This document shows, piece by piece, positions 1 through 64,000 of a stretch of 64,000 nt of DNA. The stretch's first letter is position 1; each line of letters begins with the position of its first letter. Position numbers and translations under genes: made by a program. Source of the DNA: Clytia hemisphaerica (lineage: Eukaryota; Cnidaria; Hydrozoa; Leptothecata; Clytiidae); contig CACVBU010000351.1 in assembly GCA_902728285.1 (NCBI GenBank), positions 1,112,370 through 1,176,369 of the forward strand. The letters run 5' to 3'. The notes beneath the pieces are model-generated. The model was not told the origin of the DNA. It searched no databases and worked only from the letters and a program-made list of their open reading frames with translations.

Positions 1-472
1 AGCATATCACTTCATGCGTCGAAAGAAGTGTATTGGAGTATTGGACAAAAGCTGCACAACATTAAAAGGACCATTTTTGCATATTTTTTTTCAAAATTTT
101 GCTGACGTCAGCTGAAATCAGCAAAATACGAAATTTTGCAATAAAGTGCTGACGTCAGCAAAATTTCAAAAAAATTTTATTTCAAAATGGTCCTTTTAAT
201 GTTGTGCAGCTTTTGTCCGAATTTCATGTTTTTACCATATAAGCCAAACTGGAATTATTCAGAAAACAAGTTTTGCTGACGTCAGCATTTTTTGGTTTTT
301 GCCTAATATCATTTTTTCGGGTGAAAAAATCAATTATGGCACAGCCATTCCAGTGATCTACACTCCAATACGCTTCTTTCGATGTATGAAGTGATATGAT
401 ATGACAAGTGGAAACGGTGATAAAAAATTAAGCTGAATTTGAAAAATCTGGACAGGCCTTAATTTGCCTGAG
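1..472. repeat. Foldback element family with TGACGTCA motifs, copy 1 (left end outside window)
   Basis: Repeated CTGACGTCAGC motifs lie in a long imperfect palindrome. The right arm (about 200-472) ends in AATTTGCCTGAG and matches the right arm of the copy at 21919-23049 over hundreds of bases. The left arm is shortened compared with that copy. No protein is encoded. The TGACGTCA motif is also a CRE/ATF site, but here it belongs to the repeat. Confidence 0.75.
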
Positions 473-1747
473 TGGGCCCAATTCTGGGCTTTTGGGGCAA
501 AAAATGACCCAAAAATCAAGTTTATCCAATTTCGATGAAACTTTCCACTTTTATTCAATTTTTCATGTAGAATACGAAAATGAAACTCAAAATTGCTTGA
601 TTCGTTAATTGAAACATACGCGTTGTGCAATACCTTCACAATCTGGAAAAATCTTCATTCCACCACGGAAAAGCAACGGCTATATGTATATTGTGGGGGG
701 CATACGAGAGTCTGAAATCCCTAAATCCCGGTAAATTTCGGCAAATCCCGAAATCCCGTTAAGATTTTTGTTAAATCCCGGTCCCGTTAGAAAAAAGTTG
801 AAAATTATTGAATCATTTGACGTCAGTTTATTTAATTTCACGTAAAAATGCCTCCTATCCTAAGAAGGAAGAACTGAAAATTTGAAAAAAAGGTTTCGTT
901 CAAGCATATCTAAAGTCTATTCACGATAAGTGTGCACTCTTTTTTCTTTTACCTATAACTTTTGAAGGAATTTTTCAATCTTTATAAATTTGGTGTCATT
1001 GGAAAGATATTAGTGAGTGGAACAATTTGAAATAAAAAAATCTTCAATATAATTCTGAAAATGAAGATGAAAATGAAGAAGAAAAAAATGAAGACTTGTA
1101 GAAAAGTGCTATAACTATCGTTTTCACTATCAATTTTACAATATTTCGACGTTTGTCTTTGTCAAGTAATGAAGTCTGTACAAACTGGAGGTGGTATTTA
1201 CATGATTTCTGGCTAACAATATAATCGTCAAGGGAATAAAAAAATAAAAAAATTATTAAAAGAATAAAAGGGTTTGTTTGATAAAAGAAATACTTAGGGA
1301 ATAGAAATTAAATTTGTAAAGGAAAAATTAATTGATAAAAAACTTTATGTACAGGTATTTAAAAGTGTTAAAAAACAGAGATGATGAAAAATTCTCATGA
1401 GAACAAGCTAAAATTAGCAAGGGAGGCATGATGTGCAAGCAGATACTCCTCGACAAAAATTTAAAAACACTATTCTATTGTCTCCAACTAAAATCAAGAC
1501 AATAGAAAAAATAAAAACACATTAAAGTAAGCACTATTACATTTATAAGAATAATCTAGGTATAAAACTAGCTAAATGTCTAGTATATAATGGGCCCTTA
1601 CTCGCTAGGCTTTTGTGACCCACCAAATATAATTACATATTTGCAGAGAAAACTCAATTATAAATATCCAAATGGCAAAAATAGTACCGACCAAAAATAA
1701 ATAAAAAAGGAATTATGTAATTAAAAAACTAAAAAATCGGAGTGCGG
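473..1747. other. AT-rich non-coding stretch
   Basis: No gene is recognised. A short run of diverged AAATCCCG repeats lies at about 715-790. The rest is AT-rich with no supported reading frame. It adjoins the 3' side of the Penelope-like element and may include its decayed 3' end. Confidence 0.5.
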
Positions 1748-1755
1748 ATTAAATC

Positions 1756-2052
1756 CAAAGATATCTAAGCCCGAAGGGCTAGATAAGCAACTTTAAGCTT
1801 TCTCCAGCAAAAAAAAGTGAAGCAAAAATTTGACTTTTTAAATTTCGTGCCGATGGATAGGATCTAGCATTTTAATTCTTTTCGGAGCGCGAGATCAAAA
1901 AACGTAGGCGGCAAACGCTATTTCACATCTCTCAAACCGGTGAAATTGCATATTTTAGTCACGTGACTCTGGTAGGAAATCCTTCCAAAGATGAGCTTCA
2001 CTTTTTGATAAAAGCCGCAAATCTAGCCCTTCGGGCTTTACAGATATCTGTG
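1756..2052. repeat. 297-bp hAT-type MITE, copy 1
   Basis: The ends are short inverted repeats (CAAAGATATCT at the left, AGATATCTGTG at the right), followed inward by AAGCCCGAAGGGCTAGAT and its complement. ATTAAATC is duplicated on both sides (1748-1755 and 2053-2060). An 8-bp duplication and CA..TG ends fit the hAT superfamily. A nearly identical 297-bp copy is at 23700-23996. It is inserted at the C-terminal end of the Penelope-like element. Confidence 0.85.
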
Positions 2053-2059
2053 ATTAAAT

Positions 2060-4774
2060 CTAGCCAAAGTCCTCTAACGGCACATCTCGATCATTAAGAC
2101 CATAGGGAGCAAATGAGTTTAGTTTATATTGCCAAAATGACTCCCTACGGCGTACTGATGGAAGATCTGGAGCCTCATCGATTAGAGTAAGTTCCCAATC
2201 ATCCATACCGTGATGGTCTGCCTGTTCGAAATGTGCATGAAAGGAGGCTTGGGTAACGATAGAGCCTGATTTGTGTTTCCTATGGCAGCACTTGTAATTG
2301 TTAAACCTAGATCGAAAAGGAGTGCTAGCGCTACCAACATATTGTATACGGCAAGTTTTGCAAGTAAATAAGTATACAAAACATTTGGAGTTACAATTCA
2401 AGTTCTTCGCCCTGATCTTATATTCTTTGCCGTCCTTACCTGAGAATGAACCTGTCTCTTTTATAAAGGGACAGACGCCGCAGCGTTTTACTCCACATCG
2501 ACCACTACCCTCGTTGCCCTCTGATTTAACAGGCAACTTAGCACGAACCAAAAGATCTTTAAGACTTTTCCCCCGCTTAAAACCAACAACCGGGACGTTT
2601 CGGAAAAGATTGCAGTGTTCATTGTCAGGTGTTAGCAAGATATGGATCTTAGATAATATCGACTTTAGCCTAGAATAAGAAGGATGGTAAGTAATATTTA
2701 ACACTATCCCTGGGTTGGTCTTTTTCCCCGTTCTTGAAAAAGGAGATCGTCGCGTTTATGTTCACGCGCTCTAAGGATCTGATCACGTACCATCTTCTCT
2801 TTATAACCTCTCTCCAAAAGCCACTGTTGAAGCTGATAGCACCGTTGGTCGAAAAAACTAGGCTCTGAACAGATGCGATTGAGTCGAAGAGCCTGACTGT
2901 ATGGTATCGAGCGTTTCGAGTGATACACATGACAGGAAGACGCATGGAGATATTGGTGCGTATCAGTGGGCTTTATGTAGAGATCGGTTACTAGACTATC
3001 CCCATGACGAATAACTTTAACATCCAGGAATTCAACTGAATCTTGAGAAAAATTAGCGGTAAACTTAATGCTAGACTCAGCTTGGTTAAGATGATCTAAA
3101 AATAACCGAAGTTTTTCTTCCCCGTGTTCCCAAATGAAAAAAACATCATCAATATACCGCCACCATACTAGAGGCTTGTCAATGGCACTCTCGAGAAGCC
3201 TTTGCTCGAGTTCGTCCATGAAAAGAATCGCGTATTATGGCGCAATCTTGGTACCTATGGCAGTCCCCCTCTTTTGTTTAAAAAACCTACCATCGTGCTC
3301 AAAGATGTTATTCTTAAGCACGAGCTCAGTGAGTTCTAAAAGAGTGTCAGATGAAATAGACTTATCCTCTCGACGCTCAAGAGCCTTACGGACCGCAGCT
3401 AGACCTTCGTCATGGGGAATATTTGGATATAATCCTACAACATCTGCTGTGCATAAAATGGCATCTTTAGGCAAGTTCTTAATGCCCTGAAGTTTACAGA
3501 GAAAATCATTAGTGTCCTTGATAAATGATTTAACCTGTTTAGCTAGGGGCTGGAGATGATGATCAACAAACGCTGAGATATTTTCTGTGAAATAACCAGA
3601 ATTTGAAATAACTGGTCTCCCGGGGACACTATGCAGCCTCTTGTGTATTTTAGGAAGCAAGTAGAATCGACCCAGGCGGGGGTTATCAACAAGAAAATAA
3701 TCCATGGTTTGTTTAGGAACATCACCTCTAGAACTTATCTTCAAAAGACAATCCTGTATAGTAGCTATAAGAGGACTGATACAATCGCCAAAAATCTCCT
3801 CATGCAGTGGCGTGGTGGCAGGGGGAGCCAGGGGGGGCAGCCCCCCCCCCAGCGGAGCCCTTTTGAGAAGGGGCGCCCAAAAATAAGGGACGCCAAGAAG
3901 GATTTTTCAGGCGCCCATATCGAAAGATTGACAAATGAAAAAACAAAAATGGCGCCCCTCATCACCTCTAAATTTTCTGGCTCGCTTCGCTCGCACACTC
4001 CCTTTTTTGTATTCATAATTTGCGTATAGAGAGGGGCGCCAAAAAACAAAGAATCTTTAAAAAGGGCGCCATATTTGCCTTGGCCACCCCAGAGAAATTT
4101 TCCCACCACGCCACTGCTCATAAGTAGCTTTATCTCCAAGTTGATTAGATGCTTCTTGGAGATAATCATCCCGATCCCAGACTACAACCGCAGAACCCTT
4201 ATCAGCCTCTTTAATTACTATACTAGAATCCTCTTTCAAAGATTTAATTGTTAATAGCCTCTCGTTCCTCCCTTGTTAAATTTGAATAATTAAGTTTTGT
4301 GTCTATAGCTAAAATTTCTTCTTCCAGACGACTAAGGTAAATTTCGATCGCAGCATCTTTTCCTCTAGGATTAAATTTTGATTTGGGACGGAAAAGATTG
4401 TAGTCTGTCCTCTCTTCATTCCGATAAAACCACTTCAATCTTAAAAATCGACCAAACTTCTCAAGTTCCTCCTTCAAAAGCGCATGGTTTACAAAGTTAG
4501 GAGTGGGAACGAACTTGAGTGCTTTAGAGAGCAAAGAAATTTCAGCTTTAGACAGTTGCCTTTTGGAGAGATTAAAAACATTAGAATTAACAAAAACACC
4601 CGTGAGTCTCTGATTAGTATTAGTATCATTAATATCTTCATTAGATTTTTTCAAAACATGACTTTCCGAAATTTCAAAAAGAACCAAATTAAGCAAATTT
4701 TCAAAGTCTTCATAAATACTTTTGCAATATACCAAAAGATCTGATTTAAACAACAAGCAAGATTTGTGTTCCAT
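2060..4774 (-). pseudogene. Penelope-like retroelement (RT plus GIY-YIG), inactivated
   Basis: Minus-strand remains of a Penelope-like element. It encoded one protein joining a reverse transcriptase to a GIY-YIG endonuclease for target-primed insertion. The N-terminal region is at 4774-4244. The conserved KEADKGSAVVVWD block is at about 4215-4175. The RT core is at 3744-3235 (LLPKIHK, GRPVISN, DVVGLYPNIPH, GTAIGTKIAP). The catalytic YIDDVFFIW lies in 3219-2704. The GIY-YIG domain (CFVYLFTC, QYVGSA, RRRESFWQYKL) is at 2704-2060. It is broken by a frameshift near 4244, a 314-bp insertion at 3804, a stop codon just after GTKIAP near 3230, and a frameshift near 2704. These lesions rule out activity. 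A separate Penelope GIY-YIG fragment is at about 50 kb. Confidence 0.93.
3804..4117. repeat. 314-bp inverted-repeat element inside the Penelope-like gene
   Basis: The ends are GCAGTGGCGTGGTGG and its complement. TCAT is duplicated at 3800-3803 and 4118-4121. Removing the element plus one TCAT restores a continuous Penelope reading frame across the junction, which fixes the boundaries. The interior has a C/G run and a CTCGCTTCGCTCGC motif. A 4-bp duplication would fit Chapaev-like transposons, but this is inference. Confidence 0.85.
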
Positions 4775-5225
4775 TATATGTTTTGTAACATGTAATATAT
4801 GTTACAAATTCCTTACGGATTCTCAAGCCTGGTTATAATAAAACTATTACATGTTAGTAGCAGACCCGACTGGCAATTGTTATGTAGCAGGTTGAAGCAT
4901 GAGTTTTTGCTAGAAAGATGCAGTTTGTTTTCAAGTTAAATCTTTAAAATAAATCAAACTGTGTGGGTTTATTTACTTCCAAGCAACCTACCAATAGTTT
5001 TGGAACACTACATAATAAAGGAAGATGGCTGTTCTTATGGATTGACTTTCTGGTTATACCCCATCCATATATACGATATGTAAAAGGTCGTGGCTTCTTC
5101 ATAAAGACGAAAGACAGATCTAGACTTATTTCGTACTTTCCAGTCTCTTGTTCGTAGTTTTTCTGACTTTCTGGTTCTTTGTGAGTTATTTTCTATGTTT
5201 TCTAACTTACTGAATGACTTACCAA
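4775..5225. other. Non-coding, upstream side of the Penelope-like element
   Basis: No gene is recognised. Part of this may be the 5' untranslated region of the minus-strand Penelope-like element. It holds small palindromes such as ACATGTAATATATGTTAC near 4788. Confidence 0.4.
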
Positions 5226-5494
5226 CAGGGCCCGGTTGTTCAAAAGTGGATTAGCGGCCGATTAGGTTAAGTCCGATTAGCGCCGATTAACGAAAATTTG
5301 TCTGTTGTTCAAAAAATATCACGATTAAAAAAGAGATTAACTTAGACTTAAACACCCCAAAACTTAATCCTGCTCGGGAGGTGGATTAAGGAAAGATTAA
5401 GCTTAAAACAAAGTGAGAAATGGCCGCCATGAACATGATTTTATATGAAAATTAGCAAAGAAGACGTCCAAGAACATACAGACTGAAAGATTTT

Positions 5495-6630
5495 GTGCAT
5501 AACAACACTTTTTCAGATGAGGACATTCGGATGCGCTTTCGCTTTTCACGACAAGGCGTTGTGTTTTTAACCAATCTTCTCAGACAAGATCTGCAAAGAC
5601 CTACACAAAGAAACCACGCTTTGTCTGTGCAAAGTCAAGTGTTGATTTCTTTGAAGTTTTTGGCATGTGGAAGTTTCCAACAAGTTGTGGGAGATGTTAT
5701 TGGAGTGGATAAATCAACTGTTTCAAGGATTGTTCCCCAATTTTGTAGACCTTTTCGCCTTTCCATCCGCCATATTGAATTGTATGCAAAAATTATGGTG
5801 GCCGAATTGCCGTGGTGAAATTTCCTTAGAAAGTATGCAAAACATATGCAAAAAGAAAGTATTAATATAAAACTTACATGCATAATTGGCATTATATTAA
5901 AGTGTAATCTTGTAGAAGAAAGATTAAATTTGCTTCTTTTGAAAACTAGAAATAATCAAATTCGCCCATCTCTTCGAAAAAGCACTTCAAAATACCATAA
6001 CATTAGACATAAACTCAAACTGAAAAATCACCCGCGAAGGTAAAAAATAATCCTTATTCGCGTGGAATTTTTTAATGGTATGAAAACAGAATATGCAATG
6101 TCTTTAAGAACAAATTCCTAAAAGGCTTTTGTTGTTCGGTAAATATTTCTTTTTGGATTAAGAAATTCCATCTTTTATTGTTCTAATGATTATAAAATTT
6201 ATTTATAAGATGCTTTGTTGTCTTTTTAATCTTTGTGTAAACATAGTCATTATAAAAAAACACTGGTCTGGCAATGTATTGTTTTAGCTTTATTGTCGAA
6301 TTTTCTTTTGTTATAAATAAAAGGCAAGTTGCGATTTGCATACTTTTTGATCACGTTACCAAATTCTCCTTTTGGGATTGGTCTAAATTTCAATCACATG
6401 ATCAAAAAGTATGCAAAATAAAGTCGATTTGCGAACACAAGCTCTATCTGTTAACAATAGAACTTGCATATGTTTTGCATACCCAACTAAATCCAACCAC
6501 GGCTTTTTCGTTCCTATATTTTTGCATACAATTCAAGATGGCGGATGGAAAGGCGAAAAGGTCTAATACCACTGCCCAACAAAAGACAGAGATCAAGCAA
6601 GGTTTTTACAGAATGGCTGGCATTCCAAGC
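5495..6630 (+). pseudogene. Harbinger transposase fragment (HARBI1-like), interrupted
   Basis: N-terminal part of a PIF/Harbinger transposase. FSRQGVVFLTNLL, LKFLACGSFQQVVGD and the helix VDKSTVSRIV are typical of the DNA-binding region. The frame is cut at 5747 by an 816-bp element and resumes at 6564 with QQKTEIKQGFYRMAGIPS, the block preceding the DDE core. Joining 5747 to 6566 keeps frame. The rest of the DDE catalytic domain is missing, so no active transposase is possible. HARBI1 itself is a domesticated host gene, but the decay here points to a transposon remnant. Confidence 0.8.
5748..6563. repeat. 816-bp TA-flanked element in the Harbinger transposase
   Basis: Terminal inverted repeats of about 47 bp start GACCTTTTCGCCTTTCC. 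TA flanks both sides (5746-5747 and 6564-6565). The Harbinger reading frame supplies the empty site. The interior contains a smaller hairpin with TTTTGATCACGTTACC-type arms near 6345-6410. No transposase is encoded. The GACCTTTT terminus is shared with the 177-179-bp MITEs at 32826 and 56626. Confidence 0.85.
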
Positions 6631-6631
6631 A

Positions 6632-6874
6632 CAACGGATTTTAGATTTTTCCATTTTGTCTCTATGTCTTTCGTGCTTCTATTTGCAACACCGAGGGCAT
6701 TAACTTTCAAAGTTATGTTCTCCCATAGCATAGAGCTTGTTTAGCAGCGTTTGTTATTGAAGGGGAGAACTTTCCTTCAATCGTGCTCTGACTAGCCTCG
6801 TATTCCTCCAAGATGATTCTGATCTCATCAGCAGTGGCAGTGAAGTTAGTTTTTCTTGGTCTTTTTCCCGACAT
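6632..6874 (-). pseudogene. Harbinger Myb/SANT-like second protein, fragment
   Basis: Minus-strand frame beginning MSGKRPRKTNFTATADEI with ATG at 6874. It continues through EEYEASQSTIEG to a tryptophan-containing DIETKWKNLK segment characteristic of the Myb-like protein encoded by Harbinger transposons, which delivers the transposase to the nucleus and DNA. It is truncated at the junction with the transposase fragment, so it is a remnant. Confidence 0.7.
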
Positions 6875-6990
6875 TTTGTATAGATATTGTTCGATTGTTC
6901 TTGAATGAGTTTTTTAAAGTTTTTTTTATTTCTCCTTTTGTTTGTTTTGGTTTCGCAGGGAACGTTCGAAAATTGAAATTAGAGATTAGA

Positions 6991-7300
6991 GAAGGGTGGG
7001 GAGCGGTTAAGTGCCAGAAGGTGGGTGGGGTTTAGCCAGTAGCAAGTTTGTAAGAAGGTATGTGCGAAGGTGGGCTTTAAAAGTGGGTTTGCTAGTGATT
7101 ATCTATTTTATCAAGGGAAGGCAGATGGGTGTGGATTTCGTTCCAGTCCTTTGTGATGAGATGGTTGTTTGTTTCGTGTGGCATTGAGAGCATTATTACC
7201 TACAGTAGTGAGAAAAGTAGAGAAATATTTAGGTAACCTGTTTTTGAAGGAGTCATAATGCAAATAGACAACTTTTTTCTTTCATCAGGAATTGGAATTG
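6991..7300. other. Short non-coding stretch
   Basis: G-rich plus strand with no recognised gene. It separates the Harbinger remnant from the 3' side of the minus-strand LINE remnant and may be the decayed 3' UTR of that LINE. Confidence 0.4.
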
Positions 7301-7588
7301 GAAGAATTCTGCCATTGACTAAAGTGGTTTGGCAGACTCACGGGGACCCTTAAAGTGAATGATCCTAAGTGCCTTGTTCTGGAGTTTTTCTAACTTGTCA
7401 AAGGAAGTGACCTTAATACCTAGGGTTTGTATAAAGTAGCTGACGTGGGATTCAAAAAGAGCATAATACACAGATAGGAGGGTTTTGTAGTCTAGATAGT
7501 GGCGCAATTTAGCATGCCAACTGCTCCTGAGAGTTTCAAAGTAGTCTTAGAAAGTTGGGGGTCCCAGTCCAGGTTTTCATCAATAGTA

Positions 7589-7827
7589 AAGGCCGGTCTC
7601 CACTTTTGCCCGAAAGGGGCAACAATTTTTTTCTTAACCTTTTTTGCCTGAAGAAAAGATAATGTCATAAAAATTTCCGCGCGAACAAAAAAATAGTTGA
7701 AGGAAGTTCTACTTTTTTCATCCTTTACGTCAATTTCGACGACAACTTCATTTTTCAACCGACCAATGACCTTACAAAAACGTCAAAAAGTTTTCGCTCC
7801 TGACGCGCGAAAGTGAAGACCAGCCTT
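7589..7827. repeat. 239-bp TA-flanked MITE in the LINE remnant
   Basis: Inverted ends AAGGCCGGTCTCC and its near complement, flanked by TA. Removing it joins SYLGV directly to TIDENLDW of the LINE reading frame, so the insertion site is exact. Tc1/mariner-type mobilisation is inferred from the TA. Confidence 0.8.
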
Positions 7828-8417
7828 TAACACCTAAATAACTTACTGTTCTTGAAAGTTCAAGCTTCTGTCCCCTCAGTCTGAAGTTTAGCTTTTTTGT
7901 AACGTTTTTGGATTTCGACTTGAATAGAATAAGTTCTGTTTTTGAGGCATTCAGGCAGATTTTGTTTGCTCTGAGCCAATGAACCAGTTGAGTTAGATCT
8001 TATTTACACGATTTGTCTCTGCAGACCAGGCTGGTGTCATCAGCAAAGTGAATGGTTGTGCAGTTGCTGATAGCTTTGTGGAGGTCATTAATATATTATA
8101 AAAGAGAGGGGGCCTAGAACTGATCCGTGGGGGACTCCATGTTTTTGGTCAATAGCATAAAATTGATAACATGTTTTGTATGAGAGTACTATGGGTTCGA
8201 TTGCTGAGGTAGGAAGAAATAAGATCAAAAGGTTTACCTCTGACACCTTTAATGATGAAGTTTATGAAGAAGAATACTGTGCTCTACAATATCAAATGCT
8301 TTCTTGAGATCGATAAAATTACCTACTGCAAATTATTTATTATCAAGGACATCTCTCACTAACTCAGTAAGAGCAATTATTGCATGATTTGTGCTGTGAA
8401 AAGTTGTCAAACAGATA

Positions 8418-9182
8418 CCGTAGGATCGTCTAATCTCGACATACGTCTTTCAATCTCGACATAGCTGTAGGCTGGTCTTCGAAATAAAAAATCAAACATA
8501 AACAAATACATACCAAAGTTATCAATCAATCACTAAATTGTACTCTCTCTCTATCACGTCACAGATTGTTAATATAATATGAGAAATGTGAACTGTTATT
8601 ACTTATATTTGAAAAGAACACTTTAACGATGTAGTAATCACTAAAAAACTAATTAGCATGCTTTCAATGAAGATGCCCAAATCACAACAACATTTTGCAC
8701 GCGAGGAATTTTTTAGTAGATCTTTTTACCGTGAACCGAAAATAATTAAAAGAACCCGGTTTCCTTATGAATTTGAAAAGGGACCAGGTGTGCTAGGTGC
8801 GGCGCCTAGAAGTTTAATGCGGCCTCCTAGCGCCTAGAGCGTGTGCTTGCAATAAATAATAAGGAAATGGAAACCAGGTCGACTAAGTGCGCGAATTATT
8901 TTTATCACGTGACTTGAAGCGTAATAAAGTTGTAAAGTTTTAATGATGGACAGGAGAAAGTTACGATGAAGTTTGCATGCGTTTCGTGTATTGTGTAAAA
9001 CTGCTTATAATTTGGCTGTCTTTTTTAATTGAAAGGATTGCAATGTACCGAACTTCTAGTTTGATGGATGAACTTGTTCGATAAGAATGATACCAAGAAT
9101 TTCATTCAAGGTTTGTTTTGATTATTTTACAGATCCGGTGTCGAGATTGCAAGACGTATGTCGAGATTAGACGATCCTACGG
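8418..9182. repeat. 765-bp TA-flanked inverted-repeat element
   Basis: Terminal repeats of about 45 bp start CCGTAGGATCGTCTAATC and include two ATCTCGACAT blocks. TA flanks both sides (8416-8417 and 9183-9184). It interrupts the LINE remnant. The interior is AT-rich with no protein. The TA and long terminal repeats suggest a Tc1/mariner-type non-autonomous element. Confidence 0.85.
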
Positions 9183-9331
9183 TATGGGATAGGGATGGCA
9201 TCATACAAGTGTTCATAATAAGAGTCAAGACTAGAACCCGCCCTCAATATGAGACATTTGGCTGACTGAAAAAATTTATCATCATCAGTCATCATCAATT
9301 TTGTCAATTGTCAGAATCGTTTATATATATA

Positions 9332-9551
9332 CCGTGAAGTCAGGTAACTTGCATCAGTAGAGGCTAACATGCATAGCCCTCAAATGAATGACCTGTCTGG
9401 TCATTAAAATACAAAATTAAATCAAAACAAAAATGGTAGAGTAGAGCTGCGGGCGAAGCTGCGTAGTTCATTTGTTTTGAAATTTTGCTGCTATGATTGG
9501 TCAGTCATTTGAGGGCTATGCATGTTAGCCTCCACTGATGTAAGTTCACGG
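9332..9551. repeat. 220-bp TA-flanked MITE (CCGTGAAGTC family), copy 1
   Basis: Inverted ends CCGTGAAGTCAGGTAACT and complement, with a long subterminal match (AACATGCATAGCCCTCAAAT). TA flanks both sides. A short relative with the same terminus is at 51038-51125. Confidence 0.85.
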
Positions 9552-9594
9552 TACTCACTGGAACTACGTAGTTTTCGGGAGTTTCATTTCTCAT

Positions 9595-10190
9595 AGTGGC
9601 ACCCCCCCCCCCTTGTTGAAAAAGGTCAAGCAGGGGGGGTTTGAGAATTTTAGTGAATTTCAAGGAAGGGGGCTTGTGAAAATTTCAAATAAAAGGGGTG
9701 GCTTGGTCAAAAAGAGGGGGGTTAATTTTTAAGGGGGGCTTGGAAGATTTGGTATCTTAAAATACCTTGGAATTGTATGAGTTTTTGCGCGCGTAAAAGT
9801 TAAAAAAAAGAGGGTGGTCGAACCTAAACCTGGGAAACAAAGGGGGCTTGAAGAAAAAGAGAGGGGTCAAGGAATTTTCATTTTTAAAGAGGGGAGTTTA
9901 GCTAAAAGAAGGGGTGCCATTTTTTGCCATTTTAGCCTACAAAAAGTGCGCTCGCGCAGCGAATAGAATGAGGCCCGGAATCTTCGAGTTAGAAAACTTT
10001 GAGTTAGCAAGTTTCGAGTTAGCAAAATTCATGGTTTCTGCCTACTTTTTCAGTCCCCCGTTAAATGCAATTTTGCCCTTAAAGAAAACTCCCCCTTAAA
10101 TTGAACAAAAATTACCAGTACCCCTTGTTAGAACGTCCCCCCTTAAAATGAAAAAAAAGAGGAGTTCGCCCTCAGATTTTTATCTTTAGA
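9595..10190. repeat. Degenerate G/C-run repeat block
   Basis: Short diverged units with GGGGG or CCCCC runs separated by AT-rich segments. They begin with a C-run on the plus strand, change to G-runs, then return to C-runs. A triple GAGTTAGAAAACTTT-like repeat lies at about 9978-10027. The layout suggests a decayed palindromic element. No gene is seen. Confidence 0.5.
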
Positions 10191-11647
10191 GTTTGATAAT
10201 AACAAAGTACAACGATTGGTTTGATATCAATGCCATCAACATTATATTGGGTACATAATGATATCCAACTAAATAAAATTTAATAAAAAGAAATCATTGG
10301 AAATAAACTGGATCCTATAATCAAATGATACAAACAAAACTTTTTATAAATAAAACCAAACAAAAGATGCAGTATTTGGTATAACAGTTGTGTTTTGCTC
10401 ATATCTTAGGCCCTGTAAATTATCCTTATTATTAGATTTGAACTGGGAATGTCTTCTGATTGTAGTCCTAGTTTAAGTTGGGTCAAGAAGCAAGAGGTCT
10501 TCCCAAGTAGAGAATTTAGACAGTAAAGCACAAGCAAGATCATTGATGTCGACCAACTATTACCCTTCAGCAAACATTTTTTTACAATAGAGAGAGAGGG
10601 AAGGGAGGATGCAGATTCATGGGCCCCGGCGAGCCATTTTGAGTGGGGAGGGGCAAGATTTTGGAATAGAATGTCGCCCAGCATGGTTGGGTGACAAAGA
10701 AAATTGTTCACGTTTTACCCTCAAAACACCTTAAAACGTTATCTAATTGGGGAGAATGATAGTTTATATGGTTTGATTTGGTCTGTTAAAGGTTTTTCTA
10801 ATGTACATAACATTCAATATAGCATGGTCTGCAAAAAAGTGGGCATGGAGATTGTGAGCGCGAAAACAGGAAAGAAGATATTATTAGATAAAGAAATTAA
10901 TATCAATAAAACCACATAACATCTTAAATTCAATCAACTATATTCAAATTTTAGTTCCCCCTTTTTTCTTGTTTTGATAGATTCTTGCACCCCTTGATAA
11001 ATAATCCCCCCTTATTATAAAAAAATTACAAAAATCCCCCTCCTTTTCATTTAATGAAATATTAGAATTTCATTCCTTCAAATTCAAAGATCTAACAACT
11101 AAAAGTAAGATTTGCTTGAGTTTTATTAAGTACTTTTTATGCCCTGGCACACCCCGATAAGCTCTTGGCTCCCTTGTGTTTTTTTTTACATCACGCAGAT
11201 AATTTACTTGTGAATAACAAAAATTAAAATAAAAAAAGTGTTGCAAATGGCTCTCTGGTTACGAGATTGAGTTCTCACCTGACTTAGAGTAAGCAAATTT
11301 GAGTAAAAGAGTTAACTCGAAACAAATTTTTTCTGCAAACTTTTTAAAATTTCACTTTTCGTCAGTTTTATGCATCTATTAATTTGTGAGATATTCTATT
11401 CGCCTGAGACAACTCGAAAAAAGCTGGTGTTTTGAAGCGCTCCCGTGGGATCGAAATATCGATTGGGTGAATATTGGGCGGACGGGCATTTTGAAAGTAC
11501 ACACAATGTTTTTTTTTCATTCTTCCAAACAACTAAACAATCCCGGGATAAGTGAAAGCAACACAGACTATTTTTTAATTAAAGAAGTATTTTTAGTATT
11601 GATAATCAAATAAAATATTTACACAGATTTACATTATATTTTCTTAA
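10191..11647. other. AT-rich non-coding stretch
   Basis: No gene or clear terminal repeats recognised. C-runs of the type seen just upstream recur at about 10960-11045. Short open frames here show no codon bias or motif that would support them. Confidence 0.45.
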
Positions 11648-11651
11648 CTTA

Positions 11652-11903
11652 TTGGAACTAATTTTCGCGGAAATTAATTTTAGCGTTTTTCGCAGTTTTT
11701 TGTCAAAATCGCTAAAAACCGTGAAAATTGATTCCCGGGGGACACAATTTTTTCCAATTTTATCAAAAAATTTAAAAAATCTCTAGGAAAACTGCAAAGA
11801 TTAAAACCTACAAAAATTCCAGAATGAAAAAAACCGCAAAAATTTAAATCCGCAAAATGCAATTTTTCGGATATTTTTTTTCGACCGTGAAAGTTAGTTC
11901 CAA
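11652..11903. repeat. 252-bp TA-flanked MITE (TTGGAACTAA family)
   Basis: Inverted ends TTGGAACTAATTTTCGCGG and near complement, flanked by TA at 11650-11651 and 11904-11905. The interior is rich in AAAATT and CGC-containing words, like other TTTCGCGG-ended elements in this window. Confidence 0.8.
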
Positions 11904-11905
11904 TA

Positions 11906-12570
11906 AGGTAGTTCAAAAATACAAAAAAGCCAATACTGCATATGTGAAAAAATAAAAATAAAGAAATGATGAATTAATATTACATACATAAACGCCCCCG
12001 TCTATTAGTCTTGTCTAATTTCTGATCTCAGAATATGATGAACCCGACTGACTTAAATTATAATTACATAAATTATTGTAGAAGTGATACATACAGCATA
12101 AGACGAATGTTTGGGAAATCAAAAAGACAACTTTTGTAAGGATGTTATGAGTTTTGTGTATATCGACTTTGTCCTGCACTGCTAGGTACATATAAAGAAA
12201 TATACTCAATTTTATAAGCAACTGTTTCTAAGGCTCAAACCTTGAAATGTGCATGTATTAGTTAGAGGGGGTTGCTCCAAGATCCTACTTTTTAGGATTT
12301 TTCAAAATTGTTAGGCGTTGCACTCTTGACATATCTCGTTGTTTCATAGGCAAATCTACGTAAAAAAGAAGGAGGTTGACACGCATAAAATAATAAAACG
12401 AGATTTCAACCTTAAATTTCTTATTGAAATGCCAGTAAACTAATTATCCTGAAATTTGATGACCTTGGAAACTCCAGGTTGGAGTTACAAACACAGGTGA
12501 GTCAGCAATGTAGCTTTTACCAAACATGATTATAGGACATAATTTTCCATTTTTTAGTCATTACTTATGG
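11906..12570. other. AT-rich non-coding stretch
   Basis: No recognised gene. Nothing with support is seen. Confidence 0.45.
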
Positions 12571-12577
12571 ACCTCAG

Positions 12578-12688
12578 AAGCCGGTCTCTCTTGCAAAATA
12601 TCGACCTCGTTCGCTCGTATTGGACCTCGCTTCGCTCGTTCCAATACGTCGCGAACTCGGACGATATTTTGCCAGAGAGACCGGCTTT
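12578..12688. repeat. 111-bp GC-rich hairpin
   Basis: The arms begin AAGCCGGTCTCTC and include GCAAAATATCG. The loop is about CCAATACG / TTCGCTCG. It is far richer in GC than its AT-rich surroundings. The CTCGTTCGCTCG words resemble part of the 314-bp element at 3804. Confidence 0.75.
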
Positions 12689-12864
12689 TCGGTTAATCCA
12701 TTTATAGGCCTGCAAAAATGGAGTAATAAAAGTAATTGACATTTTAATGATGTCAATTTCATAACTGGTCACTATGGAGAAAATATTGACTGGCCACGTG
12801 ACATTAATCATCCAACCAGTTTTCTTAAAAATGATTGACAGTTGTATTGCAGGGCTATAAAGTA

Positions 12865-13235
12865 CTTTAATGGGATAAACTTTCGCGGGGATTAAATTTC
12901 GCAGTTTGGCATATCCGCGAAATTTAGAAATTTTGCGGGGACTTAATTTCACAGATGGCGCTATTGGGTGGCAATATTTTCACGATTTTTTGACTTCTAC
13001 TGTCAAACCATGCTTTTTAATTGTTTTGAAATACACATTATTAGCGCTTCTTTGATGCCTGTAAACATTCAAATAGTATTTTTTTGACATATTTTGAGTT
13101 TTATTTAGATATATTTCGCCGGACGAGGCCCTTCCAAATTTCCATTGGGATTTAATTTCGCGGATTTTCGCGGATGACACCCAAGTCCGCTAGATACGCG
13201 AAATTTAATCCCCGCAAAAGTTTATCCCATTAAAG
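12865..13235. repeat. 371-bp TA-flanked MITE (TTTCGCGGGGATTAAA family)
   Basis: Inverted ends CTTTAATGGGATAAACTTT continuing with CGCGGGGATTAAATTTCGC. TA flanks both sides (12863-12864 and 13236-13237). It lies about 420 bp upstream of the NOSIP start codon, so it could affect the promoter region, though nothing here shows that. Confidence 0.85.
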
Positions 13236-13656
13236 TATGTTATTCCATTAATAACAGCTACACATGACATTTTATAGCTAAAATGTAAAAAAGCCTTTGT
13301 ACCTCATTTTAGAAAAGTTTTGAGCATCATATTTACCCACATTACTGGGAAATCCAATTTCATAAACAGGGTAACGTGTGTTTTTGTTGTAAGTTTTCCT
13401 GATATTGTCACTTTCACCCGATTTCAGATTTTTAAAAAGAAAATAAAAAAAACTTAAAACATCAATTTTATTTTTATTTTATTTCCATCCTCCTGTCCAA
13501 AACTTTTCCTCATAATGTCCGTAAACCAGAAAATAAAAAAGTAATTGCCTTAATAGCAGTATTTCATCTTTTCTTAAAAACTTTGAAACATAATATGATT
13601 ATTAAATCATCTTCTCTCTCGTAAAAAATAACAATAAGAAAAAACAACAACATAAT

Positions 13657-13929
13657 ATGACACGCCATGGTAAAAATTGTACGGCAGGTGCTGTGTACAC
13701 ATATCATGAAAAGCAGAAAGACACCAAACAATCAGGATGGGGTTCGCAACAAGCTCGATACAGTAAAGACTCCATCAAAGATTTTGACTGCTGCTCATTG
13801 ACTCTTCAGCCCTGCAAGGACCCAGTAGTGACAAAGGAAGGCCACCTGTATGAGAGAGAAGTCATACTGGAGTACATTCTTCACCAAAAACAAGCCAACA
13901 ACAAGAAAATGAAAGCCTATGAAAAACAG
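13657..13929 (+). CDS. NOSIP: NOSIP exon 1 (coding part)
   Basis: 91 codons, phase 0, ending ...MKAYEKQ directly before GTACTT. ATG at 13657 is the conserved family start. Confidence 0.94.
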
Positions 13930-16900
13930 GTACTTTAATAGTTTTCTCTTGGGTCAGTCCCCCAGAAATTCTAGACGACCCGGTTGTCAAATCCCACCCC
14001 TGAAAATGAAAAAAAATCGTTTTCACACGCCTTTTGTGTTTTCCCTCCCAGAAATGTTGAAATCCCCCCCCCTTTTCGGCCCAGGTCCAGGGGACCGTTC
14101 GGGGACCCCCGTTCGGTGTCCGGGAGGCCCCGAAATCGGTCCACGGAGCGAGCCAGAACGATTTTTGCCGGCTTTTGACGATACTTTGAGGAACTTTGAC
14201 CCCCCTCTTCACGACCTGGATCCGGGCAATTAATTTTTATGCAACTTATATTTTAAATTGCACACTAAAATGTAGTTTTGAAAAAATTTCACCACAAGAG
14301 AAAAAAAATTAGATTGCCAATGTCTAAATAAAATGCTTTTTGGACCTACCTCCGGGTGCCCCGGTGGAGGTCCTATAAATTAACCCATGTCCGTTCGTTC
14401 GTTCGTTCGTCTGTCCGTCTGTTACCAGCTTTTCTCAGGATTGGCTCATTAGTTTTTTCTGATTTTTTGCACAATGATGCAAAATGGCAATGCCCAGAAC
14501 GTGACGGAGCCCGATTTTTGAGAAAAAATTTATTTGGGCAAATTTGGGCCAAAAACTACCTAAAAATAGGGTTTTTTGGACTTTGTGCAAAATCCTGTCA
14601 TTACTTTTTCCTGATTTTTTGTACAAAGATGGAGGGCAAGATTCTCTAAAGAATGGCTGAAGTGGTTTTTCCGGAAAATTCTTATTCGCCTTTAAAAAAC
14701 GGATTTTCGTATTTTGGGGGGAAATTCCCTTTAACCAAATAAGAAAAATATAGCTTTTAACAATGTTGACTCGTTATTTTTTTCTGATTTTTTGCGCAAT
14801 GATGCAAAATGGCAATGCCTAAAATGTCGGAGCCCGATTTTCGAAAAAAAATTTATTTGGGCTAATTTGGCCAAAAACTGCCTAAAAATAGGGTTTTTTG
14901 GACTTTGTGCAAAATCCTGTCATTACTTTTTTCTGATTTTTTGTACAAAGATGGAGGGCAAGATTCTCTAAAGAATGGCTGAAGTGGTTTTCCCGGAAAA
15001 TTCTTTTTCGCCTTAAAAACGGATTTTCGTATTTTGGGGAAATTCCCTTTAACCAAATAAGAAAATATAGCTTTTCTCAAAGTTGACTCATTATTTTTTT
15101 CTGATTTTTTGCACAATGATGCAAAATGGTTATGCCTAAAATGTGACGGAGCCAGACTTTCGAAAAAAAATATATTTGGGCAAATTTGGGCCAAAAACTG
15201 CCTAAAATAGGGTTTTTTGGACTTTGTGCAAAATCCTGTCATTACTTTTTCCTGATTTTTTGTACAAAGATGGAGGGCAAGATTCTCTAAAGAATGGCTG
15301 AAGTGGTTTTTCCCGGAAAATTCTTATTCGCCTTAAAAAACGGATTTTCGTATTTTGGGGGAAATTCCCTTTAACCAAATAAGAAAATATAGCTTTTAAC
15401 AATGTTGACTCGTTATTTCTTTCTGATTTTTTGCGCAATGATGCAAAATGGCAATGCCTAAAATGTGTCGGAGCCCGATTTTCGAAAAAAAATTTATTTG
15501 GGCTAATTTGGGCCAAAAACTGCCTAAAAATAGGGTTTTTTGGATTTTGTGCAAAATCCTGTCATTACTTTTTTCTGATTTTTTGTACAAAGATGGAGGG
15601 CAAGATTCTCTAAAGAATGGCTGAATTGGTTTTTCCCGGAAAATTCTTTTTCGCCTTAAAAAACGGATTTTCGTATTTTGGGGAAATTCCCTTTAACCAA
15701 ATAAGAAAATATAGCTTTTCTCAAAGTTGACTCATTATTTTTTTCTGATTTTTTGCACAATGATGCAAAATGGTTATGCCTAAAATGTGACGGAGCCAGA
15801 CTTTCGAAAAAAATATATTGGGCAAATTTGGGCCAAAAACTGCCTAAAATAGGGTTTTTGGACTTTGTGCAAAATCCTGTCATTACTTTTTTCTGATTTT
15901 TGTACAAAGATGGAGGGCAAGATTCTCTAAAGAATGGCCGAAGTGGTTTTTCCCGGAAATTCTTTTCGCCTTAAAAAAACGGATTTTCGTATTTTGGGGA
16001 AATTCCCTTTAACCAAATAAGAAAATATAGCTTTTCTCAAAGTTGACTCATTATTTTTTTCTGATTTTTTGCACAATGATGCAAAATGGCAATGCCCAAA
16101 ATGTGACGAAGCCAGATTTTTAAGGAAAATTATTTTGGGCAAATTTGGGCAAAAAACAGCTTAAAAGTTTTTTTGGGCCTGAATGGTTCAAGTGATTTTC
16201 GTATTTTGGGAAATTCCTTTTTACCATTTTACATTATTCAACACACAAGCTTTATTTTTCCATTCTGAATTGTTGTACAATTATTGTCACTTTTTTCTTA
16301 TTTTCATCTGATGTTAATCATTAGGTAGGTCCATTCAGCATGTTGCTTGTTTTGAATTTTATTTACAAGAAATAGAGAATGTAATGATATACTGTTTTCT
16401 GATTTCTGTTAAAAGTTGAAAAGTTTTTTCCCCAGAAAGATTTTGTTGCACCTTTTTAAACCCCCCCTGGACTTCCATTTTTCCTTTTGCCCCCCCCCCC
16501 CCTTTTGGAATTTTTTTGAAAAAATCCCCCCAGCAAAAAGGGGGGGGGGAGAAAACTAAGCTTTTCCTTTTCAAATTTTCTTAACTGCTGATGTGACTTT
16601 GAAAAAAAAAGCCATGTTCTTTTATTATTTGCAGGGTGTCTACGGGACCTTGAAAACCTTGAAAATGAACCACCCAACCTTGAAAACCTTGAAAACTATC
16701 AATTTTCTGGGAAAAAACCTCTTCCTCTTCATACTTTTTATCATACATACATGTAGGTTTTTCTCTAGAATTGCAAATTGAGGTATCTTGCCGGACATCC
16801 CTCTACCATGATTTTTCCGATTTAGAGTAATCTGAAAAATTAAGAACGCATTTAAGAACATTTCAGGCTGAAAAATGCTAAGGAAATAAGCACATCCAGG

Positions 16901-19870
16901 CTCAGCAAAGTTTTAACTGTTTTAATAAAAAAAACGTGTACTTCATTAAATCATGTAACAATATCTCTATAAAATTGCCTTTTGATTGATGGGTTGAAGC
17001 CATTGCATAAGGGTGACCGGACTGAATTTTCTATAGAATTTCCTAAGGGGGGTCTGAATTTTCAAATGTATTTTCTAAGGGGTTACCACCTAGGGATTCT
17101 CCCAATGTATTACAAGGTTTTCAGTACAACTAACCAAAGACAAAATGGAATTTTTAATACACTAATTTTGCACTAATTTTTTGCCTGACCACTTTTTCTG
17201 TCCACCCTGTATGGCTCATATGGCTAAAGGATATAAAAGTTATTTCTTATATCTATTAGCCTTTGAATATTTGTTTTTCACGATGTCTGCTAGTTGTATC
17301 TTACAAACCTATCTGAGAGCCATGTCAACTGAGTATCAAAAAACCTTGAAAAATGTCACCATTTTTGCCAAAAAGACTTGAAAAACCACTTAAAAATGAT
17401 CAAAACAACCTTGAAAACCTTGAAAATCCCGAAAGAAAATCTATACTTTTTTAAACATTGATCCTGAGGAGGGAAATATAATTAGAAAATACCTCGTTGG
17501 ATGAATAATTGGAAAATGAAGATGAAAAATGAGCATGAAAGAAAATCTTTTCCGAAGACCCTTTTTACTTTGGCTATAAATAAACCATCTGAGCCAAACA
17601 AATTCTTTCAAAGATGTTTTTCTTCATTCAAATAAGGTTATCAAAGTTGAAATAATCAAATAAATGTACCGGGTGACCCAGAAATAATTCAGAATTTTGT
17701 TGGCTAGATCAGGCAGAAATTAACTTTTTATAACGCAATGGTGAAATGTTAAAGGTTTTGTTTTTAAATAAGAGTGATATCGTTTGCTTACTCATCAATT
17801 TTAATCACAACTGTTTCACATTGGATAGGGAGCAGGATTGGTCAGAAATTGGAAAAGAAAAACATTTTTTTGCTTATATCAGCATAATATAACAATAGGC
17901 AGATACAGTCCTGGTATGAAATATGTGTCTTATATAAAACGGGATCACTTATGTAAAAACAAAACCTTTAAACACTGGTCACTTTAAAAATATTAAAAAT
18001 ATTAAAAGACTTTAGCCTAGGTCATATAATTTTTCAGTTGAATCCTTTTTTCTAATTCAGTTGAAAAAAGACGAGAAAACACAAACAGAAGAGAAAGAGA
18101 TCGCCAAGGGAGAAGTTGTCACCAAATTTCTCACAACAGAAAAAGCCATCAAAACAAAACGCGAAAATCCATTCAAAAGTGAGAAAAGTGAAGACCAAGC
18201 TGGCCCTTCATGCAACAAGAAAAACAAAGAAGAGGAAATCAAAACCATGAATATCAATACGAGTGAGTAAAGTTTCCTTTTGGTTCGAAAGTTGATTCAA
18301 ACCCTGCAATTATACGCTTTTTATAAGAATAGTGTAATTTGCCTGAGGGTAAGCATTATTCTTATCTTTCTATTGTTCTAAACAATAGGCCTATTTTTCT
18401 AACTCTGAAATCTCACCCTTTTATTCTTATAGAAGTTATTCTTATATGTAGGTATTTGGTAGTGGGGTTAATTAGTATAAGAAAACTGCAAATGGTTTTT
18501 TGACTCAATTTTGCACACTAACATTATATCAAATGTAATAACTTTTGGCCGAGAGAGGCAAAATTTATAGGGCCTTCATTACCCTTGGAAACCGAAATAA
18601 CGGTTGTTCGAGTTTCCTTAGTAACGGGAAACTTTTTCGTTAAAAAATGAAAATTTGTTCGTGCCAATCGAAAGAACACAAATTTTTGATAAATTAGTTA
18701 CCTTATCGGCCCTTTTTACGCTGGCCCTTTTTGGCGTTATACTTGGGCTCGTGTCGTGATAAGGGCCGGCGTAAAAGGGGCCGGCGTAAAAAGGGCCGAT
18801 AAGGTATATTAAACATGCTCGAATGTTTTGACTGTTTAAATTTTGTCTATGATGTCATTATTTAGTCCACTGCAATTTAAGGCATATTTCAAAATGCCAT
18901 GGCTTTTCTCAAAATTTGCAAAAGTGTTCTATGATGAATTTAAAAACTTTTGGTCGAGAGGGGTAAAGTTTTGAAGTCCTAAGTTACCCGTGGCAACGGT
19001 TTTGGCATTTGTAGTTTTCTAACAATCCAACATCGAGGAGGGTTGTCAAGCAACTTGGAAATCCTTTTGAGAACTTTTGCAAAATTATGATACCTGTAAT
19101 ATTTCCTTTTGGTTCGAGGGTCGATTCATATTCATTAGAGAAATTATAAGTGAAAGTTCTCGTGCCACAAGTCTAGCCTCTTCGTCAGAATTTTCAAAGA
19201 ACCTTTTTATCCTTGATTAACATTACTTCGAGTGAGTAGATTTTATTTTTTAGTTCCAGAGACTACGTTGTGGGCAGAGGGATCAAATAAAGTTGGATAT
19301 CCAGGGGGTTCGATGATTCAAAAAATCAATATCCTCAACAGTGGAAGTAAAATCTTTTTCTGGAAAAGCACATTATAACATTTGTTTATTTCTATTAATC
19401 TTTCAGACGCACAGGAGAAGAAGAATCTTCCAAGTTTTTGGATTCCCTCCCTCACACCACAAGCCAGCCAGTCACGAGTAGAGAAGCCAGACAGTAAAGT
19501 GTACTGTCCCATGAGTGGCAAACCTATCAAACTAAAAGACTTAATTTCCGTAAAATTCACTCTGGCGCCTGCTGACGAATCAGATAAGCAGAAATCGATT
19601 GTCGCTAGGAAACAGCGTTATATTTGTCCGGTTACTAGGGACGTGTTAAGTAACACTGTCCGATCGGCGGTGCTGAAACCGTCCGGTAATGTAGTTTCGA
19701 TGGAATGCGTTGAGAAGTTTATAAAGAAAGACTGGGTATGTCCGATCACTGGACAGAAATTGAAAGAAAAGGATGTCATCGAGCTAAAACGTGGTGGAAC
19801 AGGTTACTCGTCCGTTGGTAAAGACTCTCTTGAAGGCAAAGCGTATGGGCCAACCATGATGGTCAGCTAG
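13657..19870 (+). CDS. NOSIP: NOSIP, nitric oxide synthase-interacting protein (3 exons, complete)
   Basis: Coding exons are 13657-13929, 18061-18262 and 19407-19870 (273+202+464 nt), giving 312 residues plus stop; the human protein is about 300. Donors are GTACTT and GTGAGT, acceptors follow TTCAG. The protein starts MTRHGKNCTAGAVYTYHEK, the signature NOSIP N-terminus. A U-box-like segment lies at residues 43-77 (DCCSLTLQPCKDPVV, YEREVILEYILHQK). A charged linker fills 92-165. LPSFWIPSLTP is at 166-176. The C-terminal U-box with CPMSGKP, CPVTRD and CPITGQKL spans about 190-290. In other animals NOSIP is a nuclear and cytoplasmic E3 ubiquitin ligase that binds NO synthase and also associates with the spliceosome. 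The introns (4131 and 1144 bp) are loaded with repeats. Confidence 0.95.
14341..16333. repeat. About 320-bp tandem array with microsatellite and hairpin end (HINE/pearl-like), in NOSIP intron 1
   Basis: The 5' end is a hairpin (14342-14373, GGACCTACCTCCGG with GGTGGAGGTCC). Then come TATAAATTAACC and a TTCG/TCCG/TCTG microsatellite (14389-14422). Tandem units follow, with GATTTTTTGC landmarks at 14461, 14785, 15103, 15425, 15747 and 16063. The 3' end AGGTAGGTCC complements the 5' GGACCTACCT. Each unit contains two related halves (GATTTTTTGCACAATGATG and GATTTTTTGTACAAAGATG). A 5' subterminal hairpin, microsatellite, tandem core and a 3' complement of the 5' arm describe Helentron-associated elements such as pearl/CvA of bivalves. 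That assignment is inference from layout. Confidence 0.75.
16340..18060. other. Rest of NOSIP intron 1: C/G runs and CCTTGAAAA repeats
   Basis: Facing C-runs and G-runs lie at about 16460-16555. Short ACCTTGAAAA direct repeats lie at 16645-16700 and again at 17345-17425, probably the two ends of one decayed element. No coding sequence is seen. Confidence 0.5.
18061..18262 (+). CDS. NOSIP: NOSIP exon 2
   Basis: 202 nt following TTCTAATTCAG and preceding GTGAGTAAAG, ending in phase 1. It encodes a Lys/Glu-rich linker ending near TMNINT. The ENPF motif near residue 130 corresponds to the conserved linker proline/phenylalanine. Confidence 0.9.
18538..19080. repeat. Diverged direct repeats in NOSIP intron 2
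   Basis: Two related stretches of about 100 bp, beginning ACTTTTGGCCGAGAGAGG (about 18541) and ACTTTTGGTCGAGAGGGG (about 18948), lie on either side of the hairpin element at 18701. They look like an old duplication. Confidence 0.6.
18701..18804. repeat. 104-bp TA-flanked GC-rich palindrome in NOSIP intron 2
   Basis: The arms are CCTTATCGGCCCTTTTTACG and complement. The right arm contains a second GGCCGGCGTAAAA copy. TA flanks both sides (18699-18700 and 18805-18806). It has no coding capacity. Confidence 0.8.
19407..19870 (+). CDS. NOSIP: NOSIP exon 3, C-terminal U-box and stop
   Basis: 464 nt after TTAATCTTTCAG. The first two bases complete an Asn codon with the last base of exon 2. It contains LPSFWIPSLTP and the three Cys-Pro turns of the C-terminal U-box and ends YGPTMMVS-stop at 19868-19870. 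Confidence 0.94.
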
Positions 19871-20157
19871 AATCATTTATATTCACCTTGAAAGAATGTT
19901 GCATGCGTTGTTATACGTGCGTTGTCCGGAAGAGGAGGCGCTCCGATGGATTAAATATTAACTAACTTCCACACGTTTTACTTACGTAATATCAGTTGCG
20001 TAGCCAACAGGGTGCAAGATTTGTATAAGAGAGAGATAGTTGGTTGAGCCATTGAGTTCAGAGCCCCGAATGGGATAGAGAGGAAACTCTTGGCTTGGAA
20101 ATGAAGCTACTTTTTCCCATCCAAACTGCGTAGTTTTCATACAAACGTCGTATTGAA

Positions 20158-20163
20158 AATAAA
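20158..20163 (+). promoter_or_regulatory. Candidate NOSIP polyadenylation signal
   Basis: Canonical AATAAA about 290 bp after the NOSIP stop codon. Distance and strand fit, but without transcript data this is only a candidate. Confidence 0.4.
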
Positions 20164-20700
20164 ATTCATCGCTTTGGTTTTGAAAAATGTACCGCGTGAC
20201 AATGTGTGGTTTCTCAATACGGCGTTTTTTCTTGCTTGAGAAAGGTTGAAGATTCCTCTCTAGCTCTCTTGGGCTTTAAACTCCATGGGCTGAACCCTGT
20301 TATGACATCTCTTTACTGGCTTATGAAAACATTTGCACTGTTAAAGGACTGAAAACTTTATAACAGCTGAGACTGACCTGAATTTTAGCGACCCTTTTAC
20401 CAGATAAAGAATTTTCTTCATTATTGTGAGAATAAATACCTAAAAGTTTGCAAATAATACTCTGAAGCCACTTTATGGTAGTGATTCGAAACCACAGATT
20501 TTAATACTCGCTCACACACACTTTGCGTTAAAATTCTTTTCTTTTCGAACATAATTTAAAATTTCGTATAAATATCATGACTTCGAAAAATAATTATGTA
20601 GCCAATTGGATATAACTAAAAGGATTTACTTCGAAACTGTGACGACGAATTCCGTTTCTATATAACTAAGAAATGGGAAACTTATACTATGCTTATACTA
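20164..20700. other. Non-coding stretch downstream of NOSIP
   Basis: No gene is recognised. A hairpin at about 20672-20711 joins ATGGGAAACTTATAC to its complement and overlaps the left end of the next repeat. Confidence 0.45.
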
Positions 20701-20938
20701 TAAGTTTCCCATATCCGCACTAAGATTCCTTTGCCACTCTTTTCTAGCGGAAAAAGACCAGGACTTCGGGTAGTTAAAAAGTAAGCTTCGAAAAGTTAGG
20801 CAGTTTCGTGACGAGACACAAGATTTTTCGTAACTTTAAAAATAAACCCTTTCCAATTTCATGCCGGTTATCCCGGGAAAAATAGCAGAAAGAATTCGAA
20901 AAAGTGACAAGAATCTTAGTGCGGAAATGGGAATCTTA
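20701..20938. repeat. 238-bp TA-flanked MITE next to a broken relative
   Basis: Inverted ends TAAGTTTCCCATATCCGC and complement (TAAGATTCCCATTTCCGC), then CACTAAGATTC on both sides. Just upstream, ATGGGAAACTTAT at 20672 is the right end of a second copy, so two copies abut. Confidence 0.7.
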
Positions 20939-21090
20939 TACAATACAAAACGACGGTAGCGCGCATTCTATGGGAACTAATGTAAGCATGACAACCATCC
21001 AGGATCTTGGTCTTTCTGGATGTTGGTTAAAAACCGAAGCCATCAAATCGCAAGTAATAGACGTAAAAATGAAATAGTGCAATCTCATAA

Positions 21091-21432
21091 CACCCCCTTC
21101 TCACAGACCCACTGGAAAAATTGGCCAAAATATCGTCCCCGGTGGAAAATTATCCTCCAATTTTTGTCCCCACTGAAAATAATCAAATAACCCATCCTTG
21201 CTGCAAACAAGATAACATAGGATATATTTCTCCTATGTTTCTTGCTGCAAAATATTTACTTTTTTTCCCATCGCCACTGTGCACTGAATTTTCTGACTTA
21301 AAACAAAAGAATTGACATCCCCCCAGCCATAAAAGATAAAAAACATGGAAATATCAACCCCATCGAGTTTCAGTCTGTTATTTTTATCACCACTGGTTGA
21401 AAAAGTCCTACCGGGTCTGTGAGAAGGGGGTG
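21091..21432. repeat. 342-bp inverted-repeat element
   Basis: The ends are CACCCCCTTCTCACAGACCC and its perfect complement. The interior has CCACTGG / CCACTGGT-type half repeats. No clear target duplication is seen, so the family is unknown. Confidence 0.75.
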
Positions 21433-21918
21433 TCAGAGCATAACATGCAGATTTTTCTATAATAGACTTTTTCACGAACATTTCACTTGCCTCGTTTTGA
21501 AATTATTTCCTAAAGTTCTATCGCTTTGATCCAGAATCTATAATAAGTCAATGATTGCGAAATCAACTAATTTTCAAATGATATCTCATGATTTGAAAAT
21601 ACTATGCCTACTATGAACTTGAGTGATAGAATATTGATAATGCAAATTAACTTAAAATCTTATGTTTTAATCCAATCACCGGAATCTATATACTATTAGA
21701 CTTCAGTGCAATACTCAGTAGCAAAACTAACCTTCCAAACCTAAAGAAGCATTCGGCGAGCCATTTTCACGAAATATCTGCTGTTCTTTGCCAAGGGAGC
21801 GCTTTTTCTTTTTGATGAAAAAGTGAACAACAGATCTTAATTTCTAGGAAGTTCGTTTTCTTTCAAAACATCTGCTGGTCGCTTACGTTACATGAGCATA
21901 ACGTCATGAGTGAACAAC

Positions 21919-23049
21919 CTCAGGCAAATCAAGGCCTGTCCAGATTTTTCAAACTTAGCTTAATTTTTTATCACCGTTTCCACTTGTCATAGCATATCAC
22001 TTCATACATCGAAAGAAGCGTACTTGAGTGTAGATCACTGGAATTGCTGTGCCATAATTAATTCTTTTACCCAAAAAAAGATATTAGGCAAAAACCAAAA
22101 AATGCTGACGTCAGCAAAACTTGTTTTTTGAATAACTCCAGTTTTAGTAGAGGGAATTTTGGAAAATCGCTCGACTGTTTTGTTAGAAGCACTTGTTATA
22201 CATTTTTGGAAAGCCAAGGGATAGGGGAATCGAAATTACTATGTTTCCAATTTTTTTTCGGACACTTTGGTGTGATTTTCGGACAAATATGAGGGTCTCA
22301 GGCAATAATCATTGGGTTAAGAATTAATGAAAATTTTAGCTCGAGAAAACGGAGACCTGTTGTATATATATTTTTGGAAAGCTCTCAAAAAATTAAGATT
22401 AGAGATATATTGCAAGTATAGGTGATTTCAGTATAACTCGAGATATTGAGCTTCAAAAAGCGCAAAAACTGAACAAAATAGCTGTTTCTGGCTGAAAACA
22501 CGGTTTTCAAGGGTTAATATCTCGAGTTAGGTACAAAAATGTATAACAAGTGCTTCTAACAAAACAGTCGAGCGATTCAAAAAAATCGAACAAAATTCCC
22601 CCTACTATTTGGCTTATGGTAAAAACATGAAATTTGGACCAAAGTTGCACACCATTAAAAGATCATTTAAAAAAAAATTATTTAAAATTTTGCTGACGTC
22701 TGCACTTTATTGCAAAATTTCGTATTTTGCTGATTTCTGCTGACGTCAGCAAAATTTACAAAAAATATTAAGCAAAAATGTTCCTATTATTGATATGCAG
22801 CTTTTGTCCAAATTTCATGTTTATACCATAAGCCAAACTGGAGTTATTCAAAAAACAAGTTTTGCTGACGTCAGCATTTTTTGGTTTTTGTCTAATATCT
22901 TTTTTTGGGTGAAAAAATTAATTATGGCACAGCTATTCCAGTGATCTACACTCCAATAGGCTTATCGATGTATGAAGTGATATGCTATGACAAGTGGAAA
23001 CGGTGATAAAAAATTATGGTAAATTTGGACGTGCCTTAATTTGCCTGAG
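21919..23049. repeat. Foldback element family with TGACGTCA motifs, copy 2
   Basis: Full copy of the family at 1-472. It starts CTCAGGCAAATCAAGG and ends in the complement. The arms of about 380 bp contain several GCTGACGTCAGC motifs, with the symmetry centre near 22735. The left arm is interrupted by the element at 22145-22607, which copy 1 and this element's own right arm lack. Confidence 0.85.
22145..22607. repeat. 463-bp palindromic element inside foldback copy 2
   Basis: Inverted ends TAGTAG(A/G)GGGAATTTT plus a long matching block (ATCGCTCGACTGTTTTG). The uninterrupted sequence CCAGTTTGGC is seen in the opposite arm and in copy 1. This gives a TTT duplication at 22142-22144 and 22608-22610. 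Confidence 0.85.
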
Positions 23050-23699
23050 ACAGATAGGATTTCCGTAAGGATGTTGTGTGCGAACAGTAGATTGAGTTTT
23101 CTAGGTAAGAAAATGACGTCTGCTAGAACAACAGATCGTTTTTCCAGGGCAGGTGACCAGGAGATTTTTTTTCAAACAAAAGAAAGTCGAACAGCTAGAA
23201 AAATCACAGAGGAGAACAGATGGAGTTTTGCTGCAGGATCACGGGTATGTTCTATTCGTCCTTTGGCAGTTTTGGCCTTAAGAGGAACTAAAACACAGTG
23301 GCCCCTAAACTGCCTATCAAAAGGGGCTAAACATTATTTAAAGCAGGGAGCTGGTAACCCATCCCTCGTTTTCGGGGATCGGCGGGTGGTCCAACCGAAA
23401 TGGGCAAGAGCTGAGTATGCGGCGCATCAAAGGCCGACTACCTTATTGGGGAAAACTTCGTCGGGGAAAATTTTCGTCACTTGCTGGTTTTGGTAAGCGC
23501 ATTAAAAGGCCGGGGAAAATTTTCGTCGGGGAAAAATATTCGTCACTTGGCCGAAATTTCGTCACTTTTCCCCGACGAAGTTTTCTCCGATATAATATCA
23601 TTCCTCTCCGATCGATAGCGATAAGAAATTGACCCGCTCCCTCCCTTTACAGCTTTAGCGTGGGCGGCCGCCAATCTGCCGCCATCGGAATATCAGAAC
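23050..23699. other. Non-coding stretch with a GGGGAAAACTTCGTC hairpin
   Basis: A 151-codon frame at 23041-23496 has no recognisable family and overlaps repeats, so it is not called. At about 23448-23588, GGGGAAAACTTCGTCGGGG and its complement bracket several GGGGAAAATTTTCGTC units, a short palindromic element. Confidence 0.55.
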
Positions 23700-23996
23700 C
23701 ACAGATATCTAAGCCCGAAGGGCTAGATTTGCAACTTTAAGCTTTCTCCAGCAAAACAAAGTGAAGCAAAAATTTGACTTTTTGAATTTCGTGCCGATGG
23801 ATAGGATCTAGCATTTTAATTGTTTTCGGATCGCGAGATCAAAAAACGTAGGCGGCAAACGCTATTTCACATCTCTCAAACCGGTGAAACTGCATATTTT
23901 AGTCACGTGACTCTGGTAGGAAATCCTTCCAAAGATGAGCTTCACTTTTTGATAAAAGCCGCAAATCTAGCCCTTCGGGCTTTACAGATATCTGTG
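23700..23996. repeat. 297-bp hAT-type MITE, copy 2
   Basis: Same length and nearly the same sequence as 1756-2052. Perfect 11-bp ends CACAGATATCT / AGATATCTGTG. ATCAGAAC is duplicated at 23692-23699 and 23997-24004. The few differences between copies suggest fairly recent movement. Confidence 0.9.
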
Positions 23997-24004
23997 ATCA
24001 GAAC

Positions 24005-24680
24005 GGCTGAAGCAAAGATCCACACGCGCTCGCTGCGACCACTTTGCTCCCCGCGCGATTTGTCCTTGGGACTGGGTACAAGGGTGGTGGAAATGAAAAA
24101 GTTTTCAGCTGGTTGTTGTTGTGCAAAAAGTTTGAAGTTGGTCGTAATTCTAGGAATTTGATTTGAGTTCTGGTGATGATATTCAGCTGTGCTGTGTGGT
24201 TTAAATTTATTCTGTCGTATTCTGTCTTCTCTAAGATAGTTTCTTAATCTATATTTAAAATGTGAGGATCTTCCTACTTTATCTTCTCCAAAAACAAATC
24301 AATGACTGTCAGTTTGACTAGCCAAAATTCAAAATGTTCAATTTTTGGTAATTTTAGAGAATTTTATTCAAAGCCACCATCCATCCCATCCATTCTTCTG
24401 AACGACTTTCACCTTACAGTTTCAACAGTATGTTTGTTTGATATTTGAGACTTTGGTAGCCCAAATTTCAACTTTTCAATGGTTTTTGTTTTAAACACTC
24501 CATCAGATATTTTTTTAATTATAATGTCATTAAATTTATCCCATTTGAACTGGCCGAGGAAAAGTAATGTATGTACATATATGTGGAGTAATTTATTATT
24601 TAATTAATAGTATAGATGATAGACTGTCGCGTTCTCCTCGCCTCCTAACAATTATTCCAGCACATCTTCTTTCCTTAGCC
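24005..24680. other. Non-coding stretch
   Basis: No recognised gene or terminal repeats. Confidence 0.45.
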
Positions 24681-24683
24681 TTA

Positions 24684-24972
24684 GGTGGTCATCGAAAAAT
24701 TGTTCTATTCGCGTCACCCGCCCACATCAAATTTTCCGTTAATTTTCAGGTGCGGAGATGCGGAAAACAAAAGCAATTTGTTCTTTTAAAGTATAGCTTT
24801 TTTCTCAATTGCTCTGACGATCATCGAAAAATTGTTTTGCTCGCATTACCACCCGCCCCTGAGTTACTGACGTGATTAAAAAAAAACCGGGAATGTTTTT
24901 GACCGCCCGTCCACCCGCATGCATTTTTAACACCCGTTGCGACGCGAACATAGCATTTTTTCGATGACCGCC
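24684..24972. repeat. 289-bp MITE with TTA duplication
   Basis: Inverted ends GGTGGTCATCGAAAAATTG and near complement. TTA lies on both sides (24681-24683 and 24973-24975). A third internal GATCATCGAAAAATTGTT copy lies near 24810. A 3-bp TWA duplication fits PIF/Harbinger, making it a possible relative of the Harbinger remnant at 5.2 kb. Confidence 0.75.
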
Positions 24973-24975
24973 TTA

Positions 24976-25724
24976 GACATTAGAGGTAGGAATAATGTGA
25001 AAGTTGGAATCACTGATTGAAAAAGGATTTTTCCTCTCTGACCACTACGCAAAGAAAAACAGTTTTGATTTGATCAATCAAGAGAAAACGATGGTCTAAA
25101 TGACAAACAGTTATAATAATTACTCTGCACTTTAGTGGATGCAAGTAAAACAAGCAGGAAATTAGAAAATACCTATAAATAAGTTTTGTTCAGATTGACA
25201 CGCTAACACATTTTCTCAAATAAGCACAAGATAACTCTGCAAATCTTCCCGCGTGACATCCTATAAATAAAGTATTATTAGCTTGAGTATTAGGGTTTTA
25301 TTTCTGTAATACTGAGCAGATAATTTGCGGTCTGAATTGGTGAAGTATATAATTAATATGAACACCTGAGTCAGTTAGGTTGTTGCATTCACCCAAACAA
25401 CACTCCAGAGGAGTCATTCACAGAATTCCCCAGGGATTTCCCTCCCTTCTGTCCGCTTCTTCTTTCAGTCTGCGTCACAATAAGTTTTATGGCGTGAGAT
25501 ACTAGGCAATTCGATCTGCTTAGCCAGGGTGCATTATGCAGTGCTGCAAAATTTACAATCAAATTCTATTACTAGAAAACAGATTGGACATTAGAGCCAG
25601 CCTCTGTGAAGAAAATAGCTTTATGTCGATCTTCCAAGTCATTTGATTTTACTAAAGCAATGTACACAATTGATCAACGGAAACATTTTCATTTTCAGTT
25701 ACAAGGGAGGCTTGATATTCTTAT
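24976..25724. other. Non-coding stretch
   Basis: No recognised gene or repeat structure. Confidence 0.45.
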
Positions 25725-25875
25725 TCATTGATTGACTCTAAAATGATTTATTGATCACAATCGATAGCCAATTGATGAAAAAACAAAAATTATCAATCGA
25801 TTTTCAAGATTTTAGAAAAGTCTTGATTACCTATTGATTATCGGAATCAATCGATTGGTTATCAATATATATAAG
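25725..25875. repeat. Degenerate ATTGAT/ATCAAT repeat, locus 1
   Basis: Dense ATTGAT, ATCAAT and ATCGAT words on both strands with no fixed period, just before the 18S fragment. The same composition recurs at about 32735-32790, 58100-58350 and 59800-60055. Confidence 0.6.
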
Positions 25876-25977
25876 TCCGTATTTTGTTGTCAGAGGTGAA
25901 ATTCTTGGATTTACAAAAGACGAACAACTGCAAAAGCATTCGCCAAGAGTGTTTTCATTTTTAATCAAGAAAGTTCA
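25876..25977 (+). pseudogene. 18S ribosomal RNA fragment (pseudogene)
   Basis: The stretch from GTCAGAGGTGAAATTC through GACGAACAACTG and AAGCATTCGCCAAGA to TTTTCATTTTTAATCAAG matches the near-universal core of eukaryotic small-subunit rRNA, plus strand. About 100 bp is recognisable, with several changes at positions that hardly vary in real 18S genes (for example TTTACAAAAGACG). It is an orphan, decayed fragment, not a functional rRNA gene. No other rRNA parts are seen nearby. Confidence 0.85.
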
Positions 25978-26189
25978 GTCTTATATTATTTCAGCTATTC
26001 GCAAAAAACCTTTGATCCAGTTTGATCGACAGTAGTGAGCCCTTTCTATTTCTTCTACTTCATTCTAAGTTTTTATTCTATAGCTACCTTTTGCTAGGCC
26101 AAATGTCATGTTGGGATGATTAAAAATGCAAGCATAAAATAGTCATTTTCAAGAATGTGATGACAGCCTATTGAGTAACAAATTATCTT

Positions 26190-26880
26190 GTCCCTTATCC
26201 AGACCTGGGATTTCTCGGGGTGTAAAATGATCATTTTTGGGGTGGGATTTATTTTTTATAAATTCAGAGATTTGAAAACCCACCCCAAAAATGGGCATTT
26301 CCCAGGCCTGGGATTTCTCAGGATGTAAAATGTACACATGCACAAAGTTGAAACTACAAGTGTTTATTTAGTTAAAAGTGTATTTAAGAATTGTATCTAA
26401 ACCAAAACATTTTATGGTTGTATTCCGTCAGTGTGTAACACAAAGCTAAAGGTGAGGCTTCCCGCAAGGGCGGCCTCATTTGTTCGCAATGGACTTACGT
26501 TATATGGGCTCAGTGGATCGATGAGACAGGTTTGAGGTCATTAAATTGGCTTTCAGGTGCAACTCCGCTGTTGTGACAAAAGTGCTGGGATTCTCAAAGT
26601 AGCGCAAGTACGTGACAGAACGGAGCTATCGAGCCAATTTTCACAAAATTATCAAATACATTTAACAATTTATTAAACGTAATTCAAAGTTGGGTAATTT
26701 AGATTCCCAGGACTGGGAAATTTGGAAAGAGAATTTGTTCAGAAATGGTCATTTTACACCCTGAAATTTTGAAAGGCCTGGGGTTTTCTGGGATATGGTC
26801 TCCAGGCCCGTAGTTGTTTCACTTTTCCATGGCAAATCCCAACCCCAAAAATGGCCATTTCCCAGGCCTTCCTGAGGTTT
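26190..26880. repeat. Dispersed CCCAGGCCTGGG repeats
   Basis: Diverged, inverted and direct copies of ATTTCCCAGGCCTGG, CCCCAAAAATGG and TTCTC(A/G)GG(A/G)TGTAAAATG words around 26200-26335 and 26690-26880. They look like the remains of one palindromic element family. No gene is seen. Confidence 0.5.
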
Positions 26881-26899
26881 GAAGATTTTTTCCTATGAT

Positions 26900-28931
26900 A
26901 TACAACACTATTACTATTCGTAAAGGAGACCTCCAGAGCGATTTTTTTAGCTTGATATTTTGTTTAGAAATTGCTGCATGAAACAAAACAAAATACTCTT
27001 TTGTGCTTAATTATAAGGGTGGGTGGAATAAGCAGATGCAGGGTTGGTACTCTATGAGAAAATCTATAAAATGAGAGAGAGTCAATGTAGACAGGAGAAC
27101 CGTCCTGTATTTTTTTATAATCTGATGTATACAGGACAGGTGTGACCTGTGATGCTGATTTCCGCCTCAAAAAGTTTACAGTGGGAAATTCGAATTTAGC
27201 GCTGTCCTCACTTACTTAAATAAAAACCAAATTTTGGAAGTTGCGTCTTTTCTAAGAAAGTGTGACCAGTGAAAGAATTTGATTGGCTGTGTTTTCAACC
27301 GTCTTTAGGAGCTGGGAAATTCAAACTGTCAGCCCATACCATGCTATATATTTCACCATCAGTATATAAAATAAGAAATCATAGCACGGATCTCTAGGCT
27401 AGGGTCAATGTTAAGTGATTTTGGGCTGATTTTTCTAAAAAGCTCTAGGAATATAAATAGAGATTTTGGCACATTTTTCAGGAAAATTTCAGAAAATGGG
27501 GTGTCATTATAAAATTGTGATTTTTTCCCAAAAAATTGCAAAGGACTAAAGAAGTCAAAGATCAAAGAATTTTACTGTTAATAAAACTGCAATTGCAATT
27601 GATAGCAAGTTGTTGGGGTTTTCAAAGTTTGTAAATAGGAGTTCCATTTTCAACCTCCCCCAACTTACACTTGTCGAAAATGAAGAACAAGTAAGCCGTG
27701 TGACAAATTTCAATCTGGATTATTTCTTCATCATATCAGGCGGGGAGCACTTATTTGTTAAATGTTGAGTTTTTACAATCAACTGTCCATAGTGCCATAG
27801 AGCTATAAGGCATAATCACCAAGCTGCAACTTGGAAAAAAGTTACATCATATTTTATACACATTTTTTTTAATAAGCAACCCCAATTTTTGGCTCACTTT
27901 TAGTAAAATCTTATTAAGAGTACTTGTGAAAGATTTTAGGGTCATAGCTCGTTAAAATCAGCTTTTAGATGTGACTTTTATTGTGAAACATGATATATAA
28001 CCCAGCTAAAATTGCTTAAAAACTCAAAACTTTAAAATGCTGATAACTTCTGAACTATTTATCCAATCATATTCAAATTTTGACATAAATTAAAAAAGAT
28101 CAAAATTTTTTTTTGAAAATGATGACTTCTTTTTCTTTCAGCAAAATCTTCAAACAGAATCTAAATATGTCTTTATCATTGGTTCAACTGTGAGAGATAT
28201 TTTAGTGAGCTATACATTTGAACTTTTTTCCAACAGGTCGAAATTTTGTGATGAGGTCATTGCTTTTTGGACGTCATCAAAAAAAATTTCCTCCCTGGAA
28301 GTTTGTGTCATGTACCAATTTTTGGCCATAGCTCTTCTAAATAAAAAATAATCGAGGGGGATAGATTCTACCCCCCTGGGCTACAAAAATTTAAAAAGCT
28401 TGGGGTTAATAAGGTTTAAGGTATTTTTATTGCTTTCCTGGTTCATGCTCAGTTTCAGGGCTAGGTTGCTAAAGCCTAGTTGGTCATTTGTTTGGCCATT
28501 CTCAGGGCTTGACTCCTAGCAACTATGTTGCTTATAAAAAAAGAAGAAGGGCACGAGTGTGTATAATTTTTGGATAGGTTGTGCGTTTAAAGTTAAAAGC
28601 TTTTTGTACCTGACACTAGGGGAACATGATCTGCAAACTGGATTTTTTCTATTATTAATTTTATTTCAGGGTAAAAATGGGAAATTTTTTCAATATTTTG
28701 TTCTGACAAGGTCTCAAATTTGACTTACTTTTCAGCTTAGGTATCAGTGCTCCTTGCTCTTTGCCATTATTCCTTACTTGCTATGCATCCCCAATCCACT
28801 TCTCTTCTCTGCTGTTGACAGTGACAGTCCAGTGTCTTTCGATTATGTCAAGGAAAATACGACTTTACTATAATAATTCATAAAACTTAACTTTTTTTGA
28901 CATTTTTAATTTCAGTGAAAAAATACACAAA
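26900..28931. other. Non-coding stretch upstream of the THAP gene
   Basis: No coding exon is recognised. A pyrimidine tract with TTTTTAATTTCAG at about 28905-28917 is a plausible splice acceptor just upstream of the THAP start codon, so a 5' non-coding exon may lie somewhere here. Confidence 0.45.
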
Positions 28932-29888
28932 ATGGTTCATTGCTGTATACCGGGTTGTAAGAACACACATCACCATAAAACTAAGAAAGAAGAATGGCAT
29001 GTTGATACACGGAACTATTCTCTTCATGATCTACCAAGTGAAGACCGTATGGAGATAAGAGAGCTGTGGATCTTAGCTATTAATCGATCAACATTACCTA
29101 AAGATGTTGCAGTTTGTTCTGATCATTTTACTGAAGATTGTTTTGATGAAAAATGGGAAGAATATAAACGTAAATATGGACCAACAAAAGTGAAACGAAA
29201 GTTAAAACTTGATGCTGTTCCAACTATATTTCCTGGTCGCATGTTTTATCATGAGAAAGTGCAACATATTAAAGAAAGCTGGAAAAATAAAGTTTTACAA
29301 AGGAGGCTTGAGTATGAGCGTTTACGATTGGAGAAAGAATACAGAGATCGTTTTAAAAGCACACAAACTGAATGTCAATGTAAATGTCGATGTAAATTAC
29401 GTAAAAAGAATTTTGGACAACAAGTTAATTTTCAGTTTAAATTTATGGAAGATGTTGGTGTGCAGTTTCCTAAAGACTTAACAGAGACAGTAAAAGACGA
29501 CCATTCATATACGCAGGGTGGTAAAAAAAAAAGTAAAACTGGATTGGTGAACAATAAACCTTTAGTGATTACTACAGACCCTCAATCTGTGTTAAATATA
29601 ATTCAAAGTGAACCACAACCCACTGTAGTACCATCATACACAATCGATTTTGAAGCAGTGACGGGAAACACTGCAACGCAAACTCCACTAATAGACCATA
29701 AAGATGCAACAGCACATTTTGTGATGGCAGAGAATATACAGACAGACATCCTGGGTTTTCAATTAAAACATAAACTTGTGGAGGAGGGTCCTTTATGTGA
29801 TGATAATTCTCTAGAGAAGCGCCAGAGATTGGAACCAGAGGCTCTACCTGAGACTTTAATTTCCGAATCACAAATCTTACCAAATTAA
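28932..29888 (+). CDS. THAP-domain protein
   Basis: 318 codons in one exon. ATG at 28932 begins MVHCCIPGC, the usual start of a THAP zinc finger. C2CH ligands are Cys5, Cys9, Cys62 and His65 (VCSDHF). DLP (33-35), Trp46 and the closing AVPTIF (95-100) are the conserved THAP positions, so a DNA-binding fold of about 100 residues is well supported. A Lys/Arg/Glu-rich helix with coiled-coil character follows (about 108-145), then an unusual Cys cluster (Cys148, 150, 152, 154) and a polar tail. THAP proteins bind DNA in the nucleus and often derive from P-element transposases, but no transposase domain follows here. The target is unknown. ATTAAA at 29961 is a possible polyadenylation signal. Confidence 0.88.
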   Translation: MVHCCIPGCKNTHHHKTKKEEWHVDTRNYSLHDLPSEDRMEIRELWILAINRSTLPKDVAVCSDHFTEDCFDEKWEEYKRKYGPTKVKRKLKLDAVPTIFPGRMFYHEKVQHIKESWKNKVLQRRLEYERLRLEKEYRDRFKSTQTECQCKCRCKLRKKNFGQQVNFQFKFMEDVGVQFPKDLTETVKDDHSYTQGGKKKSKTGLVNNKPLVITTDPQSVLNIIQSEPQPTVVPSYTIDFEAVTGNTATQTPLIDHKDATAHFVMAENIQTDILGFQLKHKLVEEGPLCDDNSLEKRQRLEPEALPETLISESQILPN

Positions 29889-30078
29889 TAGTATAAACCT
29901 TATTTGAAGTATTTGGAAATAATTTTCGTTTTTCGACAGTTTTTAAAATTGTGTGCTTTCATTAAATGTAGGATACTATTTCCTTTAATTCTGGGGGAAT
30001 CTTTCTAACATTCTGTCTGGTTCTGTACAAGATCTGAAAGTATTTCGGCCAAACTATTTTCCAAAGTCGAGATATATA

Positions 30079-30356
30079 CTCTCGGGTACCTTATAGCCGG
30101 GGGGGGGTGGAATAAGCAGGGGGGTTGGAAAAAATCTCAAAATTTAATAAGCGGGGGGGGGGTTGGAATAAAAATGTCCTGGGTGGAAAATGTTTGAAAA
30201 AGAGGCTAATACAGCAGAATTAAGACAAAAAAAGGAACTTTCAAAAACATTTTCCCAAAAATTAATAAGCGGGGGGGGGTTGGAATAAGAATGTCCTGGG
30301 TGGAAAATTTTCGAAAAATTAATTAGCGGGGGGGACGGCTATTAGGTACCCGAGAG
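30079..30356. repeat. 278-bp TA-flanked MITE (CTCTCGGGTACC family), copy 1
   Basis: Inverted ends CTCTCGGGTACCTTATAGC and near complement, flanked by TA. The interior consists of three GCGGGGGGGG-TTGGAATAA units with G-runs of 7-10. Shares its terminus with the element at 62994-63253. Confidence 0.8.
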
Positions 30357-30834
30357 TACTGTATTCAAGTTTTAGACTTTGAAAAAACAATAGATTAGAA
30401 CTTTGAAAAAAGAATCGTGTAATATTAACCCATGTAACCCAATAACCCATACTTAAAAATTTCGAATTGTACTAGTTCGTCTTTTGGAGACATAGTTATT
30501 GGAGGTTTTACTTGGGACCGCAGCGCTCAAAGTAGGTGAAAGATTTCAAATCCATCTGATGATCCTTTTAGTTACAGTAATACTGAGTAAAAGTAGTGGC
30601 ACCTTAGAAAATAAGCTAAATTCTTTAAGTCTATCAAAATAGTCGCTAATGGCGTTGCAGCTAACGAATACCTATATTTTATTTCCCAACTACTAATCTT
30701 ACGGCTTTTTCCCAATTATTAATATCATCATCCAGGCTGCATCATTTGGAAATTCCACTAAAACCTTTATTCAAGTAATTCAAGTGCTTTGTCTGCACAC
30801 AACATTCAGCTGTGAAGCTAACTTTATTGATCAC
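30357..30834. other. Non-coding stretch
   Basis: No recognised gene or repeat. Confidence 0.45.
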
Positions 30835-30837
30835 ATT

Positions 30838-31100
30838 GGGCTCTTCCAGAAAAAATTCGTACATGGGGGGTGAAGATATTTTGTCCGGGGGTAGCAAAAA
30901 ATCATCAAAATTTGCCTTGTCCGGGGGGTGAATTTGCTCTGTCCGGGGGGTAATTTGGGGTGTCCGGGGGGTCAGCAGATGCTTGTCCGGGTGGTAAAAC
31001 CTATTGTCCGGGGGGCCAAAAGTCACCCTGTTCGGGGGGTAAAGAACTAAAAATTGTTATATCCTCCACCCCCATGTACAATTTTTTTCTGGAAGAGCCC
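30838..31100. repeat. 263-bp GGGCTCTTCC element, copy 1
   Basis: Inverted ends GGGCTCTTCCAGAAAAAA and complement, flanked by ATT on both sides. The interior is a set of TTGTCCGGGGGGT units. A copy of exactly the same length is at 53870-54132. Confidence 0.85.
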
Positions 31101-31103
31101 ATT

Positions 31104-32823
31104 CCTCAGACATGTGTGTGGAGGTGTGCAGCCTGATTATCCCTTTTTCGACATATTCCACCGGTTTTTGCGTGCGCGAAAACTTCATCATGTACACAGC
31201 GTTTTTGAGCAATTGCTTTTAACCCTGATGCAGGTCTAGTATATTTCTGCACTAGAATATCTTTAGGTTTATTGAATATTTGGTGCGATTAGATCTAATA
31301 TTTAGACTTTTAAGTAGAAATAGGAAGTAGAATTTTTAATTTTTTTGATTAATTTTCCGCCATGTGTCAAAAGAGAATTTTCTTCTGTTTTATGTTTGGT
31401 AAAGTTTGAAGATTTCGAACTTATAACTATGATTTTCTTTCTTTTTTTCACTTGCTTCGTTTTTGTATGTGATGTGTAATACCTAGCTGAGATACTCACG
31501 GTAACACTAAATGCGGCGCAAATCTTAATTTAAGGCTTCACTTTTTTTTTGCTTGGAGAAAGGTTGGCTAAAATAGCTTTAGGAACGACTGAAGCTGAGA
31601 CAGAGGGTTGTTGATAACATTAATGCGCAGTGGAAGAAAAAAACTGTAACCCCGGTGAGGGGTTAGGCAAAATTGGGTAGGGGACGTGCCGCTGGTCAGG
31701 ATCCCTTTTTTAGCCTCTGAAGATATCTGACAGAGTCCCAAATCTACTAATTTTCAAAATGAGTTCACTTTTGGTTATTTGGACAATTTTCAGGGTAAAA
31801 ATTTGAAAGTTTTTCAGTTCTTCGTCTACTTTTAGTCATTTTTGCCACTTGTTAGGGTAGAAATTAAAATTTTTTCAAGTTTTCGTCCTGACAAGGTCAC
31901 CATTTTACCAAAAATTCATATCTCCCAGGGTCAACGTTTCGAAATTCCAGCGGCACGTCCCCGTCGGCCGTCATGGTCAGTGCCCCCTCTCTTAACCTGA
32001 GATTAGACTGTGAATGTTTTCTATGCACACCACGCTGAAGCTCTAAGTAAAGGATGTGTGAAAACAAATAATCTGACAAATATGCAATCTCGAAATCGTA
32101 AGGAACTTGTTCGTCTAAAAGAACTAAAGAACGACAACAAAAGTTGTGTGATTGTGTTTATGAATAGGGCGCCGTATCAGTTTTTAACTTTCCGGCGCAC
32201 ACACAACAAGATTCTTGTTGTAGAATTTTCCGCGGGAGGACTATTTTCCTCAGATGTATAATTTTCAAAAAACCATCAAAAAGCAACAAAAAAGGAGAGC
32301 CCTACTTCTTGCCAACCAGGGAAAAGCTGGTTTTTTTACCCAATAAATATTTTTCTGAATATTTTGTCGCATTTATGACGTTTTAAGGCTCAAAAGGATT
32401 GAAAAAATATTTTGAAACTTAGCCAGATATGTTTTGAACCATCTATTTAGCGTGTAATTCGCAATACATCAATTTTTCGATATTTTGATGATGACATTAT
32501 AAAAACCTAAAAACTTAAAACTTTTGCCATCTCTATCATTTAAGATTTTAGAATCATGACGCCATCGCAAAATCGCAAAAATTGATGTTATCAATAATTT
32601 GAACATGTTAAACTGATGTAAACAAAAATTCTACCCAACTAGTCATAGCTTTCACTAAATGCCCACGCAGAAGATCATGTCATGCACTTAAAGCTTTTAA
32701 TGCTTTAAAGATTAAAGTAGTAAAAATAATCAGGAATAATTGATTGATTTAATTATTGAATGATTGATTAATTAATTGATTGAGGCATATGCTTGAAAAA
32801 AACATTATATTCCATTAACACAA
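31104..32823. other. Non-coding stretch with one inverted pair
   Basis: GGGGACGTGCCGCTGG near 31680 and its complement near 31947-31963 form an inverted pair bracketing about 260 bp, possibly a decayed element. Diverged ATTGATTAA words lie at about 32735-32790. No gene is supported. Confidence 0.45.
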
Positions 32824-32825
32824 TA

Positions 32826-33002
32826 GACCTTTTTTTAAAGAGGCAGCCATGTTGAATAATTATGTACTCCAGCATAAAACAATGATACAGCCATGCATAA
32901 TTATTGTATCTTGCATATTTCAAAAATTATGCATGGCTGTATCATTGTTTTTATGTTGGAGTACATAATTATTCAACATGGCTGCCTCTTTAAAAAAAGG
33001 TC
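32826..33002. repeat. 177-bp palindromic MITE (GACCTTTTTT family), copy C
   Basis: Almost the entire element is one palindrome. It starts GACCTTTTTTTAAAGAGGC, includes AACATGGCTGCC, and ends in the complement. TA flanks both sides (32824-32825 and 33003-33004). Copies A and B are at 53162-56837 and 56626-56804. Confidence 0.9.
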
Positions 33003-33004
33003 TA

Positions 33005-35476
33005 TATTTGAAGAATTCATATACAATATAATATATAATACAGCTTGATAATTTGATAAAATTTAAGGAAAAGCTTCTCAAAAATATATTTCAAAAATTA
33101 TAGTATCATTAACTTACTGGTTTTCACATCTTGTTTGTTTTTTTTCTCCCAGTTTCTTTCTTACAACAATATATGTCATTATTATTATTCACAATAGACC
33201 TTTTCTGATAATGCCGCAGACATCTTAGATTGTAGGCAAAATATATAGCGGTGACTGAATAAATCAAAAAGGCAACCAATCAGAAATATTTCAACATTTC
33301 TCTGTTGCTACTTTGCCTAATAAACAATACTCAAGAATACTGCGTATAAAATTTATCAAAAAGTTCTGCGCCATCTTAAATTGGGTGAAATAGAAACCAA
33401 TCCTAGTTAAGGCCCGGGCTCCACTTGCGTACGCTGTGATTGCACTTCTCAAGCAAAATCTTTTATGTTGTTGGTCAAAAGAAAAATAAAGGAATGCCAT
33501 TGTGCTTCATTCAGACGTACAGTCGAGAAAAGGTAAAATGCGCCTAAATTTCTTTTCAAGTGCATAAGTACTTTTTCATGATGCAATCTTTTCTCCAAGC
33601 TGAAAGGATTGAATCCATTAAGATGATTGCAGCGCAGACAATGAAGAGACGTGCCTTCAGGAAGCTAGACTTTTTGAGTTTATAGCTAGCTATATACTTT
33701 CACTTTATGGTGTTTCTGTATGACTGCCTGTGTACCTAGTCTAACCACTGTTAAATGCCTTCGGGAAGGTCTCTCCTAACTTGGAAAGCCAGAATTGGAG
33801 CTATTTCACCAAACCACTGGAGCGTAAGTTATTTAGGCTATCACAACTGCATGAAAAAGTTGAACGTGCGCATGTAAAGTTAAACGAGTAAACAAACTTT
33901 TTTCAGGTTTTTGAAATAGATTTACCACACTGAAAAGACAGTAAAAACACTCTAAGTGAGGTAAATTATTTTGAAGACCATGAAAGAAAAAGTTTGTTTA
34001 CATTGATTGACATTCAACATTCATTCAACCACGTTTGGATTCAACTTTACATTATGCGTACATCATTCAACTTTTTTGTACTTTGCCGGTATCTTGTTTT
34101 ACTAAGTTAAGAAGGACTTTCTCGAGTTACGACCATATGATGGTATTTAAAGCTCAAGAAGCCCTATAAACAATAAAGGTAGTTATTAATAAAATAACAG
34201 ACAAAAATAAATTAGAGTTTGAACAAAAATATCAACTGTACATTTGAAAACTTGAGCAAATTTCTTTAAAGATTCTGGAAAAAGAATTCAAATCATTGCT
34301 GAAGTGAACTTCTGACTAAATTACAGTAGTTAGTATTCAGTTTCAAAGACAAGAAACTAAATTTGACATACCAAACACTTTTTCCAGTCAATGAATCAGC
34401 TCATCATTATAACCAGTCTGCCATTTTGTTTGTTTTGATTCGCACAAGTAATATTGTAATTTGTGTTATATCATACACCTGTTATAATTTGCATTTATAA
34501 CACTCGCTTCAGCTTTTCACTGGTAAATCAAAACTAATAACATGTAATATGTAATAATGGTAATAGTATATAATAACGTAATATGAAAATATTTATACAA
34601 CCGTCCCGGAAAAAAACCGAAAATTTTACGGAAGAGACTAACTACGGGGATGCTTGCGCGACAACAAACAACAAAATTTCGAGATTCCAGTCCAATATCT
34701 ATGCGTGAAGCTATGAGTGCCTCCTCGTCGCTGCGCTCCTGCGGGGGCAATAATACGCAACTTTTAAAGCCTAAAAAATGAGCTTCTTACAAACAAAATG
34801 TAAAGGTTGCAACCCTTGAAACCTGCTTGTTACAGCAGAGCAATTTATGATCATCACATCCACCTCTACTTCACTCTATCACTTAAAATTCTTTTTTGGT
34901 TGCTTTGTTGCGATACATGCGATTCTCAATCTCGTCCCCGTGTATTCCAGGCTTTATTTACGTTACTGATGATGGACGCCAGAGAATATTATATTATCTA
35001 GCGCCATCAGTAAGCAATAAGAAAGCTGATAATACACAGCGAACGAGGTTGTGCAATTCTTCGTTGTCTTTTTGCTTTTCGGGATATACACTTTTTATAA
35101 GAACCAGTAAAATTTTTCTGAGGCTCGGCTGTTCTTATTTTTTTTTCATGCTCTTATTTATAGGATGTATATTGAGGTATTTTAGGCGTTATATCCAATT
35201 TTTACCACGTTAACCCTTATTAAGTTACTTGAAATTGAGTAAATTCAGGTTCATCATTGTTCTTAAATTGTTTTTAAGATTTTTGGCAATTTTGAGCCTC
35301 ATTGTTGTCCTTATAAAATTGTTCTTATATAAAAAAAAGTAAAGGCATGTTTATACGCGAGATCGCAAGAAAACATTCGTTCGATCAAAAAAAAGCCCGA
35401 TATTTTTACTATGGGTACCAGAGACCAAGTTTTCATAGAGATTATTTATTCGAGCTGTGATTCTCACGGTATGATA
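33005..35476. other. Non-coding stretch with minor repeats
   Basis: A partial GACCTTTTCTGATAATG end lies at about 33195. An inverted pair AAAAAGTTGAACGTGCGCAT (about 33854) and its near complement (about 34050-34078) brackets about 230 bp. No gene is supported. Confidence 0.45.
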
Positions 35477-36129
35477 TACAGTGGAACCTCTAATTAGCGG
35501 ACACCATCGGGGAAAGGGGTTAGTGTCCGCTAATTAGAAGTGTCAGCCTTTTGATCTCGGAGCTCCAATTTTGAAATTAGGCCATTCCAGGGTGTCGAAA
35601 ATACAAAATTGGGGTCTAAAGTACTTAAATCTGCAGACACTAGGCCATAAGAACAAGAGAAAGGTTATTAAAACGCAACAATTTAGTTTTTAACAAATAA
35701 AAGAAAATCTAGAAATATAACACCAAAATTGAAAATACAATGGGTCAAGGGAAAACTGGAAATTTATAGAAACAAGAGCCGCAAAGATGCGGATAAATAT
35801 TTCCTTTACAAATGTTAAAATAATAATTGATGTCCTCAAAAGATTTCAAAGTGCTTTAAATCTCAGATAACATCAAGCAACACAAGTCCCTAAGAATTTC
35901 AAAATTCCATTTATGTTATTTCAAGTATTTACAGGATCATTCATAAGATGACTGTAGGTTCAAAGCTACGGATCACAGAATATATCCAAGCTGAACCCGA
36001 CTGAGAACAACAATGCAGTAATCAAATTGGCTGGAACTTTAATTTTCGTTAGGTGGACTTTAAATGGATTTTAGTATTATACTAGCGGTCACCCGGCGTC
36101 GCACCCCCAAGTAGAGTGTTGTTGAACAC

Positions 36130-36660
36130 ATCAAAATACCTGATTATATAATTATTATTTTAAGCGGTGATTTCCAGAAATATTATATAGCCAAAAAGGG
36201 CAAATATTTAAAATGAAAGAATGACAAAAAGGAGAATATTTCACAGTAAGAAAACCAGAGAAAATTTTATATATTTTCAAAATGAGATGGAATATTTTGC
36301 ATTATACTTTCAAATATAAAATATATTGTAAGAAATGTAAAAATTTAAAGTAACTTTTGGAGTTTTTTGAAATAATGTACGTGCTAAAAAGTAAAAATCT
36401 TTCAAATCAGGGAAACAATTTCATATTTTCCGACAGAATACAAAAAAAAAAAAAAAATCTCATTTTTATATACTGGGAAACATTTCATAATCTGAAAGAA
36501 TGTCGATAGGAAAAAATTCTCCTAACAGAAGCCATTTTATGATTTCCAAAAGCATGCTGCAAGAGCAAAAAATGTCACATACTTGGAAACAATCAAAATT
36601 TCCAAAAAAATGTCAAAAAAAAAAATAAATTGTCATGCCAGGAAATCACTTGGGTTTTCT
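36130..36660. other. AT-rich non-coding stretch
   Basis: Very AT-rich, with poly-A runs at about 36440 and 36605. No gene is supported. Confidence 0.5.
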
Positions 36661-37310
36661 TCAATTTTTAAATGCATGTGGAAGAAAATGTCAAGTTCAC
36701 GACAAAAGTTTTCCACGTTTTGAATGCACGTGTAAGAAAATTTCCAAATCTATCACAAAAGTTTCCACATTTTAAATGTACATACCGTCAACTGCTTTAG
36801 CTTGAGACAATTGGTCGAAATATGGGACTGTTTGATATCTGGTCTGTATTTTCACTACTAACTTGTTAAATCTCTTTGACAACAAATTTGTTTTGATAAC
36901 TCCACCAAGTTTATCAATCATACTTCCTTTCATAACATGTCACGATAACTTTCACTGATAGCGCCGATTGTAGAATTAGAGAACGCCCGCTGCCTAACCG
37001 CCTATCACCCGATGGGATTAACAAATAACGTGTGTGTAACTTGCTGGGCGAGTGACGTCAAACGCTCCATTTTTTTAATACGCCGTTCATTTACTCAAAT
37101 TAAATGACTTTGGAGGTTCGGTGAAATGGTGGCCAAATTACCGTCCCATGTTTTGTCAGATAGTCCCAAGTTGGAGCAGTTGACGGTAAGAAAATCTCCA
37201 AATTCACGACAAAAGTTTCCACGTTTAAAACACACGTTGCAAAAGATCTCTAAATTCACAACTAAAGTCAAGTTTTAGACGTTTTAAAATGCACGCGGGG
37301 AAGAAAAATT
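36660..37310. repeat. Minisatellite of about 50-60-bp units, split by a MITE
   Basis: About five diverged units containing TTCACGACAAAAGTTTCCAC and a TGCACGTG-type junction lie on both sides of the element at 36785-37186. No coding potential. Confidence 0.7.
36785..37186. repeat. 402-bp TA-flanked element in a minisatellite
   Basis: Ends CCGTCAACTGCTTTAGC / complement of CCGTCAACTGCTCCAAC, TA at 36783-36784 and 37187-37188. Rejoining the flanks recreates the unit junction ..TAAGAAAA seen in the neighbouring minisatellite unit, confirming the boundaries. Confidence 0.85.
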
Positions 37311-37471
37311 TTAATTGTACATGTGAGGTGTTTTCAAATTATTAACATCCATATTCAATGCAATAAACCTTTTACGAAGTATAACATAACATTCTTCATA
37401 TTGGGGCCGTGGTGTTCCGGATCCGGTTATCAGCTTTAAAATTTGAAATTTATAACTGCAACGAGTTTTCC

Positions 37472-39079
37472 TTAACTGTCACTAACCCCAGCAGTTAATT
37501 CATTGTTGATTGTTTCAGCTCGTCTCATCATAGTGTAGCCAGTCACGAGTGGCTCGTCGGGAACTGTAAAAAGATATTTATCCAGCTCAGTTTTGAATTT
37601 CAATTTCTTGCATCCAGTGAGATCCCTCAGACGTTTTGGCAGCGAGTTGAAAAGCCTTGGTCCTTGGACTTTAAAACTTGAGTATATGACTTTTTGCCAG
37701 GGCCCCCTTTTCACTAGTGGTATGTGACATTTTCTTCCTTGTCTGGGATTGGCATAGAACGTGATTGTCCCAGGATTTGGGACAAGCTTCTCAATAATAC
37801 ACCAAGTGTATATGATAATATATCTTTCACGCCTTCTCTGCAGTGAAAAAAGTTTTAATGTTTGTAGTCTTTCCCAATAGTTTTGGTTGTGTAGGTTTTT
37901 AATCCTCCTTGTGAATGATTTTTGGAGATCTTCGATCAGCTGGATCAGATTAATTTCATTGGGTGACCATAGTTGAGAACAGTTGTCGATGTGTGGTATG
38001 ACTAAAGACTGCCAAAGAGTGAGCATGACATCATGTTCTCTTGAGCTGAATGTTCTCAGAATCCAACCAATGAGTATCTGTACTTTTTCTACAATGGTTA
38101 GAATATGTTGGTTGAATTTCGCATCGTCTGACATGGTAACACCAAGATCCCTTGTTGAAGATTTGGTTTGGATTATCTTTCCTTCACCTGTGAAATAACT
38201 GGTGGCTGGTCCGTTTCCATAATGGAGATGCTGGAACTTTTTTCCATTTAACATCATTTTGTTTATGGTCGACCATTGATAAACATTGTTAAGGTCGTTT
38301 TGTAGGTGAAACTGGTCAATGATGTTTTGGATTCCTTTCTTTACTCGTGTGTCATCAGCAAAACTTGCAAGTTCTGCTTTGGTTGTCCCTTCATCAATGT
38401 CTGATATCATGATGATGAAGAATAATGGCCCAAGAACCGATCCTTGAGGTACTCCTGATTGAATTTTTGCCTGGTACGACTTGTGACCGTCTACAAATAC
38501 TATTTGGTTTCTGTCTTGAAGAAATGACTTAATCCATTTAAGTAGTTTGTCTGTTATTCCAATAGATTTCAGTTTTGATAGCAGTATCCTGTGGTCGACT
38601 TTATCAAATGCTTTTGAAAAATCGAGATATACAACATCTACATCCAATCCTTCTTCTAGTTTTGATAGGATACTGTCATAGTGGCTGAGTAATTGACTAA
38701 GGCATGATCGCCCTTCCCGGAAACCATGCTGTGTTGGGTTGAACAAGTCATTGTTGTTGATAAATTCGACTATCTTCTTTCGAACTATTTTTTCAAACAC
38801 CTTGGTGAGATGGGACGTAATTGATACTGGCCTGTAGTTAGATGGCTCTCCTTGATCTCCACCCTTTGATATTGGTGTGATATGATTTCTTTTGTGAATC
38901 TCCTCTGTTACTCCATGGTTCAGACAGTTCCTCCAGAATATTGCGAGTGGCTTAGCAAGTTCTTCTTTGCAATTTTTCAGCAAAATCGCAGGAAATCCAT
39001 CAGGACCTGGAGCAGAGTTTGGTGACAATGTTGAGATTGACATTGCATTCGTTGGGTGCAAACTTTTTTCATATTGCAA
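37472..39079 (-). CDS. LINE reverse transcriptase, jockey/CR1-type (5'-truncated element)
   Basis: 535 codons open on the minus strand. RT blocks are in order: APGPDGFPAILLK (about 23-35), NYRPVSITSHLTKVFE, QHGFREGRSCLSQLL, DVVYLDFSKAFDKVDH, SGVPQGSVLGPLFFI and the catalytic ASFADD. A C-terminal thumb with FNSLPKRLRDLTG follows. It makes cDNA from the element RNA at a nicked target. No apurinic endonuclease domain is present upstream, and the reading frame just before residue 1 is shifted or stopped. This is therefore a 5'-truncated or damaged copy, not a complete LINE. A short 3'-end fragment of a related LINE is at 49240-49470. Confidence 0.88.
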   Translation of the reverse strand: MQYEKSLHPTNAMSISTLSPNSAPGPDGFPAILLKNCKEELAKPLAIFWRNCLNHGVTEEIHKRNHITPISKGGDQGEPSNYRPVSITSHLTKVFEKIVRKKIVEFINNNDLFNPTQHGFREGRSCLSQLLSHYDSILSKLEEGLDVDVVYLDFSKAFDKVDHRILLSKLKSIGITDKLLKWIKSFLQDRNQIVFVDGHKSYQAKIQSGVPQGSVLGPLFFIIMISDIDEGTTKAELASFADDTRVKKGIQNIIDQFHLQNDLNNVYQWSTINKMMLNGKKFQHLHYGNGPATSYFTGEGKIIQTKSSTRDLGVTMSDDAKFNQHILTIVEKVQILIGWILRTFSSREHDVMLTLWQSLVIPHIDNCSQLWSPNEINLIQLIEDLQKSFTRRIKNLHNQNYWERLQTLKLFSLQRRRERYIIIYTWCIIEKLVPNPGTITFYANPRQGRKCHIPLVKRGPWQKVIYSSFKVQGPRLFNSLPKRLRDLTGCKKLKFKTELDKYLFTVPDEPLVTGYTMMRRAETINNELTAGVSDS

Positions 39080-39216
39080 GTATGTAATTTTTCAGGTATA
39101 ACATGGTCAGATTTATTCACAGTCACTTGCCTTCGTATGATTTATGTAAATATACAAACAAAATTGAAGTTAGTTTTTTGTGAAAGTTGATAAAATGTCC
39201 TGTTTTTCCAAGACCA

Positions 39217-39318
39217 AGAGATTGTATCATCTCTCATTCCAGCTCATTCAAGAGATTGTATCATCTCTCATTCCAGCTCATTCAAGAGATTGTATCATCT
39301 CTCATTCCAGCTCATTCC
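39217..39318. repeat. 34-bp tandem repeat, three copies
   Basis: Three nearly perfect copies of a 34-bp unit starting AGAGATTGTATCATCTCTC. Each contains a GAGAT..ATCTC mini-hairpin. It lies between the two LINEs. Confidence 0.9.
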
Positions 39319-39465
39319 AAACCAACAGAATGTAAACGAAACATCAAATCCAGAAAGGAATATTAAGAAAAGTTGACTGTCGACCATTCCTTGTGACAAT
39401 CGTACAAAAATCATGATCCAATTCAACTCATCAAAGCATAAAAACCAAACCATATAAACCAAAGC

Positions 39466-42400
39466 GGGGACGAAATCTTCACATCGGTCTGGGGCGCCTG
39501 TGCTGAAAAGCCGGGTGTCCCAGCAAGAGGGAGCAAGTCCTTTGTCTTTCAGGAATAACATAACAGAAAGACAAGGACCATGATGAATTGAACCTCTGTC
39601 AAGCTGTCCACCCCTACACGACGTTGCGTTCGCCAGGAATGATTGTCACGCTGCTCTCGTTTCTGCCACGTTTCATCTGGGTTTGGTCATATCAGCTACA
39701 AATTTGAAGGTGTCGCGAACCATCAAATTTTAATGAAGAAAGCGAGAAAAAATAACATCCATATTGCATCACAGAACGTGAGAGGACTTAAGTCAAACGA
39801 TAAAATCAACGAACTTTCCACTTCAATCGCTCAAAGAGGATACTTCGCAGTGTGTTTACAGGAGACCTGGAGAAGTAGTATAGAAAACATCGATCACAAA
39901 GGTATTCGTTTTCTCTTTAACGGACTTGAAAAACACCAACATCGAAGTCGCCGTGGTGAGCAAGGTGTTGGGATCGCTTTAAATCCGGACGCATTAACAG
40001 CCTGGAAAGCCGCAGGCTCTGTAATCTACAACGAATTTGGTGCCCGAATCATTGCTATTCGTTTAAAAACTAAAGTTAACAGCATTTTCCTGATATCAGC
40101 TTATGCTCCTGTCGGGGTAGCTGATGATAATGTATGGGAAGACTTTTTGATAAAGTTAGACTCTTGTATAAGCAAAAAACATCGAGACGACGTTTTAGTC
40201 ATCGGTTGTGACTCAAATTCAAGTATGGGCATCTCCCAACGTAACGAAATACATCAGTCTGAATTGAACTCTATCGGAAAATTTGGACTTAAACACAGAA
40301 ACAACGCTGGTATTCGATTTTCAACCTACCTCGAAACCAACAGTCTAGTGGCTCTCACGACGTATTTCCAGAAAAACGATTACGTAACGTGGACACACCC
40401 CCGTTCCAAACTGCCACATCAAATTGATCACTTCATCACCAGTAAAAGTTTTTTCAACCGATGTACCGATGCTGGAGTTACGACACCCCTCATTGATAGT
40501 GACCACCGTGCTGTTTTTGTCAAATTGCGTATACACTTGAATTTCTCTAAACGTTTCACTCGACGCCAAAGAGTGGCACGTCTCGATCAAAAACTTCTGC
40601 TTAAACCTCGAATTAAGAACATGTACTGTGAACGAGTCAACAACTTGTATCTGGAGTCAGACGATACCGATAGCTATTCTAAACTTGAACGATCTATGGA
40701 GCTTGCTGCTCTTACCACACTTCCTAAAACCATTCGACAACAACCTGGATGGTTCGCTTCCAATCAAACTCGACTAAATCAGTTAATTAAAGAGAGAAAC
40801 ACTGCTGTATCTCTTAAAATCCGAAAACCCACGAGGCATTCTAATGACCGCTTGAAAAAGGCCAGAAAACAATTGAAAGGAGAAATTGCTCGATCTAAAA
40901 ACAAATGGATACTTGACATATGTAAAGATATAAACAATCCTGGGTCAGGGTCGAAAGTTTACTGGGATAAAGTAAAGTTACTTAGAAAAGGACTAAATAA
41001 ACCAAAAGTTTCATCCGAAAAAATGATGAAAAAGTCAGATGGATCGAAATGTGTCAACGCCGAAGAAAACGCTGAGGTGTTTCGAGACCACTTTCAAAAA
41101 TTGTATGAACGTGAACCAATCTACGATACAACTGTCATTGAACTGCTCGAACGACAACCAGTGTTTGAAGGTGTCGATCATGATCCTACAGATGATGAGA
41201 TTACTAAAGCAACACAATCACTTAAGAATAACGCCCCAGGAGAATCCGGTTTAACTCCTCTAATGTTCAAATCTTTAATTGCACTCCCAGAGACCTTTAC
41301 TATTCTGAAACAATTTGTATTAGAATTTTGGAACACTGAGAAACCACCAGACCAATGGAATGTCGGATTACTAAAAGTTTTACCCAAAAAAGGTGATCTG
41401 AGTTTACCTGGTAACTACCGTGGTATCATGTTACTGGAAATAGCCTATAAAATCGTAGCCAAAATTGTTCATCAGAGACTTACGCCGATATCCGAAAGCC
41501 TGGACCATGAAACACAGTGCGGATTTCGCCCAGGAAGAGGATGCACAGACGCTATTTTTACTGTTAAACTTGCATTGAAAAAGAGACGCGAACACAACCA
41601 GCAAACGTGGGTTTTATTTCTAGACCTAGTAAAAGCCTTTGATCGTGTTCCGCGTGATCTTCTCTGGCTAGTTCTCGAACGATTTGGCGTACCGCCAAAA
41701 TTACTAAGTGTTATCAAAGCACTTCATCACACCATTCAAGTGAAATTTACTGTCGATTCCATATCACACATCCTTGATTGTAAAATCGGAGTGAAACAAG
41801 GTGATGTACTCGGCCCAATACTCTTTTCGATGTACATTGCTGCTATTATGATTACATGGAGGCAAACTCGCAACCACCCACAATGCATCTTTCGTACCAA
41901 AAAGGATTTCGTACTAACTGGCAGGAGACCATACACAAAAGGTGATGACTTCGAACTAGGAGATTCAGAATACGCTGATGATACAGCCGCCTTATTCGAT
42001 TCAAGAGAAAGTTTAACAACTGATGCCCCTGTTATAAATACTCATTTCGACAGATTCGGCATGGAGATACATGCTGGAATTCGTGCCCTTCATGACAAAG
42101 CTTCAAAAACCGAAGTATTATTTGTTTCACGCCGCAATGCACAACCGATTGAATGTGACCGTGATGACGTAAATCTCAATGATGAAAAATTCTTCCCTGT
42201 CGTAGATAGATTTACCTATCTTGGATCTGTTATCACTGGCGATTGTTCCGATCGAGAAGATGTGCTACTTCGAGTTAAAAAAGCGGGAAATATGTTTGGT
42301 TCGTTGAAGAAATGTATCTTCGGAAATGTAAAATTAAATTTGAAAGTGAAAGGGAAGGTTTATGAATCCCTTATATTGTCGATCCTACTTTATGGATCAG

Positions 42401-42901
42401 AATCTTGGTGTCTGACAGAGGAGTTATATCGATGGTTGCGCTCCTTTCACAATAGATGTGTAAGAGCTATGTGTGGAGTAAATATGATTGATGTTTTTGA
42501 AAAGCATATTTCGAATGAGAATTTGTTTAATCGTCTTGATGTCAAATGTATCGATTCTTATATTGTTAAAAGGCAGTTAAGATGGGCTGGCCATGTTGTA
42601 CGCATGGATATGAATCGTCTACCAAGGAAAATGATTTCGTCGTTGGTCAGTGAAAAACGACCGCGGGGTTCTCCCGAAATGACTTACGGTCGCTCTTTGT
42701 TTAAAGCTCTTAAAAAGGCTAATATTGATAAAGACAACTGGTATAATCTCGCTATGGACAGGAACAACTGGAGAGATGCTTGCAATATAATTTCTTGATT
42801 TTTTTCTTTACCTAGCAGCGCAATGAATATCCTAAATTTGTTAGTTTTTTTTCCTAACAATTTTTAGGCCAATTCCCCTTAGGGGATGGTACAATTTATT
42901 T
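39466..42901 (+). mobile_element. Full-length RTE-like LINE with 14-bp target duplication
   Basis: The element is bounded by ATATAAACCAAAGC at 39452-39465 and again at 42902-42915, a 14-bp target-site duplication. The GC-richer 5' region (39466-39732) precedes a single long open frame. The 3' UTR has a CCCCTTAGGGG hairpin near 42875 and an AT-rich end. Intact frame plus a perfect duplication suggest a recent insertion. Confidence 0.85.
39733..42798 (+). CDS. LINE polyprotein: AP endonuclease plus reverse transcriptase (RTE-like)
   Basis: 1021 residues from the ATG at 39733 (the frame is open further upstream but without another good start). The N-terminal endonuclease shows ASQNVRGLKS, LQETW (catalytic Glu), SAYAP, GCDSNS, a late LPHQIDHF and SDHRAV. 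The RT follows: LKVLPKKGDLSLPGNYRGI, QCGFRPGRGCTDAIF, LFLDLVKAFDRVPRDL, GVKQGDVLGPILF and catalytic EYADD near residue 747. The C-terminus has LYGSESWCLT and RQLRWAGHVVRM, typical of RTE-like elements often annotated as craniofacial development protein 2. The protein nicks target DNA and primes cDNA synthesis in the nucleus. All catalytic motifs appear intact and no stop interrupts it. Confidence 0.93.
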   Translation: MKKARKNNIHIASQNVRGLKSNDKINELSTSIAQRGYFAVCLQETWRSSIENIDHKGIRFLFNGLEKHQHRSRRGEQGVGIALNPDALTAWKAAGSVIYNEFGARIIAIRLKTKVNSIFLISAYAPVGVADDNVWEDFLIKLDSCISKKHRDDVLVIGCDSNSSMGISQRNEIHQSELNSIGKFGLKHRNNAGIRFSTYLETNSLVALTTYFQKNDYVTWTHPRSKLPHQIDHFITSKSFFNRCTDAGVTTPLIDSDHRAVFVKLRIHLNFSKRFTRRQRVARLDQKLLLKPRIKNMYCERVNNLYLESDDTDSYSKLERSMELAALTTLPKTIRQQPGWFASNQTRLNQLIKERNTAVSLKIRKPTRHSNDRLKKARKQLKGEIARSKNKWILDICKDINNPGSGSKVYWDKVKLLRKGLNKPKVSSEKMMKKSDGSKCVNAEENAEVFRDHFQKLYEREPIYDTTVIELLERQPVFEGVDHDPTDDEITKATQSLKNNAPGESGLTPLMFKSLIALPETFTILKQFVLEFWNTEKPPDQWNVGLLKVLPKKGDLSLPGNYRGIMLLEIAYKIVAKIVHQRLTPISESLDHETQCGFRPGRGCTDAIFTVKLALKKRREHNQQTWVLFLDLVKAFDRVPRDLLWLVLERFGVPPKLLSVIKALHHTIQVKFTVDSISHILDCKIGVKQGDVLGPILFSMYIAAIMITWRQTRNHPQCIFRTKKDFVLTGRRPYTKGDDFELGDSEYADDTAALFDSRESLTTDAPVINTHFDRFGMEIHAGIRALHDKASKTEVLFVSRRNAQPIECDRDDVNLNDEKFFPVVDRFTYLGSVITGDCSDREDVLLRVKKAGNMFGSLKKCIFGNVKLNLKVKGKVYESLILSILLYGSESWCLTEELYRWLRSFHNRCVRAMCGVNMIDVFEKHISNENLFNRLDVKCIDSYIVKRQLRWAGHVVRMDMNRLPRKMISSLVSEKRPRGSPEMTYGRSLFKALKKANIDKDNWYNLAMDRNNWRDACNIIS

Positions 42902-43039
42902 ATATAAACCAAAGCAAAGAAAAGAAGTGAAAGAGCAAAAGTTGTTGTCTATTTTCTGCCATCTTTGTTTTGACAGTCCGATCAACAATACGCTTCTAAA
43001 ACGGCTGTATGAAGTTAGATACCTTACAAAATTCGACCT

Positions 43040-43500
43040 TTCAATTGGATGGTTCAATTTGACAATTCGACCCTTCAATTTGACAAATCGACCCTTCAAT
43101 TTGACAAATCGACCCTTCAATTTGACAAATCGACCCTTCAATTTGACAAATCGAACCTTCAATTTGACAAATCGACCCTTCAATTTGACAAATCGACCCT
43201 TCAATTTGACAAATCGACCCTTCAATTTGACAAATCGAACCTTCAATTTGACAAATCGACCCTTCAATTTGTCAATTCGACCCTTCAATTTGACAAATCG
43301 ACCCTATTTGACAAATTGATCCTTCAATTTGACGGTCGGCTTGTCAATTTAACAAATCGATCCTTCAATTTGTCAATTTGACCCTTCAATTTGACAGTCG
43401 GCTTGTCAATTTGACAAATCGACCCTTAAATTTGATGGTCAGCTTGTCAATTTGACAAATCGACCCTTCAATTTGACAAATCGACTCTTCAATTTGACGC
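43040..43500. repeat. Left-arm 21-bp minisatellite
   Basis: Units of CCCTTCAATTTGACAAATCG plus A, with variants TCAATTCGA and a longer GACGGTCGGCTTGTCAATTTG form. Open frames in several phases are by-products of the 21-bp (multiple of 3) period. Confidence 0.92.
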
Positions 43501-43604
43501 TAGTCCCAGTCCCTCTTTCAAAGAGATTTAATCTGTAAAATGGGCTAGTTCTCCATGTATCTTGCCTATTAGATTAAGGAGATAATGCTTTTTATGTATT
43601 TTTC

Positions 43605-44625
43605 TTATTCCCCATAGTCCCTCTTTCCCCATATTCCCTCTCTCCCCATATTCCCTCTTTCCCCATGTTCCCTCTCTCCCCATATTCCCTTTCTCCCCAT
43701 ATTCCCTCTCTCCCCATATTCCCGTATTCCCATATTCCCTTTCTCCCCATATTCCCATATTCCCGTATTCCCTTTCTTCCCATATTCCCTCTCTTCCCAT
43801 ATTCCCTCTATCCCTATATTCCCTTTATTCCCATATTCCCTCTCTACCCATATTCCCTCTCTCCTCATATTCCCGTATTCCCATATTCCCTTTCTCCCCA
43901 TATTCCCATAATCCCGTATTCCCTTTTACCCATATTCCCTCTCTTCCCATATTCCCTCTATCCCCATATTCCCTTTATTCCCATATTCCCTCACTACCCA
44001 TATTCCCTCACTCCCCATATTCTCGCATTCCCATATTCCCTCTCTCCCCATATTCCCTTTCTTCCCATATTCCCTATCTCCCCATATTCCCATATTCCTT
44101 TATTCCCTTTCTCCCCGAATTCCCTCTCTCCCCATATTCCTTTATTTCCTTTCTCCCCATATTTGCGTATTCCCTTTCTCTCCATATTCCCATATTTCCT
44201 TTCTCCCCATATTCCCATATTCCCGTATTCCCTTTCTCCCCATATTCCCATATTCCCGTATTCCCTTTCTCCCCATATTCCCATATTCCCGTATTCCCTT
44301 TCTCCCCATGTTCCCGTATTTCCTTTCTCCCCATATTCCCTGTCTCCCCATATTCTCATTTTTCCGTATTCCCTTTCTCCCCATATTTCCTGTCTCCCCA
44401 TATTACCGTATTCTCATATTCCCTTTCTCCCCATATTCCCTGTCTCCCCATATTCCCATATTCCCGTATTCCCTTTCTCCCCATATTTCCGTATTCCCAT
44501 ATTCCCTTTCTCCCCATATTCCCATATTCCCGTATTCCCATATTCCCGTATTCCCTTTCTCCCCATATTCCTATACTCCCTTTCTCCTCATATTCCCATT
44601 TTCCCTTTAATCCCGTATTAAGGGA
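43605..44625. repeat. Left-arm CCCATATTCCC minisatellite
   Basis: About 1 kb of diverged short units mixing CCCCATATTCCC, CCCTTTCT, CCCTCTCT and CCCGTATT. It is strand-asymmetric (pyrimidine-rich plus strand). Long open frames on both strands result from the repetition and are not genes. Confidence 0.92.
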
Positions 44626-44629
44626 ATAC

Positions 44630-45893
44630 ACAATATTACCAGCTGATATTACTCGTGTTATGCATAAGTGTTAAAATTGCTTTAAAAAAATACAGTCCAC
44701 CCCATCTCCCTCGAATCAGAGCTCAAATCAGCCTTGTTTCAAATAAGGAACCAGCATTGCTTCCCCGAATCGGGAGAATAGGATTAAAATTTTAATCACA
44801 ATATCAGAAAAATTGAGTTCTAGAGGAAATACTCCAAGAAGGGACCAAGAAAATCATTCGAGTTACGGAAGTTCGAGTACGAGTAAGCAAGCCTTAACGT
44901 ACAAGATGAAAAACTACAACTAAAGATCGCGATAGGAAAAATCAAATAATTTCGCGAGATAAACTTTCGCGAAACAATGATTTTAGATTTTTCGCGAGAC
45001 AAACTTTTCCGAAAGGGTAAAATTCGCGAAATTCGCAAAGGTTTATCTTGCGAAAGTTAACCCGAATAAAGTACTCTTAAAATCAGAAAGACATTTGCAA
45101 ACCTTTAATTTTTTTTTTTTTACAAAAAATTCAAAATAAGCCTTGAAAATTACTTAACCCAAGCCTTAAAAAGTACAATATGTAGAGCGAGTTGTACTTT
45201 TGTAGACAAAAGAGTTCATAATTTCAACTTAGGTTTTCAGTTATTTGGTATTTAATTGTTACATTGAAACAAAAATATTATTAAAATTACTTTTTCAAAG
45301 TAGTTTTATGCTCATTTTATTTCTAACGAAAATGGAACCTTTTATCGATTTTTAAGCACTGTCGTGACATTGTTCGTAAGAAAAACCATCTTGGAAAATG
45401 CTCGCAGTATCACTTTTTAATGGATTTAACTTACTTCGAAGATAGTTGTTTCATTGAAAGCCTAAAATGAGCCATAATATGTTTTTGTTACCAGGCTTTA
45501 TCAAGCATGTAAAATTACAATGCAATCGTGTCAAGATAAGGATAAATACAATAACTAGAAAAGACTCCATGGTAAAATAACTACATTGTAGCCAAAACAC
45601 AAGGTCTAATCTCTATTAAAATGTATCGATTGAGAATTTAATTTCAGATTTAGGGGGTTCTAATATGGAAAAAATATTCAATTTTGACTGCATTTAAGTG
45701 TCATCATTTATGACATAATTGTCAATAATGGCATAGATATGAAAAAAAGTTGGAATATTTTAACTTTATTCTGGTCGACAATCTATTAGCTCTGTATTAA
45801 AATCATTTTTCGGCACTTAAGAAACTTTTTGTGACCACAGAAAAGGCATTAATGCGTACAATGGTACTTTTTAAGGCTTGTTTACTGGTAATA
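44630..45893. other. Left interior of the foldback element
   Basis: AT-rich, no gene. Diverged TTTCGCGAGA / TTTCGCGAA words lie at about 44935-45065, possibly a decayed TTTCGCG-type MITE. Confidence 0.5.
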
Positions 45894-47132
45894 CCTTATA
45901 GGTACTAATTTTAGCGCGTACTAATTTTTTGCGCAGAGGCCCAAAAATGCGCGATATTAAATACCGAAATTATGCACAGTCAGGAAGTGAGAGAAAAGTA
46001 ATACCACATTTTAAAAGAAAGTGGCATTTATCTTTAAAAAGTTCTTTATTTTTGTTTATATGCATAGAAAAGAGAGGCCTTTGTGCGCGAAAATTAATAC
46101 CGATAATCTGAAGACAATTAGACTAGTAACTAGCCGTTGTATTTCGCTGCAGCCCCGCTTGCAACACGCACACTACGTTCGCTGAATACAGAAACCTCTC
46201 ATTCCCGTGGCGTTTTTCTTAAAGCCGCGCGCATCACTTTATAAGCACATTTCCCGCGTTTTGTGTCTCAGGAAAACCAGACGCTTGCTAGTCTATAAGA
46301 CAATTGGCTGCTGCACGAAAATCTTTTTTTCTTGATGCGCGAAAATTAGGGTTGGTGTAATTTAAGATGCACGATCTAACGATTTACGATTCACGATGCG
46401 CGATCCATGCATAAAGTATGCTGATTATTCCTAATAATTATCATAAAACATAAATTATATAACATAATTCTAAAACAATGGCATAATATTTTCTCGCTTT
46501 TGTTCACCACAGTAAATTTATCCAAAAAAAAGAAATAAATAAGCAATGGAACTACGAATAATTACGACCGTAAAATTATGAAAAAAATAACTTGCATAAT
46601 CTTACAATAGAAAGAAAGTGAAAGTAATAAACAATGCACAAGAAACATTTTTGCTCTCAGTTTTAACAATCAATAATCGAATATAGGAATTTCCTTCTTA
46701 AAGCAAATAAAAGAATATATTGGAGAACAATATGTTTTGCGGACCGTAATGTACGAAGCAAAAAACGGATGCTCTATTATGAGAAAGAATTTTCTTTCGG
46801 TAAACAATTTCCCTATATTGATTCAAGTTATGAAATAGAGAGAGAGTACAGAAGGTGAATGCACGTGGCTTTCACTTTCTTTTTTAATCTATAAAAACGC
46901 ACAGCTGAAAGCTTTTTTAAATATAATTTGTATAATCTTACATAAATTATGTTTTTAAAAATAATTGAGTTTCAGCGAATGAAAGTTTGTAAATTGCCTA
47001 AATATTTTATCATGATTAGTATAATTACGCATGAATTAACATATTTTATGCACGGATCGCGAATCGTGCATCGTAAATCGTTAGATCGTGCATCTTAAAT
47101 TACACCAACCCCGAAAATTAGTACTATTAAGG
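45894..47132. repeat. TA-flanked element nested in the foldback interior
   Basis: Ends CCTTATAGGTACTAATTTT and complement of CCTTAATAGTACTAATTTT, TA on both sides (45892-45893 and 47133-47134). It has been split near its right end by the Mutator-like element at 46349. Confidence 0.75.
46349..47111. repeat. 763-bp Mutator-like (MULE) non-autonomous element
   Basis: Terminal inverted repeats of about 70 bp start GGGTTGGTGTAATTTAAGAT and continue with GCACGATCTAACGATTTACG. CGAAAATTA is duplicated at 46340-46348 and 47112-47120. Long TIRs plus a 9-bp duplication are the hallmark of Mutator-like elements. The interior is AT-rich with no transposase. Confidence 0.85.
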
Positions 47133-47282
47133 TAGAGTAATTTAGGAAATTTTCACCGTGCCAACACATTTGCTCGTATTAAGGAGAGGTTTGAGTAAAG
47201 TTTTCATTCACCGAGCGGAAAAAATTCTAAAAATAGAATTGGTCGCAGAGATCTCGTAGACACTGTTTGATTTCCATAATAT

Positions 47283-47906
47283 GGGAATACAGGAATATGG
47301 GGAGACAGGGAATATGGGGAGAAAGGGAATACGGGAATATGGGAATAGGAGGAGAAAGGGAATATGGGAATATGGGGAGAAAGGGAATACGGGAATATGG
47401 GAATATGGAGAGAAAGGGAATATGGGAATATGGGGAGAAAGGGAATACGGGAATATGTGGAGAGAGGGAACATGCGAAGAAAGGGAATATGGGGAGAGAG
47501 GGAATATGGGAATACGGGAATATGGGGAGAGAGAGGGAATATGGGTAGAGAGGGAATATGGGAATAAAGGGAATATCGGGATAGAGGGAATATGGGAAGA
47601 GAGGGAATATGGGGAGAACGGGAATATGGGAATACGGGAATATGAGGAGAGAGGGAATATGGGTAGACAGGGAATATGGGAATAAAGGGAATATGGGGAT
47701 AGAGGGAATATGGGAAGAGAGGGAATATGGGAAGAAAGGGAATACGGGAATATGGGAATATGGGGAGAAAGGGAATATGGGAATACGGGAATATGGGGAG
47801 AGAGGGAATATGGGGAGAAAGGGAATATGGGGAGAGAGGGAACATGGGGAAAGAGGGAATATGTGGAGAGAGGGAATATGGGGAAAGAGGGACTATGGGG
47901 AATAAG
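47283..47906. repeat. Right-arm GGGAATATGGG minisatellite (mirror of left arm)
   Basis: Reverse-complement counterpart of 43605-44625, about 0.4 kb shorter, sharing the same unit order next to the spacer. Confidence 0.92.
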
Positions 47907-48011
47907 AAAAATACATAAAAAGCATTATCTCCTAAATCTAATAGGCAAGATACATGGAGAACTAGCCCATTTTACAGACTAAATCTCTTTGAAAGAGGGA
48001 CTGGGACTAGC

Positions 48012-48440
48012 GTCAAATTGAAGAGTCGATTTGTCAAATTGAAGGGTCGATTTGTCAAATTGACAAGCCGACCATCAAATTGAAGGGTCGATTTGTCAAA
48101 TTGACAAGCCGACTGTCAAATTGAAGGGTCAAATTGACAAATTGAAGGGTCCATTTGTCAAATTGACAAGCCGACCATCAAATTGAAGGATCAATTTGTC
48201 AAATAGGGTCGATTTGTCAAATTGAAGGGTCGAATTGTCAAATTGAAGGGTCGATTTGTCAAATTGAAGGGTCGATTTGTCAAATTGAAGGGTCGATTTG
48301 TCAAATTGAAGGGTCGAATTGATAAATTGAAGGGTCGATTTGTCAAATTGAAGGGTCGAATTGACAAATTGAAGGTTCGATTTGACAAATTGAAGGGTCG
48401 ATTTGTCAAATTGAACCATCCAATTGAAAGGTCGAATTTT
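48012..48440. repeat. Right-arm 21-bp minisatellite (mirror of left arm)
   Basis: Reverse complement of the 43040-43500 array, including the GACAAGCCGACCATCAAATTG long variants nearest the spacer. Confidence 0.92.
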
Positions 48441-48466
48441 GTAAGGTATCTAACTTCATACGGCTG

Positions 48467-48781
48467 ACGTTGCCCGATCGACAAGGAGAACAGAGCGCCG
48501 TACGGATATTTACTACATACGTTTCTCGAAGAAATGACGTCTTCCGCCTCGAAAAAAGAACATCCTACTGTTTTTACTGCCGGAGCTTGATTTGGCTTGG
48601 TTTTGGCCATTTCGTGCGAAAAAATTTGTCCGCTAATCAGCAGAGGGTCCGCTAATTGAGTGTCCGCCTTTTAGAAACTTTTTTATGAGGATTTGACTAG
48701 GAAACGGCCGGGGAAAATTGAATTGTCCGCTAATCAGAGGTGTCCGCCTTTTAGAGTGTCCGTTAATAAGAGGTTTTACTG
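48467..48781. other. Flank ending in a pogo/Tigger-like terminal repeat
   Basis: GC-richer stretch with several GTCCGCTAATCAG and TGTCCGCCTTTTAGA repeats, ending in ATTAAGAGGTTTTACTG-like sequence before TA. It is the right-hand end of a pogo/Tigger-like element. A short open frame here (48470-48655) has no recognisable family. Confidence 0.55.
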
Positions 48782-48783
48782 TA

Positions 48784-49235
48784 TTTGGACCTCTTTTATT
48801 TGGGGCATTTTTTTATGATACGTCAATTTCCAGTACAAATCCCTGCATCTAAAATTTTTTTTTCTAGAAAAAATAAAATTCAACTGTGAAAGATCATAGA
48901 AATCAGTAACACATTTATATAAGATGTCGAGGAAAATATCTCTAAGCAAAAGTCAACAACCGTGGCTTCCAAAACCTTAGCCCATAGATTTTTCGACAAG
49001 GCTTGTCAAACTTTACAAAAATCTCTCTTCTTAGAGGATAGGCTACGAAATTTACAATTACTAACACTAGAGTTTCGTAGAACTTTCTGTGATATGGTGC
49101 AAAAGTCTACTGTACTATAAATAAGCATCTTCATTTCTACGATAAAGCTACGATTCCAAAGAAAACTACTCATTGACCACGTCTGAATCGACAACACAAA
49201 GATGAACTCCAGCCGAACTTTTGCAAGTGATGGAT
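48784..49235. other. Non-coding stretch
   Basis: No recognised gene; probably more of the LINE copy that ends at 49470, too decayed to call. Confidence 0.4.
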
Positions 49236-49239
49236 TCGC

Positions 49240-49475
49240 CTCGGTCCGCAAACAAAGTCGTTCTACTACAGAACCATTCCTACGTGGAATAAGTTGCCGT
49301 CTGAGGTGGTAGCTGCTGATTCCATAAAAGACTTCAAAGATAAGTTGAAAGGAACATGGAAAAGTCATCCAGAAATTCGATACACGAAATTTGTAAATTG
49401 AGATCGGTTTAGAGGCCCACTGAGTGCCTACAGCCTGTATATTCCTTTTAATAATAATAACAAAAAAGATTTGTG
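49240..49475 (+). pseudogene. LINE 3'-end fragment (CR1/L2-type)
   Basis: The plus-strand frame reads FYYRTIPTWNKLPSEVV, DSIKDFKDKLKGTW and ends in a stop. This is the typical C-terminal tail of CR1/L2-type reverse transcriptases. A 3' tail with TTTAATAATAATAAC follows, again typical. Only the last approximately 70 codons are recognisable. Confidence 0.75.
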
Positions 49476-49739
49476 AATTTAGACCCCCTAAAATGGCCAA
49501 AAATCCGCCGACAGTAAGACCATTCAATTTGTTAATGTGTTGTTAGCTAACTTAGAGAGGTGGCATGAATCGCAGACCTCTACTCTACACAAAACCGTAG
49601 TATACTATAAGTTGCACGAATTCGAACCCCGCTGTCCGATTGTTCGAAAAATCGATTATAAAGATTAACAAATATCGATTAGCGCTAATCGCGATTAGAT
49701 AGATTTTGTAGCTCAAAAACATTGTGGCTTTTCATACAT

Positions 49740-50375
49740 TAATAAGGAATGTAACCAACAATTTTAACAATATATTTTGACATTTTTTGTCATCATCAGG
49801 TCTAAAAACAAATAAAATCAGTTTAAAAACAGATTAAAAACAAACAAACTTTATACACGATATAATATGTACATACTCTCTTTCTCGTAGCACTCTCTCT
49901 ATACACATATTGACAAATTAAAAGTAAAACGAATAATGTCGCTTAAAATTGCAAGCAATCCCAAGGGACATTTCCCGTCATCACACTAATTAAAATTTTA
50001 TTATTAATGTGTGGCTTTTAAATTCATCCTTTGTGTTGAGTGATGGTCTCAGTTCTTTTATGTACAACGCTTCTTTAATGAGTAATTGTCTTTGATACTT
50101 TGCTCTTGCAAGAATTACGACATCGTTTTCCATTGTTATTTTTACGTCACATGCTTTACAATGAATTCCCACTGGAGTTGACGGTTTTGCGTGCTCTTTA
50201 ATTCGGGTAGTTAGATGCCGAACTGACTGTCCGACATAGCGCGAATCACATCGCGGACACGAAATCATATACACTACACCGCTTTGAAGAGCTTTCTCAA
50301 TAGGTGGTTTCAATGGAGGAAGTACGGTTTTTAACTTTCGTAAAGTTAAGACGGTTTTACACGGTAGATAGATTT
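49740..50375 (-). pseudogene. Penelope-like element, C-terminal GIY-YIG fragment
   Basis: The minus-strand frame opens at about 50375 with YLPCKTVLTLRKLK and runs to a stop at 49990. It contains SGVVYMISCPRC and SRYVGQS (the GIY-YIG motif region), TRIKEHAK and EALYIKELRPSLNTKDE. This is the endonuclease that follows the RT in Penelope-like elements. The RT itself is absent, so the copy is 5'-truncated. Downstream on the same strand CCTGATGATGACAAAAAATG (about 49800) fits the 3' UTR of such elements. It belongs to a different lineage from the Penelope-like element at 2-5 kb, judging by the quite different GIY-YIG sequence. Confidence 0.87.
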
Positions 50376-51032
50376 TGATTTGTTAATCCCGCCAGGCGGT
50401 GATTACAACTTCCGTTGTTCGAACGCGTCAGAATAGTAAACCCTGGACATTCATGATTGAAAAATCTTAATCCAGACTTTTTCGTTTCTAGAACATTTCA
50501 ATAGTTTGAATCGAGTGAACTCCCTCCCCCCCCCGGCTCTGACAAAATATACAAATAGAATACGATTCTGAAACAAAATTTTGTAACATTTTTAGGCATA
50601 TACCTTTTTCAATAAAATTTCAATGTATCTTTAGCCCTGAAGCTGAAGTAAGAGAATTCTCATAGGCATTTACTTTAAGGCAATTTAGGCGTACAAAAAT
50701 TTAGCAAATTCCGCGGGTATCAGATAGAGATAAGAAGTTGAGTTTTCAAAGAATATGTCAACCTTTGACGACCAAGTGTAGCAATTTCACCGTTAATATT
50801 AAAAACCGGGTAAAAGTTGAGTGATAATGTCATAATTTAGCTAGCTCGCAAATTGCTAACTCAACTTGAAGATTTCTAAATAACCAGCGATGATTTCAGG
50901 CTCGGAGTCGGAAGTCGGAGAGGGAAAAATAAATCTACCCCTAGTTGGCTTCATTTCCCATCCAGGAGTTTCGCATGTAGCTCTCATAGTGGGGCTTTAA
51001 AATCATTGATAAGGACTACACATACTACTCTG
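50376..51032. other. Non-coding stretch
   Basis: No recognised gene or repeat structure. Confidence 0.4.
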
Positions 51033-51037
51033 TACCA

Positions 51038-51125
51038 CCGTGAAGTCGGTTAACTTGCATCAGAGTGGGCTATGCACGTTAGCCTCGTTAGCCTCCACTA
51101 ATATGCAAGTTACCCGACTTCACGG
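51038..51125. repeat. 88-bp hairpin of the CCGTGAAGTC family
   Basis: Ends CCGTGAAGTCGGTTAACTTG and near complement, with a tandem GTTAGCCTC at the centre. An internally deleted relative of 9332-9551. Confidence 0.8.
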
Positions 51126-51532
51126 TATATTTTTCGGTTCCGTAGTTTTAACCTTCTGTGTCCGAGTTCAAAATTGCAGCCAAAGCAGTGTTGATACTAA
51201 ACTGTCATCTTTTTGGCTCTTTGGAGAGAGATTTTTCTTGAACATGTTGCCTTCAAGAGGACAAAAGCTAGCATCAGCCCTTGCAAGATCTCTCAAAAGC
51301 TCCACTGTAAGTAAACTCATCGAATTATTATATTTTGTGCTCTAATTTTCAGCCCTCCCCACTAGATACATGCAATCTATAACTTTTTCCAATCAAAAAC
51401 AAGAATTGAAATATTGTTGTTGAACACCATTTAAAAGATGCTTGGTAACTTTGTCAGTCTAGACTTAAACTCAAATATCAGGATTAGAAACTAGGCTAGT
51501 CTTACCTATAGTAGCTTTCCCAGACGGTGTCA
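51126..51532. other. Non-coding stretch
   Basis: No recognised gene. Confidence 0.4.
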
Positions 51533-51800
51533 ATTGAACAACTTCGTCTTCGAACAAAAATTGCAATCAAACCAATCGAAAACGTATTCGAACGTGATCA
51601 AATAATTGCAATTCGATTGTCGAACGTAATCGAATCTCAATCGAATGTCCGATTCCTGGGTAATATTCGATTGTGTTTGAATTGCGTTCGAGTAAGGTTA
51701 GATTGGTTCGATTATGATGTTGACTATGTTCGATTGGTTCAATTGATTGTCAATTACACTGGATTAATCTTCAATTTCGTTCGATTACGATTATGTTCAA
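51533..51800. repeat. Degenerate CGAACGTAATCGA foldback, copy 1
   Basis: The left half is rich in AATCGAACGTAATC-type words, the right half in their complements. They are joined by CCTGGGTAATATTCGATTG near 51655. The same centre and word pattern occur at 57300-57460. The open frame across it is a repeat artefact. Confidence 0.7.
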
Positions 51801-51867
51801 TGAGATTGATTGGTCGTGTGGGCGGCCGAGTGCTTGAAGTAGAGTCAGTTCGCCAGTGCACGAACGG

Positions 51868-53017
51868 CCCCAGTGCACGAACGAGCGTCTTTGAACTTGA
51901 AAAAAACAACCAAAAACAAACTTATATAGAACTTCCTTTGTGCAGCAGAATCCTCAAACTATTCCTTGCAATCTCTCCAAAAATTAAAATAAACGGAGCA
52001 TCAGAACAACACCAAACCGATTTTGAACGAGGCCAAGTAAAAAAATCACGAAATTCGGGATTTTTGTAAATATGGCTGATCGCGAGAGAGAATGTTTTTT
52101 ATAAGAAAATTTGCGCAAGAAGAGTTCTGAAAATGACTTTCCTCTTTTAAAAACCTTTTATCCTCCATCACACAAAATTTCATTGAAACATGTTAGCTCG
52201 TTAATTCAAAATCAATAAAAACATATCACCAGTAGTTGATATAAAAAAAGGTTCCAGTCTGCGAACGATCCGAACACCATATTCAAAATGAAGACATTGC
52301 AACGTCAAAACATTCGAAAGCGCTGGCGATCTCAATTAAAAAAAGAAGACACTACATTGCCGCGCTTTTCGATGAGCAAAACTTGAAAAGAAAAACAAAA
52401 AAATGGACGACAAGAAAATATTTACAAAAATAAACAGGTTAGTAAAACACTAAAGTTCTTATAAAAAAGACGCTTTTTTAGTGAAAAAGCGCGTGGTTTT
52501 GAAAAGTTCAAATACCCCTGTATCATCTCGGAAGAGAGTTAAAGTATTACCTGCGAGCAGAGCTCTAATTTTTCTTTCAAAAGATCGTTCGCGAACTGGT
52601 TCCTCGTTCGTGGACTGGGTTCGAATAGCGCTCGCTTTAAAGGGACATAACAGTACTTGCGAAATTTGTAAACAAACTGTATGCAGCGGATACAAAATCA
52701 AAACAAATGTCACATGTCAAAATAAAAAATCAAACCAAATATGGCTAATTTTGATTGTTCAATTGTTTTACAAGTTTGTTTTGGACACGTGATTTTAATT
52801 GTTCTTTTTAATGACACGTGGTTCGCGCAATGTTTACATTTTACTACTGTAATGTCCCTTTAACGACTTATTATTCCAAGAAGAAGCTTTCAAATAAAGT
52901 GAAAACAAACTGAAAGAAGGACTTCAAGTTTGTTTACGAGATGGTCAAAAAGGATTTATGTAAAAACTAAAAGTAAGTGAGAAAAGTAAAAAATAAGTTT
53001 GCCGTTCGTGCACTGGG
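51868..53017. repeat. 1.15-kb element with CCCAGTGCACGAACG ends
   Basis: CCCAGTGCACGAACG at 51868 and its complement at 53003-53017. The motif AGTGCACGAACGG is also repeated just outside the left end. It contains the TTAA-flanked element at 52641. An unrecognised 103-codon frame (52481-52792) overlaps that insertion and is not called. Confidence 0.55.
52641..52859. repeat. 219-bp TTAA-flanked MITE
   Basis: Inverted ends AGGGACATAACAGTA and near complement (AGGGACATTACAGTA). TTAA on both sides (52637-52640 and 52860-52863). A TTAA target indicates piggyBac or Kolobok-type mobilisation. Confidence 0.8.
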
Positions 53018-53869
53018 CACCCCCCTCTACCATAGACGACCCTGCCTATGCCCCGGACAGCCCGGGGTTTTTTTGATGCGTGCCCGGGGTCCGTATTATT
53101 TGTTTTTGAGAGACTACCCCGGACGCCCCAGACAGCCGGCGCAGTCGCTTTTTATAGAATAGACCTTTTTTCAAAGAGGCCACCCTGTTGAATAATTATG
53201 TAGTCCAGCAGAAAAACAATGATAAAACCATGCATAATTATTACATTACCGTAAGACGGGGTGATTCGGATAGATTTCGACTGTTTTCCAAAAATTTGTT
53301 CTTCCAAAATGAGTCTACCTCTAAATGAAGTCGTTTTATTTTACCACTGGGGTCTAATTCGCGAGTGTAGAAAATTTCATTTTCAAAAGTTTCTTCTACG
53401 AGGAACAATCTTCAATCGAATACAAGAAAATCGAGTCACTCGTTTCGGGGTGAAGTGGATAGAAATTGACGGGGCGCCATTCGGAACATAAACAAACACT
53501 CTCTATATTCTGTGGTGGAGCAATACCATTTGTCAAAAATTACGTTTTGCCGAAGTTATAATTTGAATTCATGCAATTCTCACAAATTAATTATTCATTA
53601 GATGGAGCGTCATAAAAATGTAATACTTAAGGGATATATATTTGGGTAGTACGTTTAGTATCATTGATAATAAAATTTTGATTAGTATGCGCTATGAAAA
53701 GTGTTGGTTGAATGCACGATAGAAAGTGCAATGTAAGAAAATGAAACGTCTCTGAAAGGTCTGACTACATTAGCTAAATCCAAGTTTGTTTTTTTATCTA
53801 ACGTTTGCGTTTCGTTCCAGATAAAATGAAAAGGGAGAAGTAAATAAATGATTAAAAAAGAAGGGCATT

Positions 53870-54132
53870 GGGCTCTTCCAAAAAAAATCTGTTCATGGGG
53901 GGTGGAGGATGAATTGTCCAGGGTATTGAAAAAAATGCCAAAAAATTGCAATGTCCAGGGGGTAAATTCTAATGTCCAGGGGTAATTTTTTGTGTCCACG
54001 GGGTTGATTTGATGTTTGTCCAGGGGTATAACCCGTGTCCAGGGGATCAAAAATCAAAATGTCCAGGGGTAAATCATGAAAAAAATAATATATCCTCCAC
54101 CCCCCATGAACGGATTTTTTCTGGAAGAGCCC
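53870..54132. repeat. 263-bp GGGCTCTTCC element, copy 2
   Basis: Same ends, same length and same ATT flanks as 30838-31100. Internal units TGTCCAGGGG replace TGTCCGGGGG, so each copy has a homogenised internal unit. Confidence 0.87.
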
Positions 54133-56560
54133 ATTAGAGAAACTGGACAACTTACGAAAATATTAAATTTACATCGAAGCATCGACCGATAGAGTCAACA
54201 CAAACACATGGTCGTTATATTCCGCGGTTACGATAGATAGCATTGAATTTAAAAGCAGAAAAATATCATACCCAGCAGGTGCGTATTTCTTTTAATCCCA
54301 GAAGAGTCTAGCATACCCACACCTCTGTTTCACATTCACTGGCTAGGTTAGGTTAATAGAAAATTCGCCCGATAAAAACCAGTGTACATATCCCGTTGTT
54401 TTACGGACGTTATAAAAGAACGTTGTTTTGACGTTTAGCGTCCATAGAATACCCTTGTCTCAAGTATCCACTGAACTTCTACTAATGCCCCATGAAAAGC
54501 TAACTTTTTCGAGTTTCGCAGCGATACTGGGTGTGATATAGCTGGGCCGATAAAAAGAGTAGAGAAATTTACCTGATCATCGTATATTTTTGTTTTTCCG
54601 TTATTTCAGGTGGTACTGAACAATCTTAGATACTTGAGAGAGGAGGAAGATTATCAATAACGCTCTGGTTGACTCTAAGATTTGTCGACAAAATGATAAG
54701 AGAAAACGTATGATACACCCCTGTATCAGTGACCCGGTCACAGATCCCGTCTCGATGGAAACCGGTGAAAAAAATACAAAGAATAACCTAACTCTAACAC
54801 GTTCACTGTCAAACCATTTTCAGAAATTTGACTTCATTGAATTTCATCGAAAGTTTGACTTTCAAAGGCTCCGGTTGCCTTGGTTCTGCTTTAAGTGCGT
54901 ACCGATCGACGCAGAATTTAAGGAAGATTCCAAAAATACAAAAACGAAGCAAGCAAAAGTATCTGTATCGAAGGTTACGGCCCTTGGAGAACTGTCGGTA
55001 TTTTGACACCTCTACTGCAACAAGGTCAACCCGGTCAAAATCGAAAAAAATTATTAATGAATTCTAGGAATAATGCTTGAAAGTGAATTTTTCCATACTC
55101 CAGCGAGAATTGAGAGATTACAAATACAGACCCGGTGTGTGTGACGTTTTACTTGTTTCATAACTTCTCCGCTGGTCGATTTCAAATTTTCACTGAGTTA
55201 CTGAGACAGGGGTGTTACAGTGGCACTTAAAGAATTCAGAACCAGCGTGGAATCGCCATGAACACAAAGATAGGAGACAGTATTAATTCTATATGGTATT
55301 CAATGCTCAGATGCATAGTATACTCGTAGTTGGCAGCAAACTTTTTAAGCTCTTATTTGGAAAATATGTACTTTTTATTCTTTTCTTAGCGAAAGAAATT
55401 ACTTTATAACATTGTCTCTCTCAGTGCCGGGTGAGAACTTTTATACCCTTTGGGAAAATGAAGGATAAAAAACGGTAAGGAATATAGAAAATAAAAATTT
55501 CTCGTGTTCTTGAATATCTGGGGCATATTTTCTCACCGGGCCGATTATTTATTGCCAATTGTTCCACTAGGAAGGGGCTCCACCGTGTCATACTTTTTTG
55601 CCCCTTTTTCCAATTTCCGCTTGCAGAAATATTTACACCCCTGTCTCAGAGTCAGAGATGATTTAAGCCAGGGGATGCGAGACCTCCGAGAGAATGAACA
55701 GCATATGAACGAACGGAAAATTATGTCTTGCTTCATACTGTACCATGTCTCATTATCAAGCCTTTAGAAATAATCCCTTTCGTCAAAGATATTTCCTAGG
55801 AAGGACGAGAGATCGAGGCGTCCATTTCTTTACTAACGTTCTTATCCTGGTGCTGTAAAGTGTCTGTAGCCTTACCCTTCCCACTATCTTCTTCTGGAAA
55901 ATAATACATAACACATAAACTCCTAAATTATCACTATACAAAATATACAAAGACATTGTATTCATATGAACAACAATGAACAATGAGTGACTATTAACAT
56001 TTGAACATTTATTCCTAGCTACTCTGAACACTAACAAGCCTCTTGGGATAGTGTGGCAGTAATTAAAAATGACATGATGACGGCATTTGATATTTTTTAA
56101 TTATTCAATAATTAACTCCTTTCCATTTCTCGGTTCCGTATCACTTAACTACGCCTTCAACTTGGGGCGCAAATGGGCGATTCGCGTTTTAACGCGAACA
56201 ATTTTCCGCCCTAACTTTAGAATGAAAATACGAAGAATAGACATCGTTTTTCGTTTAGTGAACCAAAGATTGTATACAACTGGCTTTCGTAGAACACGAT
56301 GCCAAAGGAATCTCCAATCACGGTCGCTTCATTATTTCTTATTCGGCATTTCAAAAAAGGGTCCGAAAATCAGAAGGTTTTCTTCTTCAATTTCCGAAGA
56401 ACATGTTCCAAATCTTCGAAGCCATATTTTTCCGATAGCTTGATCAATCAGTGAACGGGATCTGAAAACAGAATGGAAAAAGACATCGTCAGTGAAGTAT
56501 GAGAGGCGATTAAACAAAGTATCCGATTCACCCCGGGTATCCGATTCACCCCGTCTTACG
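54133..56560. other. Interior of the 3.3-kb element
   Basis: No reading frame with a recognisable domain is seen. Candidate degenerate motifs are the ACCCCTGTCTCAG words noted for the parent element. If this was once an autonomous transposon, its gene is no longer recognisable by eye. Confidence 0.45.
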
Positions 56561-56625
56561 GTATGCATGATACATGATTATGCATGGCTCTATCATTGTT
56601 TTTATGGCTGGACTACATAATTATA

Positions 56626-56804
56626 GACCTTTTTTCAAAGAGGACGTCCTGTTGAATAATTATGTACTCCAGCCATAAAAACAATGATAGAGCCATGCAT
56701 AATTAATGTATCATGCATATTGTAATAATTATGCATGGTTTTATCATTGTTTTTCTGCTGGACTACATAATTATTCAACAGGGTGGCCTCTTTGAAAAAA
56801 GGTC
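56626..56804. repeat. GACCTTTTTT-family MITE copy B, inserted in copy A
   Basis: 179-bp near-perfect palindrome with TA at 56624-56625 and 56805-56806. One arm carries GAGGACGTCCTG, the other GAGGCCACCCTG (read from each end). Copy A has the same two arms in the opposite order, so B is an inverted sibling of A. Confidence 0.9.
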
Positions 56805-57024
56805 TATTCAACAGGACGTCCTCTTTGAAAAAAGGTCTATCGCTGACCGCGCGGGCTTTTTTCTAATTCATTGAAATATTCTTCCGTGGACAAACGCCGT
56901 CTTCCAAAAGATCTTGTAATGTCCTGATTTTGGCGTTTCGTGTGTGAGGCCTGTATTTGAACCTTAAATCTCAAGCGTGGTTTGTTCAGCAATCAAATTC
57001 TAAAATCTAACTGAAAGCTGAAAA

Positions 57025-57049
57025 ATGGATCCTGATCAGACAGAGAAAG
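57025..57049 (+). CDS. Candidate 25-nt first coding exon
   Basis: ATG at 57025 opens MDPDQTEK and meets a perfect donor (AAAG|GTAAGTAAAG) at 57050. No second exon is identified. It lies inside the CCCCGG inverted pair and could belong to that element's lost gene or to an unrelated host transcript. Confidence 0.3.
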
Positions 57050-57299
57050 GTAAGTAAAGTTAGTTTAGGAGTTATCTAAAAAGTTAAAAAATTATTGTCA
57101 ATCGACTTATAATTCTAACTTTTTATATATAAAAGAGTATATATACTTATATTTACCCCGGCGATATACGTCCGGGGTAAATTTATGGCGCAAAAATTGG
57201 AGCCCCGGACGTAGGTCCGGGGAAAAAGTTATTTTTTTCAGACCCCAGACATTTGCCCCGGACTGTCCGGGGCATAGGCAGGGTCAAATCAGATAAATT

Positions 57300-57460
57300 C
57301 TAATACAATTGAATCAATCAAACGTAATCGAATACAATTGAACGTAATCCAATACAATCGAACGTAATCAAAGCAATCAAACAGCAAATCCTGGGTAATA
57401 TTCAATTGATTGCAATTATTTGATTGCGTTCAATTGCATTCAATTGATTGCTTTCCAAAA
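57300..57460. repeat. Degenerate CGAACGTAATCGA foldback, copy 2
   Basis: Same CCTGGGTAATATTC centre (about 57393) and AATCGAACGTAATC arm words as 51533-51800, in the same orientation. Many C-to-T or G-to-A type differences (CAATTG for CGATTG) separate the two. Confidence 0.7.
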
Positions 57461-59360
57461 AAAGAAGGGTCGTAAAAGCAGCTAAATCCAATTTCTTGAC
57501 TATTAAAAAGTCAGGCCAATCTCAAAGCCGGAACTTTGGATTTTTATAAGCACTTGGTTGCTTATATAAGATGTGCCTCCTCTTCGGCGAGAGATGTGCC
57601 TTTTTTTTGACTCGTTGTCGGACAAAGTTGTTGTTGGACAAAGTTGTTGTTGGAATACTGACGCATTTGTCAAATCTAACGTCAGGCATTTTTACTTTCT
57701 GACTAGAAAGTGTCGGACTACTGAGATGACTTCCCATTTGTGTAGGGGGTCTTCAAAATTAAAAATACCTATACCAAGTGATAGAGCTCTTCAAACTGAG
57801 CAAAAAAATATATTATAGTATATGAAATTCTCAACTTTTCTAGATCAAAAATTATAGACAATTATGTGGTCAAAAATTGATTGAAAATAGGGAATTTCCC
57901 CACAATCTACAATATAATTTATGCAAAATTATAGCACTGTTTCACTGCACGCGAGAAAAAGTTGATTAGCTCGCGTTCTCGCGCTGGCAAATATACTTAG
58001 TTTCAGTTGCTAAGACCTTATGTTATTACGAAATTGGTTACTACAAAAAATGCTAAAAAATAAGCGATTTTTGTAATAACTCAAAATTTGATAATTTGAC
58101 TCTAACTGATATTAAAATTTATAATCGATAGAGATAATCAATATTGAGATAAAGAAATTGTGAATATTGATTAGCAATCAATTACCCAATGATTGATATC
58201 GACCAGCAATTGATTATTTTTGATGAGATATTTAAAATATTGATTACCTTGAGGTATCAACTATTATTGATTATTGATCAATTATCTATTGATGAGCCCT
58301 CAATTATTATCAACAACTATCATCAATATTGATTACCTTATAGTATCCACAGTTTAGACTAAAACTTGTATATCAAGATTACGGGATTTTGAGTACAGGC
58401 CAATTCTACTTTCGTTTTCAGTGGTTACATTATCGATCGCAAGCCAAAATCTTAGCAACGGAGTGCTCGCCCATAGTTACAAGAGTTTGTGCAAAAAAAC
58501 AAACATAGAAAGTTTTCCAAATCCCCTTTCGATTGAACCAATAAAAGATGAAACTTTTTCATGTTTCACTTTTTTGCACCAATTCTTCAAAATTTAAAGT
58601 TCTTCTTTTATTCAATGATTTTTTACGATACTTTGTTGACAATCTAAATCTTGCATCGAATTCCCGCTTTCTTCAGTAAATTAAAGATGAGAAAGGGGTA
58701 AGCTTGAAACCTAAGCCTTGATCACGAATTGAAACAAAATATATCAAGGGTGGGATTTTACAGCCGCCCGTCATGCAAGGCACTGACAGGCCACGGGTGC
58801 AAAAAAGAATGGCCGTTTGAAATGCAGCAATTGGTGGAAATTTGATAAATAACTGCAAAGGAGCGCCAAGTAGCAATCAAGTAGAACAGATCACTATAAT
58901 TTTTGTTGCAGATTTTGATATAAACTTCTTTCAAAGAGATTACTTGTCAATGTGTTGTGTCAACTTGTCAGCATTGTATTGTTGTAAAGGGAAAGATAAA
59001 GAGGTAAGACTAGCCTAGTTTCTAAGCCTGATATATGGGAGTTTAAGCTTAGACTGATTGATATTATCAATTTTAATGGAGTATTATCAATTAGATTTTT
59101 CTTATTATATATAAAGGGTATTATTACAGTGATCTGCAAAACTTGATGAGTCAAGAAATTTTTAAATTCCCATGAAAACAATTTGACCGCATGACTGAAA
59201 AGTTAAATTCCGGCAAAATTTTCTTCCCTTGAGATATTCTGTAAAATGTTTCGCAGAGTGGCAAAGAGCCTTTCTTAAGATAAAGGAAAAAGCCAGTCGG
59301 AAAATTGCGTTCATTTCATTAGAAGGGATGTCTAAATCTACCACAGCGCTTTCCAGGAAT
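57461..59360. other. Non-coding stretch with ATTGAT repeats
   Basis: No gene is recognised. About 58100-58350 is a second locus of the degenerate ATTGAT/ATCAAT repeat. Confidence 0.5.
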
Positions 59361-59369
59361 TGCGGTATT

Positions 59370-59737
59370 CTCAACTTCAGTTGAGCTACAATCTGACAAT
59401 GTCTGTGTGTCTATGTGTGTGTGTGTCTGTGTGTGTGTCTGTCTGTCACAAAAACTTTAGGGCAGCCTGGAGACTTCAAAAATGCTTGGATTTGGCTGGA
59501 ATTTGGCACACTTGTTCCTTGGGTGAATATCTGGGGGTGTTTTTTTCATTTTTCAAAAATTTTGATTTTTGGGGCCTGGGGACGAGTTTTTTGCCAAAAC
59601 GAGGCTAAAGCTTTGAAGCAGCCTACAGCCCTCCAAAATGGTCGGATTTGGTTGAAATTTGGCACACTTGTTCATTGGGTAAATATCTGGGGGTCTACAA
59701 TTGGGCCTATGAATAATTTGAAGCCACTGAAGTTGAG
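59370..59737. repeat. Small HINE/pearl-like element: hairpin, microsatellite, two 156-bp units
   Basis: Begins with the palindrome CTCAACTTCAGTTGAG. Then comes a TGTG/TCTG microsatellite (59401-59450), then two units (GCAGCC landmarks at 59462 and 59618) sharing TTTGGCACACTTGTTC and GGGTGAATATCTGGGGGT. Ends in ACTGAAGTTGAG, the complement of the 5' arm. Same architecture as 14341-16333. Confidence 0.7.
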
Positions 59738-59799
59738 CCCAGTGCGTTGCGCACGTTCGACTATGGACAGATAGGTGTCTTCAGCAAAAAAAATTGGAT

Positions 59800-60055
59800 T
59801 CTAAATCTATGGTATCAATTGATAATCAATACAAAATATTGATCAATTAATAATCTATGACATTGATAATTAATTGATTACATCGATTAGATCAATAGCA
59901 ATCATTACCCAATAGCTAATTAAGGTTAAAAAAATGTGAATATCGATTGACTATCAATAATTATAGATTCTAAGATAGATAACTGATCGATCAATTAATA
60001 TCCATTATCTATCAATTTGAATTGATGATTGATTTTATCAATTACGACCGCCTGA
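59800..60055. repeat. Degenerate ATTGAT/ATCAAT repeat, locus 3
   Basis: Dense ATTGATTA, ATCAATTG and related words on both strands, ending only about 20 bp upstream of the UQCRC2 start codon, so the UQCRC2 promoter and 5' UTR must overlap or include it. Confidence 0.6.
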
Positions 60056-60077
60056 TATATTTAAAGACAATAAAAAA

Positions 60078-60149
60078 ATGGCCATGAGGGCCATTTTAGC
60101 AGGTTATATACAAGGTTCTTCTGTATCAGGCAGATTTCTGTCCAGCGAG
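60078..60149 (+). CDS. UQCRC2: UQCRC2 exon 1 (presequence)
   Basis: 24 codons from ATG to LSSE before GTACAAAA. The frame stays open past the donor, but the next exon joins in phase 0 to give LSSE-KNYSAAAV, a normal presequence cleavage region. Confidence 0.8.
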
Positions 60150-63100
60150 GTACAAAAAGATGCGTTTCCTGGCTTTTTCTGTCTCCAAATTCAACACAAT
60201 TCTGCAAAATTTGAAAAATCTTGCCTAATGATCATAAAATCACATGACAGTTTAAAATTTAAAATTGATGAGGTGTATGAAGACTTTTCGAATTTTACAA
60301 AATAATCAATTTTTCACTACTGTAATGGCAAATCCTAGCAAAATGAAAGTTCATACTATAAATCTATAAATCTACCTTAACTTTGTGTAATGCAGGCATA
60401 CCTTGTCTAATTCGGTTAAAGCAACTATCTGTTCTGCAAAGTATTTAGAATGATTTTTTAACAGTTTACTGAGAAAGTTTTATTTATAAACATGTATTTG
60501 CTTTGACAGAATTAGGCAAGGTATGTTGACATTACACAAAGTTACAGTATCTTTAGGTTGAAATAATTCTGAAAAAGCACTTCTTTTCTGCAGGGCAGTT
60601 CTTTTTTTTTCCTTTTTGAAATTCTGAAAAATTTAAATGATGCCTGATACAGGTTTTATGCATTATTTTTATTTAGTAACTTATAGATAGTTTTTCTAAG
60701 ATGATAATATAATTCTCTTTTTGCTTTCAGAAAAACTACTCGGCTGCAGCAGTTCCATTAACAGAATCACTTGAGGAGGACACTATATCCAGAAAAAGTC
60801 CTGTGGTAAACTCTGAATTGAAGGTAATTTGGTTGTCAAAGTTAAAACAATTTGATAAAATGTTAGTGACAACTAAACCATTTAACATTTAGAGTTGAAA
60901 GTCAAGGTTGTTATTTTACTAATGGTTCTGAAAAGTATATGACGGGTTGTTCATTAAAGTACATTTTTATTCCAAAGTTGTTTTTTAAAAGTTTCTAGTC
61001 ATTTTTGAAACTATACCACTTTTCTTTTCATTCTTTAAAGGTAACAAAACTAAGCAATGGAATCTGCGTGGCCAGTGTGGATACTGGAGCTACTGTAAGC
61101 CGTCTTAGCATTTCTTCCAATGTTGGTAGCCGACATGAAACAGCAGCAAATCTTGGCATTAATCATTTACTTAAGAACGCGTCATTTCTGGTGAGTTTGT
61201 TTTATAAAATTTTGCTTCTATCTATCATTACTTCCATTCATCTATTAAGTAAATCCATTTGAGCTCTTAAGGTTAAACTACGTTCCCAAACTATATATCG
61301 AGGCTGACCAAAGACAAGGAAACTCCAAAGTTGCAATCAAGTTTTTTGACACTGTCAACAAAATTGAAAGATAAAGTCAGATAGTCTTAGATATATCACC
61401 TCTAGTTTTCTTCAAAGGTTGCATCAGAACTTCAAAATCTCTTCGCTTAAAATCTTTTGCTTGTAGATTCTTTCTATTGTTGAGCAAAACCTCCAAATGT
61501 TTCCGTTTAAGTCTTTTCCAAAGTCAATATATGGCAATTTAAAATCTCTAAAGGTGGATTCTTCAAAGCAGTTAAAGGAATCTACTCAAACAAAAAAAAG
61601 GAAATAACTTTGCTCAGGACCATCTAAGGAATCTTCAAGCAAAAGATCTCAAGCCGTTTGACTTTATGTGTCATTGTGTCACCATTGTGTCTGGTACTCT
61701 CATCATAAGTTCTTTATTGTTGCAGGATTTCGTAGTGGATATTGTTTTGTAAATGAGAAGTGTAATAACTGGTCATATTAAACATTTAAATACTTTTGCC
61801 ATCTTTCAGGATAATGGAGAAAGGACCAGCTTGAGAACTGTCCGTGAGGTTCAAGAAGTTGGAGGATCACTGGAGTGAGTAGATTTTTCCAGCTTTCTGT
61901 TAAGACTCTAGAGAACTGAAAACTTCTATTACTTCAGTGATTTTGTATTTTCAATAAAAAAATGGTACTTTGTAAGCCTTTTTTAATAGAGTTTCTGATT
62001 CCATTCCAAATGATTTTTTTCTTGAGATGGATGAATCAAACAAAATTTGTGAAATAAATCCTAGATTGGGGACTTGATTCATCTCCAGTTCATTAGCTTT
62101 TATTGTGGATTAATTCGAGGGCTCAATATTCATGGAAATTATATTAGTTCTTGAACAGGATGTGACCAACAATTTTGTATTTCTCTTATATTAATAATAT
62201 ATTTCGAGATTTGATTCTAATCTTCAGATTAATATCTAAAAAGAAAAATATAAAAACAGTTTTAAAAAAACAGTAAAAAATCCAAAACATGTACATCTTC
62301 CTAAAAAACCTCCTCATACAACACTCGTCTCATAATAAATATATTAGTTCTGATTTTGATATCTCCTTTCCTATGACTACCCAATTATGTAACTTGTGTT
62401 AACATTCTGTTAAAATTTCTTTAGGGTTAACAGTTCCAGGGAGGTCAGCTCAAGGACTGCAGCTTTTCTACGCAACAAACTGTAAGGGTTTTGTTTCATG
62501 CAGTTTCATGTATTTTTTATTGAAGCTGTCGAGATGAAATTGTTTTCTTAAAAAAAATCCAACTTCTAAGAGCCCCTCCGCCAAGTGGTTGACATCATGG
62601 CATGATTCTGTAAAAGTGTGAAGGAGGTGATAGTATGAAAAGGAGTTGACAGCTTGATTGGGAAAACAGAACTTTTACAATAATAGTGTGAATTTAAAGT
62701 TTGTGATCATGAAAATAACAATCATTAGCTGACTTTTATGCCTGGTCTGATCAGGTGAAATTTTGATGTCAATGGATAAAGCCAGATATTTCTAATTATT
62801 CCAGATCTTTTGAAAGCCTCAAACCAGCTTAAAATAGTGCCACTTGATGCAAATTAAAAGAGTCAACATTGAAATTTTCACAGTCTGTAAAAACCATGGT
62901 CGTGGCCTCCTAGCTCTTGCATTTTATTCCCTTCAAACTACAGCCCATGCCTTGATTTACTAAAACACCATGCATGAAATTATATTCATGCTACTCTCGA
63001 GTTCCTAATAAACGTACAGTAACGAATAAACATACAGGGTTGAAAATAGAGGCGTAAAAACCTAATTGAAGGGTCTTTTCCGGTTCGGTTAGGGGGTAAA

Positions 63101-64000
63101 TAATGGTTATTTTTGCTTTCATTTGACGAATAGATAAAACCTCCATATTCAAAGAAGGGTATTAGCCTTAGAAACACAAGTAGGCTCTTGAAATTGAGAA
63201 AATATTTGTTGAAATTAATAAACGTACATGTACGTTTATTAGGCACCCGAGAGTATTTTCGTTCGCAAAAATAAAGTTTTTAACATGCAAGAAGGTGGCC
63301 TGGGATTGATCATGAAAATCCAATTTTTCTGTCGTAACATTAAATCTGGAAAAAATTGGTGTTTTGGTTTGAATTTTGGGTCCTCCAGTAAGGCTTCTAT
63401 TATTCTAAGAACCCTTAACTTAGTTTCTAATAGGATGTAAGAAAGTGAAGTGCTTTAAAAATGATTATTTTCATTAATAGACGATATCGGCTTCATATGA
63501 AAACTCAGATTTGACCCCCGAGAATTCCCCACAATGCTTTGTGCGATGAAAATTTCACCACAAACTTTTTTCCGCGCAAAGCATTGTGGACAATTTTCGA
63601 GGGTCAAATATGAGTTTTCACATGAAGACGATATCGCCTATTGTGCCAGATTGTGCATCAAAATGAAGCTCAATGTGCTTGACAAAGACATTGTAAGCAT
63701 CATTTTTCGGCTTTATGTTTCACATTTTATAATTTTAGTCCTGAAGTAATGGAAAACATTGCACCTGGAATTACCAAACCACTTTACCAAGCATGGGAGG
63801 TAATTACTGAGTCTTCAATCAAAACTAAGTCTTTTGGTTTCTTAATTCTTGACCTCCTCTACCTCTCAAGTCAGTCGTGCCATCTAATAGCTTTATCATG
63901 AGCTCATTTTTTATTATCTGTATTCTTTCTTTCAATATATTAAATTATAGATAACAGATGCTAGGAACTTTAGCAATCAACAGAACATTACAGTCAAGGG
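60078..64000 (+). CDS. UQCRC2: UQCRC2, cytochrome bc1 complex core protein 2 (exons 1-7, partial)
   Basis: Exons 60078-60149, 60731-60823, 61041-61190, 61810-61874, 62425-62481, 63739-63799 and 63951 to the window end. All have GT-AG junctions and phases that join without a stop (72, 93, 150, 65, 57, 61 and at least 50 nt). The N-terminus MAMRAILAGYIQGSSVSGRF is Arg-bearing and amphipathic, as expected for a mitochondrial presequence. VTKLSNGICVASV, then VSRLSI and the NVGSRHE / GINHLL block, EVGGSLEV and PGITKPLYQAWEI match core protein 2 of complex III, an inner-membrane M16-peptidase-like structural subunit. The zinc-binding HXXEH of active M16 members is absent (HLLKN instead), as expected for core 2. 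About 180 of roughly 450 residues are in the window. Confidence 0.92.
60375..60547. repeat. 173-bp TA-flanked MITE in UQCRC2 intron 1
   Basis: Inverted ends CCTTAACTTTGTGTAATG / complement of CTGTAACTTTGTGTAATG, continuing with CATACCTTG(T/C)CTAATTC. TA flanks both sides. Confidence 0.8.
60731..60823 (+). CDS. UQCRC2: UQCRC2 exon 2
   Basis: 31 codons after TTTGCTTTCAG, before GTAATTTGG. KNYSAAAVPLTESLEED is the start of the mature region. Confidence 0.85.
61041..61190 (+). CDS. UQCRC2: UQCRC2 exon 3
   Basis: 50 codons, VTKLSNGICVASV to NHLLKNASFL, before GTGAGTTTG. First beta-strand and helix of the M16-like fold. Confidence 0.93.
61810..61874 (+). CDS. UQCRC2: UQCRC2 exon 4
   Basis: 65 nt, DNGERTSLRTVREVQEVGGSL plus two bases, before GTGAGTAG. 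Too short to stand out alone; the frame and family match support it. Confidence 0.9.
62425..62481 (+). CDS. UQCRC2: UQCRC2 exon 5
   Basis: 57 nt, VNSSREVSSRTAAFLRNK, after TTTCTTTAG and before GTAAGGG. It completes the split Glu codon from exon 4. Confidence 0.9.
62994..63253. repeat. 260-bp TA-flanked MITE (CTCTCGGGTNCC family), copy 2, UQCRC2 intron 5
   Basis: Ends CTCTCGAGTTCCTAATAAAC and complement of CTCTCGGGTGCCTAATAAAC, TA on both sides. Same terminal motif as 30079-30356 with a different interior. Confidence 0.85.
63480..63638. repeat. 159-bp TA-flanked hairpin in UQCRC2 intron 5
   Basis: Arms of about 60 bp starting GACGATATCGGCTTCATATG with TTTGACCCCCGAGAATT inside, TA at both ends. 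It lies about 100 bp before exon 6. Confidence 0.85.
63739..63799 (+). CDS. UQCRC2: UQCRC2 exon 6
   Basis: 61 nt. The first base completes the Leu codon of exon 5, then PEVMENIAPGITKPLYQAWE before GTAATTAC. Confidence 0.92.
63951..64000 (+). CDS. UQCRC2: UQCRC2 exon 7 (partial, cut by window end)
   Basis: After TTAAATTATAG, reads ITDARNFSNQQNITVKG in phase 0 to the last base of the window. Confidence 0.85.
   Translation, partial: MTDARNFSNQQNITVK

Follow-up and report, generated by a model that had tools for sequence, protein, structure and literature searches.

The window, a stretch of 64,000 nucleotides of Clytia hemisphaerica DNA (C250:1112370-1176369), contains a 5,453-bp element at positions 43008 to 48460 that is very probably a non-autonomous, gene-less foldback transposon of the IS3EU/GingerRoot type. 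The first-pass annotation had placed a foldback element with mirrored double-minisatellite arms here, and its boundaries are borne out almost to the base. Exact copies of TATGAAGTTAGATACC at 43008 (+) and 48445 (-) constitute the ends of the element; both ends read TATGAAGTTAGATACCTTACAAAATTCGACC, and each is flanked by CGGCTG (43002-43007 and 48461-48466), as had been described. The genome searched comprises 417 Mb in 951 contigs.

Organization of the window element

The features of the element, in window coordinates, are as follows.

43002..43007, no strand: left target-site duplication CGGCTG, single by length in the ungapped joined-flank matches
43008..43034, + strand: left 27-bp terminus TATGAAGTTAGATACCTTACAAAATTC, with 2 to 3 differences in the sister family
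43053..43498, + strand: left 21-bp minisatellite, unit TTCAATTTGACAAATCGACCC, uniform outside and with a variant series inside
43499..43612, + strand: left spacer, whole
43499..43542, + strand: left spacer part 1, common to the left end of the C617 element
43543..43612, + strand: left spacer part 2, starting GGCTAGTTC, common to C716, C885, and C784
43609..44619, + strand: left CCCATATTC-type minisatellite
44620..47291, no strand: core, common to C722, C394, and C508, with pieces that recur in other repeats
46349..47111, no strand: 763-bp inverted-repeat element nested in the core, flanked by the 9-bp duplication CGAAAATTA; not present in C508, C722, or C394
47292..47901, - strand: right CCCATATTC-type minisatellite
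47898..48011, - strand: right spacer, whole
47898..47967, - strand: right spacer part 2
47968..48011, - strand: right spacer part 1
48012..48415, - strand: right 21-bp minisatellite
48434..48460, - strand: right 27-bp terminus, inverted copy
48461..48466, no strand: right target-site duplication CGGCTG, from the flank comparison and the joined-flank matches

The element has the structure that defines foldbacks, with long inverted arms containing tandem repeats on either side of a middle domain. From the outside inward, the 31-bp end of each arm is followed by the 21-bp minisatellite, then by the 114-bp spacer, and finally by the CCCATATTC-type minisatellite. The arms are 1,612 and 1,169 bp long and share 95.5% identity over 1,166 aligned bases; about 400 bp of the 443-bp length difference lies in the second (CCCATATTC-type) array, and the two spacers have 2 differences in 114 sites, in agreement with the earlier description of closely similar spacers between arrays differing by about 0.4 kb. 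The core contains two reading frames of at least 60 codons clear of the arrays (72 and 60 codons), and its segments 44932-45075, 45892-46119, and 46119-46295 are found again elsewhere in the genome; it is a patchwork of repeat pieces.

Copies of the element and its insertion site

A genome-wide search with the 31-base end pattern, allowing up to 3 mismatches, gave 11 sites in six elements, and the reversed pattern, used as a control, gave none. Two inverted ends are present in the window copy (C250) and at C722, C394, C508, and C617, which lie on five contigs, and one end is present at C443, such that the other copies anticipated by the first-pass annotation are five, four of them two-ended. 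The window-type foldback has few copies in the genome: arms and core are common to the window copy, C722, C394, and C508, part of the core being present twice in C394, and C443 matches the window copy in a single arm and roughly 130 bp of the core.

To represent the empty site, a 133-base query with both flanks joined through a single CGGCTG was searched in the genome. All 40 candidates scored, of 390, matched across the joint, and six of them span query positions 1 to 133 in exactly 133 bases, the best with 97% identity. Because these matches are ungapped and exactly 133 bases long, CGGCTG is single at the empty-site copies, and since these other repeat copies are uninterrupted, the window element lies within an individual copy of an older repeat. 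The window element is an insertion, and its 6-bp duplication was made on insertion.

Exact 6-bp duplications flank five of the seven two-ended elements examined in the window family and in a sister family described below. In the window family these are CGGCTG in the window, AGTATG at C722, and AATATT at C617 (three of five), and in the sister family CCTTTT at C145 and TTAAAA at C295 (two of two). The expectation that 6-bp duplications would accompany other copies thus holds for C722 and C617, with a different sequence at each, but fails for C394 and C508, two of the five two-ended copies of the window family, where comparison of the flanks revealed no 6-bp duplication; these two may have arisen by exchange between copies.

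Tandem arrays are easily misassembled, and the unmatched flanks of C394 and C508 could be taken as signs of an assembly artefact or of two minisatellites brought together by chance. This explanation is scarcely credible, however, in view of two-ended elements at five places on five contigs, a paralogous empty site, and duplications at three of the five, and misassembly is very unlikely because there are two-ended copies on other contigs and uninterrupted paralogous target stretches.

Anatomy of the arms

The long variants of the 21-bp array comprise 41-bp pairs containing GTCGGCTTG or a close form of it, plus a TATTTGACAAATTGATCC unit. Their order is the same in the two arms of the window copy, confirming the shared arm series and rare long variants reported earlier, and it holds in seven of the nine foldback arms overall, with C443 one member short. 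These seven arms have near-uniform 21-bp units on the outside, variable in number, followed on the inside by the fixed-order variant series; the series was looked for and not found in the two short C508 arms.

The spacer, first described as a unique segment of about 110 bp, is present at that place but is not unique, as its second half, from 43543, recurs at C716, C885, and C784. Each of the four two-ended foldback copies has spacer part 1 (44 bp) in its left and its right arm. C617 has it at its left end but not in the 2.5 kb searched at its right end. The stretch preceding it, CGACTC-TTCAATTTGA, is present at both C617 ends, and spacer part 1 is therefore the one feature that points to a left-end origin. 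The simplest reading is that both arms would descend from the left end by inverted duplication; alternatively, spacer part 1 may have been lost from the right end of the C617/C635 line.

Spacer part 2 occurs at 13 places, nine in the window family, two in C716, and one each in C885 and C784; it is absent from C617, and the C716, C885, and C784 copies are without window-family ends. In C885 and C784 the likeness of the flanks breaks sharply at GGCTAGTTC, and in C716 a weak likeness extends about ten bases further. A CCCATATTC-type array accompanies spacer part 2 at C716 and C885, with a mere trace at C784, and comparison of the two sides of C716 revealed no outer inverted repeat above chance level beyond the spacer. 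The second minisatellite is thus common to another repeat and was probably joined from there.

Recent homogenization of the two arms within a copy was considered and is not supported, with a mean of 2.75 spacer differences within copies (four pairs) versus 3.75 between copies (24 pairs); between-copy pairs differ at as few as 0 sites, and C722 alone has two spacer changes common to its own two arms.

Transposase-bearing relatives and a sister family

The C617 element has 20,968 bp between window-family ends and carries, adjoining its right end, an integrase-like transposase gene matching Pfam rva_4 (PF24764; E 2.8e-79), a family we take to be tied to IS3EU. The gene is broken by a 711-bp insertion and a frame break. 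C635 shows 98.4 to 99.7% identity with C617 across the longer stretches that match, and its transposase frame is open for 479 codons; the product matches rva_4 with an E value of 7.6e-77 and, among NCBIfam models, IS3 (9e-08) and IS481 (4.9e-06), both far under their curated cutoffs. Its triad is D227, D284, and E321 (DD36E, with 36 residues between the last two), no HHCC-like motif was found before the triad, and no solved structure was matched by sequence at an E value of 0.1. The end-pattern search found no outer end of the window-family kind at C635. The autonomous partner proposed at the outset is therefore represented by transposase-bearing relatives, but no intact copy was seen, the C617 gene being broken and C635 being truncated, without an outer end. 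C617 also encodes a CUE domain (2.1e-09, above cutoff) and has a weak HECT trace (0.043) that, like its other matches, is below cutoff. Genes of the rva_4 type are common in the genome, numbering at least 150 (all 150 scored of 596 candidates matched).

When the end pattern was made degenerate and searched genome-wide with a control, 20 sites were found (control, 0), of which 11 are the window-family sites. The remainder include a sister family, represented by C145 (18,231 bp, two ends, with an rva_4 match inside), C295 (897 bp, two ends), and C139 (one end), whose transposase is 56% identical to that of C635 over 470 positions; single sites are present at C212, C527, C783, and C804. The first 27 bases differ from those of the window family at 2 positions in C145 and C139 (25/27 identical) and at 3 in C295, with termini of TATGGAG...CTCCATA versus TATGAAG...CTTCATA in the window family. 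The arrays also differ: the sister-family unit is 20 bp, and some of the arms additionally contain units of 19 and 13 bp.

Polintons (Mavericks) are about 20 kb long with long inverted ends, and a Polinton derivative could share the size, 6-bp duplication, and integrase-like protein of C617. However, all 31 candidates for DNA polymerase B (PF03175) were scored, and none of its 12 genomic locations is on C617 or C145; only rva_4 and CUE pass the curated Pfam cutoff in the 20 C617 reading frames scanned, a part of those listed, with 1,053 bases of C617 being a run of N. On the polymerase evidence this derivation was rejected, and we regard it as most improbable.

Relationship to known transposons

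Complete IS3EU families, as characterized in the available text of PMC10045372, have TA..TA ends, target-site duplications that are usually 6 bp, and no HHCC, and IS3EU and GingerRoot are treated there as one lineage. The window and sister families both have TA..TA termini, their duplications are 6 bp (exact in five of seven, and supported by the paralogous empty site), and the transposase between such ends, by its placement in C617 and its DD36E triad in C635, is an IS3/IS481-like DDE enzyme without HHCC. Ends, duplications, and integrase-like transposase together therefore fit the IS3EU/GingerRoot superfamily. The first-pass annotation was correct in describing a foldback with a 6-bp duplication, although the family that it could not name can now be given as IS3EU/GingerRoot type. 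Unlike the IS3EU/GingerRoot elements in the accessible parts of PMC10045372, the window element is without a transposase and has 1.2- to 1.6-kb foldback arms of two minisatellites. Fungal IS3EU elements with TET/JBP genes have inverted repeats of more than 30 bp and TAYGG..CCRTA ends, according to the portion of PMC12730594 available.

FB and TU foldbacks, which the first-pass annotation named for comparison, have the same general architecture as the window element. Foldbacks have been described mostly from the Mutator superfamily and, for Galileo, from P (PMC4079207 and PMC3169594, both in excerpt), and membership of the window element in one of these groups, alongside FB, Tetris, and Galileo, would account for its long arms of tandem units and middle domain, which are of the same design in the text seen of PMC4079207. 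A Mutator foldback would be expected to have 8- to 11-bp duplications and a MULE transposase, and a P element such as Galileo a P-type transposase with a THAP domain, but the duplications here are 6 bp, not 8 to 10, and the partner transposase is of the rva_4/IS3-like kind, neither MULE nor THAP appearing among its listed matches. Both assignments were rejected and have a negligible probability, below even that of a Polinton.

Comparison with individual foldbacks reveals both shared and distinct features. Galileo similarly has long inverted arms with internal tandem repeats, and binding by the THAP domain of its transposase was shown for sites in two of its repeats; it differs in its transposase superfamily and in having, in the sections of PMC3688188 consulted, few long direct repeats and no 21-bp array. 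Tetris of Drosophila virilis is also a foldback whose inverted ends contain tandem repeats, and it too has no transposase itself, but its units are about 220 bp, its duplications 8 to 10 bp, and no autonomous partner is reported in the available text of PMC4079207. Tm1 of root-knot nematodes has composite inverted ends with a short repeated motif, and non-autonomous and transposase-bearing forms in one genome, but with a Mutator (Phantom-like) transposase, 9-bp duplications, and a motif of about 14 bp (PMC3169594, partial text).

In the literature searched, to which Repbase and most subscription journals are external, no foldback of the IS3EU type was found, the sole co-mention of the two being a foldback in a reference list, and no mention of IS3EU together with ubiquitin ligase was found. 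The terms IS3EU and minisatellite do co-occur in genome papers. An IS3EU-type foldback would be a new variant beside the Mutator and P foldbacks, with a precedent possible.

Proposed origin of the foldback and its arrays

A transposase of the C617/C635 type would have acted in trans, binding both ends and moving the element by cut and paste. From the anatomy of the arms, an inverted copy of an ancestor's left end would have taken the place of its right end, another repeat would have supplied the second minisatellite on the inner side, and the core would have gathered pieces of other repeats. With less certainty, the 21-bp array may have grown from a subterminal transposase-binding site, with the CCCATATTC array as cargo; binding of transposase by the arrays is predicted from sequence features.

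A candidate motif for such a site, TTYGATGGTC, was picked out by eye from the very sequences in which it was then scored, with one mismatch allowed. It starts at nucleotide 38 in all seven arms of C617, C145, C295, and C139. In the sister family it recurs at 58, 78, or 99, and none of 16 arms contains a reverse copy. In the foldback arms it is at nucleotide 38 in none of nine, the sequence at that position being degenerate, but further in it is present in eight of nine, the exception being the left arm of C508 (C508_L); in C250_L, C722_R, and C443_L the motif count was reached by one or more of 100 shuffles. TTYGATGGTC as an amplified binding site is a lead.

The arrays may instead be neutral, with units lengthened by slippage and unequal exchange and only the last ~30 bp mattering for transposition. 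We give this explanation a little under an even chance, with odds about equal to those of the binding-site reading. The length from end to spacer varies from 148 to 632 bp among the nine foldback arms, and C508, with the shortest, is still two-ended; moreover, short arrays of period 18 to 22 are also present in the window outside the element. A general excess of such arrays beside rva_4 genes was sought and rejected: among 30 rva_4 loci, which include near-identical copies, arrays of period 18 to 22 with at least 3 copies are on the 5' side at six (L040, L045, L047, L050, L054, and L059) and on the 3' side at two (L043 and L060), giving no clear signal. Against neutrality, the sister family has a different array, of 20 bp, in the same place and with the same motif from nucleotide 38. 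The neutral explanation applies only to the arrays and leaves the family assignment unaffected.

Building on the binding-site reading, a broader proposal, which we put forward tentatively and consider doubtful, is that IS3-like transposons in this genome build minisatellites in their own ends, a binding site at nucleotide 38 being amplified in register at 20 to 21 bp, or two helical turns. Motif, place, and period would be conserved between families as the array sequence turned over, and the process would have led to a foldback independently of Mutator and P. On this proposal new minisatellites would arise naturally from the element, and its arrays would serve as platforms for multi-site synapsis.

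Significance

Galileo, whose long arms are likewise internally repetitive, generated natural chromosome inversions (PMC3688188, in the part available), which gives arms of this kind a wider interest, as does the fact that the transposase of some foldbacks, such as Tetris, is unknown (PMC4079207, likewise in part). This one genome holds the foldback, longer transposase-bearing relatives with the same ends, and a sister family, and the steps by which a plain end became a foldback arm can therefore be followed one by one. Whether the minisatellites of the arms arose by amplification of transposase-binding sites can be tested with short DNA probes.

Surroundings and core of the foldback element

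The following features lie in the window, either within its non-autonomous foldback transposon (43008-48460) or outside it.

14427-16166, tandem array in which a 322-bp unit recurs 5.4 times, its copies being 92% alike
39643-42798, LINE-like frame of 1051 codons just left of the foldback element, with endonuclease and reverse transcriptase matches
42940-43007 and 48467-48531, target flanks of the foldback element, themselves a repeat
46349-47111, nested element of 763 bp in the core between the arms, with inverted ends of ~90 bp and a 9-bp duplication, CGAAAATTA

When joined, the target flanks were matched by all 40 of the 40 scored candidates (82-97%; 390 candidates at first look). The nested element has at least 28 further near-full copies with 86-98% identity, from a genome search in which 40 of 1344 candidates were scored.

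Related elements and arm sequences elsewhere in the genome

In the two-ended foldback copy on contig C394, part of the core is present two times: the stretches 3350-4346 and 4857-6253 of locus L010 have the same orientation and overlap in the core sequence that they cover. The flanks of this copy do not match each other. The inner portion of the arm spacer (spacer part 2) is also found beside other sequence, and the transposase-bearing relative is on contig C617.

C716:596612-598258, spacer part 2 as an inverted pair
C784:637653-637729, spacer part 2
C885:121697-121776, spacer part 2
C617:145049-166016, transposase-bearing element (loci L012, L019, L020, and L013)

The CCCATATTC-type array, the inner minisatellite of each arm, accompanies spacer part 2 at C716 and C885, and the C716 inverted pair is perhaps another foldback family. 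The C617 element also has a reading frame with a CUE domain, as well as weak HECT-like pieces, and these may belong to a passenger ubiquitin-ligase gene. Its transposase gene is split by a 711-bp insertion (L013 909-1621), with the matches on either side overlapping by 4 bp.

Tandem arrays are also located 5' of the transposase at other loci with the rva_4 integrase domain, with units of 21 bp (L040), 20 bp (L050), 18 bp (L054), and 19 bp (L059), which are of other sequence. Matches to the rva_4 integrase number at least 150 in the whole genome, and many of them contain long open frames; IS3EU-like transposons seem to be abundant in it.
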